A stretch of DNA of 64,000 nucleotides from Lactiplantibacillus plajomi (GTDB taxonomy: Bacteria; Bacillota; Bacilli; Lactobacillales; Lactobacillaceae). The position numbers and the translations under genes were made by a program. The notes under the pieces were generated by a model that was not told where the DNA came from, ran no database searches, and worked only from the letters and a program-made list of their open reading frames with translations. Each line of letters starts with the position of its first letter. The first letter of the stretch is position 1. Below, piece after piece: positions 1 to 64,000 of this stretch. The stretch is from positions 1 through 64,000 of the forward strand of contig NZ_BJDZ01000011.1 in NCBI RefSeq assembly GCF_005405405.1, written 5' to 3'.

Positions 1-55
1 TGGTCGACTAGATTGTAGCACAGGACGGTATGTCCTTTTGTTGTGCATAAAAAAT

Positions 56-84
56 GGTGTTGATGGTTTTTATCCATCAACACC
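56..84 (-). terminator. Hairpin terminator at left edge
   Basis: A perfect 11-bp stem (GGTGTTGATGG with CCATCAACACC) has a 7-nt loop and a run of T on the minus strand just after it. It probably ends a minus-strand transcript. A second terminator lies between it and the first gene. Confidence 0.6.
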
Positions 85-123
85 AAATATCATAGAGCCT
101 TAATAAAGAGCCTGAAAAATAAA

Positions 124-163
124 AATGACCCAATTCCAAACATCAAAGGAATTGGGTCATTTT
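124..163 (-). terminator. Bidirectional terminator after the 23S methyltransferase gene
   Basis: A 14-bp stem (AATGACCCAATTCC with its complement) lies 45 bases beyond the stop of the methyltransferase gene and has T-rich flanks on both strands. Confidence 0.75.
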
Positions 164-207
164 CAATTAAGCATACCCACCGTTATTTCGGCGTTTTCAG
201 CTTATTA

Positions 208-1581
208 TTAGTCTTTGCGTTCCAACACCGTCACACTTTCAATGTGCGGCGTCTGTGGGAATTGGTCGACCGGTTGGACCGGTGCGCTGATCTGGTAGCC
301 GTATTCTGCGAACCGTTGAACGTCGCGAACTAACGTGGACGGGTTGCAGCTGATGTAAACGACCTTCTTCGGCGCCATTTCACCGGCACTCTTGATGAAG
401 TCGGCGTCCAACCCTTTGCGGGGCGGATCAACGACGATTACGTCCGGTTGAACGCCGTCTTCCTGCCACTGTGCCATGACTTTCTCGGCACTGCCGAGCA
501 CGAACTTAGCGTTCTTAATGTCGTTCTTATCGGCGTTTTGTTTGGCGTTCTCAACGGCGGCCGGCACGATTTCAACCCCGTAAACCTGCTTGGCGTGTTG
601 CGCCATCGTTAGTGAAATCGTCCCGATTCCGGAATAGGCATCGATCACGGTTTCTTTGCCAGTCAAGCCAGCTTGGTCGATGGCTAACTGGTACAACTTT
701 TCAGTTTGTTGCGGGTTGACTTGGTAAAACGACTGAGCGGAAATCGCAAAGGTTAAACCAAGTAACTGGTCATCAATCGTTGACTTACCGGCTAACACGT
801 TGTTATCCGGTCCTAAAATGACGTTAGTCTTCTTTTGGTTCACGTTTTGAATAACACTAACGACTTCTGGTAAGGCCGCTTGGATTTCCTTCGTGATAAC
901 GTCGGCCATTGGTAAGTGCTTGGTCCGCGTCACAATGACGACCATCATTTCGTGGCTGTAATAACCGCGCCGGACCATGATCGTCCGAATTGTCCCACTG
1001 TGGTGAAATTCATCGTAAGCCGCTTCGTGGTACTTCCGTAAAATATCGCGGATAACCACGATAGCTTTATCAATTTCGGGATCCTGGATGTAGTAATCTT
1101 CAATTGGCATCAATTGGTGACTGTTCTTCTTGTAAAAACCAGTCGTCAACTTACCCTGTACCTGGCGCACCGGCACTTGGGCCTTGTTACGGTACTGGGT
1201 CGGATTAGCCATCCCAATCGTTGGTAAAACTTCAACGTCGTCCATGTGCACCTTCGCGAATAGTTCGGCCACTTGGTGCTGCTTGAACTTCAACTGTTCC
1301 GGGTAAGCCAAGTGTTGCAGTGGTGCGATCCCGGTCTGCCGGTAAACGCGGCCCTTCGGATTGACCCGGTGTGGGCTGACCTGGTTGATCTTAACCACTT
1401 CACCGAACGCAAAGTTCTTAGCGGTCTTCGTCACCTTGACCGTAATTTTTTCTTCCGGTAAAGCATTTTCGATAAAGATTGGGTAGTTATCGACCTTAGC
1501 GACACCCATCCCCTGATAAGTCAGATCGATAATCGTCACGTCAAGTTCTTCGCCCTTATGGACTGGTAAATTAAGTTTCAT
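208..1581 (-). CDS. rlmCD: 23S rRNA (uracil-5-)-methyltransferase, RlmCD/RumA family
   Basis: A 457-residue SAM-dependent enzyme expected to form m5U in 23S rRNA. An N-terminal TRAM-like RNA-binding segment (about residues 1-60) is followed by a methyltransferase domain with the SAM motif DAYSGIGT, the VDPPRKG motif and the nucleophilic cysteine of SCNPS near residue 412. The N-terminal cysteine cluster that binds 4Fe-4S in E. coli RlmD is not visible, as in the Gram-positive RlmCD type. I chose the internal ATG at 1581 because GAGGAT lies just upstream; the longer open frame has no such site. The dagK-like gene lies upstream on the same strand. Which uracils are modified cannot be read from the sequence. 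Confidence 0.88.
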   Translation of the reverse strand: MKLNLPVHKGEELDVTIIDLTYQGMGVAKVDNYPIFIENALPEEKITVKVTKTAKNFAFGEVVKINQVSPHRVNPKGRVYRQTGIAPLQHLAYPEQLKFKQHQVAELFAKVHMDDVEVLPTIGMANPTQYRNKAQVPVRQVQGKLTTGFYKKNSHQLMPIEDYYIQDPEIDKAIVVIRDILRKYHEAAYDEFHHSGTIRTIMVRRGYYSHEMMVVIVTRTKHLPMADVITKEIQAALPEVVSVIQNVNQKKTNVILGPDNNVLAGKSTIDDQLLGLTFAISAQSFYQVNPQQTEKLYQLAIDQAGLTGKETVIDAYSGIGTISLTMAQHAKQVYGVEIVPAAVENAKQNADKNDIKNAKFVLGSAEKVMAQWQEDGVQPDVIVVDPPRKGLDADFIKSAGEMAPKKVVYISCNPSTLVRDVQRFAEYGYQISAPVQPVDQFPQTPHIESVTVLERKD

Positions 1582-1677
1582 TTGTATCCTCGAATTTCTT
1601 TTAGTTGGCTGGGCAACGCACGTCACCCGCTAAGTGACAAGTTTAGTCGTTGGGACGGTTCGCCGCCCCCGTAAAAA

Positions 1678-1713
1678 AATTACCGCTCCCCATTTTATAG
1701 GTAAACGGTAATT
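1678..1713 (-). terminator. Terminator after the lipid kinase gene
   Basis: An 8-bp stem, AATTACCG with CGGTAATT, is followed by seven T on the minus strand. It lies just downstream of the dagK-like stop codon. Confidence 0.6.
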
Positions 1714-1721
1714 TTAGCAAG

Positions 1722-2735
1722 CTATTCAGATTGCGAATCAGCGTTCGGTTGGTCAGCCAGTTGGTCGACCGCCGAAACGAAGTGGCGTTCCGCGTCCTCA
1801 ATTTCAGGATCCGTAATCGCCGCTTCCGGAATCCGGTCGGTATCCGCAAACATTTCAATGTGTTGTTTCAAGTTCCGGAACGTCATCGGGGCATCGCCAC
1901 CGTACTCACCGTCAATGTTGATCATCAGGCGGTCCTTCGGTGACTTGGCCACCACCTTATGGGTCTTCACGTAAATGATACTTGGATCGTTGATGTGCTT
2001 ACCACCGTTGAGGACCAGTGTCATCAGGTGCAGCATCTTCGCCAAGTTCCCGGTCTTCACGATGATCATCGTGAACTTACCGTCATCCAGTGAGGCGTCC
2101 GGTACCAGTTGTTCAAAGCCGCCAACCGAATTAGTCAGCGCTAAGAAGAACATCGAAGCCTTACCCATAAAGTGACCACCGTCATACTTCAAATCCATCT
2201 CAACCGGCTTGACCCGCGGTAACAGCTCGGCCCCCTTTGCCAGGTAGGCCGCGTAGCCGAAAATCGACTTTAACTGCGATGGTACGTCATAAGTCAATTC
2301 CGTCAGCAGACCACCAGCTGCGATGTTGATAAAGTACTGGTCACCCGCTTGGCCGATATCCATCTTGACCGTTTGGTTTTTCAAGACCACTTTAGCCGCC
2401 GCGACCGGATCATCGCGCGGAATCCGAAGTGCGCGGGCGTAGTCGTTGGTCGTCCCGGCCGGGATAATCGCCATTTTTGGGCGCCGCTTTAAGCCGGCAA
2501 GCCCATTAACAACTTGGTTAATGGTGCCGTCACCACCGGCCGCCACGATCAGTTCGAAACCGTCCTTAGCGCAGCGGCGGGCTTCATCAGCCGCCGAATT
2601 TGGCGCCGGCGTGGTCGCATACGCGCTAGTTTCGTAACCAGCCTGTTCAAAAATACCCAGAATTTGGACCAGGTCGTGAGCTAACGCTTCCCGTCCCGAA
2701 GTGGGATTATAAATAAGTCGTGCCCGTTTACGCAT
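1722..2735 (-). CDS. dagK: Diacylglycerol kinase family lipid kinase
   Basis: A 337-residue soluble kinase of the DagK/YegS family, which phosphorylates diacylglycerol from phosphatidylglycerol and lipoteichoic acid turnover so that it can return to phospholipid synthesis. The nucleotide-binding motif GGDGTINQVVNGL is present near residue 70, after an N-terminal RLIYNPTSGR strand. The start has GGAGGAATAGG upstream. It lies downstream of gatCAB on the same strand but is separated by a terminator, so it is probably its own unit. The acidic C-terminal tail is unremarkable. Exact lipid specificity is inferred from the family. Confidence 0.85.
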   Translation of the reverse strand: MRKRARLIYNPTSGREALAHDLVQILGIFEQAGYETSAYATTPAPNSAADEARRCAKDGFELIVAAGGDGTINQVVNGLAGLKRRPKMAIIPAGTTNDYARALRIPRDDPVAAAKVVLKNQTVKMDIGQAGDQYFINIAAGGLLTELTYDVPSQLKSIFGYAAYLAKGAELLPRVKPVEMDLKYDGGHFMGKASMFFLALTNSVGGFEQLVPDASLDDGKFTMIIVKTGNLAKMLHLMTLVLNGGKHINDPSIIYVKTHKVVAKSPKDRLMINIDGEYGGDAPMTFRNLKQHIEMFADTDRIPEAAITDPEIEDAERHFVSAVDQLADQPNADSQSE

Positions 2736-2780
2736 GTTCCTATTCCTCCGAACGCGCGGTATTCGGCACTGAACACGCTA

Positions 2781-2820
2781 AAAGGACCCGCGCCAAATTA
2801 ATTTGGTAGGTGTCCTTTTT
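2781..2820 (-). terminator. Terminator after gatB
   Basis: A hairpin of AAAGGAC with GTCCTTT encloses a second inverted repeat (CCAAATTAATTTGG). T-rich sequence flanks both sides. It separates the gatCAB genes from dagK. Confidence 0.6.
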
Positions 2821-2880
2821 AACGCGTTACACCGTCAGCACCCGCGGCAACTTGCCGTAAGCGCTGATCAGTATCCGGTT

Positions 2881-4305
2881 TTACCGTGCTTTTAATGATG
2901 TCATCAATAATTTATTAACCACTTTCGGGTTAGCTTGTCCGCGAGTCTTCTTCATGATTTGACCCACTAAGTAACCCACGGCGCGGTCCTTCCCGTTCTT
3001 GAAGTCTTCGATCGACTGGTCGTTGTTATCCAGGACGTCGTCGACGATCGGTTGTAACTTCGCTGGGTCGGACAATTGGACTAAGCCCTTGTCATTGACC
3101 CACTTAACGGGTTCCGTCCCGGCCATAATGGCTTTAAAGACCTTCTTAGCGATTTTACTTGAAATCGTTTCGTCGGAGATCATCTTAATCATGCCGGCCA
3201 AGTGTTCCGGTGTCAAGTCGGTTGCTAACAAGCCAACCTTATTTTCGTTCAGGTAGGCGTTAACGTCCCCTTGCAGGTAGTTCGAGGCTAATTTCGGATC
3301 TGCCCCCTGCGCAACGGTGGCGTCAAAGAAATCGGACATTTCCTTAGTTTGCGTCAAGACCCCGGCATCGTAGGCCGTCAAACCAAACTGGTTAATGTAA
3401 CGGTCGCGCCGTGAGCCCGGCATTTCGGGAATCGTGGCTTGGACTTCCTTGATCCAGTCATCGTCAATGTTGACGGCTGGAATATCTGGTTCTGGGAAGT
3501 AACGGTAATCGTCGCTACCTTCCTTCACCCGCATTAAAATCGTCTGGCCGGTCGTTTCATCAAAACGACGGGTTTCCTGTTGAACCTTGCCGCCGGACAT
3601 TAAGACCCGTTGCTGGCGTTGTTCCTCGTATTCCAAGGATTTCCGGACGTAGTTGAAGGAGTTCAAGTTCTTCATTTCGGTCTTAACTCCGTACTTGTCA
3701 GAACCCGCTGGTCGAATCGAAATGTTAACGTCGACCCGCATTGAACCTTCTTCCATCTTAACGTCGGAAACACCGGTAAATTGGATCCGTTGGCGTAACG
3801 CTTCACAGTAAGCGTAGGCTTCGGCCGGTGAATTGATTTCCGGTTTCGACACGATTTCGATCAACGGCGTGCCTTGCCGGTTCAAGTCAACGTAAGAATA
3901 GTCGCTTTCGTGGGTGTTTTTCCCAGCATCTTCTTCGATGTGCATCTCTTCAATGCCGACCTTTTTCTTCTTACCGTCAACTTCAATCTCAATCCAGCCG
4001 TCGTGCGCGATTGGCTTTTCGTGCTGGGTAATTTGGTAAGCCTTCGGGTTATCCGGGTAGAAGTAGTTCTTCCGGTCGAAGTACGTATGGTGTTCAATCT
4101 CCGCGTGTAACGCGGTTGCTGCTTTGATCCCGGCTTCAACGACGCCCTTGTTCGGCGTTGGTAAGACCCCGGGATATCCCCAGTCGATCACGTTCGTGTT
4201 GGCGTTTGGTTCGGCACCAAATTGCACGGGTGACGGACTAAAGATTTTGGAATTGGTCTTTAATTCAACGTGGACTTCCAGCCCAATGGTTGTCACAAAA
4301 TTCAT
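2881..4305 (-). CDS. gatB: Aspartyl/glutamyl-tRNA amidotransferase subunit B
   Basis: A 474-residue GatB subunit that activates misacylated Glu-tRNA(Gln) or Asp-tRNA(Asn) with ATP and amidates it using ammonia from GatA. The N-terminal [11 protein letters not shown] segment, the [14 protein letters not shown] motif and the C-terminal GatB/YqeY tRNA-binding tail (ending in VNKLL) are all typical. The start overlaps the gatA stop by one base (TAATG), which indicates translational coupling. Length and order gatC-gatA-gatB match the family. Confidence 0.97.
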
Positions 4306-5768
4306 TAGTTAGCACCTCCGACTTCTGGGGTCTGCTTATGCACGTCCGTTGCTTGTTCGAACGCGTAGCCCGCTTTATAAAGCGTGCTTTCATCAAACGG
4401 TTTCCCAATCAACTGTAAGCCGACCGGTAAGCCATCCGCAAAGCCCGCTGGAACCGACATCCCTGGTAACCCGGCTAAGTTGACCGGAATCGTTAAGACG
4501 TCGTTCATGTACATCGTAATCGGGTCGGAAATTTCATCACCGATCTTGAAGGCCGGCGTTGGTGCAACCGGACCTAAGATCAAGTCGTAGTCTTCAAAGA
4601 CCTTCTTAAAGTCGTTAATGATCAGCGTCCGTACCTGGCCCGCTTTATGGAAGTAAGCGTCGTAGTAACCGGCTGACAGTGAGAACGTCCCGAGCATGAT
4701 GCGGCGTTTCACTTCGTCGCCAAAACCTTCGGAACGGCTGCGAACGTAAACGTCTTCCAAATTCTTAACGTCTTCGGCCCGGAAACCGTAGCGAATCCCG
4801 TCGAAACGTTGTAAGTTCGACGAGGCTTCGGAAGACGCGATAATGTAGTATGCGGCCACGCCGTAACGGCTATGTGGCAAGGAAACTTCTTCAACGGTCG
4901 CCCCTAAGGCTTCGAACTGCTTAACGGCGTTTTCGATAACTTCGCGGACCTTAGGATCGATTCCCTTATCCATGTATTCCTTTGGTAAGGCGATTTTCAT
5001 GCCCTTAACGTTACCGTCTAAACCGGCCGTAAAGTCCGGCACCGTCTGTTTCGAGGAAGTCCCGTCGTGCTGGTCGTAACCGGCAATCATGTTTAAGGCG
5101 GCGGCGTTATCCTTCACGCTGCGCGTCAGTGGCCCGATTTGATCCAATGACGAGCCAAAGGCAATCAAGCCCCAACGTGAAACCCGGCCGTACGTCGGCT
5201 TCATCCCAACGACGCCGTTAAAGGAAGCTGGTTGGCGAATCGAGCCCCCGGTATCGGAACCGAACGCAACCGGCACCTGACCAGAAGCGACGGCAACCGC
5301 CGAACCACCCGAAGACCCACCGGGAACGCGGCTAACGTCCCACGGGTTGCGGGTCACTTTGAACGCGGAATTTTCGGTCGAACCACCCATGGCAAATTCA
5401 TCCATGTTGTTCTTCCCAATGATGACCGCGTCGTTAGCACGCATCTTTTCAACTACCGTTGCGTCATATACCGGCACAAAGTGTTCCAACATCTTGGAAG
5501 CCGCGGTCGTCGTTAAGTCCTTGGTCATAATATTATCTTTGACCGCCACCGGAATCCCAGCCATCAACTTGTCCGGGTCGATTCCCTTGGCATCAATGTC
5601 AGCAGCTTGTTTCAAAACGGCTTCTTCATTGAGGTTTAAGAACGCGCCTAATTGCGGATCCACGGCCCGTAAGTTTTCAAAAGTGGCCTTGGCTAAATCT
5701 ACCGCACTGATCTTTTTAGCAACTAAATCAGCGTGTAAGCTGGTTAAATCCTGGTCGAAATAGTTCAT
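4305..5768 (-). CDS. gatA: Aspartyl/glutamyl-tRNA amidotransferase subunit A
   Basis: A 487-residue amidase that releases ammonia from glutamine for GatB. The Ser-cisSer-Lys triad is visible: Lys77 in AVKDN, Ser152 in GGSSGGS and Ser176 in [11 protein letters not shown]. It overlaps gatC upstream and gatB downstream by a single base at TAATG junctions, so the three subunits should be made together. No anomalies were seen. Confidence 0.97.
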
Positions 5769-6103
5769 TATTCGCCGTCCCCACTTTCATCAATAATCGC
5801 CGGTACCTTAATTAAGCCGTTCGCCGTTTCCGGTGCGTTCTTAAGTAGGGCTTGGCGTAAGGCTTCGTCACTCTTAACGGCCTTATCGGGACGCATGTTG
5901 GCTTGACCCAACCGATTGGTGTCGTCGTCTAAGCGCATGGTTGCCGGAACGTCGGTCGTATCGACCGCGCTTAATTCTTCAAACATCCCAATAATCTTTT
6001 CAAGTTGTCCCGTAAAGGTACCGAGTTCGTCGGCGGTAAATTCCAGCTTAGCTAGGCCCGCAACGTGTTGTACTTGTTCGGCATTGATTCGCTCTTCAGC
6101 CAT
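5768..6103 (-). CDS. gatC: Aspartyl/glutamyl-tRNA amidotransferase subunit C
   Basis: A 111-residue GatC, the small helical subunit that wraps around GatA and stabilises the complex. The motif [14 protein letters not shown] near the N-terminus and the C-terminal LIKVPAII strand are typical. I chose the ATG at 6103 because AAGGAAA precedes it; the open frame extends seven codons further without a better ribosome site. It is the first gene of gatC-gatA-gatB, 30 bases after the camS-like gene. Confidence 0.93.
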
Positions 6104-6132
6104 CAAATTTCCTTCTTTCTTCAATCTACTGA

Positions 6133-11643
<5,511 letters not shown>

Positions 11644-11790
11644 CCTTTCTAAAAATCAGTCAACAAATATTATAGCAAATTTTGCCCGTGTATGCTGGAT
11701 TTTAAGGCGTTGCGCTGAACTTTAATCCGCAATCAATCATGAAACCGTGTTCGCCTTTGTTCGCCTGCCCCCTTATCTGAACAACGCGGC

Positions 11791-11818
11791 AAAAAAAGCC
11801 GTCAGCATCCCACTGACG
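11791..11818 (-). terminator. Terminator after the PurK-like gene
   Basis: The stem CGTCAG/CTGACG is followed by GC and seven T on the minus strand, just after the PurK-like stop. It separates that gene from pcrA. Confidence 0.6.
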
Positions 11819-11828
11819 ACTCCGTTCG

Positions 11829-12992
11829 CTAATCATCGGGTTGGTCTTGTGACCGCTCCTGATGAAAATTCCAAATATTCGTATCATCGATCTGATCCAG
11901 AGCTTCCTTGACCGTTGGCGCCTCAACCAGCACGTGGCCGGCCACCGGTGCCTTATTGGCTTGGAGGCGCGTCCGGTGGTAAAAGTTGAAGAACCAGTTA
12001 GTTTTGATCTGCCACTGGGTGCGAATACCGCTTTCCTGTGCCGGGGTGAAATAAACCGCGACGACTGGTAACAATAACTTGACCGGCATCAACGGTAAAC
12101 CCGCAATCGCCCGCAGGTGTTGTTCAGCCATACTAATGTTGGTGGCACGGTCAAAGACGTAGCCGGCCGAATGCATCGTCGGCACGACCCGCTTAACGTA
12201 CAAGTTACCGCTCTTCGTCAGGAAGAAGGCCACTTCAAACACGCCGGTATAAGTTAAGTTCGCACTGATTTCCTGCGTGATCCGCCGCATTTCGGCATCA
12301 ACCCCACTGTCAATCTGGGCCGGCACGATGGTCGCAATCAACTCGTGGTCGCGGTAGCGATTTTCAACCGTTGGGAAGAAGACCGTGGTCGTACTGTTTT
12401 TAGCCACAAAGACCGACAGTTCCTTTTCGTACGGAATCAGGGATTCCAGTAAGTAGGTCCCCCAATCCAGTAAGTCGGCCGCCTTAACGATATCAGACTG
12501 GGTCTTAATCACTAACTGGCGGTTTTGACCGAGCCCCTTTTGAATCGGCTTTAAAATGCTGGGATATCCGATCGAACCGATCGACTGGTAAACGTCGTCC
12601 AGGCTAACGATGGTCGCAGAGGGCGCCACGTTCAAGTTTAACTGACTAAAGAACGCCCGTTCAAGCGAGCGGTCCTGCATAATTTCTAAGGCGTCAACGC
12701 CCTGTGGCACCCGCGTGTGAGCGGCCAAAAAGTTGATGACCGCGGCATCGATCGTTTCGGATTCGTAAGTTACCACGTCACAACGTTCCGCAAAATTTTG
12801 TAAGCGGTGCTGATCGTTGTACGCGCCGACAACGCGAAAATCTGCCAGTTCCATGGTCTCGGTATTCTCATTATCACCGTATACTCCGACATTAATGCCA
12901 GCATTCCGCGCGGCAATGACCAAGCCAACACCATTGGTACTACTCCCAATGATGCCGAGGGTACCACCTGGGTTTAAAATCGAGTTGTCCAC
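11829..12992 (-). CDS. PurK-like ATP-grasp protein, possibly not a true PurK
   Basis: About 387 residues with the overall plan of N5-carboxyaminoimidazole ribonucleotide synthase: an N-terminal nucleotide-binding fold (GTLGIIGSSTNG), a central ATP-grasp domain and a C-terminal domain. It lies far from any purine genes. Signature positions differ from PurK: YESETID where PurK has an E-F/N-E-N-V segment, and KGLGQNRQ where PurK has GYDGKGQ. I take it as a divergent paralogue with an unknown substrate. The start is uncertain: GTG at 12992 has AGGGA close upstream, while an ATG lies 24 bases earlier with a weak site. Confidence 0.65.
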   Translation of the reverse strand: MDNSILNPGGTLGIIGSSTNGVGLVIAARNAGINVGVYGDNENTETMELADFRVVGAYNDQHRLQNFAERCDVVTYESETIDAAVINFLAAHTRVPQGVDALEIMQDRSLERAFFSQLNLNVAPSATIVSLDDVYQSIGSIGYPSILKPIQKGLGQNRQLVIKTQSDIVKAADLLDWGTYLLESLIPYEKELSVFVAKNSTTTVFFPTVENRYRDHELIATIVPAQIDSGVDAEMRRITQEISANLTYTGVFEVAFFLTKSGNLYVKRVVPTMHSAGYVFDRATNISMAEQHLRAIAGLPLMPVKLLLPVVAVYFTPAQESGIRTQWQIKTNWFFNFYHRTRLQANKAPVAGHVLVEAPTVKEALDQIDDTNIWNFHQERSQDQPDD

Positions 12993-13103
12993 TTCAGTCC
13001 CTACTTTCTTATCCATTTCAATATTCCATTCACGGGACCGTTAACTGCCCCGCTTTCCGTAAATTAATGATACTTGGTGCACAGGGGGCTTGCAAGTCCC
13101 ACT

Positions 13104-13649
13104 TTATAATTTTCGCCGGGCGTTGCGGTGTTTGACCCGCTTGACCCAGAAACCGCCGGAAATGTAGCGCGGTTCGTAAGCAATCACGAAGGCGTTCGGC
13201 GTCTGTTCCTTGATCAACGTGTATAATCGGCGCTCATTCTTACGCGGCGCCAGAATGTCTAACTGAAGCCGTTCGCCTTCTAACCCGTATGCGATGTGCT
13301 GGGTCACCCCAAAGCCGTTTTCCCGTAAGACACCGGGTAACGCTGACTTGGGGTCCGGTAAGATGACCGCGATCATCGTGTAGCCTAGCGCCAACTTATC
13401 TTCAATGACCATCCCAACGTAAACGCCGACCCCGTAACCAACCGCGTAAACGAGCAAGTTGAGGGGATTATCCAGCCGGTTAAGGACTAATGACAATCCC
13501 AACACGTAAATCGTTATTTCAATCACGCTGGCAAAGGCCGCAAAGTAGCGATACCCCCGCATAACGAGTAAAAACCGCAACGTATTTAACGTAATGTAAA
13601 CAAAGTTAATACCAAAGATCAGGACTAACATCCCAACTTCGATTCGCAT
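13104..13649 (-). CDS. DUF2179/UPF0316 membrane protein
   Basis: A 181-residue protein with three predicted N-terminal membrane segments (about residues 5-25, 35-60 and 65-85) and a cytoplasmic C-terminal DUF2179-type domain from about residue 95. This is the UPF0316 layout. Its function is not established. The start is well supported by GGGGGCG. It lies between xpt and the PurK-like gene on the same strand with short gaps, so co-transcription is possible. Confidence 0.8.
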   Translation of the reverse strand: MRIEVGMLVLIFGINFVYITLNTLRFLLVMRGYRYFAAFASVIEITIYVLGLSLVLNRLDNPLNLLVYAVGYGVGVYVGMVIEDKLALGYTMIAVILPDPKSALPGVLRENGFGVTQHIAYGLEGERLQLDILAPRKNERRLYTLIKEQTPNAFVIAYEPRYISGGFWVKRVKHRNARRKL

Positions 13650-13670
13650 GAACGCCCCCGCTTTCTAATC

Positions 13671-14255
13671 TTATTTCGTTGTTTCCGATGCAAAGTGGAC
13701 CCGGTCACCGTCAAACGACGTAATCTGCGCTAACGACACTAACTTCACGCCGCGGTCCGCCACGAGTTCGTGCCCCGTTTGGAAGACCTTTTCGATAACG
13801 ATGCCGACGCCGGCGATTTCGGCCTTGGCCTGGTCACAAATTTCAAACAACCCTTGAACCGCCTGGCCGTTTGCTAAGAAGTCATCAATTAACAATACTT
13901 TATCATCCGCGCCCAAAAATTTCTTGGCAATCGAAATGTGATTGGACGTTTTTTTCGTGTATGAATAAACTTCCGCAGTATACAAGTCATCGATCAACGT
14001 CACCGACTTGTGTTTACGGGCAAAAACGACCGGAACGTGGAGCGCCAGTCCCGCCATGACGGCCGGCGCGATGCCGGAAGATTCAACCGTCAACACCTTC
14101 GTCACGCCCGCATCCCGAAACGCGTGGGCAAACGCCGTGCCGATACTAAACATCAGGTCGGGGTCGACCTGGTGATTTAAAAAGTTATCGACTTTCAATA
14201 CTTCGCCGGGCAAGACCCGCCCGTCTTTTAAAATGCGTTCTTCAAGTTCTCGCAT
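13671..14255 (-). CDS. xpt: Xanthine phosphoribosyltransferase
   Basis: A 194-residue type I phosphoribosyltransferase that converts xanthine and PRPP into XMP for purine salvage. The PRPP loop [14 protein letters not shown] and the first part of the family pattern ([12 protein letters not shown]) are present. TAGGAGG precedes the start. Only 36 bases separate it from the upstream gene, so there is no room for the purine riboswitch often found before xpt in Bacillales. Confidence 0.95.
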
Positions 14256-14291
14256 AATGACCTCCTATTGATTAAACGTCCAATTTGTTCA

Positions 14292-14933
14292 TTACTTTCT
14301 ATCATACCGTTCTAAGTTGTATTTTTGAATAATATTAATTATTTTTTGTGCGTAAGTCGGGTCGGTCGCGTAACCAGCCGTTTGTAAGGCCCGGGCTGCC
14401 GTTTGGTAATCGGGCGCGGCAACCACCGCGGCGTAGTGCTGGCGATCCCAAGGCGTCCCGTTCGCGAGCTTCTTGGCGTGGTCAACCAACGACGCGTGCC
14501 AACTGTCATAAACTCGAAACCGGCGTTTGACCGTATGGTAATCACCGTCATAATATTCCTCGGTCGACATCAACCGGCCAGCTTGAGCGGCGTACGCTTT
14601 AACGCCGAATAAATTATTATTCTGCTTGGCGTTGGCGCTTCGTCCCCAGTCCGACTCTAAAATGGCCTGACTCAAACTAATACTGGCCAACACGTGGTAC
14701 CGTTTTTGTAGCGCCTGAGCGTCCGGCGCCAACTTTTCAATAAATCCCGCGTGGGTCGTCACCGCAACCGGGGTACTGGCCGTCGCCGGCTTATCCGCCC
14801 ACCCGTGTCTAATCAACGCGCTCAAGCCTAAAACTAGGGCCAACACAATGGCAACGTTAAACCACTGAATCCGCCCACGCCTAACGAATAACCCGGCTTG
14901 CCGTTTGCGTTTTTTTCGCCGTTTGGTTGCCAT
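14292..14933 (-). CDS. GH73 N-acetylglucosaminidase, membrane-anchored
   Basis: About 213 residues: a strongly basic N-terminus, one membrane segment (about residues 20-40), then a glucosaminidase domain of the FlgJ/GH73 type. The likely catalytic glutamate is in SQAILESDWGRS, followed by NNNLFGVK and a YxxxxxSWxxHAxxL-type segment. It should cut peptidoglycan glycan chains outside the membrane. The start at 14933 follows GTGGGGGCG. It is transcribed divergently from the oxidoreductase gene. Confidence 0.85.
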   Translation of the reverse strand: MATKRRKKRKRQAGLFVRRGRIQWFNVAIVLALVLGLSALIRHGWADKPATASTPVAVTTHAGFIEKLAPDAQALQKRYHVLASISLSQAILESDWGRSANAKQNNNLFGVKAYAAQAGRLMSTEEYYDGDYHTVKRRFRVYDSWHASLVDHAKKLANGTPWDRQHYAAVVAAPDYQTAARALQTAGYATDPTYAQKIINIIQKYNLERYDRK

Positions 14934-15065
14934 TTTAGTCGCCCCCACTCTAACTTAGTACTTCCATTCTACCGGCTTTCAGTGAAAAGACAAACGGAAC
15001 CGTCACCATCCACTTTTTTTGGTAAAATAGGGTCAAGTACCATTAATTATAAGGGGGATTTTTTC

Positions 15066-16037
15066 ATGACAAAAAAGTACCGTTGGGCCGTTGTCGGTCT
15101 TGGCAACATCGCCCATAGTTTCGTCAATGATTTTAACCAACCGGACGGTGAACTGTACGCGGTTTGCTCACGGTCACAGACCAAGGCCGACCAGTTCGCA
15201 GCCGAACATCAAATCCCGAAAGCGTATGGTCAACTGGACGACCTCCTCGCTGACCCAGCCGTTGACATCGTCTACGTGGCAACGCCGCATAACTACCACC
15301 TCGCTACCATTTTACCGGCGCTAAAAGCGGGCAAGCACGTCCTAAGCGAAAAGGCCATCACCATGTCGAGTACCGAACTCAATCAAGCCAAAGCCGTGGC
15401 TGCCGAAAACGGTGTCGTCTTGGCCGAAGCGATGACGCTCTACCACATGCCGCTCTACCAACGCCTGCACGAAATTACCAAGGAACGACAACTAGGTAAG
15501 CTTAAAATGGTGCAAGCCAGCTTCGGTAGTTTCAAGGAACCGGACCCGACCAACCGCTTCTTCAACCCGAACCTGGCCGGTGGCGCCCTCCTCGATATCG
15601 GTGTTTACGCCCTGGCCTTCGTTCAAGAATTCTTAACGGCCAAGCCGTTCATTACGGGAACGACCATGCACCGCTTTAGCAGTGGCGTTGACGAAGCCGA
15701 AACGATCACGTTACGCAACGCCAATGACGAACTCGCGACCGTCGCCCTCACGTTCCGGGCCAAGATGCCGAAGCAAGGGATCGTCGCTTACGAGAACGGC
15801 TACTTTACGGTTAACAGTTACCCACGTGCGGACAGCGCAACCTTTACCGACAGTCAGGGGAAGACCGAAACGATTCACGCCGGCGATACCGCCAACGCGA
15901 TGAATTACGAAATCGCCGACATGCAACGAATGGTTGCCGGAACGTTACCAAATACCGGGTTAGAAAAAACCACCACCGTCATGGACGTTATGAGCGCTGC
16001 TCGTGATCAGTGGGACTACCGCTACCCGTTCGAATAA
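15066..16037 (+). CDS. Gfo/Idh/MocA family oxidoreductase
   Basis: A 323-residue NAD(P)-dependent oxidoreductase with an N-terminal Rossmann fold (WAVVGLGNIAHSF), the typical VYVATPHNYHL strand and GKHVLSEKAIT lysine motif, and a C-terminal sugar or diol-binding domain. The substrate cannot be assigned. I chose the ATG at 15066 because AAGGGGGAT lies just upstream; the open frame extends 56 codons further without support. It is monocistronic, with a terminator just after it. Confidence 0.88.
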   Translation: MTKKYRWAVVGLGNIAHSFVNDFNQPDGELYAVCSRSQTKADQFAAEHQIPKAYGQLDDLLADPAVDIVYVATPHNYHLATILPALKAGKHVLSEKAITMSSTELNQAKAVAAENGVVLAEAMTLYHMPLYQRLHEITKERQLGKLKMVQASFGSFKEPDPTNRFFNPNLAGGALLDIGVYALAFVQEFLTAKPFITGTTMHRFSSGVDEAETITLRNANDELATVALTFRAKMPKQGIVAYENGYFTVNSYPRADSATFTDSQGKTETIHAGDTANAMNYEIADMQRMVAGTLPNTGLEKTTTVMDVMSAARDQWDYRYPFE

Positions 16038-16046
16038 TAACGACGT

Positions 16047-16080
16047 AAAAAACCGCGACTGGCACGTGCCAATCGCGGTT
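16047..16080. terminator. Bidirectional terminator between oxidoreductase and menA
   Basis: The stem AACCGCGA/TCGCGGTT encloses an inner palindrome, GGCACGTGCC. The longest T run is on the minus strand, so it should serve menA best while also ending the convergent oxidoreductase transcript. Confidence 0.75.
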
Positions 16081-16083
16081 TCT

Positions 16084-16998
16084 CTAACCGAAAATCAAGC
16101 CTAGTCCCATAAAGACCGCAAACATCAAGCAAATTAAGCTTGCATTTTTAATGGCCAAAATAAAGGTCTCCGTTTTGACCTGGCGCTTTAAAAATAACCG
16201 GGTATTTTTAAAAACTGGAATTGCACTGACTAAAGTCAGTAAACTGAACTTTGGTAAAACGCCGATAATCACCGCAATAATGAGGCAACCGTAACCGGCC
16301 ACGTAGCTCCAAGCAAACACCCGTAACATCGTGGGTTTGCCTAAGTAATACAAAATGGTGTGGCGCCCCAGTGCGATGTCTTCCTGCATATCACAAATGT
16401 TATTCGCCAACATAATGTTCGAAATCGCAAAGATCGCCAATCCGGACGCCACTAAAACTTGTCCGGTACCTTTAAAAGTCAGTGCGACCTGATTATATGT
16501 ATTGATATACACCGCAATCCAAAAGATCATGAATCCCATCGTAAAGCCGGAAAAGAATTCACCAAACGGTCCTGCTGAAATGGGTTTGAGGCCACCCGAA
16601 TAAAAGTAGCCGACCGCGTAAGAATAAAGTCCCATCCATAACAATGGCAACCCGGTTCGACTAACCAGCCACAATCCCAACAGTAACGAGACCCCACCCA
16701 GGCCAAAGGTGATCACCCGGGCCTGCTGAATCGAGATTTGGTTAACCCCAACCACGTTGGTCGTTTCCAAAAACTCACGGTTAGCATCGTTACGCGGTGC
16801 ATGAAGAAAATCCTGATAATTATCATTCGCGTTAGTCGCCATGTGAAATAACGACGACGCGACGAAAAATAAGGCCAAGTAGCCGAGGTGCACCTGCTGA
16901 TAATTATAAATTGCGTAGAGCGTCCCCAAGACAAATGGTAAGACGCTCGCAATTAAAGACTTAATCTCGACAAATTCGAGAAAAACTTTCGGTTTCAC
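16084..16998 (-). CDS. menA: UbiA-family prenyltransferase, likely MenA
   Basis: About 304 residues, a polytopic membrane prenyltransferase. Both aspartate-rich motifs are present: NDNYQDF near residue 60 and NNICDMQED near residue 190. It should attach a polyprenyl chain to DHNA to make demethylmenaquinone. The start is the GTG at 16998, preceded by AAAGGGGA. The divergent neighbour makes the polyprenyl diphosphate substrate, and cytochrome bd genes lie nearby. No DHNA-synthesis genes are in the window, so the naphthoate precursor may be taken from outside, as known for L. plantarum. Confidence 0.88.
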   Translation of the reverse strand: MKPKVFLEFVEIKSLIASVLPFVLGTLYAIYNYQQVHLGYLALFFVASSLFHMATNANDNYQDFLHAPRNDANREFLETTNVVGVNQISIQQARVITFGLGGVSLLLGLWLVSRTGLPLLWMGLYSYAVGYFYSGGLKPISAGPFGEFFSGFTMGFMIFWIAVYINTYNQVALTFKGTGQVLVASGLAIFAISNIMLANNICDMQEDIALGRHTILYYLGKPTMLRVFAWSYVAGYGCLIIAVIIGVLPKFSLLTLVSAIPVFKNTRLFLKRQVKTETFILAIKNASLICLMFAVFMGLGLIFG

Positions 16999-17140
16999 AA
17001 AATCAGTCCCCTTTTTGATTGACAACCTTAATAGTTATTTGTACCTTTGAATTAGATTGTATTTTAGAATGTGATTGGCTGCAAGTGTTGGCGTCTTAAC
17101 GACTTCGGGCCACTTCTAAGATAACGGAGGAAGTTTTATC

Positions 17141-18118
17141 ATGATGCAAACCATTTGGCAACCTAATAGCCCCGTTCAAGCCCAGCTGGCGGCGTTAAAG
17201 CCTTACCTTGCTAAGCACGTCCAAATCGATAACGGCCCGATTAACGACCGCGTACATACCCTACTTGCCGCCGGTGGCAAGTTTTTACGGCCGGGCTTTT
17301 TCTACCTTTTTAGTCAGTTCGGCCATGACCAGGAGCCGGACCGCCTACGCGCCGGTGCCGCCGCCATGGAACTATTACACGTCGCCACGCTAATTCACGA
17401 CGACGTCATCGACCAATCGTCCAAGCGGCGCAACGTGACCACGATTCACCAGGATTACGGCCAACGTAACGCCATTTACGCGGGTGACCTACTCTTCACC
17501 TGCTACTTCGACCAAGTCCTGCTCGCCGCTAAATCCGCCGCCGACATTCAAGCTAACACGGCCGCCATGCGCGCCATTTTACAAGGCGAGCTCGACCAAA
17601 TGGCCCACAACTTTAAACCGCAAACCACCGTTGACGACTACCTCAAAGTCGCCCGCGGCAAAACCGCGCGGCTCTTCAGCCTCAGTTGTGAACAAGGCGC
17701 CCACCTCGCCGACGCACCACTAGCCGTCGTCAACCTTGCCAAACGAATTGGTGAAGACCTCGGCATTGCCTACCAAATGCTCGACGACGTCCTCGACTTC
17801 GCCGGCAAAACCGACCTAACCAAAAAACCGGTCCTAACCGACCTAAAAGACGGCGTTTACTCACTACCACTGATCTACGCCCTTGACGCCCAGCCCGCAC
17901 TGGCCCAGCAGCTCCCAATGCCCGGTGATACCGTCACTAACGACCAGCTTCACCTGATTCGCGACCAAGTCCTGCTCGCCGGTGGCGTCACCAAGGCCCA
18001 AGCCTTAGCCAAAACTTACACCGACGAAGCACTTGACCTAATCGATCAACTGCCCGCCGGTAATACCCAACAACAGCTCCACCACCTCGTTGTTCAACTG
18101 CTCGACCGCAACCACTAA
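17141..18118 (+). CDS. Polyprenyl diphosphate synthase (quinone side chain)
   Basis: A 325-residue trans-polyprenyl synthase. The two aspartate-rich motifs are visible: IHDDVID near residue 85 and LDDVLD near residue 210. It condenses isopentenyl diphosphate onto an allylic primer to build the side chain that MenA transfers. GGAGGAAG precedes the start. It is divergent from menA, with about 140 bases between them, and ends in a terminator. Chain length (hepta, hexa or other) cannot be deduced by eye. Confidence 0.9.
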   Translation: MMQTIWQPNSPVQAQLAALKPYLAKHVQIDNGPINDRVHTLLAAGGKFLRPGFFYLFSQFGHDQEPDRLRAGAAAMELLHVATLIHDDVIDQSSKRRNVTTIHQDYGQRNAIYAGDLLFTCYFDQVLLAAKSAADIQANTAAMRAILQGELDQMAHNFKPQTTVDDYLKVARGKTARLFSLSCEQGAHLADAPLAVVNLAKRIGEDLGIAYQMLDDVLDFAGKTDLTKKPVLTDLKDGVYSLPLIYALDAQPALAQQLPMPGDTVTNDQLHLIRDQVLLAGGVTKAQALAKTYTDEALDLIDQLPAGNTQQQLHHLVVQLLDRNH

Positions 18119-18126
18119 CCCTTACA

Positions 18127-18162
18127 CATCAATCCACTAGTTGGGTTGATGTTTTTATTTTT
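18127..18162 (+). terminator. Terminator after the polyprenyl synthase gene
   Basis: CATCAA-CC/GG-TTGATG hairpin followed by TTTTTATTTTT on the plus strand, immediately after the stop codon. Everything between here and 19.6 kb lacks credible protein genes. Confidence 0.7.
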
Positions 18163-18301
18163 AAATACTTTTAAAACGCTGTATTAAATAGCCGTTGCCA
18201 TCTTTATCCTTAAGGGGTACCGCATTAGCATTACTAGCCAGATAAAAAACCGCATCTCATGCTAGTTCGAGTTTATCGATTCCAAGCTAGTGTTTCCTTG
18301 C

Positions 18302-18485
18302 CAGCCTTCCGGTCAGTGGGAATCAGTCCGGAACACGGTGGCCACGGGGTTAAGCCCAAAACCCGGGTCTTAACCACCGGGCTTTCACTAACTCGCCAAA
18401 ACCCGGCGACCAAGTGAAATTTCACCGCTGGGACTGTTCCCACTTTCCCTCCAGGCTTTGACAGATTGTTGGCGGGCGGTAGTGG
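18302..18485 (+). ncRNA. Structured RNA candidate A1
   Basis: About 184 nt, matched by A2 327 bases downstream at roughly four fifths identity by eye. A closing helix of 14 bp pairs 18315-18329 with 18430-18444 (one bulged base). Inside it, GGTTAAG (18348-18354) pairs with CTTAACC (18369-18375), and TTTCACT (18383-18389) with AGTGAAA (18413-18419), which encloses CGCC/GGCG. One closing-helix pair is T-A here and C-G in A2, a compensatory change. A conserved tail follows the closing helix. No start-to-stop frame is shared between copies. The strand is not settled for A; plus is assumed from the B pair. No clear promoter or terminator. Confidence 0.6.
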
Positions 18486-18628
18486 TTAAATTTTATTTAT
18501 AAGAAACAGTAAATAGATACGCTGTTATATTTTTTTGTTGAGTACACAGGATTAGACGTACTAAACAGATGGCTAACAGCACTTCATCCTAGTAGTTGGT
18601 GATCGATTCGAAGTTTGTAATCACTTAC

Positions 18629-18812
18629 CACCCTTCCGGTCAGCGGGAATCAGTCCGGAACGCGGTGGCCGCGGGGTTAAGCCCAAAGTGCAGGTCTTAA
18701 CCACCGGGCTTTCACTAACCCGCCAAAAAACGGCGAGCAAGTGAAATTTCACCGCTGGGACTGTTCCCGCTTTCCCTCCTGGCTTGAACTGGTCGTTGGC
18801 GGGCAGTAACGA
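18629..18812 (+). ncRNA. Structured RNA candidate A2
   Basis: Second copy of the A element. The closing helix pairs 18642-18656 with 18757-18771; position 18644 (C) pairs with 18769 (G) where A1 has T-A. GGTTAAG at 18675-18681 pairs with CTTAACC at 18696-18702, while the loop between them differs from A1. The TTTCACT/AGTGAAA helix and CGCC/GGCG tip are kept. Sequence flanking the two copies is unrelated, so the conserved unit is the structured part alone. Confidence 0.6.
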
Positions 18813-18867
18813 GCTAATTTTTATGAACGGGTTGAGTTAGTCTGGTGATTAATTATCGAATGGTGGT

Positions 18868-18882
18868 CACTATTTATAAAAC
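18868..18882 (+). repeat. 15-bp repeat CACTATTTATAAAAC, copy 1
   Basis: CACTATTTATAAAAC occurs here, 56 bases after A2, and again at 19209-19223 just after B1. Its AT-rich core could be part of a promoter or a transcript end. I see no other relation between the two flanks. Confidence 0.4.
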
Positions 18883-19041
18883 TCGGCGTTTCTGAATCCG
18901 GTCATCTAGAATGACTAATCAACGTTAAATATCGCTGGGGTTTAAATTGATTTTCTGCTAAGGTGTCCAAGATTAATGAATTGACTACTAATTGTGTGGC
19001 TAGTTCATTAAAACAGTCACGTTATTAGTTATAGTGATGTT

Positions 19042-19205
19042 ATCGAGGTCCCGGAGCCCTTCGAAACATGGCTGTGAAATTGTTGTTGGTCGTCGTACTT
19101 TGACGACTTACAACAAGGCCGTCTCGGGAGACGATTCGGTGTTTGAATTGGCTTCCTAGCGTGCCCACAGCCTTGCTTTCGTGTTGGCGGAGCGGACCGG
19201 TATAT
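19042..19205 (+). ncRNA. Structured RNA candidate B1
   Basis: About 164 nt, matched by B2 272 bases downstream at more than four fifths identity. GGTCC (19047-19051) pairs with GGACC (19194-19198); inside, GGCTGTG (19070-19076) pairs with CACAGCC (19166-19172). A long hairpin then runs from TTGTTG at 19080 to CAACAA at 19116, followed by a small CGTCT/AGACG hairpin. In the long hairpin the tip GTCGTC/GACGAC is replaced by GTCGCC/GGCGAC in B2, a T-A to C-G swap. G-T pairs in B1 where B2 has A-T point to the plus strand. The 60-codon minus-strand open frame over it is not credible. Confidence 0.62.
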
Positions 19206-19208
19206 TGG

Positions 19209-19223
19209 CACTATTTATAAAAC
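19209..19223 (+). repeat. 15-bp repeat CACTATTTATAAAAC, copy 2
   Basis: Identical to 18868-18882. Here it starts 11 bases after the GGACC closing strand of B1. Confidence 0.4.
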
Positions 19224-19313
19224 CTTGTAGTTGTTTTGCATAATAAGGACGGTTCATCCAATATGTGTGGGTTTCTGTTTAGTATACAAATGGTCGTTGA
19301 TTGATGTGCTGTG

Positions 19314-19477
19314 ATCAAGGTCCCGGAGCCCTTCGAAACATGGCTGTGAAATTGTTGTAAGTCGCCGTTTTTGGGCGACTTACAACAAGGTCGTCTTGGG
19401 AGACAATTCGGGGTGTGAATTGGCTTCCAAGCGTGCCCACAGCCTTGCTTTCGTGCAGGCGGAGCGGACCGGCGTGT
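19314..19477 (+). ncRNA. Structured RNA candidate B2
   Basis: Second copy of the B element. GGTCC (19319-19323) pairs with GGACC (19466-19470), and GGCTGTG (19342-19348) with CACAGCC (19438-19444). The central hairpin is perfect here: TTGTTGTAAGTCGCC against GGCGACTTACAACAA, 15 bp. The small GTCT/AGAC hairpin and an ATTC/GAAT pairing after it are also conserved. It lies about 110 bases before the cydC terminator, in a convergent intergenic region. No strong intrinsic terminator follows; only T-rich sequence near 19493. Confidence 0.62.
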
Positions 19478-19595
19478 TGACAGTATTCCAATAATTTTTG
19501 AATTTTATTGTAGTAGTATTTTTTGAATAGAGGTGATTGTTAACGGAGCAAGATGTTAGTCACATTTTTAAACGGGATGAAGTGGTTTACAAAAA

Positions 19596-19638
19596 AACAC
19601 AGTTCTAAGTAATCAGCGGGATTGCTTAGAACTGTGTT
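19596..19638 (-). terminator. Terminator of the cyd operon
   Basis: A perfect 14-bp stem (AACACAGTTCTAAG with its complement) is followed by seven T on the minus strand, 20 bases beyond the cydC stop. Confidence 0.85.
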
Positions 19639-19657
19639 TGGTTAGTCAAGAATTGAG

Positions 19658-21403
19658 TTAAGCTTCACGGCCACGGTCGAGATCGTATAGCCGTTTAAAC
19701 CGTGGTGCGGTTTGGTATAGTTCGTCCGGCGTACCGGCCATGTCGAACGCACCGTCTTCGAGAAACCGAACTTGGTCGACGTTTTCGACGCCGGCCAGGT
19801 GGTGGGTCACCCACAAAATCGTTTTATCCTGAAGAACCCGGAAAACGGTTGCCAACAAGTGCGACTCGGTGATGGGATCCAGGCTAACGGTCGGTTCATC
19901 TAGGATGATAATCGGCGCGTCTTGTAACAGAATTCGGGCTAACGCTAATCGCTGACGTTCACCACCAGAGAAACGGGCGCCTCCCTCTTCAACAATGGTA
20001 TCGTAGCCGTCTGGTAGGCCCTGAATCAGTGGTTCAAGTTCAACCGCTTTGAGGGCGGCTTTGACCTGGTCATCACTGGCATCCTCATTACCCATCCGAA
20101 CGTTGTTCATAATGGTTGTGTTAAACAGGTACGGTTGTTGATCAAGCACCCCGAATAACTGGGCCCGTTGATTTTGTAGCCGGCTAATTGGAACGTCATT
20201 AAGTTGAACGTCGCCACTGGTTGGTTGCAGATCACCCAAAATCAATTTAAGTAAGGTACTCTTCCCCGTTCCGGACGGGCCGAGCAACGCAACCTTTTCA
20301 CCGGCCTTTAAAGTTAGGTCGAGGTGGTTAAAGATTTGGCGGTGCCCACCGGGATAGGCGAAGTCCAAATCGGCTACCTGGAGCATTTGAAACGGTTCGG
20401 TCAGTACCGTTTGATCGTGGTCATCGGTGGGCGCCGTATCCAGCGCGTTGACCCGGCGGATCGAACGCTGGTAACTTGGCCACTCGCTGACCCCCTGGCT
20501 GACCGATTGAAAGGCGTCGACCAGCGGAAAGACGGACAGGACGAAGGCTGCGACCCAGTTCGAACTAGCCGAGTTGGTCGTCCAATAAAAGCTGCTCCAA
20601 ATTAGGAGTGCAATGCAAACCACGCCAAAAATCAGTTGAATGGTGAAATCGCGCCACCACTGGAACTGGTGGTCTTTGCGACGCAACGCCGCGATTTCAG
20701 CAATTGGCTTAGTCTGACGTTGGTAAAAATCCTTTTGCCGACCAGCAATTAGCCAATCGCCCAGGCCCATGACTGAATCAGTCAGTTGGGTGTAAAAGCC
20801 TTGCTGAATTTGCCGGCTCTGGGTCTCGCGCGCACCGTTGATCAACACTGACCAGAGTGGCATGACGATGACCACTAACCCAAGCAGCACGAGCATCAGC
20901 AAGCCGAACCACCAGCTAAAGTAGCCCAATGCGATAATGATCAACACGTACATCATTAGGGCAATGACGGTTGGGAATACCGTTCTTAAATATAAATTTT
21001 CGATATGGTCAATATCATCCGCTAACAGGCTTAAAACGTCACCAGTCTGGAAATTTTGGCGAATGGCGACCGCGTGTTTCTCAACGGCTTGGTAGAGCTT
21101 TTTGCGAAAGTCGGAAACAATTCGCAACACCCAGTTATGACTGGTAATCCGTTCCGCGTACCGGAAAGCCGGCCGGCCAATCCCGAACGCCCGCGTTAAC
21201 ACGATTGGGACGTAGATCATCAAAATGTTGTAGGGATGCCGGGCGGCCTTACTAATTAAGTAGCCGGAGTTAAACATTAACGCCGACCCACAGAAAAAGG
21301 TCATTAAACCGAGAAACAGCGTTAAAGCCAGCAATTTTTTATACTTACGTAGGTACGGCATCACCCACGTATCGTGTTTAAAAGTAGCAAAGAAATCTTT
21401 CAT
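19658..21403 (-). CDS. cydC: Thiol reductant ABC exporter subunit CydC
   Basis: A 581-residue ABC half-transporter: about six membrane segments in residues 1-310, then an ATPase domain with Walker A GPSGTGKST, signature FSGGERQR and Walker B IIILDEPTVSLD. With CydD it forms the CydDC exporter (glutathione/cysteine, heme-linked) needed to assemble cytochrome bd. It overlaps the cydD stop by one base (TAATG). It is the last gene of cydABDC. Confidence 0.93.
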   Translation of the reverse strand: MKDFFATFKHDTWVMPYLRKYKKLLALTLFLGLMTFFCGSALMFNSGYLISKAARHPYNILMIYVPIVLTRAFGIGRPAFRYAERITSHNWVLRIVSDFRKKLYQAVEKHAVAIRQNFQTGDVLSLLADDIDHIENLYLRTVFPTVIALMMYVLIIIALGYFSWWFGLLMLVLLGLVVIVMPLWSVLINGARETQSRQIQQGFYTQLTDSVMGLGDWLIAGRQKDFYQRQTKPIAEIAALRRKDHQFQWWRDFTIQLIFGVVCIALLIWSSFYWTTNSASSNWVAAFVLSVFPLVDAFQSVSQGVSEWPSYQRSIRRVNALDTAPTDDHDQTVLTEPFQMLQVADLDFAYPGGHRQIFNHLDLTLKAGEKVALLGPSGTGKSTLLKLILGDLQPTSGDVQLNDVPISRLQNQRAQLFGVLDQQPYLFNTTIMNNVRMGNEDASDDQVKAALKAVELEPLIQGLPDGYDTIVEEGGARFSGGERQRLALARILLQDAPIIILDEPTVSLDPITESHLLATVFRVLQDKTILWVTHHLAGVENVDQVRFLEDGAFDMAGTPDELYQTAPRFKRLYDLDRGREA

Positions 21404-23136
21404 TAGACGACACCTACCATTTCATCACGCAGGCGGACGTATGCGCCCTGATGCGCTTCAAGTTCAGCGGGCGTCCCCTGCTCCACGATTTTACCGTGAT
21501 CCATCACTAAGACGTAATCCATCTGGTTGATCCAGTGTAACCGGTGGGTCGCAAAGAATACCAAGTGGTCGTCAAAGACCGGCAAAATTGTCTTTTTCAA
21601 TTCAGCTTCGGTTTCAATATCCAGGTGAGCGGTCGGTTCGTCGAAGAGTAAAATTTTACGTGAATCGTCCAAAAAGGCGCGCGCTAACGCGATCCGTTGC
21701 GCCTGACCACCACTAACGCCCCGGGCACCCTCACCAATCGCAGTGTTTAAACCATCCGGCAGCGTCTTGATCCAGTCGGTCAGTCCCGCCTTTTCTGCGG
21801 CCCGACCAATGGCTCCCAAGCCGGCATCCGGTTGGTAAAAAGCAATGTTTTCCGCTAACGTTGCGTGGAACAAGTACGGGTTTTGCGGAATGTAGAAGAA
21901 ACTGCTTTGCCAAGCGCGCTGACTCAAATGCGTCACCGGCTGGCCGTTAATTTCGATTTTGCCGGCCCCGGGCGTTGGCGTCAAAAAACCGCCGAGTAAG
22001 TTGATCAGGGTCGATTTACCAGAACCGGACGCGCCGATAATCCCAATTCGTTGGTACCCGTGCGCACGGATTTGAATATCTTGTAAGGCCGGCTGGTGTT
22101 GATCATAGCTAAACGTCACGTTTTGCAAATTTAACGTACTATCAGCCTGCCAATGAATCGCGTTAGTGCCCAATTGTTCACGGTCGGTCGGGACCGGTAA
22201 CGCTAGCATCTTTTTTACGGCCGCAAAGGCGTTTTTACCGTTCAAAGTTGCGTGATAGTCACTCGCAAATTGCCGTAACGGCAAAAAGTAGTCTGGCGAC
22301 AAGACCAGAATGACCAGCGCGGGTAACAACGCAATCGTCCCGTTGACCAGACCAAAGCCAAGGAAGACGGCAACCACGGCAATCGATAAGGTCGTAAAGA
22401 AATCCAACGCGAAGGTCGAGAGCATCGCGATTTTAATCACGGCCAACGTCTGCTTACGGTACCCTTCGCTGACTTGATAAACGTTGTTGGCGTATTGCCG
22501 ACTCAAGCCAAGTTGTTTCAAGGTCGGCAAGCCACGCAACGTATCGACGAAGTGGTTCGACATCCGTTGGTAACCTTCATACTGACGGTCAGCTTTCGCC
22601 TGGGCAGCGTAACCCAAGATGATCATAAACAAAATAATCAATGGAAAAATTGCAAATAAGAATAACGCTTCCCGCCAGCGCAAAATGGCGATATAAATCA
22701 GGATAACCCACGGAATCACCATCATGTCGATGACTTTGATGACGACCAACATTAAATAGGTCTGAACCTTGTCGATACCTTCCAGTGCCGTTGTAACAAC
22801 GTTCCCGGTCCCGGTCTTTGCGACGTAGCTAGGACCCAATTTGTACAGCTTTTGCATTACTTGGCGGCGCAAGTCCCCACTGGTCCGCTCGACCATTGGA
22901 TACATCAACTTGTTCTTTACCACCACCAATAACTGGCGCGCCACCCAGGCCAACGCGAATAACAGCATTGGTCGCACGATGGTGGCTAGCTGGTGTAAGT
23001 GCCAAAGCCCGACGATTGCAACCGATAGGAAGTACGCCTGGGCAATAATACATAGGCCTTCAATGACCGCTAACAGCGCTAAAATCACCGCTAGTCGGCG
23101 CATCCCCGGTAGTTTGAATAAAGCTGGGTCAAACAC
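21403..23136 (-). CDS. cydD: Thiol reductant ABC exporter subunit CydD
   Basis: About 577 residues with membrane domain then ATPase domain: Walker A GASGSGKST, signature VSGGQAQR, Walker B ILLFDEPTAHLD. Partner of CydC. The start is best placed at the GTG at 23136, since GGGAGGG lies 7 bases upstream; the ATG seven codons earlier would put that ribosome site inside the gene. A strong hairpin lies between cydB and this gene. Confidence 0.93.
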   Translation of the reverse strand: MFDPALFKLPGMRRLAVILALLAVIEGLCIIAQAYFLSVAIVGLWHLHQLATIVRPMLLFALAWVARQLLVVVKNKLMYPMVERTSGDLRRQVMQKLYKLGPSYVAKTGTGNVVTTALEGIDKVQTYLMLVVIKVIDMMVIPWVILIYIAILRWREALFLFAIFPLIILFMIILGYAAQAKADRQYEGYQRMSNHFVDTLRGLPTLKQLGLSRQYANNVYQVSEGYRKQTLAVIKIAMLSTFALDFFTTLSIAVVAVFLGFGLVNGTIALLPALVILVLSPDYFLPLRQFASDYHATLNGKNAFAAVKKMLALPVPTDREQLGTNAIHWQADSTLNLQNVTFSYDQHQPALQDIQIRAHGYQRIGIIGASGSGKSTLINLLGGFLTPTPGAGKIEINGQPVTHLSQRAWQSSFFYIPQNPYLFHATLAENIAFYQPDAGLGAIGRAAEKAGLTDWIKTLPDGLNTAIGEGARGVSGGQAQRIALARAFLDDSRKILLFDEPTAHLDIETEAELKKTILPVFDDHLVFFATHRLHWINQMDYVLVMDHGKIVEQGTPAELEAHQGAYVRLRDEMVGVV

Positions 23137-23167
23137 ATTTGATCCCTCCCATGTCAATAATCATAAA

Positions 23168-23203
23168 GGGCCGTGACTCGGCACACCGGCCAAGTCACGG
23201 CCC
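23168..23203 (-). promoter_or_regulatory. Strong hairpin between cydB and cydD
   Basis: A perfect 11-bp stem, GGGCCGTGACT with its complement, and a 14-nt loop lie in the 128-bp gap. On the minus strand only CTTTATGATT follows, so it would be a weak terminator. It could partly stop transcription or protect the cydAB mRNA 3' end, letting cydAB exceed cydDC. Confidence 0.5.
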
Positions 23204-23264
23204 CTAAGGTGCTATTAAGTTAATTGTACCACCGACTGGCAATGTAACCGGTTAAAACGCCCGT

Positions 23265-24260
23265 TTACGAAGCCAACCGCTTGTAAAAGACCCAGTAGCT
23301 CCAAATAAAGTAAATCAGCATAATTGGTAACACCGTCAGTGAAATCACGGTCATCAGGTGCAGCGTGTACGGCGAATTCGACGCGTTCTTGATCAGAATA
23401 CTGTTGGCCGGGTTGTTCGCAACCATGACCCGTGGGAATAAACCGTTGAACAACAGGACGACCACGTCAATCAATGACAAGCCACTGCTAATAAAGGATA
23501 ACCATTCGTGGTTCCCGTAAACCCCGTAAGTCGCTAAGGCGGTCAAAACCACCAGCAACGCCACGATAATCAGGGTCGAAACCGGCTTCTTCTGGAAGAA
23601 ATCGGTGTTGAAGTACAGTAAGATGGCGAATACCACTTCACCCGCAAACAATACCCAGTAGAGTGGTTTAGCCCACTTGAGCGCCCGTTCACGTAAGGTT
23701 CCAGTCGTCTTTAGACGAACAAAGTTCAGCCCGTGCAAGTAGCAGAGCAGCGTCACCGCAACCCCACCAACCAGCGTGAATAAGTTCACGTAGTCGGTAA
23801 AGTGAGCCGTCATATCGCCGTTAGCGTCAATCGGCATCCCTTTGACCAAGGCCGTAAACATCATCCCGAACAGGAAGGCTGCGCAGCCACTACCAATGGC
23901 AGCCGCCCATTCCCAGAAGTTTCGACCGGCTTCACTTTCCATCCGGCTGCGGAATTCGAAGGAGACCCCCCGCATAATTAGCGCAACTAGAATCAATAGT
24001 AAAATCAGGTAGAAACCAGAGAATAATGAGGCGTACCACATTGGGAACGAGGCGAACATCGCCCCGCCGGCCGTGATCAGCCAAACTTCGTTAGCGTCCC
24101 AGTGCGGTCCAATCGTATGAATCACAACGTCCCGTTCATCACGGGTCTGGGCAAGACTCTTAATCGACATCCCGACCCCGAAGTCAAAGCCTTCAAGGAA
24201 GAAGAAGCCACTAAATAGTACCCCGACTAAAATAAACCAGAGAAATTGTAAGTTACTCAT
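23265..24260 (-). CDS. cydB: Cytochrome bd ubiquinol/menaquinol oxidase subunit II
   Basis: A 331-residue polytopic membrane protein, subunit II of cytochrome bd. The N-terminal FLWFILVGVLFSGFFFLEGFDFGVGM segment and the later DANEVWLITAGGAMFA motif are diagnostic. The start at 24260 (ATGAGTAAC) overlaps the end of cydA by eight bases. The open frame extends 33 codons upstream inside cydA and is not used. Confidence 0.95.
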   Translation of the reverse strand: MSNLQFLWFILVGVLFSGFFFLEGFDFGVGMSIKSLAQTRDERDVVIHTIGPHWDANEVWLITAGGAMFASFPMWYASLFSGFYLILLLILVALIMRGVSFEFRSRMESEAGRNFWEWAAAIGSGCAAFLFGMMFTALVKGMPIDANGDMTAHFTDYVNLFTLVGGVAVTLLCYLHGLNFVRLKTTGTLRERALKWAKPLYWVLFAGEVVFAILLYFNTDFFQKKPVSTLIIVALLVVLTALATYGVYGNHEWLSFISSGLSLIDVVVLLFNGLFPRVMVANNPANSILIKNASNSPYTLHLMTVISLTVLPIMLIYFIWSYWVFYKRLAS

Positions 24261-25692
24261 GACTGAACGCCCCCTTGCCATAAGGATCGTACGGTGCGTC
24301 ATCCGCGGCGTTGAGTAAATCATCCGGTCCGTGGTGCAGCACCCGCTTGGATAAGACAATCATAACGATGCCTAATCCACTAAACAGGCAGAAGTAAATA
24401 ATATTCGAAGTTAATAACGATGCCACGCTGACGTTTGGTGAAACCGCGTCGGCGATCGTTAACAGGCCATAAACAACCCACGGGTAACGGCCTAGTTCAG
24501 TGATGAACCAGCCGGCCGTGTTGGCCACGAACGGTAAGAAGGTGCAGATGCCTAGAACCCACAGGAACCAGCGTTGCCGTTCAATCAAGGTCGAACTTGC
24601 CCGGTTGAAAATCAGGCCGATAATTGCAATCAGCGCAAATAACCCGCCGGAGAACGCCATGACCCGGAAGCTCCAGAATAACGTTTTGGCTGGGACGTAG
24701 TAGTTCATATCCTTGCCAAATTTCTTGTCATACTTTGCGTGTAACTCTTTATTAATCGTATTTTGACCCTTAACGTTCCCTTCGAGTTTGTGGTAACTCA
24801 AAATGTCCAAAACGTAAGGAATTTCAACTGACCACTTGGCCTTATGGTTCTTGGCGTCAATGCCTTCGATAACGGCCCATGAGGCTGGCGAGCCAGAATC
24901 TTCGTATAACCCTTCGGTAGCCGCAAACTTCATTGGTTGTTCGTTAATCAGGTAACGGGTTTGTAAGTCCCCCATCCCAACAACGCCGATTGTTGCAATC
25001 AGACCAACAATTAAACTAACTTTTAGGGACTTGCGGAAGAACGTAACGTTCTTCTTTTTCAGCAACCCGAAAGCCGCCATCCCAGCAACCACGAAGGAGC
25101 CGGTAACGAACGCACCGAACAACACGTGGGGTAATTCGTACCATAGTTGTGGGTTGGATACCACGGCACCAAAGTCCGTCATTTCCGCACGACCGGTCTT
25201 GGCATTCAAAATGAAGCCGACCGGGTTTTGCATGAAACTGTTGGCAGCCAGGATCCACATTGCTGAGATCATCGTCCCAATTGACGTTAACCAGATAAAG
25301 GCACAGTGTAGCCGGGCACTAAACCGGTCCCAGCCGAACATCCATAACCCAATAAAGGTTGATTCCATAAAGAACGCAACCAACGCTTCAATTGCAAGTG
25401 GTGCCCCAAAAATGTCACCCATAAAACGTGAATAATCAGACCAATTCATCCCAAATTGAAATTCTTGAATTATCCCCGTAACGACCCCAACGGCAAAGCT
25501 AAGTAAGAAGATCCGTCCCCAGAATTGCGCCATATGTTTGTACATTACGTCTTTTTTCACAACGTAAACTGTTTCCATAATCGCAACTAACAAGGCTAAC
25601 CCGATTGATAATGGCACAAAGAAGAAATGAAATACCGTCGTCATCGCGAATTGAAACCGCGCCAAGGATAAAATACTTAATCCGAGATACAT
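24253..25692 (-). CDS. cydA: Cytochrome bd oxidase subunit I
   Basis: A 479-residue subunit I that oxidises quinol and reduces oxygen at the b595/d heme site. The N-terminal ARFQFAMTTVFHFFFVP segment carries the conserved heme-ligand histidine, and GRYPWVVYGLLTIADAVSP is typical. The quinol loop is of the short form. I chose the ATG at 25692, preceded by AAGGGGGG. First gene of cydABDC. Lactobacilli of this group lack heme synthesis, so activity would depend on heme from outside. Confidence 0.95.
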   Translation of the reverse strand: MYLGLSILSLARFQFAMTTVFHFFFVPLSIGLALLVAIMETVYVVKKDVMYKHMAQFWGRIFLLSFAVGVVTGIIQEFQFGMNWSDYSRFMGDIFGAPLAIEALVAFFMESTFIGLWMFGWDRFSARLHCAFIWLTSIGTMISAMWILAANSFMQNPVGFILNAKTGRAEMTDFGAVVSNPQLWYELPHVLFGAFVTGSFVVAGMAAFGLLKKKNVTFFRKSLKVSLIVGLIATIGVVGMGDLQTRYLINEQPMKFAATEGLYEDSGSPASWAVIEGIDAKNHKAKWSVEIPYVLDILSYHKLEGNVKGQNTINKELHAKYDKKFGKDMNYYVPAKTLFWSFRVMAFSGGLFALIAIIGLIFNRASSTLIERQRWFLWVLGICTFLPFVANTAGWFITELGRYPWVVYGLLTIADAVSPNVSVASLLTSNIIYFCLFSGLGIVMIVLSKRVLHHGPDDLLNAADDAPYDPYGKGAFSHE

Positions 25693-25756
25693 AAATGGTC
25701 CCCCCTTTTTAGGATATTTTGTTTCCGGATAAGTAAGCGGAAACATTGTTTCACCC

Positions 25757-25787
25757 TTATCATATCAACTGATAAGTGAAATTTCAA
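25757..25787 (-). promoter_or_regulatory. cydA promoter with overlapping inverted repeats
   Basis: On the minus strand TTGAAA (25782-25787), a 17-bp spacer and TATGAT (25759-25764) form a good sigma-A promoter. TTATCA (25757-25762) and TGATAA (25770-25775) form an inverted repeat over the -10 and spacer, and TGAAATTTCA (25777-25786) is a palindrome over the -35. Placement suggests repression. The half site resembles the GTGAAA of Rex boxes, but the full Rex consensus is absent. Confidence 0.6.
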
Positions 25788-25926
25788 TCAATCTCATCTT
25801 TTAATCCTAAAATAGTCAATCCCGCTAATGTTCAATGCCAAGTTCTAATCTTTTCATCGCGGTTATGTTCACATACTGACAAAACCATTTCTAGTTAGAA
25901 AGCGGTGTCACAGCCGTGGTCACGGT

Positions 25927-25942
25927 GCTTAGTTAACTTTTT
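25927..25942. promoter_or_regulatory. 16-bp motif shared with the mts promoter
   Basis: GCTTAGTTAACTTTTT here is identical to 44608-44623 upstream of the manganese transporter genes; ATTTAGT follows in both. The 425-base gap from 25693 to 26117 otherwise holds the cyd promoter, the palindrome at 26007 and the promoter of the surface protein. Confidence 0.45.
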
Positions 25943-26006
25943 GATTTAGTCAGAATAGGTCTAGCCAGCTTTAATTAGTTTACATTATGAACATATGCGG
26001 CGGTCA

Positions 26007-26027
26007 TTCAAAAAGTCATTTTTTGAA
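26007..26027. promoter_or_regulatory. Palindromic operator candidate before the surface protein gene
   Basis: TTCAAAAA and TTTTTGAA flank five bases in a perfect inverted repeat. It lies about 17 bases before a TTGGGA -35-like box (26045-26050) that is followed by TGGTATATT. This position fits an activator or repressor of the surface protein gene. Confidence 0.4.
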
Positions 26028-26117
26028 CATGATATCCGTGATATTTGGGAACAAAAATATTTATAAATGGTATATTCGTAATGCGCAACACAATAAATCA
26101 TTACGAGGAGTAAATAA

Positions 26118-28922
26118 ATGAGAGCAAAAATCAATGCGCAATCAAAGATTACGCGCTACAAGATGTTTAAGAGCGGTAAGCGTTGGGTTTACGCGGGAAT
26201 CACGTTAGCTAGCCTGGGGACAACGCTAATGATGACGACCAACGCCAACGCCGCTACCGAGCAACCTAGTGTCACGGTGCCACAAACGACCGTGGTGAAA
26301 GCGGCTACCGTAGCTAGTGACCAATCATCCGCAGCTGCTGTGACGACACCCGCCGCGGATGCCCAAACGCCGGCTAATGAAGGCGATACCAGCGACCAAA
26401 CTAGTTCAACAACTGACGCGGACACACCGGAGCAGTCCGACGCAACTACCGATACGACCAGTGATACGCCGGCAACTGATAGTACCACGACTACCGAAAC
26501 GAGTGATGATCCAACGGACGTCACCACGACCGGGCAAGCCCAGCCGGATGACTCAACAAAGTCAAACGCTACAGATAGCGCTACGGAAGACACCAAAAAC
26601 ACGGATGCGACCGATAAAACAGCCAGTTCTACCGGTGAAAACGAGGACGTGGTTACGGACGATGTTGAGACGCCTGCGGATGACAACACGAGCACCACGG
26701 TCAATGTCGACGACCTCACTGATGCAGATGCTGACACACTTAATGACAGTTTAAAAGCCGAAAAAGCCACTGCGGAATCGACACCCACAACCACCAGTGA
26801 TGATTCACACGGACCAGTTTACCGGACCGACGACACCAAGTTAGATCATAATAGTAAGGTAACCATTGAACAAACCGGTCCTTACGCGATTACTTGGAAA
26901 GAAGTTTCCACCACAACTAAAACGGAAACCAAAACGTTCACGTTGGACGCTAGTGATTTCGTTAACTTATATAAGGCCATCTCAGAGGCTGCCGGTACCG
27001 CTGTCGAAAAGAGTCCGCTAATTAAAGCGGCCAAGGCCCAGTTAAGTTTACTCGTCAACCAGCTAGAGGCGTTGCCAAGCAAAGTTGCGAGCCAACTAGT
27101 CGGTAACCTGCTCTACCAAATGATCTTTACCGGGAGTGGTTCCGAAGCCCTGTCTAATTTCCGGACAACGCTTGATCCGACCCGTTACGACATTTCAAAC
27201 ACCTGGACCGGTTTAGATCCCGTGGCTTATGCCGACGACCGGGCCGCTGCCGAAACGTTCTATCCGGCAGCTGTCGACTGGTACAACAACGTTGAAAAAG
27301 AAACTTGGACCCTCCCTGAATTTAATGACCCGACCCAAAACGTCCGCGCAACCTACATACAAAACGGTGACGCGACGAAGACCGTCGTCATCGGCCAGGG
27401 CTGGACTGAACGTCCCGACTGGATCGGTTACGTTTCCAAAATTTGGTATGACATGGGTTACAACATTTTAATGCCAAGTCAACGGGGCCAGTTCTTGAGT
27501 GATGGTAACGATATGACCTTTGGCTACCAGGATAAGTACGACTGGTTGAACTGGGTTAAAAAAGTCGATGAGCGCAACGGCGAAGATAGCGAAGTCGTTT
27601 TCTACGGTCAATCACTCGGTGCCGACACCGTGCTGGAAGCAGCATCCGTGCCCGGCTTATCCCCTTCCGTTAAAGCGGTTATTGCCGATGCCGGTTATTC
27701 GACCTTACCCGAATTAGGGTCGTCGCTTTACAACAAGGTCGTTGCCACCTTATCTGAAAAATTACAGGCCATCGGCTTGCCCGCTTTGAAGAGCTTGCCA
27801 CTCTTGCCATTCGACCAAGTGCTAGCCGTTGTTAACGACAAGTTGGTCAAAACGCAGGGCTTCAGTCTGGCCGACATCTCCGGCGTTGACGCCGCAAGCA
27901 AGGTCACGATTCCGCTGATGTTGATCCATACGGCAGACGACGCGTTCATTCCATACACCCAATCATTGGAATTAGCAAAAGCTAACAATTCTGACGTTAA
28001 AGAAGTTTGGATCTTACCAGGCACGGTTGGCGGTCACGCAGGGGCGAACAACGCGGTCTTGCAATATACGCAACATATCAAGGACTTCTTAGCCGCAGCT
28101 TACCCAACTAACGTTGATACTGGCGAAGTCGATACTGACAAGGACGACCAAACGACCACTGATCCGGATACTGGCGACACCGGTAAAACTGATCCAGAAA
28201 CTGATGACGACACTGATAACACCGGTAAAACTGACCCAGAAACTGGTGACGACACTGACAACACCGGTAAAACCGATCCAGAAACTGGTGACGACAACGA
28301 TAACACCGGTGCAACCGACCCAGAAACTGGTGACGACACTGACAACACCGGTAAAACCGATCCAGAAACTGGTGACGACAACGATAACACCGGTACAACC
28401 GATCCAGAAACTGGTGACGACAACGATAACACCGGCGCAACTGGTTCAGAAACTGGTGATGACACTGATAACAACGGTGCAACCGACCAAGATGCTAACG
28501 ATGACACTGACAACAATGGCGGTAGCGACTTGGATACCGATGACGATCGCACAACCGTAACGGACACTGATGGTGACGATGACGACCAAGCCACCGATGA
28601 TCGTCAAGGTAGCATCAGCTTAGCTGAAGCTGAGGAAGAGGCCACTAACGTCGACCAAGCTGAAGATAACGGTAATCGCACCACCAAAAACGGTACGGTT
28701 CAACCAACCACCGCCCCTTCAGCAGCCGAACCCAAGCACTTAGCACCAGTGACCTCCCCCGTCGCAAAAATGAGCGAAGCCCATCAAGCTGCAAACGACG
28801 CAACTGGTCTACTGCCACAAACGGCCGACCAAGCACAACCATGGTTAATCGCCATCGGGAGTAGTTTAATGACCTTTATCGCCGGCTTATGGCTCGGTTT
28901 ACGGCGGCGCTTTGAACACTAA
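26118..28922 (+). CDS. Cell-wall-anchored alpha/beta hydrolase with Asp/Thr-rich repeats
   Basis: A 934-residue surface protein. A KxYKxGKxW-type signal (RYKMFKSGKRWVYAG) leads to an Asp/Thr/Ser-rich stretch to about residue 230. An alpha/beta hydrolase domain follows, with nucleophile Ser499 (YGQSLGAD), probable acid Asp607 or Asp608 (HTADDAF) and His640 (GGHAG), which resembles esterases or peptidases. Residues about 670-800 hold 14-residue repeats of the TDPETGDDTDNTGK type. The C-terminus has LPQTAD at 899-904, a hydrophobic segment and RRRFEH, a sortase signal of the LPQTx form used in this genus. GAGGAG precedes the start. Substrate unknown. Confidence 0.88.
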   Translation: MRAKINAQSKITRYKMFKSGKRWVYAGITLASLGTTLMMTTNANAATEQPSVTVPQTTVVKAATVASDQSSAAAVTTPAADAQTPANEGDTSDQTSSTTDADTPEQSDATTDTTSDTPATDSTTTTETSDDPTDVTTTGQAQPDDSTKSNATDSATEDTKNTDATDKTASSTGENEDVVTDDVETPADDNTSTTVNVDDLTDADADTLNDSLKAEKATAESTPTTTSDDSHGPVYRTDDTKLDHNSKVTIEQTGPYAITWKEVSTTTKTETKTFTLDASDFVNLYKAISEAAGTAVEKSPLIKAAKAQLSLLVNQLEALPSKVASQLVGNLLYQMIFTGSGSEALSNFRTTLDPTRYDISNTWTGLDPVAYADDRAAAETFYPAAVDWYNNVEKETWTLPEFNDPTQNVRATYIQNGDATKTVVIGQGWTERPDWIGYVSKIWYDMGYNILMPSQRGQFLSDGNDMTFGYQDKYDWLNWVKKVDERNGEDSEVVFYGQSLGADTVLEAASVPGLSPSVKAVIADAGYSTLPELGSSLYNKVVATLSEKLQAIGLPALKSLPLLPFDQVLAVVNDKLVKTQGFSLADISGVDAASKVTIPLMLIHTADDAFIPYTQSLELAKANNSDVKEVWILPGTVGGHAGANNAVLQYTQHIKDFLAAAYPTNVDTGEVDTDKDDQTTTDPDTGDTGKTDPETDDDTDNTGKTDPETGDDTDNTGKTDPETGDDNDNTGATDPETGDDTDNTGKTDPETGDDNDNTGTTDPETGDDNDNTGATGSETGDDTDNNGATDQDANDDTDNNGGSDLDTDDDRTTVTDTDGDDDDQATDDRQGSISLAEAEEEATNVDQAEDNGNRTTKNGTVQPTTAPSAAEPKHLAPVTSPVAKMSEAHQAANDATGLLPQTADQAQPWLIAIGSSLMTFIAGLWLGLRRRFEH
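28150..28500 (+). repeat. 42-bp coding repeats in the surface protein
   Basis: About eight imperfect tandem 42-bp units encode the TDPETGDDTDNTGK-like stalk. Units differ by small substitutions (GKT, GAT and GTT endings; DTD or DND). Such tracts change length by recombination. The long opposite-strand frames here are a by-product of the repeat. Confidence 0.85.
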
Positions 28923-28984
28923 CCCTATTAACTAGGTGTGATTCGTGGTATATTAGCCGTATCATTTCGCGAGGAGCGCTGAAC

Positions 28985-29161
28985 ATGGAAATTGGGACGA
29001 AAGTGCGGTTTGAGTTGGAAGGTCAAAGCTACGTCGGTAAAATTGCTAAGGCGTACACCAACTCCTACCTCATTGAATTTGAGAGTAAGGACCCCGAGAT
29101 CATTGATAAGTACCATCAAAAAGTAATTATCAGTCAAAAACAAGTTGACGCGGTCAACTAG
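28985..29161 (+). CDS. DUF2187 small protein
   Basis: A 58-residue protein beginning MEIGTKVRFELEGQSYVGKI. Its layout matches DUF2187 (YkvS-like): a short beta-barrel fold with a GxVxF start, a K-x-Y-x-N-S central turn and a C-terminal KVIISQKQV strand. Function unknown. GAGGAG lies nine bases before the start, with GGTATATTA as a likely -10 further up, and a strong terminator follows. It is too short for the usual length cut-off but well supported. Confidence 0.75.
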   Translation: MEIGTKVRFELEGQSYVGKIAKAYTNSYLIEFESKDPEIIDKYHQKVIISQKQVDAVN

Positions 29162-29169
29162 CGGTTCTA

Positions 29170-29211
29170 AAAATGCCAGTCAAGGCAAAAACCTTGGCTG
29201 GCATTTTCTTT
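29170..29211. terminator. Bidirectional terminator between DUF2187 gene and ECF S component
   Basis: A two-part stem (AATGCCAG/CTGGCATT and CAAGG/CCTTG) has T runs on both sides. It serves two converging genes. Confidence 0.8.
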
Positions 29212-29213
29212 AG

Positions 29214-29795
29214 CTAATGTTTGAATCTTAACAACGCCGTCCCAATCAACGGCGTTAAGATACCGGCAAGCGCCGCTTCGGGAATCCCGTTGGACGCGAT
29301 AATCGTCAATAAATACGGCATTAATTTACTAATATCGACCTGGTAAAAACCGGCGGCCTGGTGACTGTATAACAGCCCAATCAGTCCCATAACCAAAATC
29401 GTGTTAATCAGTGCCCCAACCACTCCGGCTAACGTTAAGCCGAGGGTTGGACGTTGGTGACGTTGAAACCAAATAAAAAGGTAGCCGGCTCCCACCCCAA
29501 TCAAAATCCGCGGCACGACCGAAATCAACGGGTTGGTAAATACTAACGGGGCTAACGGACTAGTCGGTGCAATAAACGCGCGAATCCAGGTAATCAATCC
29601 CCAAATTCCACCAACTAACGCCCCGTCTTTGGGTCCCAGCACGACGGCCGCAATAATGACCGTAATGTGAATCGTGGTAATGCTGAGTCCCGGTAACGGA
29701 ATGTAGCCGAAAAATGGCACCACGTTTTGAATAATAATAATCGCTATCAACACCGCTAAGATACTGATGTGATAAGCATTTGACCGTCGCTGCAT
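29214..29795 (-). CDS. ECF transporter substrate-binding (S) component
   Basis: About 193 residues with six predicted membrane segments, the size and plan of an energy-coupling factor S component. Features include a hydrophobic N-terminus, a GGIWGLITWIRAFIAP segment and a PRILIG motif. These resemble the pantothenate-type (PanT) group, but I cannot assign the vitamin with confidence. The start at 29795 has GGGGTGA upstream; an earlier in-frame ATG 11 codons before lacks one. It probably shares the EcfA1-EcfA2-EcfT module at 59-62 kb. Confidence 0.78.
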   Translation of the reverse strand: MQRRSNAYHISILAVLIAIIIIQNVVPFFGYIPLPGLSITTIHITVIIAAVVLGPKDGALVGGIWGLITWIRAFIAPTSPLAPLVFTNPLISVVPRILIGVGAGYLFIWFQRHQRPTLGLTLAGVVGALINTILVMGLIGLLYSHQAAGFYQVDISKLMPYLLTIIASNGIPEAALAGILTPLIGTALLRFKH

Positions 29796-29867
29796 GATTA
29801 ATGTCACCCCAAGTTTCGTTGTTTTCACAAGCTTAATTATACCATTGCATTTTTTGCGTAACTAGCC

Positions 29868-29901
29868 AAAAAAACGCGGCCCTGCTAAAACAGTGCCGCG
29901 T
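29868..29901 (-). terminator. Terminator after the APC permease gene
   Basis: The stem CGCGGC/GCCGCG is followed by seven T on the minus strand, just past the permease stop. Confidence 0.7.
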
Positions 29902-29911
29902 CGCATTTTAT

Positions 29912-31333
29912 CTATTTTTCTTGCTGCCGTAAATTTTCACGAATCCGGGAATGGTGATACCCGTACAACGCGTAGATCACAACGCCAATCACTAGCCAGA
30001 TGGCAAACATGTGCCACGTGAAAGCTTGTAAATTGATCATTAAGTACAAGCAGGCTAGGAATGAAACAATTGGTAGCACCGGATAGAACGGCACCTTAAA
30101 CGAACTGTTGATTTGCTGTAACGTTTCGTGCTTACGCAGAAAGACCACGCCAATTGAAACCATCGCAAAAGCGAACAGTGTCCCGATATTAACCAATTCC
30201 GCGATTTTGTCCAACGGAATTACCGCGGCAAAGATGCTGGCAATAATCCCAAAAATCCAAGTACTTTGAACTGGCACCTTGGTATGGGGGCTCAGCGTCC
30301 GGAACGTCTTTGGTAACAAGCCGTCACGACTAATCGCAAACAACAATCGGGTTCCCCCGTACAGCATGACGATCAGCACGGTCGTCATCCCGACAACCGC
30401 CCCGAGCGACACGATGCCGGCCGCCCAGTTCTGGTTTATTACGGCCAACGCGTAGGCCACCGGGTCACCAACGTTTAACTTCGTGTAATGCACAACGCCG
30501 ACCAGAACCGCCGCCATTGCAACGTAGAGGACCGAAGCCACGATTAACGAGCCGATAATTCCGATTGGCATATCGCGTTTCGGATTCTTAACTTCTTCCG
30601 AAGCGGTCGAAACCGCATCAAAGCCGATGTAGGCGTAGAAAGCTAACGAGGCCCCCTTAACCAGCCCGTGAACCCCTTTAGGCATGAACGGGTGGAAATT
30701 AGCCGGTTTGACGAAGAAAATCGCTACGGCGATGAATAGCACAATCACAGCGATTTTGACAATCACCATAATCGAGTTAACCCTAGTCGACTCCTGCACC
30801 CCGCCGACTAACAGTAACGAAATCGCCAACACAACGACGAACGCAATGATGTTAAACCCGGCGTGGGGCGCACCGGCCGTCCCAGCGGCTGCAGACCAAA
30901 ATTCCGGTATTTTAATGCCAAAACCACTGATCAGATTTTGAAAATAAGATGACCAACTGACAGCCACCGACGAAACGGCAAACAGATATTCAGATATTAA
31001 GGACCAGCCCAAAACCCAAGCGAGGAACTCGCCAAACACGGTGTAAACGTAAGTGTAGGCACTCCCCGCTAGCGGGATGGTCGACGCAAACTCGGCGTAA
31101 CAAAGTGCAGCTAACGAACAAACTGCGGCCGCAATCACGAAGGATAACATGGCGGCGGGCCCAGCATACTTAGCGGCAATGATGCCGGGGGTGATAAAGA
31201 TCCCGGAGCCAACGATCGCCCCGACCCCCATCATCGTTAAACTGAACGCATCTAACGTTTTTGCAAGGCCGCTTTTATTAAAATTGGCTGGGTTAACTGG
31301 TTTTTTGACCAATAACCGCCGTGATTCTCTCAT
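29912..31333 (-). CDS. APC family amino acid permease
   Basis: A 473-residue, 12-segment amino acid/polyamine/organocation permease. The first segment carries GVGAIVGSGIFITPG, the substrate-binding GSGIF motif of the family, and the central GFDAVSTASEEVKNP segment is typical of YfnA/cationic amino acid type members. It should import amino acids with protons. GGAGG lies 11 bases before the start. Monocistronic with its own terminator. The specific substrate is unclear. Confidence 0.88.
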   Translation of the reverse strand: MRESRRLLVKKPVNPANFNKSGLAKTLDAFSLTMMGVGAIVGSGIFITPGIIAAKYAGPAAMLSFVIAAAVCSLAALCYAEFASTIPLAGSAYTYVYTVFGEFLAWVLGWSLISEYLFAVSSVAVSWSSYFQNLISGFGIKIPEFWSAAAGTAGAPHAGFNIIAFVVVLAISLLLVGGVQESTRVNSIMVIVKIAVIVLFIAVAIFFVKPANFHPFMPKGVHGLVKGASLAFYAYIGFDAVSTASEEVKNPKRDMPIGIIGSLIVASVLYVAMAAVLVGVVHYTKLNVGDPVAYALAVINQNWAAGIVSLGAVVGMTTVLIVMLYGGTRLLFAISRDGLLPKTFRTLSPHTKVPVQSTWIFGIIASIFAAVIPLDKIAELVNIGTLFAFAMVSIGVVFLRKHETLQQINSSFKVPFYPVLPIVSFLACLYLMINLQAFTWHMFAIWLVIGVVIYALYGYHHSRIRENLRQQEK

Positions 31334-31487
31334 ATTCAGTGGTTCCTCCTAATCAAATTCTTATTAATGCAACGCTACTAATTTTATTGATTTTAGGAGG
31401 AGGTGTCAAGGAAAAGAATAATTTTCTGTCATTTAATTGTGCCGTAAATGATCTAATTAATTTTCACAAACTGAAAATGAGTAGAAT

Positions 31488-31516
31488 TAAAGAACCACCC
31501 CGTTACGGGATGGTTC
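31488..31516 (-). terminator. Terminator of the zinc-ribbon operon
   Basis: GAACCA-CCCCG/CGGGA-TGGTTC hairpin followed by TTTAATT on the minus strand, 20 bases after the last zinc-ribbon gene. It is the only obvious terminator after the five-gene cluster. Confidence 0.6.
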
Positions 31517-31534
31517 CTCATTTAATCTAAAGAA

Positions 31535-31966
31535 TTACATAGCACGCAACCCATCCGCGTAACCGAACAGCTCGACCCGGTTGCCGTTAACCGTCGGTGC
31601 GATGGTTAAATTGGCGATGCCGGCGTAGTCTTCCGCCAGGCAGAGGCGCCAGAAGTTGATGATCAGGTCTTCCCAAGCACGCTTATAGCCGCCGGTACCC
31701 TGATTACTACCGGTTGCAAAGACCGCGCCGACCCGCTGGTAACCGTTCGGTACCGTCGCGGTCGTTATCAGCAACTTATCGATTGCGGACTGTTCCGCGG
31801 CCGTTAGTTCTAAATCCGGTCGGTTGAGCTTTAAGCTGCCCGCGTGCGGCAGCCGTACCCGTTCATCGGCAGCTGATAGTTGGTTGCCACAGTTCAAGCA
31901 GAAATTGGCATCCACCCCGTTTTCGTGCTGGCAATTGGCGCAAAGCCGGTAACGTTCATTTAGCAT
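31535..31966 (-). CDS. Zinc-ribbon protein with YbjQ-like C-terminal domain
   Basis: A 143-residue protein. Four cysteines in CANC and CLNC form an N-terminal zinc ribbon (residues 8-27). The rest (LLITTATVPNGYQRVGAVFA and later ANLTIAPTVNG) has the spacing of the YbjQ/DUF74 fold (ITTTxTVxGY), though I make this match by eye only. No membrane segment. It is last in the five-gene zinc-ribbon cluster, 14 bases after the 507-residue protein gene. GAGAGGACC precedes the start. Confidence 0.6.
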   Translation of the reverse strand: MLNERYRLCANCQHENGVDANFCLNCGNQLSAADERVRLPHAGSLKLNRPDLELTAAEQSAIDKLLITTATVPNGYQRVGAVFATGSNQGTGGYKRAWEDLIINFWRLCLAEDYAGIANLTIAPTVNGNRVELFGYADGLRAM

Positions 31967-31980
31967 AGTCGTGGTCCTCT

Positions 31981-33504
31981 CTAATCATCTTCGTGGGTAT
32001 CTTTGATCTTATCACCACCGGTAACCTTGATGATCTTATAGTCATCGCTACCAGTCTTTTCCATATGCGCATCGTAACTAAATTCTTGGATGTGTTCAGA
32101 ATCCTCCAAGCTAAAGTCATAGGTCAGGTAATAGGTCACGGTAAACTTATTCTTGCCGGTTGGAACGACCGAGCGGACTTCACAGTCATAGTCGACGCTG
32201 TAAATGTCGTCGTCGTTATAATAGCCAGTCGCCATCCGGATCATTTCCTTATACTGGGCGTTGGCGCTCCCATCCGTGTAGTAGTCGCTCAAATCCTGAC
32301 CGTCATAGCCGGAAGCGTCACTTTCATCACCAGTCGACGTGACGTTGCTAACGGCGTTCCACAGGTTATCCATATAGCTGCTGGCATCGTCTAAGCTCAT
32401 CACCCCGGCAAATTCCAACGGTACGCTTTCGCCGTCTTCGGTCACCTTGTACGATTTCGACGTTACCGTTGACTTACCACTAGTATATTTCCCGGTGACT
32501 TCCAAGTTACCGGACCACGGGAAGTCGGTGACGTCCAGCTGACCGGCGTCATCCGCGGTGCCAACCTTCTTATCATTAACGTAAACCACGGTCTTAGGCG
32601 CCGTTTGAACACTAAAGGAAACCGTCCGTAGCGCTAAATCGACATTTTTACCCGCTTCGTTTATATAGTAAGTCCCGCTGTTAGTCATTTTCTGACCACT
32701 GACCGTCCCGGTTGCGGCAATCTTATAGTTGCCGGGAACTAACGGACCGATTTGCTTCGAATAGCTGGTACTCGTTGACTTGGCAACCTGCTTACCATCA
32801 ACGGTAATTTTAGCCCCGTCCCGGTTAGTCGTAACCGTTGGGTACACCGGCTTAACGTGAATCGTGTACTTATCGAAGAACAACCAGTGCTTGCCACTCA
32901 GTTGGAACGTAAAGCGGCCGTCGTTTGTCTGGCCGTTGTTCAATTGGCGTTTAAAGGTGGCCAGAGCCCCTGGTTTGGCCTTGAAACGCTTGCTCAACGG
33001 CTTTAGCTTGCTATCACTGAGTTTTAAATTCGGATCACTACTACTAAAGTACTTAGCGACGCCCTTGTTATCATCCTTAATGGCGGTCACGGCGCGGTCA
33101 AGTTGGGCCGTCCGTGAATAGTAATTTTTACCGAATAGGTAACCCCCAGCCAAGATAACGATTACCACCACCGCGGTAATCCAAACCCACTTGGGCGTTG
33201 GGTGACCATTATTGGCTTGCCGCCGAACCGGTTCGGTTCCCAGTGGTTGCACCGGTGTTTCGTTGGCGGCCGCACTATCATCCGTGTTAGCCGAATTCGT
33301 AGGCGTTACCGTCTGCGAAGTTGGTGCTTGACTGTCCGACGCATTCGTCCCCGTATTCTGGTCATGAAAGGCCTTCAGGTTAAAACCACAGTTACCACAA
33401 AACGCAGCGTCGGCCTTAACTGGCTGGCCACAGTTCGGACAAAATTGGCTGGTGGCCCCCCCGCGGTCATCGGCACTACGATACCGCTGTTGTCTATACT
33501 TCAT
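31981..33504 (-). CDS. TcaA-like zinc-ribbon membrane protein, copy 2
   Basis: A 507-residue bitopic protein. An N-terminal zinc ribbon (FCPNC and FCGNC, about residues 22-40) is followed by a Ser/Thr/Asn-rich linker, one membrane segment (WVWITAVVVIVILAGGYLFG) and a large extracellular part. The outer part has a helical segment, two or three beta-rich repeats (IHVKPVYPTVTTN, AKITVDGKQVAKS, GPLVPGNYKI) and a C-terminal NTF2-like region, the plan of S. aureus TcaA and B. subtilis YvbJ. TcaA-type proteins affect glycopeptide sensitivity and the cell envelope; the role here is inferred only. Clearly paralogous to the 492-residue gene in the same cluster. Confidence 0.75.
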   Translation of the reverse strand: MKYRQQRYRSADDRGGATSQFCPNCGQPVKADAAFCGNCGFNLKAFHDQNTGTNASDSQAPTSQTVTPTNSANTDDSAAANETPVQPLGTEPVRRQANNGHPTPKWVWITAVVVIVILAGGYLFGKNYYSRTAQLDRAVTAIKDDNKGVAKYFSSSDPNLKLSDSKLKPLSKRFKAKPGALATFKRQLNNGQTNDGRFTFQLSGKHWLFFDKYTIHVKPVYPTVTTNRDGAKITVDGKQVAKSTSTSYSKQIGPLVPGNYKIAATGTVSGQKMTNSGTYYINEAGKNVDLALRTVSFSVQTAPKTVVYVNDKKVGTADDAGQLDVTDFPWSGNLEVTGKYTSGKSTVTSKSYKVTEDGESVPLEFAGVMSLDDASSYMDNLWNAVSNVTSTGDESDASGYDGQDLSDYYTDGSANAQYKEMIRMATGYYNDDDIYSVDYDCEVRSVVPTGKNKFTVTYYLTYDFSLEDSEHIQEFSYDAHMEKTGSDDYKIIKVTGGDKIKDTHEDD

Positions 33505-33528
33505 TCTTAATTTCCTCGATTCTTAATC

Positions 33529-34167
33529 CTACTGGTGCAGTAGATACATGTTTTGACTCACCGTTGATTTATTCGCCGTCATATCGACTTGCACAAAGTA
33601 ACCCTTGTACTGCTGACCACCAATGGTCTCCTTAGTTTTATTCATTTTCGTAAAGGTATACTGATAGCGATTACCGTCCTGATTAATATTCAGCGTTAGC
33701 TTCTTATGATCACCAGTCCAGCTGCCACTATCCGCCACGGTGTCCGCTAACGATTCCTTAAAATTAGTAACTTCGGAATCGCCACTCGTCATTAATAAAC
33801 GGCCACTTTTTTCAAACTGGATTTTTACCCCGGAGCCGTCGTTCTTTAGCCCATTCTTAGTTGTCAGCACCCACGGGCTTTGCTTGGTCGCCTGGACCTT
33901 CATACTCTGGGAGCGGTAACCCAGCCCGCCGATGGCTACAACGATCACAACGGCCAGTACCCAAACCAGCCACGGACGTTGCAATCCCCGGTACCAGTTC
34001 TTCGCGCTAGTCACCCAGTTTGACCGCTTTTGAAGCGGCGTACTCGTTGGGGTCACTGCCTGAGCCGGCTGGGGCGCAGTCCCCGCCGTTGATTGTAGCG
34101 CGGCACCACAGTACGGGCAGAACTTCGTATTTTCCGGTACCTGTTTACCACAATTAGGACAAAACAT
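33529..34167 (-). CDS. Zinc-ribbon membrane protein, unknown function
   Basis: A 212-residue bitopic protein with the ribbon MFCPNCGKQV...FCPYCG at the N-terminus, a polar linker, one membrane segment (LVWVLAVVIVVAIGGLGY) and an extracellular beta-rich domain of about 120 residues. I do not recognise the outer domain. Middle gene of the zinc-ribbon cluster, 12 bases after the 295-residue gene. TAGGGGGCG precedes the start. Confidence 0.65.
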   Translation of the reverse strand: MFCPNCGKQVPENTKFCPYCGAALQSTAGTAPQPAQAVTPTSTPLQKRSNWVTSAKNWYRGLQRPWLVWVLAVVIVVAIGGLGYRSQSMKVQATKQSPWVLTTKNGLKNDGSGVKIQFEKSGRLLMTSGDSEVTNFKESLADTVADSGSWTGDHKKLTLNINQDGNRYQYTFTKMNKTKETIGGQQYKGYFVQVDMTANKSTVSQNMYLLHQ

Positions 34168-34179
34168 TTAATTCGCCCC

Positions 34180-35067
34180 CTAGTAATTGTTAAACATGTT
34201 GGTGAATTCTGACGTAAAGTCTAAGACCAGGTTCTCGCCCTCAATTCGGAAGAAGACGTAGAACGCCAAGGATAAGACCAACATTGCCAGTAAAACAACG
34301 TAGAATTTGTTGAAACGTTCCGTATGAATCGTGTTATTTACGGAAAGAATCAGGCCAACTTGCCAAATCAATTGCAGAATGACCGCTACGACGACCGCAA
34401 AACCGAGTCGCTTAATAAAGTTCAGCGGGTTATCCGTATCAAAGGTAATCGTGTAAACGGCAAAAATTAAAATGACGTTTAAAATCAAGCCAACGTTGGT
34501 CAAGTGGGCAAAACGGTTGACGTAGTCGAGGAAGTTAATCCGACCATCTCGTTCGCCGAGGGCACTGGCCCCGAATCCAATCAAAACGAAAAATAGGATC
34601 CCGACCACGACTAAGACGAATAGCTTAAAGTCGAGACCAAAGGAAAGCGTTTTTACATTCAAAACACTACTTGTGGCAGCCGCCGCTTGCTTGATAAAGC
34701 GGTTGATGGCCGCAACGATAGCGACCGTTAATAACAGGGCGCTCAGTAGTAATGAAACTAAGCCGAAGTACTTATGGGCCACGACTTCCTCACTCGGCCG
34801 CTTCAACGATTCCACAAACCATTGGAAATAGTTCTTAGATAAAACTTGGAACTGGCCGACCCGGTCCGATTTTGGTTGAACCGGACCGTTAGCGTTGGTT
34901 CCCGGTTGGGTCGGCTGGGTCGGTTGGGTGTCGGCTGCTGCGTTACTCGTTGCGGTCGGAGCGGTTGACGCCGCTGATTCAGTTGCTTGTTGTAAATCAT
35001 AACCACAGTGGGTACAGAAGCGGGTGTCGTCATCGACTTGCTCGCCACAGTTTGGACAAAATTTCAT
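34180..35067 (-). CDS. Zinc-ribbon multispan membrane protein (DUF6574/Yip1-like plan)
   Basis: A 295-residue protein. The N-terminal ribbon has cysteines in FCPNC and FCTHC. After a linker with repeated QPTQPTQPG, five predicted membrane segments follow (about residues 105-290). The arrangement of ribbon, linker and five helices resembles DUF6574 and Yip1-like proteins. The role is unknown. It lies between the two paralogous ribbon genes in the operon. GGAGGAG precedes the start. Confidence 0.65.
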   Translation of the reverse strand: MKFCPNCGEQVDDDTRFCTHCGYDLQQATESAASTAPTATSNAAADTQPTQPTQPGTNANGPVQPKSDRVGQFQVLSKNYFQWFVESLKRPSEEVVAHKYFGLVSLLLSALLLTVAIVAAINRFIKQAAAATSSVLNVKTLSFGLDFKLFVLVVVGILFFVLIGFGASALGERDGRINFLDYVNRFAHLTNVGLILNVILIFAVYTITFDTDNPLNFIKRLGFAVVVAVILQLIWQVGLILSVNNTIHTERFNKFYVVLLAMLVLSLAFYVFFRIEGENLVLDFTSEFTNMFNNY

Positions 35068-35088
35068 AATTAGTTACTCCTCCTAAAA

Positions 35089-36567
35089 TTAGTCATCTTC
35101 ATCGTCGGTTTCAGTCGTTGCACTGATTTTTTCAGCCGGACTGATCGACACAATCTGATAATCGTCGCCACTCTTCTTGACGGTCGCGGTGTAACGGAAA
35201 ATCTGGGTGCGTTCGTCTTCGGAGTTAACAAATTCATACTTGACGTCATACGTCAGCTCACACTGATTGTCTTCCCCCGGTGCAATCGACACGACGCTCG
35301 GGGTATACATGACGTTCAACACGTCTTCGTTCTTGTAATAGCCCTTCGCCATCGTAATAAATTCTTGATAATCCTTATTAGCAGTTCCGTTAGCAAAATA
35401 CTCGTCTAAGTCCTTGCCATCGGAATCGGTCGCATCCGCGATTTCCCCACTGGACGTGTAATCACTAATGGCGGAGAACATATCATCGAGGTAGGTCCCC
35501 GCGTCGTCTTCACTCATCACCCCGTCAAACGTCAGGTTAACGTCGGTATCGGCGTCATCTTCCGTAATTTTGACCGGCTGCGACTTAACCATCGTTTTCT
35601 TGACCGGGTACTTACCGACAAGTTCCAAGTCACTGGACCAGGCCGCGTCTTCAATGGCTAAATTACCGTCGTCACCAATCGTGCCAAAGGACTTGTTATT
35701 TAAGTAAACGCTGGTTCCCGGCGTCCCGACCACGTTGAACGAAATCGTGCGTAACGATAAGTCGTAACTGGACTGCTTACCGTTCAAATAATAAGTATTA
35801 GTATTTTTCAGCTCGGTATCACTGACCGTCCCCACGGCACTCAACTGGTAATCACCAGGAACTAACGGTCCCGCTTTATAGCTGTAGTCGTCGCTGTTCG
35901 ACGTTGCGACCCGCTTGCCGTTAATTTTCAACTGGACGTCATCGTGATTGGTCGTCAGGCTTGCATAGACCGGCTTCACTTGAATTTTATACTGATCAAA
36001 TAATAGCCACTGCTTACCGGTCTTTTTAAACTCAAACAGGCCGTCGTTCGTAAACTTTTGACTTTTCAGCTGACTGCGGAACCGTGCCAACGCCTGCTTA
36101 TTGTTATCAAAGTGCGTTAACAGCGGGTCAATCGTCTTACTGGTGATTTTGAGCGACGGGTCGCTACTGGTAAACTGCTTGGCGACCCCCTTTTGATGAC
36201 TCTGAATCGCCGTGATGTCACGTTCCAACTGCTTGCCAGGTGCGAAATAGTTACGCCCCACCAAGTAGGCCGCCACTAATGCCACAACCAGTATCGCTAA
36301 TAGTGCGCCTAACCACTTCGGCATTCGTCGCCGTTGCGGCGCTGTTTGGCGTTGACCAACGGTAGTCGTTGCCCGGGCCGTCTCCTGACTAGCTGATGAT
36401 GATGAATCCGTTGCTGCGGCCGACTGTGGTTCGCTTGCCACGCCTAATTGTGCGCCACAGTGGCCACAAAAAGCCGCGCCGGGATTGACCGGCTGCCCAC
36501 AGTTCGGACAAAACTGGCGCGCCTGCCGGTCGTCCGCCGCTTGGTAAAAGCGTTGATTAGGTTTCAT
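35089..36567 (-). CDS. TcaA-like zinc-ribbon membrane protein, copy 1
   Basis: A 492-residue bitopic protein with zinc ribbon (FCPNCGQPV and FCGHCG), Ser/Ala/Thr linker, one membrane segment (LGALLAILVVALVAAYLVG) and an extracellular TcaA/YvbJ-like region. It aligns along its length with the 507-residue protein of the same cluster (shared IQVKPVY and GPLVPGDYQL-type segments and a C-terminal SEDDAGTYLDDMF-type segment). First gene of the cluster; AAAGGAAG and AAGGGG lie before the start, and an AT-rich 190-bp region upstream should hold the operon promoter. Confidence 0.75.
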   Translation of the reverse strand: MKPNQRFYQAADDRQARQFCPNCGQPVNPGAAFCGHCGAQLGVASEPQSAAATDSSSSASQETARATTTVGQRQTAPQRRRMPKWLGALLAILVVALVAAYLVGRNYFAPGKQLERDITAIQSHQKGVAKQFTSSDPSLKITSKTIDPLLTHFDNNKQALARFRSQLKSQKFTNDGLFEFKKTGKQWLLFDQYKIQVKPVYASLTTNHDDVQLKINGKRVATSNSDDYSYKAGPLVPGDYQLSAVGTVSDTELKNTNTYYLNGKQSSYDLSLRTISFNVVGTPGTSVYLNNKSFGTIGDDGNLAIEDAAWSSDLELVGKYPVKKTMVKSQPVKITEDDADTDVNLTFDGVMSEDDAGTYLDDMFSAISDYTSSGEIADATDSDGKDLDEYFANGTANKDYQEFITMAKGYYKNEDVLNVMYTPSVVSIAPGEDNQCELTYDVKYEFVNSEDERTQIFRYTATVKKSGDDYQIVSISPAEKISATTETDDEDD

Positions 36568-36739
36568 TCCCCTTACCGACTTCCTTTCTAATCGCTTAAG
36601 TTAGTACTCACGTTAATTAATTAACGCAATTACCTAATATTACTTTACCATAAATTTTAAATAATTTTATCTAATTCTTAATATTTATGGTTATTATTTG
36701 TATATATCAAAATGTGATGACATATAGCTTAACCCGAAC

Positions 36740-36775
36740 AAAAAAGACGAGCCCCCGTCAGTAACGAGGCTCGTC
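36740..36775 (-). terminator. Terminator after mleP
   Basis: The stem GACGAGCC/GGCTCGTC is followed by six T on the minus strand, 17 bases past the permease stop. Confidence 0.75.
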
Positions 36776-36792
36776 AATTTAAAATGCTTGTT

Positions 36793-37764
36793 TTAGATAT
36801 ATTGGATCAAGGTCATCAAGACTGGTACGACAACGATGAACAATACGGTACTGGTCGTCACAACGTTGGTTGCGTATTCGACGTCCCCGTGCGCTTCGTT
36901 GGCCAAGATTGGCAATACGGCTAACATTGGCGTTGCTGATTGAACAATCAAGGTTTGTGAAGCTAAGCTTGGCATGGTTGCGCCCATGTTACCGACAACC
37001 ATCAAGACTAAGATCATGACGATTGGTGATAAGATGAAGCGACCAATTAAAGCGACCACCGTATCGCGGTCGAACTTGATGCTCTTCAAACCGGCGTCGG
37101 CTAACACATTCCCAATGTAGATCAGCGATAGCGGCGTTACCAAGTCACCAACGTACGATAACGTTGAGCTGATAAATGAAACCTTCATGACCGGAATGTT
37201 GAGTAACAAGAAGACCAGCGCCACGATAAACCCAACCAGTGGCATCGGAATAACTTTCTTCCAATCGATCTTGTTATGGGTCTTTTGCTTCGGCTTAGTC
37301 GGGTCATCGTTAGAAATCAAGAATACCCCGAACGCCCAAGTCGAAACGGTGTTGACCACGTAGTAAACCAGGAAGTAAGTCATACTTTGATCACCGAATA
37401 AAGCCATGTTCAACGGTAACCCGATGAAGATGGTGTTGGCGTTAACCACCGCGTTAATAAAGATCCCGCGCCGACCTGGCCGGACCTTCATAATTTTAAC
37501 CAGTGCGTAAGCAATCAGGTAACCGATGATCACCGCTGCAAACGCGTAAACCAGGTAAACCGCAAACGACGCTAGCTTACCCCGTGTCAGGCGTCCCAGC
37601 ACGGATACGAAGATTGATGCCGGCAGGGCAATGTTCTTAATAAATTTCGAGATGGTTCCCGCAAACTTATCGTCAAACCAACCGGTCCGCCGTAGTACGA
37701 ACCCTAGGATCATGATTAATACGACCACTAGGACACTTTGAATCGAATTCCATAATACTGCCAT
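36793..37764 (-). CDS. mleP: Malate permease, AEC family
   Basis: A 323-residue, ten-segment auxin efflux carrier family permease. Adjacent to mleS on the same strand, it should exchange L-malate for L-lactate or take up malate for malolactic fermentation. The conserved motif VNANTIFIGLPLN near residue 108 is typical. GTGGGGAT precedes the start. The 72-bp gap to mleS shows no terminator, so mleS-mleP is likely one transcript. Confidence 0.88.
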   Translation of the reverse strand: MAVLWNSIQSVLVVVLIMILGFVLRRTGWFDDKFAGTISKFIKNIALPASIFVSVLGRLTRGKLASFAVYLVYAFAAVIIGYLIAYALVKIMKVRPGRRGIFINAVVNANTIFIGLPLNMALFGDQSMTYFLVYYVVNTVSTWAFGVFLISNDDPTKPKQKTHNKIDWKKVIPMPLVGFIVALVFLLLNIPVMKVSFISSTLSYVGDLVTPLSLIYIGNVLADAGLKSIKFDRDTVVALIGRFILSPIVMILVLMVVGNMGATMPSLASQTLIVQSATPMLAVLPILANEAHGDVEYATNVVTTSTVLFIVVVPVLMTLIQYI

Positions 37765-37836
37765 GAGTTGTTATCCCCACTTCTTTCAATTTTTTCTCTC
37801 TTATTTAAATGCGACTAATTTAATTTGCCGACCAAC

Positions 37837-39477
37837 TTACTTGATAGCCTTATATTCAGGCATCCACTTCATGTCAGCAACGGCTTGCTTGGCGTCACTG
37901 ATTGGTTCCTTGTTCAAGTTTTGATCCAAGACACTTTGGGCAACCACTTCAGCTAATGATTGTGAGAATTCCGTAATCTTAGAAACTGGAGGTAAGACCG
38001 CGGCCCCCGGCTTGTCAGTATCAACAATCCCACCCAGTGCGTGGCAAGCAGCGGACAACGTCTCGTTGTTCAACACTTTAGCGGTCGAAGCGATTAACCC
38101 GAAGCCTAAACCAGGGTACATCAAGGCGTTGTTTCCTTGCCCGATTTGGTAAGTGACGCCCTTGTATTCAACGTCATCGGCTGGAATCCCGGTGGCAACT
38201 AAGGCCCGGCCATCGGTCCACTTGATCAAGTCTTCCGCCTTAGCTTCGGCTAACTTGGTTGGGTTTGACAATGGGAAGATGATTGGCCGGTCGGTGTGCG
38301 CAGCCATTTCCTTGATGATGCTTTCCGTAAAGGTCCCTGGTTGCGTTGACGTCCCGATCATGACGGTTGGGTGAACGGCTTTCACAACGGCTTCCAAGTT
38401 GGTCAATTCGTCGGCGTTGCTGAATTCGCTCCGCTTACGGGTAAAGGCCTTTTGAGCTGGCGTTAAGTCTTCGGTATCGTCGAATAACAACCCTTGCTTA
38501 TCAACGGCGTAGAAGTGTTGCTTAGCTTCTTCTTCCGTCAACCCAGCTTGCATCAATTCGTCCATGATTTGGTTGGCAATGCCCATCCCGGCAGTTCCGG
38601 CACCGAATGATAAAATCTTTTGATCCTTGATGCTTTCCTTAGAAATGTTCAACGCACCCAGAATACCTGCTAAAACAACCATCCCGGTCCCTTGGATGTC
38701 ATCGTTGAAAGTTGCGATGTCGTCCTTGTACTTGTCCAAGATAACTTGGGCATTGGCGCGACCGAAGTCTTCCCAGTGTAATAGTGAATCTGGGAACAAC
38801 TTTTGTTCGGCCTTCACGAATTTATCGATCATATCGTAATATTGATCACCGTAAACGCGCTTGTGACGGTTCCCTAAGTACAACGGGTCGTCCAATAATT
38901 TTTGGTTGTTAGTCCCAGCATCGATGCTGACGGGCAACACTTGCGACGGGTCGATGCCGGCAGCGGCGGTGTAAACCATCAACTTACCCACGGCAATGTC
39001 GACGCCGTTAACGCCCCAGTCACCCATCCCGAGAATTCCTTCGGCGTCGGTCACAACGACTAAGCGGATGTCGCGGCCTTCAGCGGCGTTCTTCAAGGTT
39101 GCTTCGATATCATCCGGATCATCGATTGAAACGAAGGCGGCGTTTTGCGGGTCTAAGAATAATTCGTTATATTGTTCGATTGATTCGGCCACCACCGGAT
39201 CATAAACAACGGGCATAAATTCAACCACGTGTTGGTCCATTAAGTGGTAGAACAAGGTCCGGTTTTCGTTGAATAAGTTCATCGAGAAAATCCGCTTTTC
39301 AAGCCGAGTTGCCTTGCTTTGGAACTGGGCGTAGGCCTGCGTGGTTTGTTCTTCAATCGTTTGGACTTTACTTGGTAAGGTCCCGGTTAAACCAAGTGCC
39401 TGGCGTTCTTCTTTAGTGAACGCGGTCCCCTTGTTTAAGAACGGGTTATTTAAAATTTGGTCAGCAGTTTGAGTCAT
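37837..39477 (-). CDS. mleS: Malolactic enzyme
   Basis: A 546-residue enzyme that decarboxylates L-malate to L-lactate and CO2 using NAD and manganese. The fold is that of malic enzymes: the [19 protein letters not shown] segment carries the dinucleotide motif, [15 protein letters not shown] the metal-binding region, and [11 protein letters not shown] the second Rossmann motif. The start ATG at 39477 follows GGAGGA; the open frame begins five codons earlier. It is divergent from mleR. Manganese dependence fits with the Mn importer nearby. Confidence 0.93.
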
Positions 39478-39640
39478 TAATAATTCCTCCATTTTGCTTC
39501 AGTTCGTTAGTTTATTTAATAAGCCCTTTAACATTGCATAGACTAACATGTTCGGTTTCTTTATGTCGACGCAATGCGCTTATCAATTTACAGACATCAG
39601 TTTAATCTTAAAGAAATCTTATAGTCAAATCTGTGCTATG

Positions 39641-39659
39641 ATATAAATATAATTTATAT
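39641..39659. promoter_or_regulatory. Palindrome near the mleR promoter
   Basis: ATATAAAT and ATTTATAT flank three bases in a perfect inverted repeat, just after an extended -10 (TGCTATGAT) for mleR. It is a candidate autoregulatory site. T-N11-A boxes elsewhere in the 216-bp mleS-mleR gap cannot be singled out with confidence. Confidence 0.4.
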
Positions 39660-39693
39660 GGTCGCTAGAAAGGCCGTCACTAAAGGAGATAAA

Positions 39694-40590
39694 ATGAACA
39701 CAAAAGACCTACAATATTTTAATCAAATAATTTTACAAAAAAACTTTTCAAAAGTGGCGGCTTTTTTCGGCGTGAGTCAGCCAACCATCACCCTGGCCGT
39801 CAAACGGCTCGAAACCGAATTCGGCGCTAAACTGATCATCCGCGACCGCGTCCACAACGACTTGGCGGTAACGGCTAGCGGTCAGCAACTTGCCGAACAC
39901 GCCGCCATTATCCTGCGCCAGCTCGACATTGCCCATCAAGAAATTAATAACCTGACCCAGCAACAAATCGTACTGGGCTTGCCGCCAATCATTGAGAATC
40001 ACTACTTTCCCCCAATCGCGGCCAAGTTGGAACAGGCTGGAATGTTGACGAACATCGAAACCGTTGAGGGTGGTTCGAACGCGTTACGTGATGCGGTTCG
40101 CGACGGCCGCGTCGACATGACGCTGCTCGGGTCGGTCGACCCGATTGCGTACACGGCCCTGATTGCCGAGGAGTTCGACCGCACGCGTTTTAGTATTTTT
40201 GTCGCCAAAAATCATCCGTTGGCCAACCGCAAGCGGATCTATTTCAGTGAACTGCGCCACGAAAAATTCGTCTTCTTCAATAGTAACTTCGTGCACAACA
40301 CCGCCTTTAACCGGCTGTCACGGCGGAACCACTTCCGGCCGAACATCGTCTTTCGCTCCAACGACACCCACATGTTGATGAAGGTCATTAGCCAAAACGT
40401 CGGCATCGGCTTCCTAGCCAACATCGTCGACCACTACATCGATGACGTCGTTGAACTGGAACTGCTGGACGACGAGCAGCCTGAATTCATCACGAGTATC
40501 GTCTACCGGACGTCGCACATCTTAACGCCGGCCCAATTAAAATTATTAGATATTTTACACGCGTCCCTCGAAACGGAAAAACCGGTATAA
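39694..40590 (+). CDS. mleR: LysR-family malolactic regulator
   Basis: A 298-residue LysR-type regulator with an N-terminal winged helix-turn-helix (NFSKVAAFFGVSQPTITLAVKRLE) and a periplasmic-binding-like effector domain. Its position, divergent from mleS, marks it as the activator of the malolactic genes, probably responding to malate. AAGGAGAT precedes the ATG at 39694; the frame extends 12 codons upstream. A small acidic protein gene follows after 29 bases. Confidence 0.85.
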   Translation: MNTKDLQYFNQIILQKNFSKVAAFFGVSQPTITLAVKRLETEFGAKLIIRDRVHNDLAVTASGQQLAEHAAIILRQLDIAHQEINNLTQQQIVLGLPPIIENHYFPPIAAKLEQAGMLTNIETVEGGSNALRDAVRDGRVDMTLLGSVDPIAYTALIAEEFDRTRFSIFVAKNHPLANRKRIYFSELRHEKFVFFNSNFVHNTAFNRLSRRNHFRPNIVFRSNDTHMLMKVISQNVGIGFLANIVDHYIDDVVELELLDDEQPEFITSIVYRTSHILTPAQLKLLDILHASLETEKPV

Positions 40591-40619
40591 TGAAGTGATG
40601 AGATGAGGAGGAACCCACT

Positions 40620-40931
40620 TTGGACAACGAAACGTTAAAAAACTACCTTGAAACAAATTCGCAAGTCGTCACAATCTTCATGACGAAAGCGACCGACTTT
40701 TTAAACCGCCAGAACATGGAACGGTTACCCGCCCGCCGCTTTAACGACGCGGAAATCAACCGGAAAGCTGAAAAAATGCTGGCCAGTGTGATCGACAACA
40801 TCCGTGAAAAAATCGCGCCGCACACCCGCGACCAAACCACGGCTGCTTGGGAAGCCTTTCTAACCGAAAACGACGTCCTGGACGAACTAGAACTCTCGAT
40901 GAGCGAACTGACCTTTGAACAAGAAGATTAA
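40620..40931 (+). CDS. Small helical protein of unknown function
   Basis: A 103-residue mostly helical, charged protein beginning at a TTG codon; AGGAGG lies nine bases upstream, which decides the start. I do not recognise a family. It lies 29 bases after mleR and may be co-transcribed. The stop codon is followed almost at once by a separate promoter for a small RNA. Confidence 0.7.
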   Translation: MDNETLKNYLETNSQVVTIFMTKATDFLNRQNMERLPARRFNDAEINRKAEKMLASVIDNIREKIAPHTRDQTTAAWEAFLTENDVLDELELSMSELTFEQED

Positions 40932-40969
40932 GGTTGACGCCACCCTAGCTTTCATGCCATAATATTTGA

Positions 40970-41072
40970 CGGTGCCAAACCACGGCCGGCAGCTCCGGAT
41001 CGGCGCGCAAGCGTTCCGAAGGTCTGTGAAGCCGGCCACGCGACCACCCTAAAAAAGGGTGGTCGTTTTTTT
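40970..41072 (+). ncRNA. Small structured RNA with own promoter and terminator
   Basis: TTGACG (40934-40939), 18 bases and CATAAT (40958-40963) make a good promoter. About 100 nt follow. GGCCGGC (40984-40990) pairs with GCCGGCC (41031-41037). Inside, CGGA (40996-40999) pairs with TCCG (41015-41018) and CGC/GCG closes a GCAA tetraloop (41007-41010), an RNA-typical GNRA loop. The transcript ends in CGACCACCC/GGGTGGTCG followed by seven T. No open frame fits. It does not match the SRP, tmRNA, RNase P or 6S patterns I know. The downstream gene is convergent, so this is a free-standing RNA. Confidence 0.68.
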
Positions 41073-41154
41073 ATTCTGAATTTCCAATAAATGGCCAGCG
41101 GTATTAAAAAAAGCGATTCAGCTATATTAGCCAAACCGCTTGTCATCATTTAGT

Positions 41155-41757
41155 TTACCGATCCAAATTATCTTGATCTGCCTGCAATTTACGGAACTCT
41201 TTTAGTAAGCTATACATCGCAAACCAGCCTAATACAAATGACAGTTCCCAACATAAAAATAATAGGAAAATATCAAAGAGTGGCAATAACAATAGGTAAA
41301 ACATCCAGGCACCGACCGCATTCGCCCGTTTAGAATCGTGGCGGACACGATTGCGAACCTCGTATTGCGGCCCCATGAATGAAAATTGACTCAACGGCAC
41401 CCGAACAATGTTTGTTTCAACGTCCTCTGCCGTATCACGATACGCAACTTTCCCTGAAGCAAAGGCCATCTGAACATAATCTATTAGATTACGCGTACAG
41501 AAATTTTTATACCCTTTCTTCCCGGCACGGTTAACCCCAAAAGCTTTGACCCACGGAAAGAGCACTGCATTTGGAATAAAGAGTATTAATGCTGCGACGA
41601 CCGTGTTCACGTTCAGTTCCTGCGGGGGAAGAAATGGTCGTAAATTAAAAAAGGCAAACCAGATAAAGCAAGCACTGAACACTAGGTTATAAAAGCTAAA
41701 ATAATAGCGTAATTTTAAAGTCCGCAGCTTTTGTACAAAAGTTTGTACAATATTCAT
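41155..41757 (-). CDS. Membrane protein of unknown function
   Basis: A 200-residue protein with about four predicted membrane segments (residues 22-42, 48-70, 148-170, 172-188) and a hydrophilic middle. No family recognised. It is more AT-rich than its neighbours, and the 219 bases upstream (41758-41976) are strongly AT-rich, holding only the transporter operon terminator. That base composition could point to transfer. Confidence 0.6.
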   Translation of the reverse strand: MNIVQTFVQKLRTLKLRYYFSFYNLVFSACFIWFAFFNLRPFLPPQELNVNTVVAALILFIPNAVLFPWVKAFGVNRAGKKGYKNFCTRNLIDYVQMAFASGKVAYRDTAEDVETNIVRVPLSQFSFMGPQYEVRNRVRHDSKRANAVGAWMFYLLLLPLFDIFLLFLCWELSFVLGWFAMYSLLKEFRKLQADQDNLDR

Positions 41758-41926
41758 GCGTATTTCATCTCCTTTCTAATTGAAACTCAAATGTATTTCA
41801 ATTTATTTTTAATTCATAGTATTTATAAACACATAATTCATTTATGAATACTATAAACAATTTACATTTTATCAACTACCCTTGAATAAACAAGGTTCTA
41901 GAGCTAGATTGACCACTTAGGAACAT

Positions 41927-41970
41927 AAAAAGACAGGATTTAGCAGTTGACCGCTAAATCCTGTCTTTTT
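41927..41970. terminator. Bidirectional terminator after mtsA
   Basis: A perfect 18-bp stem, AAAAAGACAGGATTTAGC with its complement, and an 8-nt loop. T runs on both strands are part of the stem. Confidence 0.85.
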
Positions 41971-41976
41971 CTATCG

Positions 41977-42912
41977 TTATTTAATCCCGTTATAAATTTT
42001 ATCCAAATTCCACTTCATCATATCGTAGTAGGTCGAACCGGGCTTGCCTTCCGCCGCTAGCGAATCGGTAAAGATGGTGCTGGCAATTGGTAACTTAGTT
42101 TCCTGGGCCAGCTTTTTCATCGACTTTGGCGAAACCGAAGATTCAACGAACAACCGTTTCACCTTCGACTCATGAATCTTAGCAATGACGGTCTTCATCT
42201 GTTCCGGGGTCCCCTGCGACTCGGTGTTAACTTCCCAAATGTAGGCCGCAGGAATATCGTAGGCCGCTGAGAAATATTTGAAGGCCCCTTCCGACGTGAC
42301 CAGTAACCGCTGAGCAGCCGGCACCTGCTTAAACTTGGTTTTGGCCTGCTGGTGCAGCTTCGTCAGTTTGGCCACGTACTTGTCCGTATTTTGCTGGTAG
42401 GCCTTAGCGTGTTGCGGGTCCTTTTTCTGCAAGGTCTGGTTAATGGTTTCCACGTACTTAATCCCGTTAGCGAGGTCCAGCCAAGCGTGTGGATCGGGTT
42501 GGCTGTTGTTGGTCGTCAGGTAGCGGACCTTGATGCCCTTGCTGACCGCAAAGACGTCTTCACCAAATGTCTTCTTGGACGACTTGACCAGTTTCTTGAA
42601 CCAGCCGTTACCACCGGTTTCTAAGTTCAACCCGTTATAAAACACGACGTCGGCTTCGGCAGTCGCGGCAATATCGGTTGGTCGTGGCTCGTACTCGTGC
42701 GGATCGGTCCCACGCGCCACGATACTGTAATTTTCAACGTACTTGCCACCCACGTTTTGGACCATGTCGTCGATGATCGAGTTGGTGCTAACGACCCGGA
42801 CCCGTTCACTAGTGGTCTTTTCAGCCTCAACGTTTTGACGCTGGTTCAAAAAGACGGCCATCCCGGTAATCATCGCGATCACCCCCACCAGGGCAATTAA
42901 GTTCTTCTTCAT
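41977..42912 (-). CDS. mtsA: Manganese-binding protein of ABC transporter, MtsA-like
   Basis: A 311-residue cluster A-I metal-binding protein. The four ligands expected for Mn(II) are visible: His72 (DPHEYEP), His142 (DPHAWLD), Glu208 (TSEGAFKYF) and Asp283 (FTDSLA); a zinc-type protein would have His at the third place. The N-terminus has a hydrophobic segment (residues 5-22) but no lipobox cysteine, so it seems to be anchored by an uncleaved helix or released rather than lipidated. It overlaps mtsB by four bases. High manganese demand is known for L. plantarum and its relatives. Confidence 0.88.
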   Translation of the reverse strand: MKKNLIALVGVIAMITGMAVFLNQRQNVEAEKTTSERVRVVSTNSIIDDMVQNVGGKYVENYSIVARGTDPHEYEPRPTDIAATAEADVVFYNGLNLETGGNGWFKKLVKSSKKTFGEDVFAVSKGIKVRYLTTNNSQPDPHAWLDLANGIKYVETINQTLQKKDPQHAKAYQQNTDKYVAKLTKLHQQAKTKFKQVPAAQRLLVTSEGAFKYFSAAYDIPAAYIWEVNTESQGTPEQMKTVIAKIHESKVKRLFVESSVSPKSMKKLAQETKLPIASTIFTDSLAAEGKPGSTYYDMMKWNLDKIYNGIK

Positions 42913-43784
42913 GCCGGCACCCGGCGCAAGCGCGCCTTACCCTTGAAGAGCGTTGGCAACAGGGCCTGCTTCGGTGAGATGATAAACGAAATCCCAAATA
43001 AAATGGCGGCTACTAACACGATTGCCGGGCCGGACGCCCAGTTAAAGGTGTAGCTAAAGTACAACCCAACGACCGAACTGACCGCCCCGATGGCCGCCGC
43101 CATTGTAAGCATGACGCCTAGCCGGTCAGTCCACAGAAAGGCCGTGGCGGCCGGTGTGATCAGCATGGCAACTACCAGGATGATGCCGACCGTTTGCAGT
43201 GCCGAGACCGTCACCAGCGTTAAGACGAACATCAGCGCGTAGTGCAAGATTTGCACGCGGAAGCCGTACGTCTGGGCGAAGGTCGGATCAAACGACGTGA
43301 TCAGCAGTTCCTTATAAAAGAACACGATGAATAAAATCACGAGACCTAACACCACCGTCGTCGTCATCATGTCGGTATCACTCACAGCTAAGATGTTCCC
43401 GAAAAGGATGTGGTGTAGGTTGGTCGAACTTTCAGCTAGTGAAATCAAAATAAAGCCGAGGGCGTAAAAGGCACTAAAGACGACCCCGATCGACGTGTCG
43501 GTCTTAATCTTACTATGACTCGCAACCAGGCCAATCAGACCCGCTGCCAAGATGCCGAAAAATGAAGCTCCGATCATGACGTTGATGCCGAGCATGTAAG
43601 CCACGGCAACTCCTGGTAACACGGCGTGCGAAATGGCGTCACCCATCATCGACATCCCGCGTAAAATAATAAAACTGCCAATCATGCCGGACATGACGCC
43701 GACCATGATGGCTGTAATCAGCGCGCTTTGCAGAAAGTCGTAACGACCAAGCGCATTAATAAAAGTTGTAATTGAGTTCGTCAT
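42909..43784 (-). CDS. mtsB: Manganese ABC transporter permease, MtsB-like
   Basis: A 291-residue ABC-3 family permease with eight or nine membrane segments; GMSMMGDAISHAVLPGVAVAYM near residue 45 is the family signature. It forms the membrane channel for Mn(II) delivered by MtsA. It overlaps mtsC upstream and mtsA downstream by four bases each. Confidence 0.9.
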   Translation of the reverse strand: MTNSITTFINALGRYDFLQSALITAIMVGVMSGMIGSFIILRGMSMMGDAISHAVLPGVAVAYMLGINVMIGASFFGILAAGLIGLVASHSKIKTDTSIGVVFSAFYALGFILISLAESSTNLHHILFGNILAVSDTDMMTTTVVLGLVILFIVFFYKELLITSFDPTFAQTYGFRVQILHYALMFVLTLVTVSALQTVGIILVVAMLITPAATAFLWTDRLGVMLTMAAAIGAVSSVVGLYFSYTFNWASGPAIVLVAAILFGISFIISPKQALLPTLFKGKARLRRVPA

Positions 43785-44518
43785 TGCGCACCCCCCTGAG
43801 CAAATAAAACTGCCGAGAGATCGGCACTAAACGTTCGTTCAATGTTAGCCGGCGTATAAACGTCGGCCACCGGTCCGTAGTCGACGATGCCGTGATTCAA
43901 AATCACGAGGTCGTCGAAATAGCGGGAAACCTTATTCAGGTCGTGATGCACGACAATGATCGTTTTGCCGGCATCGCGCCACTGGTGCAAAATCTGCATG
44001 ATGGCCGTTTCACTTTGCAGGTCAATCCCCACGAACGGCTCATCTAAAATAATTAATTGGGCTTCCTGTAAAATCGCCCGGGCCACGAAGACCCGTTGCA
44101 GCTGCCCACCGGACAACTGGCCGATTTGGCGGTCGGCAAAGTCAACTAGGTCGACCTGCGCCAGTGCATCTAAACACCGTTCTCGGTCCGCTTGGCTCGG
44201 CTGGCGAAACAGCCCGAGCTTGCCGTAGGTCCCAGTCAAAACGACGTCAAAAACATTAATTGGAAAGGTCAAATCTAAGTCCTTGCGCTGTTCGACGTAA
44301 GCAATTTGTTTTTGAAATTGTTTTAACGTATGACCATTAAACGTGACCGTTCCAGTTTGCGACTTGATCAAGCCGAGCATCGCCTTGATCAAAGTTGATT
44401 TACCCGCACCGTTAGGGCCAATGATTCCAGTAATTTTGCCGGCGTTAAAGTTAACGGCAACATCAGTAAAGACTGGTGTGTCACTGTAGGCCACGGTGAG
44501 GTTTTGTACTTTTAGCAT
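43781..44518 (-). CDS. mtsC: Manganese ABC transporter ATPase, MtsC-like
   Basis: A 245-residue ATPase with Walker A GPNGAGKST, signature LSGGQLQR and Walker B LIILDEPF, all standard. I chose the ATG at 44518, since GGAGGAAATTTG precedes it; the open frame runs 18 codons further upstream. First gene of mtsC-mtsB-mtsA. Confidence 0.92.
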   Translation of the reverse strand: MLKVQNLTVAYSDTPVFTDVAVNFNAGKITGIIGPNGAGKSTLIKAMLGLIKSQTGTVTFNGHTLKQFQKQIAYVEQRKDLDLTFPINVFDVVLTGTYGKLGLFRQPSQADRERCLDALAQVDLVDFADRQIGQLSGGQLQRVFVARAILQEAQLIILDEPFVGIDLQSETAIMQILHQWRDAGKTIIVVHHDLNKVSRYFDDLVILNHGIVDYGPVADVYTPANIERTFSADLSAVLFAQGGAQ

Positions 44519-44567
44519 CAAATTTCCTCCGTTCATCGCGGTTGTCGGTAATTCTGTATCCGGATTC

Positions 44568-44639
44568 ATCATAACCGATAATTAACATTTATGCAAATAA
44601 TTGTTAGGCTTAGTTAACTTTTTAATGGGATTTAGTTAA
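44568..44639 (-). promoter_or_regulatory. mts promoter with two TTAGTTAA boxes
   Basis: On the minus strand TTGCAT (44591-44596), 17 bp and TATGAT (44568-44573) form the promoter. Two copies of TTAGTTAA on the plus strand (44610-44617 and 44632-44639) lie 22 bp apart, two helical turns, upstream of the -35. The half site resembles the TTAACT type recognised by DtxR/MntR-family regulators. The first box is inside the 16-bp sequence also found at 25927-25942. Confidence 0.6.
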
Positions 44640-44658
44640 TTTTCATCAGTGGGATAAA

Positions 44659-44681
44659 AAAACGACCCGTTGCGGTCGTTT
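44659..44681 (-). terminator. Terminator after the 133-residue membrane protein gene
   Basis: The stem AAAACGACC/GGTCGTTTT is followed by more T on the minus strand. It touches the stop codon of the gene and separates it from the mts promoter. Confidence 0.7.
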
Positions 44682-45083
44682 TTAGTGGTGTCGTTGGTTA
44701 GTAGCGTCCTTAATTAGGGCTAGCAATAAACCCGGTAAGGCAATCACAGCAATGCCCCAACGTTTTAATAGGACCCGTAACAAACCGAAACCACCGACTT
44801 CACGGATCACCGCTGCCAGGCTAGCTGGCGCGGTAATTGGCATCCGTGGCGCCTGTTTTTCCGGGTCCGTCAGTTGCTTGACGTACGGTGGTTCGTAGTC
44901 GTCCATCCCGCGGATCACCGCCAAGGCCGGCCGGCGGCGTAACCACCATGGCGACACTAGCGCACTTACCGATAAGTACCCGACCCATAGCCACCAACTG
45001 ATCCCCCGTAACGGACTAACCAAGTATAAACTAATGAGGTAACCCGGCAACGCCAGGCCATAATCAGTTAACGTTTGCTTCAT
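44682..45083 (-). CDS. Small membrane protein of unknown function
   Basis: A 133-residue protein with two N-terminal membrane segments (about residues 10-48) and a third near the C-terminus (about 108-128). The middle is basic and proline-containing. No family recognised. It stands alone between the mts genes and the divergent PH-domain gene. Confidence 0.6.
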   Translation of the reverse strand: MKQTLTDYGLALPGYLISLYLVSPLRGISWWLWVGYLSVSALVSPWWLRRRPALAVIRGMDDYEPPYVKQLTDPEKQAPRMPITAPASLAAVIREVGGFGLLRVLLKRWGIAVIALPGLLLALIKDATNQRHH

Positions 45084-45225
45084 TAGAACCCCTCCCCTTC
45101 ATAGTTTCAATGATACCACGCCCCTGAAGAATCTAACGAACTGCGCTAATAATTGAACTGGCCGTGCTGAAAGTCTTGCAACTATGCTATCATTAGCACA
45201 GCTTACTAACTATGGAGGTGATTCG

Positions 45226-45750
45226 ATGGACCTAGCAACCGTTCAAGATCAACTTAAACAGGCTGGGGTTACCGACCTATTCGGGACGAAAAATGAAGTC
45301 CGCGCACTGCCGACCATTTTAACGGATGACGAGCAAATTGTTTACGCAACTTCGGGACTCGTTGACGGTAATACCGTCCTGGTCGTGTTGACCCAAACTC
45401 GAATCTTATTTATCGACAAGGGCTTACTGTACGGCATCAAGTCAACCGAAATTCCGTTGGACATGGTCAACGGCGTGTCGTACGGCAAGGGCTTAATTCT
45501 CGGTAAGGTGGCCGTTACCAACGGCGCCAACACCACCATGATCGAAAATATCGAAAAGGGGAACGCCCCGATTTTGGCAGACCGCATCAAGGCCATGGCC
45601 GAAAACTATAAGGTTAACTTACGCAACCCGGCAGCCACGCCAGCCCTCGACGGCCCCGACCAAATTCGCAAGTATAAGGCCCTCGCCGATGACGGCATCA
45701 TTACCCAAGCGGAATTCGAAGCCAAAAAGGCCCAGATCTTAGGCTTGTAA
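45226..45750 (+). CDS. PH-domain and SHOCT protein
   Basis: A 174-residue soluble protein. Residues about 30-130 resemble a bacterial PH domain (LVVLTQTRILFIDKGLLYG then EIPLDMVNGVSYGKG). The C-terminal 30 residues (IRKYKALADDGIITQAEFEAKKAQILGL) are a SHOCT motif, a short helical hairpin found in many membrane-linked proteins. GGAGGTG precedes the ATG at 45226. The next gene is a zinc-ribbon membrane protein 41 bases downstream, so they probably work together. Function unknown. Confidence 0.78.
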   Translation: MDLATVQDQLKQAGVTDLFGTKNEVRALPTILTDDEQIVYATSGLVDGNTVLVVLTQTRILFIDKGLLYGIKSTEIPLDMVNGVSYGKGLILGKVAVTNGANTTMIENIEKGNAPILADRIKAMAENYKVNLRNPAATPALDGPDQIRKYKALADDGIITQAEFEAKKAQILGL

Positions 45751-45791
45751 CGCTGCGTTAGCTACTTTTTAAATTGACTGGAGACTTTTTA

Positions 45792-46412
45792 ATGACCAAA
45801 TACTGTTTCAACTGCGGTAAACAACTCCCGGCAGACGCCAAGTTCTGCTCAGGCTGTGGCGCCGAACAAAAGATTACTGCCCAGGCGGGACCGCAATCCG
45901 ATCCCCAGGTCGAACGGACCCAATCTAACGACCAGACCGGTTCCGGTACTGATCAAACCAATTCCCAATCGCAACAAACCACCCAAACGGTGTTTGTTAC
46001 CGACCAGCCGTATAACGAAACTGGGACCCCGAACTTAGTCGACGCCACCAAGTTATTTTTCCACGATAGCTTCACAATGAATAAGCGGATGGGCCGCGCC
46101 GACTACTGGTGGGCCCAGCTTGGCATCACCCTGATCAACTTAGTGGGCGGGCTGGTCTTTATCCTATTAATCGCCCTGCTGGCCGGGTTCGGCACGCCGG
46201 CCTTTGGCTTACTCGTTATTTTTTACGGCCTACTAATCGTCTACCTCGTTCTCCTGGGGATTGCCGGTTTGACCGCCCAAGTGCGGCGCCTACACGATAT
46301 GGGCTTAAGCGGTGCGTTTTGGCTGGTCAACTTTATTCCGATGGTCGGCAGTTTGGTGGTTTTCATTATCCTCTTACAGCCGTCCAAGCAATTTGGTAAT
46401 CAATACCTCTAA
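45792..46412 (+). CDS. Zinc-ribbon DUF805 membrane protein
   Basis: A 206-residue protein with a zinc ribbon (YCFNCGKQL and FCSGCG), a Gln/Thr/Ser-rich linker and a C-terminal DUF805 domain of three or four membrane segments; the RADYWWAQLGITLI and RRLHDMGLSGAFWLVNFIP motifs are diagnostic of DUF805. GGAG precedes the ATG at 45792. It is the sixth zinc-ribbon protein in the window. Before the element inserted, this gene would have converged directly on rpsI. Confidence 0.82.
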   Translation: MTKYCFNCGKQLPADAKFCSGCGAEQKITAQAGPQSDPQVERTQSNDQTGSGTDQTNSQSQQTTQTVFVTDQPYNETGTPNLVDATKLFFHDSFTMNKRMGRADYWWAQLGITLINLVGGLVFILLIALLAGFGTPAFGLLVIFYGLLIVYLVLLGIAGLTAQVRRLHDMGLSGAFWLVNFIPMVGSLVVFIILLQPSKQFGNQYL

Positions 46413-46442
46413 CCTGACTTAGTCACCATTCGCATAACAATA

Positions 46443-46473
46443 AAAAAGCACCCGTCCGAAGACAGGTGCTTTT
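46443..46473 (-). terminator. Original rpsI terminator, displaced by the element
   Basis: AGCACC/GGTGCT stem with six A (T on the minus strand) after it. It lies 44 bases beyond the stop codon of the duplicated rpsI tail, at the distance expected for the host rpsI terminator. The intact rpsI gene is now 11 kb away with a different terminator. Confidence 0.65.
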
Positions 46474-46516
46474 CTTGTGCGAAAATGTTGGTAAAACAAC
46501 GAATTTTCTGAAAATA

Positions 46517-46567
46517 TTAACGTTTTGAGAATTGTGAAGCTTTCCGGGCTTTCTTCAAACCTGGCTT
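46517..46567 (-). pseudogene. Left-over rpsI 3' end at the far boundary of the element
   Basis: Read on the minus strand this encodes [16 protein letters not shown] and a stop, exactly the C-terminus of the intact S9 protein at 57433-57483, yet many third codon positions differ. Longest exact matches to the intact tail are AAGCCAGGT and GAGAATTG. It is the host end of rpsI cut off by integration and marks the distal attachment site. The open frame in another register over this stretch is not real. Confidence 0.85.
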
Positions 46568-46683
46568 TATAAAATCGAGGTGGAATAGCTTGGAATGGAT
46601 TGTAAAACTGCGTCAGATCAACAATCACAGAAGAAACAGTTGATATATCAACACCAAGAGAACAGCTTTTACACCCCAGATAT

Positions 46684-46691
46684 TACCCCAA
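46684..46691 (+). repeat. TACCCCAA box near the distal boundary
   Basis: TACCCCAA lies 117 bases inside the distal boundary. Three more copies sit between the integrase stop and rpsI at the other end, which suggests arm-type integrase binding sites. Confidence 0.4.
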
Positions 46692-46835
46692 GTTTTAGAA
46701 CGTAAGAATAGATGATCGTAAGAACACAACGTAATGATGACGAGCGATGAGAACATACATAGCGATAGCCGTTTCCAATTTCGGGAGCGGTTTTTTTCAT
46801 ATCAGATCACAGTTCATGGGCGCCGCCCACGCCTG

Positions 46836-47116
46836 CTGGGGAAGTCTTCCCCAGACCTCATCAACCAGCGGTGCGCTGGAGCCGCGGGAGCAAGCCCAAG
46901 CCGCTAAAGCGGTCGCTACACGAGCTTTGACTGACGGCAACAAAATAGCCCCCGATCAGACGACCAGAGGCATGGTGTTGTAGAATGTTTGCTATCACGG
47001 CACTGGGTGGGCTAACGCTCACCCAGTGCCTATTCACGAATGAAAGAGAAAGAATCACTAAGCTTTTTGTCGTGAATAGGAGTGACGTGGGCGGTAGCCC
47101 GCGGTGCACCGTCACT
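46836..47116. other. Hairpin-rich non-coding region
   Basis: Successive inverted repeats: CTGGGGAAG/CTTCCCCAG (46836-46854), CCAGCG/CGCTGG (46865-46879), CCGCT/AGCGG (46901-46912), GGCACTGGGTG/CACCCAGTGCC (46999-47030), CCTATTCACGA/TCGTGAATAGG (47029-47080) and AGTGACG/CGTCACT (47081-47116, enclosing GGGC/GCCC). The overlapping open frames have no ribosome sites or recognisable product. Candidates are a single-strand or double-strand replication origin, a transfer-related site or an RNA. The 711-base gap from 46413 to 47124 holds this, the rpsI remnant and its terminator. Confidence 0.6.
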
Positions 47117-47124
47117 TATCGAAT

Positions 47125-47433
47125 TTACTTAAGTAGCCTTACCATGGCGCGAACTTTTTCATCTCTATCACTCACCGGCAATTTATGGATTAACGTCCAA
47201 AGCTCAGCTTCGGCATCGGTTAAGGCAGGCTGTCCGAAAACTTCTGCTGGCGGCAATTCGAGCACATCCAGAACCTGATAGATTTTGTCAAGCCGCACTG
47301 AGCCGCTTGTGTGAAGTTCCAACCGTGACACAAACGCCACGGACGTATCACTTTTTTCAGCTAGTGACTCAATCGACATGCCAAGGGATTTTCGACGTAG
47401 CCGTATCGAGTCGCCGATATTTTTTGGTAGCAT
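47125..47433 (-). CDS. XRE-family transcriptional regulator of the element
   Basis: A 102-residue protein with an N-terminal helix-turn-helix (GDSIRLRRKSLGMSIESLAE then SVAFVSRLE) of the XRE/Cro type and a short helical C-terminus. It is divergent from the lipoprotein gene with 204 bases between them, so it may control both. It differs from the second XRE protein at 55.5 kb, which is fused to a longer tail. The start has no strong ribosome site within view. Confidence 0.72.
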   Translation of the reverse strand: MLPKNIGDSIRLRRKSLGMSIESLAEKSDTSVAFVSRLELHTSGSVRLDKIYQVLDVLELPPAEVFGQPALTDAEAELWTLIHKLPVSDRDEKVRAMVRLLK

Positions 47434-47637
47434 TGATCTCGCCGCCCTTCTCCTCTAAGTTTGCCGAGGGAAACGACGGTTTAACATATCTGAAAAGAGT
47501 TAGTCCTTAGAACTATTTTATTACAGATTTGTTGTGGTATATTTGGTGTAGTCAAAGCCTTTGAAGAGCTAGTATGCTTATGAGTGTACCAGCAGAGCTA
47601 TCGGCATGCATAAAAAGAGTGGAGGAATCAATCAAAG

Positions 47638-48792
47638 ATGAAAAGGTATACCTTGTTAGGAATCGGTTTAAGCGTGTTGTTGATACTCGCTGGCTGTGGG
47701 AGTAAGCAAAGCGCTACCAATGCGACAGCAACAACTACAAAATCAACAGCCAAGACTGTCTCATTTGTTAAGCAGGCGCATGCCCAAGGAACATACGTCT
47801 GGTTCGAAGTAAATGGAGTGGCAAAAGACGCTGTGGTAAGCGGCATTAAAGTTCTACATAATGGTAAAATGCAAGCTTATCAAATTTTCGATAACAACGT
47901 TACTCTTGGTAAACTAAGTAAGATGAGCGATGCCGCGGTAATCAAGCTTGCAAAGCAACAGGATAAAAAATACGCCACAACCGGTGCTCAATCTGAAGTG
48001 CAAAATTGGCTTAAAGGGAATGATAGCCAAATTGGGCAAGAAGCTGATTTCGATGATGACGTAAAGGAAGCAGCTTCAGGTCGAGCTGAGGTTTGCTATT
48101 CATTTAAATCTGTTGGCACTGCGGATAGCGATAGTGAATTCCCATCTTCGTACACAATAACAGCGTTGAATATTTATAAAAATCCTGATACGTCTTCAGA
48201 AGATCGTAGCACGGTCCATCTCTACGAATTTGCACCTGAGGGTACTGCGGATACCGAAGGTGGTCCAGATGGAAACGATATGAATTACGGCAAGGCATTG
48301 CTCAAAAACATTTCAGCGGCAAAATATAAGTCGCCAGTTGCACGTTCAATCAAGGTCAAAAATACCACCGATGCAAGTGGTAATAAAATAACAAAACAAC
48401 AGGTGACATATCAATCCATCGATTTTTTTGATGGCTCGGTATTAGAAGATAACGCGTATAAACTAGCTTCACAGAATAAAACCGAATTCCTTAATATGGT
48501 GAGCACGTCGGCAAACTTGTCAAACGCGCAAAATGATGCCGACACAAGCCTGATTAAAAAATGGAGCCCTAAGTTAGTTCCTCAGTATGAGAAACTGATT
48601 AAACCAAACTATGATAAGTTGATGAAAAATGTTTATGGGTATCACTACTGGAATCGCGACATAACACTTTCAAGCACCATCAGCCAACAAATTTATAAGC
48701 ACCGGTACATCGGGTACTACTTGAGTGACCATTCAACTTATCTTGTGACAAAAGCTCAAACAAGCTCACAAAAAGCAGTGTTGGCAAAGTAG
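47638..48792 (+). CDS. Lipoprotein of unknown function, likely element cargo
   Basis: A 384-residue lipoprotein: signal peptide with lipobox LILAGC (cysteine near residue 20), a Thr/Ala-rich spacer, then an outer domain of about 340 residues without a family I recognise. GGAGG lies 12 bases before the start, and a terminator follows the stop. It is outside the mobilization block and faces the opposite way, with an XRE regulator beside it. Surface exclusion or phage-entry exclusion is a possible role for such a lipoprotein on a mobile element, but nothing in the sequence proves it. Confidence 0.65.
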   Translation: MKRYTLLGIGLSVLLILAGCGSKQSATNATATTTKSTAKTVSFVKQAHAQGTYVWFEVNGVAKDAVVSGIKVLHNGKMQAYQIFDNNVTLGKLSKMSDAAVIKLAKQQDKKYATTGAQSEVQNWLKGNDSQIGQEADFDDDVKEAASGRAEVCYSFKSVGTADSDSEFPSSYTITALNIYKNPDTSSEDRSTVHLYEFAPEGTADTEGGPDGNDMNYGKALLKNISAAKYKSPVARSIKVKNTTDASGNKITKQQVTYQSIDFFDGSVLEDNAYKLASQNKTEFLNMVSTSANLSNAQNDADTSLIKKWSPKLVPQYEKLIKPNYDKLMKNVYGYHYWNRDITLSSTISQQIYKHRYIGYYLSDHSTYLVTKAQTSSQKAVLAK

Positions 48793-48801
48793 TCCTGAAT
48801 C

Positions 48802-48829
48802 AAAGCCCTAACTTCGGTTGGGCTTTTTC
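48802..48829 (+). terminator. Terminator after the lipoprotein gene
   Basis: AAAGCCC/GGGCTTT hairpin followed by TTCTTTCG, 10 bases after the stop codon. A second weaker inverted repeat (CCGTC/GACGG) follows near 48857. Confidence 0.75.
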
Positions 48830-48948
48830 TTTCGAGTCAAAACGCAACAAAAACCGTCCCGGTGCCAGAGACGGCTGTTTGTTTTGCAATATTTATAATG
48901 ACGGTGAGGAGAAGCGCCAAGTCGTGAAGATGACAAGCACCCAATTCA

Positions 48949-49275
48949 TCAATCTTTGTACGGGTCTTGCGTCATAAGATTTTTCAGCCCATTTAAGTCG
49001 TCATCATTGCGGTACTCAGGCAGTTCTTCACTATCAAGTCCCGGCGCCCAAAGTTCGTGCCCCTCGTCGTCGATGGCAAGCGCACCATACATAAATTCGG
49101 GATTGTCTTTGCAAATCGTGTAAAGTTTGGCCATTGCCAGCCCTAGCCCGAATGCCTCGCCAGCCTTGCCGACGCCATGAGTTGGGTCACCGGCACCGAT
49201 TACCGCAAGACGGTTCGCGTCGAGATAAAGGCGGTGCAAAAACGCGTACAGATCAATTGCTTGCTTAGTGTTCAT
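48949..49275 (-). CDS. Small acidic protein downstream of the relaxase
   Basis: A 108-residue acidic protein, no family recognised. It begins 10 bases after the relaxase stop and is the last gene of the block mobC-relaxase. No signal peptide or membrane segment. It may be an accessory of mobilization. Confidence 0.6.
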   Translation of the reverse strand: MNTKQAIDLYAFLHRLYLDANRLAVIGAGDPTHGVGKAGEAFGLGLAMAKLYTICKDNPEFMYGALAIDDEGHELWAPGLDSEELPEYRNDDDLNGLKNLMTQDPYKD

Positions 49276-49285
49276 AAGAGCCTCC

Positions 49286-51490
49286 TTAGAGGTCTAAGTC
49301 GTCATTCTGTGTGGCACCGGGCAAGCCATTCGCAACCGAGCGATCTAACGATTTCATTGCACGGTCGTGGATAACCTGCCAAGCATTGCGGTTGTCAGTG
49401 TATTTCGCGCCCATCGTCTCATCGTAGACCTGTTGCTTTTGACGTGCGTCAGTAACGCCACGCGTTTTAATGGTAGCTTGGGCGAATGCCCGATCACGGG
49501 TCATTGACGAGTGAAGCTGTTCAGCGGTTTGCGTTCCGACTGGTACGACATGCCATTTCTCAAGGTCAGACGCAATTCGGTCTTGCTTAGCCTTAGCGAG
49601 ATCGGCGTTATGCTGGACGGTTGCTTTTGTGCGGCGATTTTCTTGCATTGTAGTACGTACAATCGTACGTAGCGTGATTTTTTGCTTGTACATTAAGCGC
49701 GCCGCAAAGACTTGTTTCAAAGCACGCGCCAAGACCATCAGTTTTGAGTAGCTTGTGGAGCCACCAGAGATAATAGTGCCAGTCTTATCGACTGTGCCAG
49801 CGGGCACGGTCATTTCAGCATCAGTTTCGTAGTCGGCCATCGCTTGACGAGCCTGCTTAAGGATTTCCGGCTTTTGGTCAGCGCGGTTCTTATAGAGGTC
49901 AGCGTAGGACGAGCCAAAATCACGTTCCAGCAAAGCAACCTTGGCTTTGACTTGCCGCGCTTGTACTTCGGCCGGGTCAGGCGTTGCCGGTGCAGTTTCG
50001 GAAGCTTCGGCATCATGGCAAGCCGTGTTGAAGTCGTTATGGTCTTGTTCCGACCAATCGGCAACAGGTTTCGATAAGAAACCGAAATTATCGCTTTCCT
50101 CACTATCAGTCTGTACAGAGTCGTTAGCTTCGGCAAAACCTGTTACCAAACGCGTTGCCAAAGCATGGCGGCTTCGAGATAACGCCATACCGCGCGCGGC
50201 TTGTTCGTCATCATATTTTGCTTGGGCATCGGCGGCTTTCGTGTCGGCAATCACTTGCTTAGTTTCGGTGATCTGTTTTGCAACATCGATCACTGACGCT
50301 TGTTCCGGCGCTGGCTCTGGGTCGTGGTGCGCGGCCAGATCATCGCGCATCAAGTTTGCGTAGCGATTTTTGGCAGCGTTAGTTTCAGCGTCAGCTTGTC
50401 GACGCAATTCTTCTTCATCAATATCATCATCAAAAATCATAGGTTTATCCTCCTTATGGGATTCAGTTTGTTTTAAGTTGGCGGCCATTCGCGATTCGAT
50501 GGCGGCCACGTCATCAATAACGGGTTTCATTGTGGCGGCCGCTTCGCTTAATGGCGCCGGTTCGGGCGAGGTTGCTTGGGCGGCCTTAGTTTTGTGGGCT
50601 TCCGCAATAAAATTCGTAACAGCTTCATTAGTAAAATCACGCCCCAAACCGCTTGTTGATTTAATTTCGCCCGTCGTTTTGTTGATTCGCTGATGGTAGC
50701 CGCGAACCTTTTTTTCTTTGCCGTCGGCATCTGTGATGTGATAAGTCCACGCCTTGGACTTTCCACGTTCGGTGATTGTGACACCATAGTCTGATTCAAG
50801 TTGCGATTTGAAGTCATCAACGTTTGAAGACCGTCCCTTACAATCATTAACCGCATCTTTAATCACTTGTTGCCAAGCGGATTTGGCTGGAACCTCGACA
50901 CGATCGGGTGTTGTCTTGGCATCAGGGTCTTTGGCCTTGATGGGATTCACCCATTCCTGCCCGGTAATACGCGCTGATTGTTCAGACATAAAATCATTGA
51001 CCTTGTGGCGTAACGAAAATAACGCGAAATTGCTTGTCTGAATTGCCCGGCCATTCGTGCCAATTGCGTTGACCAAAACATGGGCATGAACCTTGTGGCC
51101 TGAGCCGTCAGCTTGAATGGCGATAACATAACTAGCGGTTGGCGGTAAAGTTGATTTCATGAAGTCGTCAGAGAGTTGCAAAGCTTGTTTTGCGCGTTCC
51201 TTGAGCGTTCCAGTTAACTCATCATCTGCAAAACTTAAGATAATGCTTTGAGCTTGTAAGCGTCGTTTCGGATTGAAAGCCCGGTTTAATTGATTGTGAA
51301 ATTGCCGTTGGAGATAAGTGCCGGGCTGATCGGGCAAAATTTCGCCAGTGACGGGGTCACGAATGAATTTAAGATTTCGGCCACCAGCCGCTAAGACTCG
51401 TTGCGCCGAACCGTCATGGGCTGGGGTGTCGTACATATAGCGTAGACGACCACTTGAAGACTTGATGGAGCTAGTCATAAGTACCGGCAT
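49286..51490 (-). CDS. Relaxase (mobilization nuclease)
   Basis: A 734-residue relaxase. The first 180 residues carry the relaxase fold; the metal-binding histidines are in the HKVHAHVLVNAIGTNG motif near residue 130, matching the HxH of VirD2/MobP-type relaxases. The remainder (from about 290) is Ala/Glu-rich and helical, followed by a basic C-terminal region. It would nick at the origin of transfer and pilot the strand through a helper conjugation channel. GGAGGTGATTCATC precedes the start, which overlaps mobC by 20 bases. Confidence 0.8.
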   Translation of the reverse strand: MPVLMTSSIKSSSGRLRYMYDTPAHDGSAQRVLAAGGRNLKFIRDPVTGEILPDQPGTYLQRQFHNQLNRAFNPKRRLQAQSIILSFADDELTGTLKERAKQALQLSDDFMKSTLPPTASYVIAIQADGSGHKVHAHVLVNAIGTNGRAIQTSNFALFSLRHKVNDFMSEQSARITGQEWVNPIKAKDPDAKTTPDRVEVPAKSAWQQVIKDAVNDCKGRSSNVDDFKSQLESDYGVTITERGKSKAWTYHITDADGKEKKVRGYHQRINKTTGEIKSTSGLGRDFTNEAVTNFIAEAHKTKAAQATSPEPAPLSEAAATMKPVIDDVAAIESRMAANLKQTESHKEDKPMIFDDDIDEEELRRQADAETNAAKNRYANLMRDDLAAHHDPEPAPEQASVIDVAKQITETKQVIADTKAADAQAKYDDEQAARGMALSRSRHALATRLVTGFAEANDSVQTDSEESDNFGFLSKPVADWSEQDHNDFNTACHDAEASETAPATPDPAEVQARQVKAKVALLERDFGSSYADLYKNRADQKPEILKQARQAMADYETDAEMTVPAGTVDKTGTIISGGSTSYSKLMVLARALKQVFAARLMYKQKITLRTIVRTTMQENRRTKATVQHNADLAKAKQDRIASDLEKWHVVPVGTQTAEQLHSSMTRDRAFAQATIKTRGVTDARQKQQVYDETMGAKYTDNRNAWQVIHDRAMKSLDRSVANGLPGATQNDDLDL

Positions 51491-51992
51491 GATGAATCAC
51501 CTCCTTCAGCAATTGCGTGGTGTCATACATCGGTTGAATATCTGTTTTGTAAAACTGAACAATCAGCTTCGCTAAATCTTCGTAATTGGCGTTGGTAGGT
51601 GCCACAGCGTTGAGTTGTTTTGCAACTTGATTTAGATTCGTGCCAAGCTTAGACGCATGATACAAAAGTGTTTCCATTTTAGCGTCCACATCTTCGAGTA
51701 AAGCGCGAATTTCTTTGATCTGATTTGCCCCATCAGGCACGCCGGAAAACAATGCCAGATCAAGCACCGAAACGTCGCGAGAATGCTCACGCGTAAGTAC
51801 CCGCCAAGCCGAACGCGATTCAGGAGTTTCACTAAATTTCAGCAACAGAAGTTCATCCTGAAGTGCCTGTCGCCATGCTTCAGCGGCGGTAGACAGCCCG
51901 TAACGATTTTGAACGTAGTCTAGGGCCTGTTTGGTGGTCGCGTTAGCTTCAAGGTTGTAACGGTAACGATGTCGCTTAGCAGATTCTGCCAT
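51471..51992 (-). CDS. mobC: MobC-like relaxosome protein
   Basis: A 173-residue protein with a basic, ribbon-helix-helix-like N-terminus (RYRYNLEANATTKQALDYV) and the MobC family segment LGTNLNQVAKQLNA near residue 120. MobC-type proteins bind the transfer origin and help the relaxase nick it. AAGGAGGAAT precedes the ATG at 51992; the open frame runs 64 codons further upstream through the hairpin region and should not be used. It overlaps the relaxase gene by 20 bases. Confidence 0.8.
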   Translation of the reverse strand: MAESAKRHRYRYNLEANATTKQALDYVQNRYGLSTAAEAWRQALQDELLLLKFSETPESRSAWRVLTREHSRDVSVLDLALFSGVPDGANQIKEIRALLEDVDAKMETLLYHASKLGTNLNQVAKQLNAVAPTNANYEDLAKLIVQFYKTDIQPMYDTTQLLKEVIHHAGTYD

Positions 51993-52051
51993 GATAAATT
52001 CCTCCTTAGACAAAGTGGTGGGACGCCCAAAACGATAAAACATATAGGAAA

Positions 52052-52135
52052 CGCAAGTTGTTATGGTGGGAAGCCCACCCACCATCAACTTGCGAGGGGC
52101 TTCGCCCCTTCGATCCCTCAAAACCTGCAACGTCA
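52052..52135. other. Candidate origin of transfer
   Basis: Upstream of mobC lies a long imperfect hairpin: CGCAAGTTG (52052-52060) and CAACTTGCG (52086-52094) enclose GGTGGG/CCCACC (52065-52077). A second hairpin, AGGGGC-TTC-GCCCCT (52095-52109), follows directly. Inverted repeats next to mobC and relaxase genes are the usual setting of oriT. I cannot place the nick. The 329-base gap (51993-52321) holds nothing else clear. Confidence 0.55.
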
Positions 52136-52321
52136 ATCTTGCGATTTTTGTTGCAAAAGCCAACCCGATACGTGAACAAAACATGCGAACTCACGTCGCA
52201 ATTTTCTTCACGTTATCGCTACCCAAACACGCCAACTTTCGTGGTGGTTTTGTTGCGATCAAGCGACCGAAGTCGGGCCGAATGGCGGGCTGGAAGTCGC
52301 CGAGAAAATCACGACATCAAA

Positions 52322-54625
52322 TTACATTTTCGCTAAAACCGCCGCCAGTTGTTCGGCCGTTTTTACGCGTGAGTTGGCGTAGTGAACCGGGCTGTAATTA
52401 CTAAGCAAATCGTCCGGGTCGGGTTGCAATGCAACTGCATCTTCGAGCTTTGCATTGCCATAAAGTGACAGCATCGCGGCGACATCTTCGGGCTGATTTT
52501 TGCGGATTGGATATTTGGCCGAGATTGTATCGCGATGGGCGCCATTCCAACCAAGAAGCACTTCTTGTGATTGAGATGGCATGAGTGATGCGTAGGCCGT
52601 AAACGCTTTGTACCAGCAACTGTCAATGTAGCTGTGTTTGCCATCGCCACCACCAATAAGATCATCACCGTAAAGGGCTTTAAGATCGCGTTCGGCTTGA
52701 GTTTCATTGCGCTGGGTGCATTGCGATACGCCTTGCTGGAAATCAGCCCACGAAACGCCAAATTGCTTTTCAGCGCCGCGCATCGTTTCCAAGATGGCAA
52801 GTTTCTTCATGCGCAAGCGCCAGTCTGCCGTCCAAACAACGTTTCCGGCGTTGTCCATCTTCGCAATCACTGCAAGGCGTAAACGCCGAACGTCGAAATA
52901 TTTGCCAGAAGCAAGCTCTAGCGGGCGCTTGAGGCGTGAAATTTGGTAACGAACTTCTTGTAGCCCATAGCCAGCGTTCTTCTTACTAAAATTGTCGTAC
53001 CGCGTGCGGCCAGCCTTGATGTCAGCTTTAACAGCTTTTACTTCGGCGGGCGTTGCGTGGTCGTCAACATAGTGTTCGTAAGCTGGTTCTAGCGATTTAA
53101 GCTCGGCCAGCTCACTTATGAGCTTATCCAGATCAGATTTAGCTTGTGATTCCCACGCTGTCAGGCGTTCGAGCAAACCTGATTTACCACGATGCGGCCA
53201 GATAGTGCGCCGGAACAGGCTTTTGGTGACTGTTTGACGTTCGCTGTCGCTAAATTCCAACGAAATCGAATCAATTAGCTTGGCGTCAAACCCGGCGCCT
53301 GCAAGCGTCGTTTTATTGAAGTACAGGGCTTGTTCAGCCGTCATTTGCCGCGTGCCCGCGACAACATCGTTGTTCGTGTTCAAAACGTTGATTGTTGTGT
53401 AAAGGCCGGGAACGCTTGTCTGGTCTTCCTGTCCCTCGTAAACGGATTGCATGAATACGCCGGCCAAATCGGTGGTTAACACGCGGTTAACAATCGACCG
53501 TGCAAGTCGGAACAATCCAGTTTCGCGGATAAGATGGCGCCGGGCGATGGCCTTCATCGTCTCGCAGTAAACTGAGACAGCCCAGTCGTCCATGTCCTGC
53601 ATGAGAAAGCTGTAAAGCTTTGGCGAAACTTCATATTTGGTACTTTCTGCTAAAGCGTCAATCAAGCCCCGGCCATAGGCGCGCTGGAGCTTGAAAGCCG
53701 CCGCGCTAAGCTTTAGATCAGGGTTCAGTTGGCACCACTTTAGAAACAAGTCTGCGGCGGCCGCTGTCATCTTAAATTCAGAAACTGAGTTGCCTTGGCC
53801 GTCCGTCCAGATGATGTTTGACGGCAACGACGTGTCGTCCTTACGTAGTGTGCGAACCGTGTCTAGATCAAGCGGCGTGTCGGTTACGAAAGTCATGTGG
53901 GAGTGATCGTGATACAAACCAAATTTATCATGCGACAAAATCAGTTTGGGACATTCTTCTGAACCAATATCTTCGGTCTTGTGAGTGATTTCCATTCGCA
54001 TCTGGGCGCCTAGAATCCGGGGCTTAGCGCCGTTAGCGCCAGCCAACGTGTAATAGCCATGGCGAGCGCCGTCAACAAACCATTTACCTAACTTGGCTAG
54101 ACGATGACCGTGATTCTCAATCCCATCATCAAGCTTGCCAAAATCAGCGTTCGGCTGTGTCAAAGTTGCTTGATAAGCGTAAATTTTATCGCGTCCTGCA
54201 ATGGCCGAAATTGCAACGATAGTTTCGGCCAGCTTCCTATTTTTCATGATATTACGCGACGACCGTTGCATTTCGGCATAGGGGCTATGTGACATGCCCG
54301 ACGTGATTAAGCCGAAAGCTTGGCTGTGGCCGTGGTCATGGCTAGAAACTGCCGCAAAAGTTTTCTGCCCATACGAACCGGCGTTTAACACGGCTTTGCA
54401 TGCTGACAACTGACTTGGCGTGATGTCACCACGTGATTGATGGAGTGATTTCCGTTTGCCTTTGCCCTTATGGCTCTTGTCGATCTTCAATAAACCAAGT
54501 TCGACACCGCGAACCATAGCGCCGCAATGTGCTTGTTCGGAACGATTGACGATAGACCAAGACGAAAGCAATTCTTGTTCACTAGTGAAGTTGCCTTGAT
54601 GCAAACGATGACTGTTCTTTGCCAT
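52322..54625 (-). CDS. Long Rep_1-like rolling-circle replication initiator
   Basis: A 767-residue protein. Its middle part has the three motifs of Rep_1 (pUB110-type) initiators in order and spacing: a YAYQATLTQPNADFGKLDDGI segment at about residue 150, the metal-binding HxH in YHDHSHMTFV at about 241-243, and ESTKYEVSP with probable catalytic Tyr331. Typical Rep_1 proteins have about 320 residues, so the extra 350-400 C-terminal residues, partly coiled coil, are unusual. A rolling-circle Rep on an integrated element would let it replicate after excision. AAAGGAGG lies 8 bases before the ATG at 54625. Match made by eye. Confidence 0.62.
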   Translation of the reverse strand: MAKNSHRLHQGNFTSEQELLSSWSIVNRSEQAHCGAMVRGVELGLLKIDKSHKGKGKRKSLHQSRGDITPSQLSACKAVLNAGSYGQKTFAAVSSHDHGHSQAFGLITSGMSHSPYAEMQRSSRNIMKNRKLAETIVAISAIAGRDKIYAYQATLTQPNADFGKLDDGIENHGHRLAKLGKWFVDGARHGYYTLAGANGAKPRILGAQMRMEITHKTEDIGSEECPKLILSHDKFGLYHDHSHMTFVTDTPLDLDTVRTLRKDDTSLPSNIIWTDGQGNSVSEFKMTAAAADLFLKWCQLNPDLKLSAAAFKLQRAYGRGLIDALAESTKYEVSPKLYSFLMQDMDDWAVSVYCETMKAIARRHLIRETGLFRLARSIVNRVLTTDLAGVFMQSVYEGQEDQTSVPGLYTTINVLNTNNDVVAGTRQMTAEQALYFNKTTLAGAGFDAKLIDSISLEFSDSERQTVTKSLFRRTIWPHRGKSGLLERLTAWESQAKSDLDKLISELAELKSLEPAYEHYVDDHATPAEVKAVKADIKAGRTRYDNFSKKNAGYGLQEVRYQISRLKRPLELASGKYFDVRRLRLAVIAKMDNAGNVVWTADWRLRMKKLAILETMRGAEKQFGVSWADFQQGVSQCTQRNETQAERDLKALYGDDLIGGGDGKHSYIDSCWYKAFTAYASLMPSQSQEVLLGWNGAHRDTISAKYPIRKNQPEDVAAMLSLYGNAKLEDAVALQPDPDDLLSNYSPVHYANSRVKTAEQLAAVLAKM

Positions 54626-54659
54626 GACCATGGCCTCCTTTCAATAGTAGTTTTGGTAC

Positions 54660-54765
54660 TGAATCGCGATTCAAAACATCACAGATAACGTTGATATATC
54701 AGGCACTCGCGATTAAGTTCTCTGTATGAACCGTCGCGATGTTTTTTCGTCAAGCCGGTTCATAC
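54660..54765. promoter_or_regulatory. Palindrome and long inverted repeat before rep
   Basis: TGAATCGCGATTCA (54660-54673) is a perfect 14-bp palindrome 35 bases upstream of the rep start. GTATGAACCG (54724-54733) and CGGTTCATAC (54756-54765) form a 10-bp inverted repeat with a T-rich loop at the end of the 84-residue gene. They could be rep operator, replication origin or terminator. Confidence 0.5.
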
Positions 54766-55004
54766 TGGCCGCGTTCCAGCCAATCCCGGATTGGGGCTAA
54801 AGAAACGGCGTGAGCTTCAAGGTCTGCTAAATACTGGGTATAGCGATCGTCCACGAGCGAGGCAAGTGCATCGTAACGGCCAGCGTAGTAATCGCGTTTG
54901 GATTCAAACTCCCCGGCGTCAAATTCATAAGTGCCCGTGATGGGGTCGCGCCGCTGTAAATCGTCAGCCAAGTTGTCGTACAGAGCTTCAATTGATGTTT
55001 TCAT
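54750..55004 (-). CDS. Small acidic protein upstream of rep
   Basis: An 84-residue acidic, tyrosine-rich, probably helical protein; family unknown. It lies 125 bases upstream of the rep start on the same strand. GGAGG precedes its start. The position suggests a replication or copy-control accessory. Confidence 0.6.
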   Translation of the reverse strand: MKTSIEALYDNLADDLQRRDPITGTYEFDAGEFESKRDYYAGRYDALASLVDDRYTQYLADLEAHAVSLAPIRDWLERGQYEPA

Positions 55005-55019
55005 TGTGAATTCCTCCTG

Positions 55020-55106
55020 TGTGTCTGTTAAATTTCACGAGACCAAACAGCAATTGGTGCTTCACTTTTGGTTTCGTGAACCGGCGGGCTGGTCTTGCCC
55101 CGCCGA
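55020..55106. repeat. Two hairpins between the small gene and the excisionase
   Basis: TTCACGAGACCAAA and TTTGGTTTCGTGAA form an inverted repeat with one mismatch, followed by CGGCGGG/CCCCGCCG. They lie within the 162-bp gap and may end transcription or bind element proteins. Confidence 0.4.
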
Positions 55107-55137
55107 CTTAGCAAAGATTGTTGCGTAGCTTCTACTA

Positions 55138-55159
55138 ATTGTTCTCATCGCCCGTCAGC
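55138..55159 (+). repeat. 22-bp direct repeat, copy 1
   Basis: A 22-bp sequence beginning ATTGTTCTCATCGCCC lies just after the excisionase gene's stop codon. The identical sequence occurs at 55958-55979, just before the integrase. Identity over 22 bp is unlikely by chance. Confidence 0.75.
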
Positions 55160-55166
55160 CGTGAGG

Positions 55167-55361
55167 TTAAGCTACTGGTTTTTTATACGAATCTAGAAAC
55201 TGTTCAAGATCGGCGCGCTTGATGCGCTTGATGCCGCCGATTGTAATAACTGGCAGTCCATAGGTGTCAGTCCACAAGCGCAAGGTCTTGTAAGTGACGC
55301 CTGCCGCGCGACAAGCGTTTGCCATGCTCAGGTAAATTGGTGCTGTGGGTTGAGTTTTCAT
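55167..55361 (-). CDS. Excisionase-like helix-turn-helix protein
   Basis: A 64-residue protein with a winged helix-turn-helix of the excisionase/MerR-like type (ANACRAAGVTYKTLRLWTDTYGLP then RIKRADLEQFLDSY). Small proteins of this kind direct the integrase toward excision. Divergent from the XRE gene across a control region with four GCTAAG-type boxes. AAGGAGACG precedes the start. Confidence 0.75.
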   Translation of the reverse strand: MKTQPTAPIYLSMANACRAAGVTYKTLRLWTDTYGLPVITIGGIKRIKRADLEQFLDSYKKPVA

Positions 55362-55393
55362 AATATCGTCTCCTTACAGTTTACTTTGTACAG

Positions 55394-55497
55394 GCTTAGT
55401 TAATCAGCTAAGCTCAGGCTAAGTTTCTCACCTGCTACGCGATAAGTCAACCCATTCCACAAAAAAATGCTGGATTTTTTTTAGTTAGTGTGCTAAG
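55394..55497. promoter_or_regulatory. Divergent control region with GCTAAG boxes
   Basis: GCTTAG (55394-55399) and GCTAAGC (55407-55413) form an inverted pair, with further GGCTAAG (55417-55423) and GCTAAG (55492-55497). They lie between the excisionase and XRE genes and fit operators for the XRE repressor. Confidence 0.5.
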
Positions 55498-55525
55498 ATG
55501 AGACTCAGAAAGGAGGCGATCCCGT

Positions 55526-55936
55526 ATGGCAGAAAAAGACAGTAGCGCAAAGCGCATAAAAGCTGTTCGCATAAAACTCGGCTTAACAATGGAAGAGTTT
55601 GCCCAGAAAATCGACGAGAAAGCCAGCAGTGGCACGGTCGCCAATTGGGAGACCGGCTCAAATTTGCCCAACGCAACAAGACTGGCACGCATTGCCGATT
55701 TAGGACACGTCAGCGTCCCTTATTTGAGAGGCGTTTCGGACGACCCCGGCACCAACCAATGGACTGAGGCCATGCTAAAAAGCGCCGCTGAGTTGTCTCA
55801 ACAGCGCCGCAATGTGGAAGATGCCGCAATGGAATTCTTGCGCGTATTGTACACGACAGCGGCAACCAAGCAAGACCTTAGCGGCTACGTGAAGTTTCTA
55901 AAGAAGCAGACCGAAGCGCTAAAGCACCTAGAGTAG
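55526..55936 (+). CDS. XRE-family repressor of the element
   Basis: A 136-residue protein with an N-terminal helix-turn-helix (KAVRIKLGLTMEEFAQKI then GTVANWETGSNLPN) and a helical tail that could form dimers. GGAGG precedes the start. Placed between the divergent excisionase and the co-oriented integrase (70 bases downstream), it probably keeps excision silent. Confidence 0.78.
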   Translation: MAEKDSSAKRIKAVRIKLGLTMEEFAQKIDEKASSGTVANWETGSNLPNATRLARIADLGHVSVPYLRGVSDDPGTNQWTEAMLKSAAELSQQRRNVEDAAMEFLRVLYTTAATKQDLSGYVKFLKKQTEALKHLE

Positions 55937-55957
55937 TGTTTTGTGATTCTCCTATTG

Positions 55958-55979
55958 ATTGTTCTCATCGCCCGTCAGC
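55958..55979 (+). repeat. 22-bp direct repeat, copy 2
   Basis: Identical to 55138-55159; it starts 22 bases after the XRE stop and ends 27 bases before the integrase start. The two copies bracket the excisionase and XRE genes. Confidence 0.75.
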
Positions 55980-56006
55980 GACAACATCGATAAGGAGATT
56001 TTTACA

Positions 56007-57257
56007 ATGGCAGTTACAGAAACAAAATACGGCACATATCTAGTTGAAGTACCTTATCCAAAGGCAGTTCAGCCGATTTTAGGCAAGCGGCGATTCCGCA
56101 AGACCGTGCCCACTGAGGCTGAAGGATACCGTCTTCAGTCCGAGATCAGCAACAAGATTCAGAAGGTACTAGAGACTGGTACAGACCTAGCGCTTAGCCG
56201 CCGTGGCGCCATCAGCTTCAAGGCCTTTTACCAGCAGGAATGGCTCCCCATCTATGAGGACGGCGGTTCAGGGCGCACAACGCAAATCCCCAGCAAGGCC
56301 ACACTGCGCGGAACCAAAGACATTTTCAGGTTGCACCTATTGCCGCTGTTTGGCCGGTATTCACTGAACGAGCTGAATAACAACACCGATTTAGTGCTGA
56401 ACGAACTCGCATTTCTGAGCAAAACGTATGCGAACATCAAAACGGTTAAAAGCTACGTAAACCAGCTATTTGATGTTGCTGAAGGCCGTCGGTTCATTGA
56501 ACACAACCGCGTAAGTTCCGTGTTGCGCATGGTTGGCGACCCCAAGAAACAGCAATTGCGCAAAGAACGCGTTGCTGAGGGGCAGGCACTAACAAAGGCG
56601 CAAACAGTGCAATGGCTCGATGCCGCTAAGGCTGATTTTCAAGACGGCAAGCTTATCGAAAAAGATTACGTGCTGATTGTTCTCACCCTTTACATGGGAT
56701 TACGCAAAAGCGAAGTTTATGCCGCCCAATGGCAACAAGTAAGCCTAACCAATCGCGAAATTGAAGTGAACCAATCATTTACGAACCGAGGCACCGAACT
56801 CGGCCCCACAAAAGGCCGAAAGGTGACAATTTTCAAAGTGCCAGACGTGCTGGTTGACTTACTTGCAACATGGAAAGAGCACCAGGCAAACGAGCTTGCG
56901 ACGATTGGCGTCACAAAGCCAGCTGGCGATCAATTCGTATTTACCTACACAGACAATCGCGGACACGTGAACCACGCGCTTCACCCGGATTACCTCAACT
57001 ACCGATTGAACTCAATCGCGAAGCGCCATCCAGAACTCCCCCACCTGTGGCCGCACAAGCTACGCCACACATTCGCAACAGTTGCGCATCAAGAAGGGGT
57101 TGCCAAGCAAGCCGTCAGCGATCACTTGACCCACTCGAATTTGGAAACCACCGATGTTTATCTCAATGCGCCGGAACGCGTGGGATTAGAAGCATGGGAA
57201 GGCTTCGCGGCTGGTCTGGCGGAGGGCCGCCAGCAACTCGAACAAAAGTTACCCTAA
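56007..57257 (+). CDS. int: Tyrosine recombinase (integrase)
   Basis: A 416-residue integrase with N-terminal arm-binding and SAM-like core-binding domains and a C-terminal catalytic domain. Catalytic residues visible: Arg233 (GLRKSE), His350 and Arg353 (HKLRH), His376 (THSN) and Tyr385 (DVYLN). The ATG at 56007 follows AAGGAG; the open frame starts 16 codons earlier inside the 22-bp repeat. It ends 176 bases from the rpsI stop, the usual place for an integrase whose target is that gene end. Confidence 0.92.
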   Translation: MAVTETKYGTYLVEVPYPKAVQPILGKRRFRKTVPTEAEGYRLQSEISNKIQKVLETGTDLALSRRGAISFKAFYQQEWLPIYEDGGSGRTTQIPSKATLRGTKDIFRLHLLPLFGRYSLNELNNNTDLVLNELAFLSKTYANIKTVKSYVNQLFDVAEGRRFIEHNRVSSVLRMVGDPKKQQLRKERVAEGQALTKAQTVQWLDAAKADFQDGKLIEKDYVLIVLTLYMGLRKSEVYAAQWQQVSLTNREIEVNQSFTNRGTELGPTKGRKVTIFKVPDVLVDLLATWKEHQANELATIGVTKPAGDQFVFTYTDNRGHVNHALHPDYLNYRLNSIAKRHPELPHLWPHKLRHTFATVAHQEGVAKQAVSDHLTHSNLETTDVYLNAPERVGLEAWEGFAAGLAEGRQQLEQKLP

Positions 57258-57275
57258 GCGTTCGTAAGACTTCAC

Positions 57276-57334
57276 TACCCCAACAGCCAAAAAACGCATG
57301 ACAGAAACCCCGCGTACCCCAAATCTTACCCCAA
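57276..57334 (+). repeat. Three TACCCCAA boxes near the proximal boundary
   Basis: TACCCCAA at 57276-57283, 57315-57322 and 57327-57334, between the integrase and rpsI, matches the box at 46684-46691 at the other end. Likely arm-type binding sites. The boxes lie 99-157 bases from the attachment core. Confidence 0.5.
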
Positions 57335-57340
57335 CAAGAC

Positions 57341-57379
57341 GAAAAAAAAGCAACCAACCCATTGCTGGGGTAGTTGCTT
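57341..57379 (-). terminator. Present rpsI terminator, supplied by the element
   Basis: GCAAC/GTTGC stem with inner partly paired AACCC/GGGGT and eight T on the minus strand. Because it lies inside the element boundary, it replaces the original terminator at 46443-46473. Confidence 0.65.
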
Positions 57380-57432
57380 CTTGGTAAAAATGTTCGTCTG
57401 AACGCCGGTATAACGGCGTTTCTCTTCGCGAA

Positions 57433-57825
57433 TTAACGCTTAGAGAATTGACTAGCCTTACGAGCCTTCTTGAGACCTGGCTTCTTACGTTCCGTCATAC
57501 GTGCATCACGAGTTAAGAGACCCGCGCGCTTCAACGGAGTACGGAAATCCGGATCAACAGTGAGCAATGCCCGTGCGATCCCGTGACGAGTTGCGCCGGC
57601 TTGACCATGGAAGCCACCACCATTAACGTTTACTAAAACATCGTATTGATCGGTAGTTTCAGTAACTTCGAATGGTTGTAACAATTCCTTGCGAATATCT
57701 GCAAATGGAATGTAGTCGTCGACCGACTTATCATTCATAACAATTTTACCAGTACCGGGTACTAAACGTACGCGGGCAACTGAATTTTTACGACGGCCTG
57801 TGCCGCGATATTGTACTTGAGCCAA
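57433..57825 (-). CDS. rpsI: 30S ribosomal protein S9
   Basis: A 130-residue S9, complete and normal, ending [11 protein letters not shown]; that basic tail reaches the ribosomal P-site tRNA. Its last 17 codons, stop included, form the integration site and now come from the element; their protein sequence is unchanged but codons differ from the host copy at 46517-46567. Second gene of rplM-rpsI, 13 bases after rplM. Confidence 0.98.
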
Positions 57826-57838
57826 TGTAGTTTCCTCC

Positions 57839-58282
57839 TTAGATTAAGTTAGTGATATCCAAAACTTCAGGCTTTTGTGCTTGTTGCGTATGTTCTGCAC
57901 CAGCATAAACATGCAACTTCAAGCCCATCTTGTGGCCTAAAGAGTTGTGAGGAAGCATACCTTTAACTGAAGTTTCAATCAATTTAGTAGGTTCCTTTGC
58001 TAAGAAGTCACCGGCAGTCCGTTCCTTTAAACCACCAGCATAAGCAGTATGATGATAATAAATCTTCTTTTCTGCTTTCTTCCCAGTTAAAGCCACCTTG
58101 CTTGCATTAATAACGATAACGTTATCACCAGTATCTACGTTAGGGGTAAATACGGGCTTGTTCTTACCACGCAAGATTGATGCTACGACAGTTGAGAGAC
58201 GACCCAAAGGTACATCGGTTGCATCAACTACAACCCATTTACGATCAATTTCACCTGGTTTAGCCATATATGTTGTACGCAC
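57839..58282 (-). CDS. rplM: 50S ribosomal protein L13
   Basis: A 147-residue L13 with the typical start [15 protein letters not shown] and the [10 protein letters not shown] motif. The GTG at 58282 is chosen because GGAGGAACACAAC precedes it and it matches the family start; the longer open frame adds 13 codons. First gene of rplM-rpsI. Confidence 0.97.
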
Positions 58283-58390
58283 GTTGTGTTCCTCCATTTT
58301 CTGTGTTTGTTTGACACTCAATAAGATTTCCGGGGCTTATCGTGGGGCAAACAATACCAACGATTAGTTTACCTAACTTCTGATCAGAAG

Positions 58391-59179
58391 TCAATCATTT
58401 CTTAAATCATCCGCCAAATCTTGAGCTTCATAATACACCTTTTTCATATAAAGTCCAGCTGCCGGTGCGGTTCCGCGCGCCCGCGCGCGATTTTTGGCCG
58501 CTAATAACGCTGGAATACAGTCAACTGCGCGCCGGCCCTGGCCAATTTCCATCAGGACGGCGACCATGATGCGCACCTGGTTATATAAAAAACCACTGCC
58601 ACAAAATTCAAACTGAATCTCCCCTTCGTCCGGCAACGCCCAGGCTTTGGCAGAAAAGATTTCCCGCACGTGGTCGTGTGCCTGGGAGCCCGAAGCAACG
58701 AAAGTCGAAAAATCGTGCTTACCGACTAAATCGGGAATGGCCTGCTGGATCCGATCAATATCGGACTGAAACTTGAAGTGGCCGGTGTAGTGGCGCTTAA
58801 ACGGGTCAACGAATTCATTTTGATAAGCGCGGTACCAATAGCGTTTGCCCACGGTATCGTAGCGGGCGTGAAAATCATCCGGCACGATTTCGACCGCTTT
58901 GACCAACGTATCGGTCGGTAACATGCTGTTCAAGCCGCGACGAACCCCCTCGGCACTGATTTCGTACGGCAAGTCGAAGTGAATTGTCTGCCCAAAAGCG
59001 TGGACGCCGGCGTCGGTCCGCCCAGCACCGTAAATCACGATTGGGTCGGCCGGATCCTTGGCCATCTTATTCACGGCCTTGCTAAAAACCCGTTCGACCG
59101 TCCGCTGGTGCGGTTGGCGTTGAAAGCCGGCAAAATTGGTACCGTCATAGGCTAAAACTACTTTATATCTGGTTGTCAC
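58391..59179 (-). CDS. truA: tRNA pseudouridine(38-40) synthase
   Basis: A 262-residue TruA that modifies uridines 38-40 in the anticodon arm. The catalytic Asp56 is in the YGAGRTDAGVHA motif. GGAGGAATT precedes the start. It lies 64 bases after ecfT and upstream of rplM, an order kept in many Firmicutes. Confidence 0.96.
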   Translation of the reverse strand: MTTRYKVVLAYDGTNFAGFQRQPHQRTVERVFSKAVNKMAKDPADPIVIYGAGRTDAGVHAFGQTIHFDLPYEISAEGVRRGLNSMLPTDTLVKAVEIVPDDFHARYDTVGKRYWYRAYQNEFVDPFKRHYTGHFKFQSDIDRIQQAIPDLVGKHDFSTFVASGSQAHDHVREIFSAKAWALPDEGEIQFEFCGSGFLYNQVRIMVAVLMEIGQGRRAVDCIPALLAAKNRARARGTAPAAGLYMKKVYYEAQDLADDLRND

Positions 59180-59242
59180 GAAATTCCTCCATTAATTAAA
59201 AAGTCCGGGCGAGTCGCCCGAACCCTAAACCAACAATTTTAA

Positions 59243-60043
59243 TCACGCCCGTAAAAAGACCAGCGCGGCGGTCAGCACCGCAAATCCTAGGGTGACCCAG
59301 GCGTCGCGGGCGTGCCACTTCAAAATCCGAAACTTACTGCGGCCTTCGCCACCTTGATAACCACGGGCTTCCATCGCCGTGGCCAAATCTTCGGCCCGGT
59401 TGAACGAACTAACGAATAACGGAATCAGCAACGGCACGATGGCGCGCATCTGTTGGAAGAGGTTCCCCTCACCAAAGTCGACCCCGCGGGCCCGTTGCGC
59501 GTTCATGATCTTCTCGGTCTCATCCATCAACGTCGGCACGAACCGCAACGCAATCGATAACATCAACGCAACTTCGTAAACCGGAAAATGGACGGCTTTT
59601 AACGGCATCAAAATATATTCGATGGCGTCCGATAATTCCAGCGGTGGCGTTGTCAGCGTCAATAGCGTCGACATAAAGATGATCAGGACGAAGCGACAGA
59701 AAATGTACACCCCGTTGACCAGCCCCAACTGACTAATGGTGATGATGCCCCAGTGCCAGTAAACTTTACCACCACTGGCACTAAACAGAATCTGCAAGAT
59801 CACGGTAAATAAAATCAGCCAAATCAGCGGCTTAACCCCGTTGATGAAGAACGACCACTTCACACCCGACAGCGTGATGGCCGCCAGCGTAAAGGCGAAT
59901 AATAACGCGTAGGTCTGCCAATTATTGGCAATAAAAATAATCCCGATAAAATAAAAACTTAATAATAGCTTAGCACGCGGGTCCATCCGGTGAATCAGAG
60001 AATCCCCCGGAATGTAACGGCCAAAAATCAACTTACTCATCAT
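59243..60043 (-). CDS. ecfT: ECF transporter transmembrane component EcfT
   Basis: About 266 residues, a CbiQ/EcfT family membrane coupling protein. It has five or six membrane segments and the two Ala-Arg-Gly motifs (AQRARGV and AMEARGY) that contact the ATPases. The start at 60043 follows GGGAGGG and overlaps the end of ecfA2. It pairs interchangeable S components, such as the one at 29.2 kb, with the two ATPases. Confidence 0.93.
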
Positions 60044-60920
60044 GGTCGTGACCCTCCCCAAACGCTGATTGTGGTAGCCCGGCCACGAGGTCCTGGGCTA
60101 ACTCGTCTTCGGTCAGCGGCATTCGTTCGAACTGCCAACCGCGTTGTACGAGTTGGCGGGCAAAGGCGGTCGTTTTCGGCAAGCCAAGTTGGTGGTCCAA
60201 CAACCACTGCGGGTCGGCGAAAATTTCACGCGGTGCCCCGGTCTTCACCACCCGACCACGGTCCATCACGATGACGTTATCGGCGTAGTTGGCCACGTCA
60301 TCCATTTGATGGGTGACGAGTACGACCGTTAAGTGGCGTTCGTGGCGCAGGCGGGCAAATATTTCCATCATTTCTAGCCGTCCCTGGGGATCTAACCCAG
60401 CCGTGGGTTCATCCAAGACCAGCACGTCCGGTTGCATCGCTAGCACCCCGGCAATCGCGACACGCCGCATCTGGCCACCAGACAGGTCGAACGGTGACCG
60501 TTTCAAGAGCTCCTGTGGTAACCCGACTAGCGCCAACATTTCAGCCGCCGTTTTAAGGGTAGCGGCTTCACTGACACCAAAGTTTTGCGGCCCAAACGCA
60601 ATGTCTTTTTCGACCGTTTCTTCGAACAACTGACTTTCAGGAAATTGAAAGACGATGCCGACGTGCTGGCGCAATCTCTTTAAATCCTTGTTACTCGTCT
60701 CCGGTGTAATCACCCGTTCACCGATTGTCACCGTGCCACTAGTTGGTTTCAACAGGGCGTTCAAGTGCTGCAAAAGCGTCGACTTACCACTCCCGGTATG
60801 CCCAATCAGCGCGGTATACGACCCTTCCGGAATCGTGACGTTAATGTCGCTTAACGCCTTATTTTCGAACGGCGTCCCCGGTTGGTAGGTAAAATCTACT
60901 TGTTTGAACGTAATTGCCAT
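60033..60920 (-). CDS. ecfA2: ECF transporter ATPase EcfA2
   Basis: A 295-residue ATPase with Walker [10 protein letters not shown], signature DLSGGQMRR, Walker [13 protein letters not shown] and the C-terminal extension typical of EcfA2 (ending GEGHDHDE). It overlaps ecfA1 by 25 bases and ecfT by 11 bases, so the three should be co-translated. Confidence 0.93.
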
Positions 60921-61741
60921 AACCAGTCCGCCATTCCTTTCTCCGTTAAGTAAGTTGCGGGGACTTGGACCCCTTGACGCTTCAAAGCCGCCTTTAAACG
61001 TTCCGCGTAGGGCATGTCGAGTCCCATCTTGATCAGATTCTCACCGTGCCGAAAAATCTCGGCCGGCGTGCCCTCCTCTTTAACCTCACCATCGTTAACG
61101 ACGATAATTCGGTTGGCACTCGCGGCTTCGTCGATATCGTGCGTGATCGATAAAACGGTCAGTTGCCCGTCAGCCTTCATCTGCCGAATCGTTGCGAGCA
61201 CTTCCGCCCGTCCGCGGGGATCAAGCATCGAGGTGGCTTCATCCAAAATGAGGATCCGTGGCCGCGCGGCAATCATGCCGGCTAGGGCGACTCGTTGCTT
61301 TTGCCCCCCTGAAAGGCGCGCCGGTTCCCGGGTCGCAAATTCCTGCATGTTGACTTGTTTCAGCGCTTGCTCGACGCGCGCCAGCATTTCATCCCTAGGG
61401 ACCCCCTGGTTTTCTAGACCAAAGGCCACGTCGTCCGCCACGGTCGCACCAACGAACTGGTTATCCGGGTTCTGGAAGACCATCCCGATTTTCTTACGAA
61501 TCTCCCAAACCGTTTCTTCGGACAGCACCTGTCCGTCCACGGTAACGGTCCCGGAGACCGGTGCCAACAACCCGTTCAGGTTTTTAGCCAGGGTCGACTT
61601 ACCAGAACCGTTATGCCCAACGATGGCAACCCATTCGCCCGCTGCCACGGAAAAGGACACGTCCCGCAGCGTCAAAGCCGTTTCCGGCTGTTGCGGGTAG
61701 CGATAATTTAAATGTTGCACGTCAATAATCGGACTCACCAT
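60896..61741 (-). CDS. ecfA1: ECF transporter ATPase EcfA1
   Basis: About 281 residues with Walker [10 protein letters not shown], signature RLSGGQKQR and Walker [13 protein letters not shown]. The start is either the ATG at 61741 or a GTG two codons earlier. First gene of ecfA1-ecfA2-ecfT(-truA). Energises vitamin uptake together with EcfA2. Confidence 0.93.
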
Positions 61742-61788
61742 CGTCACTCATTTCTTCTCTTAATTGCTTTTTATCATACCATACCTGA

Positions 61789-62895
61789 CTATTTCAAATC
61801 ACTAGCGGATCCGTATTTATAGCCGTTCTCACCAAACAGGGTGAAGTCGTCCTTTAAATTATCAGAGACGTAAACTTTCTTATCCTTGGTAATAAAAATT
61901 GCCCCGACACCCTGCTTTGCCTTACCGTTAATGTAGCGCATGCCCTTTTTCAGACCCATGTCGAAGGTGGCCGTTGATAACCCGTCACCATCCGTTGACT
62001 TCTTTGAGATGATCGAAACGCCCATTAAGTTGTTGCTGTACGGCGCCCCGGTCTTCGGGTCCATTAAGTGGCTATAAACCTTACCATTTTTACGGAGCAC
62101 CCGTTCGTAAATCCCGGAAGTGACGATTGACTTGTTCTTAGCCGGAATCGACCCGATTGACGTCCCACGCGCTTCCTTAGGATCCTGAATACCGACCGTC
62201 CAGTTACCCGACTTGGTCCCCTTCGGACTATCGCCCATCACGTAAATATTTCCGCCCAGGTCAATAATGGCCGTCGACACGCCGTGATTTAAGAAGTAGG
62301 TCTTCACTTGATCGGTCATGTAACCCTTCGCGATTCCGCCCAGGTCAAGTTGCATGCCCTTCTTCTCCAGGTAGACCGACCGTTTCTTATCATTCAATTT
62401 CACTTTACGGTAATCGACCAGCTTGACGTTGGTTGCGATTTCCTGCTTGGTTGGCACCTTGGCATCCGAAAAGCCAATGTGCCAGAGCTGGGTGATCGGT
62501 CCGATCGATAAATCAAACGAATCGTTAGAATTTTGACTGTAGTAGTAAGCCCGCTTGATCATCGGGTACAGGTCTTTGCTGACCACGACCGGGTGCTTAC
62601 CGGCAGCGGCGTTGACCTTGTCGATTTCCGAGCCCTTCTGGTTAACGGTGATTTTTTTGGCCTCGCGCTTTAACAGCTTGAACGCGTCGTCCAAAACGTG
62701 TTTCTTATTCTTGTTATAAATTCGTAACGTGACCACGGTACCCATCATAAACTGGGTATCCTCAGTCGGCGTTTGCACGACCTTAGTCGGTTTAGGTCGC
62801 TGGTTAGCCGCTTTTTGCTTGGTGATACCGCACGCACTTAACGGCACTAACAGGGTCAACACTAACCCCACCTGAATTAATTTACGTAATTTCAT
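61789..62895 (-). CDS. apbE: FAD:protein FMN transferase, lipoprotein (ApbE/FmnA)
   Basis: A 368-residue lipoprotein with lipobox LSAC and the ApbE fold: FMMGTVVTLRIY near the N-terminus, DLGGIAKGYMTDQV and LGGNIYVMG in the centre, and SHLMDPKTGAPY and DGLSTATFDMG toward the C-terminus. ApbE proteins link FMN to a threonine of target proteins outside the cell. The neighbour at 63.1 kb has two such target motifs, so the pair likely acts in extracellular electron transfer. The ATG at 62895 follows AGGGGACG. Confidence 0.92.
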   Translation of the reverse strand: MKLRKLIQVGLVLTLLVPLSACGITKQKAANQRPKPTKVVQTPTEDTQFMMGTVVTLRIYNKNKKHVLDDAFKLLKREAKKITVNQKGSEIDKVNAAAGKHPVVVSKDLYPMIKRAYYYSQNSNDSFDLSIGPITQLWHIGFSDAKVPTKQEIATNVKLVDYRKVKLNDKKRSVYLEKKGMQLDLGGIAKGYMTDQVKTYFLNHGVSTAIIDLGGNIYVMGDSPKGTKSGNWTVGIQDPKEARGTSIGSIPAKNKSIVTSGIYERVLRKNGKVYSHLMDPKTGAPYSNNLMGVSIISKKSTDGDGLSTATFDMGLKKGMRYINGKAKQGVGAIFITKDKKVYVSDNLKDDFTLFGENGYKYGSASDLK

Positions 62896-63083
62896 CTCGT
62901 TGACGTCCCCTATCACTAATTTCATTCGTCATTATACCAAAGTTTTTGCGATCAGTCGGTTCCAATTTAAAGCCCTTTCAGTCACCGGCGGACCAACTGT
63001 TGATTTCTTCACAGCTTCAACAACAACGCAATACATTACAATGCGACTCCTGTGAATAAACCCACAATTCAAATTCTAGCGAT

Positions 63084-63114
63084 AAAAAAAGGCCCTCGGC
63101 TTACGCCTCAGGCC
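63084..63114 (-). terminator. Terminator after the flavoprotein gene
   Basis: GGCC-AGGC/GCC-GGCC type hairpin followed by seven T on the minus strand, 20 bases beyond the stop. It separates the flavoprotein gene from apbE. Confidence 0.75.
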
Positions 63115-63134
63115 ACGTATTTAACGTAATTTGC

Positions 63135-64000
63135 TTATTCAGCGAAGATCATGTTGTCAACGGTGATCGTCTTAGTATCGCCCTTTTGAGCAGCGTTTTG
63201 CAACTGTTCAGCGTATAAGACGAAGGTGTTTGATGAATGGGTCGCACCGGTAACCACGTCAACCTTAGCAGGATCACTGTTCTTGACTAACGACTTGTTC
63301 AAGGCTGGTTGGTAAGCCTTCGGGTTAGTCTTTGAAACTTTCTTCATTTGCTTGTTGTAAGAAGCGTCATCCGCTTTGGATTCACCCTTCTTGTTAACGT
63401 TATCGTAGTTGGACTTAGTAATCTTACCATCCTTAACGGTAATCGCGAAGGAAACCTTATAGCCGTTGTAGTAGTTCTTTTCTTGCAACTTGTAAGTGCC
63501 GTCCTGCATCTTCTTACCATTGTCGATCTTGATGGTAGCCGTATCACCGGCTTGAGCAGCTTGAACTAATTGTTGCGTGTAGTTTTGGAAAGTCTTCGAT
63601 GATTCGGTTGCCCCGGAAACCACGTCGATCGAACCAACGTTCCCAGTAGCGGCACCAGCCGTTAAGGACTTGTTCAACTTAGGAATATAAGCCTTCGGGT
63701 TAGTACCGGAAACTTTCTTCATTTGCTTGTTGTAGTCCGTGTCATCGACCTTGGACTTGTTATCTTTGTTCACTTGGTCATAACTGGACTTCGTGATTTT
63801 ACCATCTTTATTAACGGTAATACTCATCTTAACTTTGTAGCCGTGTGAGTAGTTTTCTTCTTCGAGTTTATAAGTACCCGCTTTCATTTTGGCGCCGGCG
63901 GTCATCTTTACAACCTTGGTCGTCTTTTCTGAACTTGATGAAGATGAACTCTTCTTAGAGGATGATGATGACGAACTCGAGCTCGAGGAACCGCTCCCAC
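63135..64000 (-). CDS. pplA: PplA-like extracellular flavoprotein with two FMN-binding domains, partial
   Basis: At least 288 residues; the N-terminus is beyond the window edge. A Ser-rich, low-complexity linker is read to the edge, followed by two similar FMN-binding domains. Each has the covalent attachment motif (VVSGATESS and VVTGATHSS, with the Thr as FMN acceptor) and a GxYKLxExNYxxGYKV repeat start. This matches PplA, the flavin-loaded surface lipoprotein of extracellular electron transfer in Listeria and L. plantarum. A lipobox is expected outside the window. ApbE next to it would install FMN. Confidence 0.82.
   Translation of the reverse strand, partial: GSGSSSSSSSSSSSKKSSSSSSSEKTTKVVKMTAGAKMKAGTYKLEEENYSHGYKVKMSITVNKDGKITKSSYDQVNKDNKSKVDDTDYNKQMKKVSGTNPKAYIPKLNKSLTAGAATGNVGSIDVVSGATESSKTFQNYTQQLVQAAQAGDTATIKIDNGKKMQDGTYKLQEKNYYNGYKVSFAITVKDGKITKSNYDNVNKKGESKADDASYNKQMKKVSKTNPKAYQPALNKSLVKNSDPAKVDVVTGATHSSNTFVLYAEQLQNAAQKGDTKTITVDNMIFAE

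What the first reader, a model, noticed from the sequence alone, without database searches (positions are those of the whole stretch)
18302..19477. Two pairs of structured RNA-like repeats with compensatory base changes
A protein-free region between convergent genes carries A1/A2 (about 184 nt, 327 bp apart) and B1/B2 (about 164 nt, 272 bp apart). Copies differ in flanks and loops but keep helices. In A the closing 14-bp helix swaps T-A (18317/18442) for C-G (18644/18769). In B the central hairpin swaps GTCGTC/GACGAC for GTCGCC/GGCGAC, and G-T versus A-T differences point to the plus strand. A folds as a multi-branch structure, unlike the single long hairpin of 6S RNA. Doubling of two different RNA types side by side is unusual and I know no family that fits.
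Basis: partly seen in the sequence, partly recalled or inferred. Interest (0 to 1): 0.85.

Follow-up and report, generated by a model that had tools for sequence, protein, structure and literature searches.

The report
Invertible mobile element with paired RNA folds
The four folded repeats are copies of one previously unnamed RNA-like structure, carried in back-to-back pairs on a transposon-like piece of DNA that is scattered through many Lactobacillus-family genomes and that, at many sites, has flipped over in place; what the folded part does is unknown.

Summary
A1/A2 and B1/B2 are real and strongly structured, and no Rfam family matches. They are not two RNA types: a covariance model built only from A-type sequences finds B full length (E about 1e-17). 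A folds on the minus strand and B on the plus strand, so the locus reads <-A <-A B-> B->. The module is one family in 87 of 301 Lactobacillaceae genomes (14 of 40 genera). Over 123 modules, 97.2% of cells pair, 36 of 38 pairs show two-sided changes, and the covariation score is 0.70 against 0.19 shuffled.

The locus is one of about a dozen copies of a dispersed, protein-free element in this genome. In related species the element has terminal inverted repeats (CGC[AG]TTGTGCTAGTTA...), 9-10 bp target duplications and a clean empty site, so it behaves like a MITE. Unexpectedly, at 9 of 14 sites occupied in two species it lies inverted in place; in the five junction sets examined the switch lies in an inner palindrome of the terminal repeat. 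At shared sites the modules diverge 6-7% and the spacer 18%, so resident copies appear constrained.

Transcription, the mobilising enzyme, the cause of inversion and the module's function are not shown.

The parts
18222..19560 (.). Approximate extent of the dispersed element in this window (<-A <-A B-> B->). Ends are estimates from similarity to other copies; the terminal repeats and target duplication of this copy were not resolved.
   Evidence: the orthologous gap is 216 bp in G006 against 1544 bp here
18301..18465 (-). Structured module A1 (model core 18314-18443): outer helix P1, then a three-way junction with hairpins P2 and P3
   Evidence: R1 135.1 bits; fold -77.3 kcal/mol, z -6.8
18628..18792 (-). 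Structured module A2 (model core 18641-18770), tandem to A1
   Evidence: R1 135.6 bits; fold -80.9 kcal/mol, z -7.3
18803..19037 (.). Spacer between the divergent A and B modules; less conserved than the modules
   Evidence: alignment; in relatives the spacer diverges about 3 times faster than the modules
19047..19205 (+). Structured module B1 (model core 19056-19190), same family as A, opposite strand
   Evidence: R1 69.2 bits, E 4e-17; fold -67.3 on + against -53.3 on -
19319..19477 (+). Structured module B2 (model core 19328-19462)
   Evidence: R1 73.0 bits, E 3e-18; fold -75.6 on + against -66.1 on -
17141..18118 (+). Flanking gene, polyprenyl synthase-like (by reading), ends about 100 bp before the estimated element
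19658..21403 (-). Flanking gene, CydC-like ABC transporter (by reading), convergent to the left gene

Best explanation
The locus is a copy of a MITE-like, non-coding mobile element family of Lactobacillaceae whose payload is a pair (here a doubled pair) of divergently oriented copies of one conserved structured module of about 150 nt: a long helix closing a three-way junction with conserved GUGAAA and CACC junction letters. SHOWN: one family; strand-specific covarying fold; dispersal; terminal inverted repeats and 9-10 bp target duplication (in relatives); in-place inversion; slower divergence of modules than spacer at shared sites. INFERRED: transposition in trans by a DDE-type transposase acting on the terminal repeats; inversion by recombination at the inner palindrome of the terminal repeats; and that the module acts as RNA, transcribed outward from the spacer, so that each inversion exchanges which module faces which neighbouring gene. 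The most likely role is an RNA bound by a host or element protein, serving either the element's own maintenance or the expression of its neighbours; I put the RNA-level reading at about 0.6.
For: One family: R1 from A-only sequences finds B and C modules full length. Covariation over 123 modules: 97.2% of cells paired, 1205 double-change cells against 308 in shuffles, no slid register above 47% paired. Strand: G-U 162 cells against A-C 36, the same direction in A, B and C, which a symmetric cruciform would not give. Dispersal: 12 loci in the own genome; 87 of 301 family genomes; in an order-wide sample only Lactobacillaceae hits. Mobility: terminal repeat 69 times in G013 and 53 in G016 against 0 and 1 for the reversed control; clean empty site with 9-bp duplication TACTACTTA; further duplications L229 9/9, L237 10/10, L225 and L235 8/9. 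Inversion. Constraint: modules 5.8% and 7.2%, spacer 18.0% at 8 shared sites.
Against: No transcript data. Promoter-like sites upstream are only slightly enriched (19 of 123 against 12.1 +/- 2.9) and no terminator-like T run follows the modules. In compact copies only about 35-60 bp separate the modules, little room for two promoters. No autonomous partner or invertase was found; the one wide pair of terminal repeats examined encloses ordinary genes. Terminal repeats and duplication were resolved in the G013/G016 type, not in the window's own copy.
Confidence: 0.62

Rival explanations
1. The module works as DNA: one strand folds when single-stranded (replication or transposition) and is bound by the transposase or recombinase, so the pair is simply a structured long terminal inverted repeat needed for movement and flipping.
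For: Modules sit just inside both terminal repeats in inverted orientation; in every divergent pair seen the order is the same; the fold is also strong with DNA parameters (z -6.0 to -7.8 on the better strand); G-T is also the best tolerated DNA mismatch (general knowledge); promoter and terminator signals are weak.
Against: Target duplication of 9-10 bp points to double-strand (DDE) transposition, which needs no folded strand. The flips switch at the terminal repeats, outside the modules. Modules stay conserved in copies that have not moved.
Confidence: 0.28
2. The module is a host ncRNA gene family that happened to be picked up and spread by a transposon; copies now serve the host.
For: Slow divergence of resident copies; one site occupied in four species (L059, L172, L070, L074); the orthologous polyprenyl synthase-cydC gap holds members in several species.
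Against: Copy number differs greatly between related species, some genomes show none (G018, G019), and no single-copy ancestral locus was seen.
Confidence: 0.07
3. Two unrelated ncRNA genes were each duplicated locally.
For: A and B have little plain sequence similarity and each is doubled here.
Against: Same family by covariance model; whole element dispersed in the genome; empty site in the nearest relative.
Confidence: 0.01
4. On the narrower question of how the flips arise: the in-place inversions are ordinary homologous recombination between the terminal repeats, with no dedicated enzyme (compatible with the best explanation).
For: The terminal repeats are about 55 bp, imperfect, and the switch lies in their best conserved stretch; species-level time is ample for rare events.
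Against: The switch lies in the same short palindrome (ATGATTAAATCATG type) at both ends in the five loci examined, although the outer repeat is also well matched.
Confidence: 0.45

Closest known systems
[quoted passage not shown]
   Same: Non-coding, multi-copy, intergenic, terminal inverted repeats, target duplication, empty sites.
   Different: Long (about 400-1080 bp between terminal repeats), holds two divergent copies of a covarying multi-branch module conserved across genera, and is found inverted in place.
REPINs / BIMEs (PMC3116915 seen; detail from general knowledge)
   Same: Two inverted structured units per element, dispersed between genes.
   Different: REP units are about 20-30 nt simple hairpins mobilised by a RAYT; here the units are about 150-nt three-way junctions and there is a 9-10 bp target duplication.
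BOX elements of Streptococcus pneumoniae (general knowledge)
   Same: Modular, dispersed, structured, non-coding, with variable module number.
   Different: Modules are about 50 bp and of different kinds; here all modules are one family in divergent orientation. No sequence comparison was made.
IS110 bridge RNA and IS200/IS605 omega RNA, including HEARO (general knowledge)
   Same: Structured RNA of 100-200 nt tied to a mobile element.
   Different: No recombinase or nuclease gene in the element, a target duplication is present, and loops do not vary like guides; no Rfam match.
Invertons (phase-variable invertible DNA; general knowledge)
   Same: Segment between inverted repeats flips in place.
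   Different: Known invertons mostly carry a promoter and are few per genome; here about 30 or more dispersed elements share the same ends and carry structured modules. Flipping within a population was not tested.

Membership tests
MITE | Terminal inverted repeats | tested here: met
   CGC[AG]TTGTGCTAGTTA plus inner palindrome at both ends of G013/G016 elements; not resolved for the window's own copy
MITE | Target-site duplication and empty site | tested here: met
   L208 against G016: 9 bp TACTACTTA; L229, L237, L225, L235. Many older copies show none.
MITE | Multi-copy, no transposase gene | tested here: met
MITE | Related autonomous element with the same ends | tested here: inconclusive
   None found in G013/G016
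Any Rfam 15 family (6S, HEARO, riboswitches, introns) | Covariance-model match at gathering score | tested here: not met
Structured RNA family | Covariation above background | tested here: met
   (A3 is fitted to the model; A1 is a plain MAFFT alignment and gives 26 of 37 pairs with two-sided changes)
Structured RNA family | Transcription | not testable with these tools
   Only weak promoter enrichment
REPIN/RAYT | Short REP units about 20-30 nt in inverted pairs | tested here: not met
   Units are about 150 nt
IS110 bridge-RNA element | Recombinase ORF in the element | tested here: not met
   No such ORF between modules or terminal repeats in the copies read
BOX element | boxA/boxB/boxC sequence modules | not tested
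   No BOX sequence was compared
Inverton | Segment found in both orientations between inverted repeats | tested here: met
   9 of 14 shared sites inverted between species
Inverton | Both orientations within one population; dedicated recombinase | not testable with these tools
   No reads available

The most novel reading that the evidence does not exclude
A new class of selfish or domesticated RNA element: dozens of invertible DNA cassettes per genome, each expressing two divergent copies of a conserved three-way-junction RNA that is recognised by a host or transposon protein, so that flipping the cassette changes which RNA faces each neighbouring gene.
Probability: 0.25. Interest if true: 0.92.

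Novelty: new variant of a known kind. Interest (0 to 1): 0.77.

Why it matters
These elements lie in the genomes of widely used food and probiotic lactobacilli and appear not to be described in the libraries searched. They give a large natural set of structured modules (123 aligned here) with strong covariation, and a natural experiment in which the same insertion is found in both orientations in sister species. If the modules are RNAs, this is a new RNA family tied to a transposon; if they are DNA signals, it is a transposon end of unusual design. Either way a simple expression experiment decides. It also cautions against reading dispersed structured repeats as pairs of unrelated ncRNA genes.

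Tried and rejected
Rfam at gathering and relaxed thresholds: only sub-threshold microRNA, snoRNA, sRNA and plastid hits. The window element against phages and plasmids: none; the G015 element against phages: none; against plasmids: 26 records. ORFs inside the two stretched copies (L014, L019): ordinary genes or short ORFs. Widest terminal-repeat pair in G013 (3.9 kb) as an autonomous element: LysR-like and transporter-like genes instead. Promoter and terminator scans: chance level in the window, weak enrichment over 123 modules. Preference for convergent genes: none in G013 (13 co-directional, 4 convergent, 3 divergent). Literature: no description found in seven searches of open-licence papers; the 224-motif structured-RNA paper was not held. 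Guide-RNA idea: the P3 loop varies by only a few bases between copies in one genome (alignment), so rejected.

Full report
OBSERVATION. The repeats, spacings and named base swaps are exactly as described. Each module folds much better than dinucleotide shuffles. Rfam release 15 has nothing for the region.

ONE FAMILY, TWO STRANDS. A folds better and carries its G-U pairs on the minus strand, B on the plus strand. A covariance model built from 38 A-type sequences only finds B1 and B2 full length on the plus strand with 69 and 73 bits, and A1 and A2 on the minus strand with 135 bits; no other member lies in the 64-kb window. So the locus is <-A <-A B-> B->, with one shared architecture: outer helix P1, a GUGAAA junction strand, hairpin P2, hairpin P3, then the closing CACC strand. 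The doubling is not peculiar to this locus: left-hand and right-hand A copies of different loci share their own flanking sequence, so the doubled form was itself dispersed (alignment, my reading).

COVARIATION. On a plain alignment of 43 A modules, 26 of 37 predicted pairs have two-sided changes, several with all four Watson-Crick types. On 123 modules from the family search, 97.2% of cells pair, 36 of 38 pairs have two-sided changes, and the covariation score is 0.701 against 0.191 for shuffles and at most 0.11 for slid registers. That alignment is fitted to the model and leans towards it; the plain one does not. G-U cells exceed A-C cells 162 to 36, in the same direction for A, B and C. A symmetric cruciform would not give this; a single folded strand, RNA or DNA, would.

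DISPERSAL. The own genome holds about a dozen such loci, 78-89% identical, in each case with A before B on one strand where both are present. R1 matches 87 of 301 Lactobacillaceae genomes, 14 of 40 genera; at most 11 candidates per genome were scored, so copy numbers are minima. An order-wide sample of 298 genomes gave 10 with a match, all in this family. Exact-pattern hits in named genomes are in Lactiplantibacillus, Levilactobacillus, Companilactobacillus, Secundilactobacillus and Limosilactobacillus; modules also occur on Lactiplantibacillus and Ligilactobacillus plasmids. Two-sided pairs are divergent; spacing between module cores ranges from about 60 bp to about 580 bp.

MOBILITY. The repeat occurs 69 and 53 times, the reversed control 0 and 1. 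For L208 the G016 site is empty and the element is flanked by the 9-bp duplication TACTACTTA; four other elements show 8-10 matching bases. No transposase was found with these ends.

INVERSION. Between G013 and G016, 13 sites are occupied in both with flanks mostly 86-98% identical. The element is collinear at five (L190/L150, L201/L168, L204/L187, L065/L188, L241/L152) and inverted at eight (L059/L172, L064/L159, L191/L163, L195/L154, L199/L160, L206/L156, L223/L178, L228/L153). A further inverted pair is L074/L070 in G011 and G015, whose assemblies have 7 and 2 contigs; L059 has the same flanks as L074, so this site is occupied in four species and differs in orientation within both pairs compared. 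Inverted copies are up to 94% identical to their ortholog, which excludes independent insertion for the clearest cases. In the five loci examined base by base the switch from flank-collinear to inverted lies in the inner part of the terminal repeat, at both ends. Assembly error is possible for the draft G016 but unlikely for G011/G015. Whether flipping happens within a population is unknown.

CONSTRAINT. At eight shared sites A and C modules diverge 5.8% and 7.2%, spacers 18.0%. Within modules 41 of 570 compared pairs changed; 25 of these stayed paired, including 11 double changes, and 16 had an unpaired state in at least one species. Purifying selection on resident copies is the simplest reading; gene conversion between copies is not excluded.

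WHAT IS NOT SHOWN. Transcription, the mobilising enzyme, the mechanism of inversion and the module's function. Promoter-like sites upstream are weakly enriched and terminators are not seen. For the window's own copy, ends and target duplication were not resolved.

JUDGEMENT. It works like a MITE and, over evolutionary time, like an inverton, and carries a structured module that belongs to no Rfam family. I rate it a new variant of a known kind, with a real chance that it is a new class of RNA-bearing element.

Noticed in passing
window 58300-58358 (-): Ribosomal protein L13 leader, the only Rfam gathering-level match in the window.
   Followed up: no
window 19595-19639: A 45-bp near-perfect inverted repeat between the element and the cydC-like gene, probably a terminator of that gene.
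   Followed up: no
L079 977-1140 (-) and 1209-1329 (+): In G012 the same intergenic region holds a diverged structured pair with long outer helices; the left member matches R1 weakly (28 bits) and the right one is below significance, so a distant subfamily is possible.
   Followed up: partly
L225 3817-3992, L227 1206-1381, L234 749-924, L237 1341-1516, L240 1742-1917: A longer (176-nt) module variant opposite C in elements of about 1.07 kb in G013/G016.
   Followed up: no
L014 2647-8042: Two A modules and a B fragment are separated by 4.8 kb holding an ion-transporter-like, a flavoprotein-like and a LysR-like gene; the element may have been split by an insertion.
   Followed up: partly
L041 2172-2335: An A module whose P3 and closing strand are replaced by a different perfect hairpin (AGTCCCAACTAGCC/GGTTAGTTGGGACT), an apparent disruption.
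   Followed up: no
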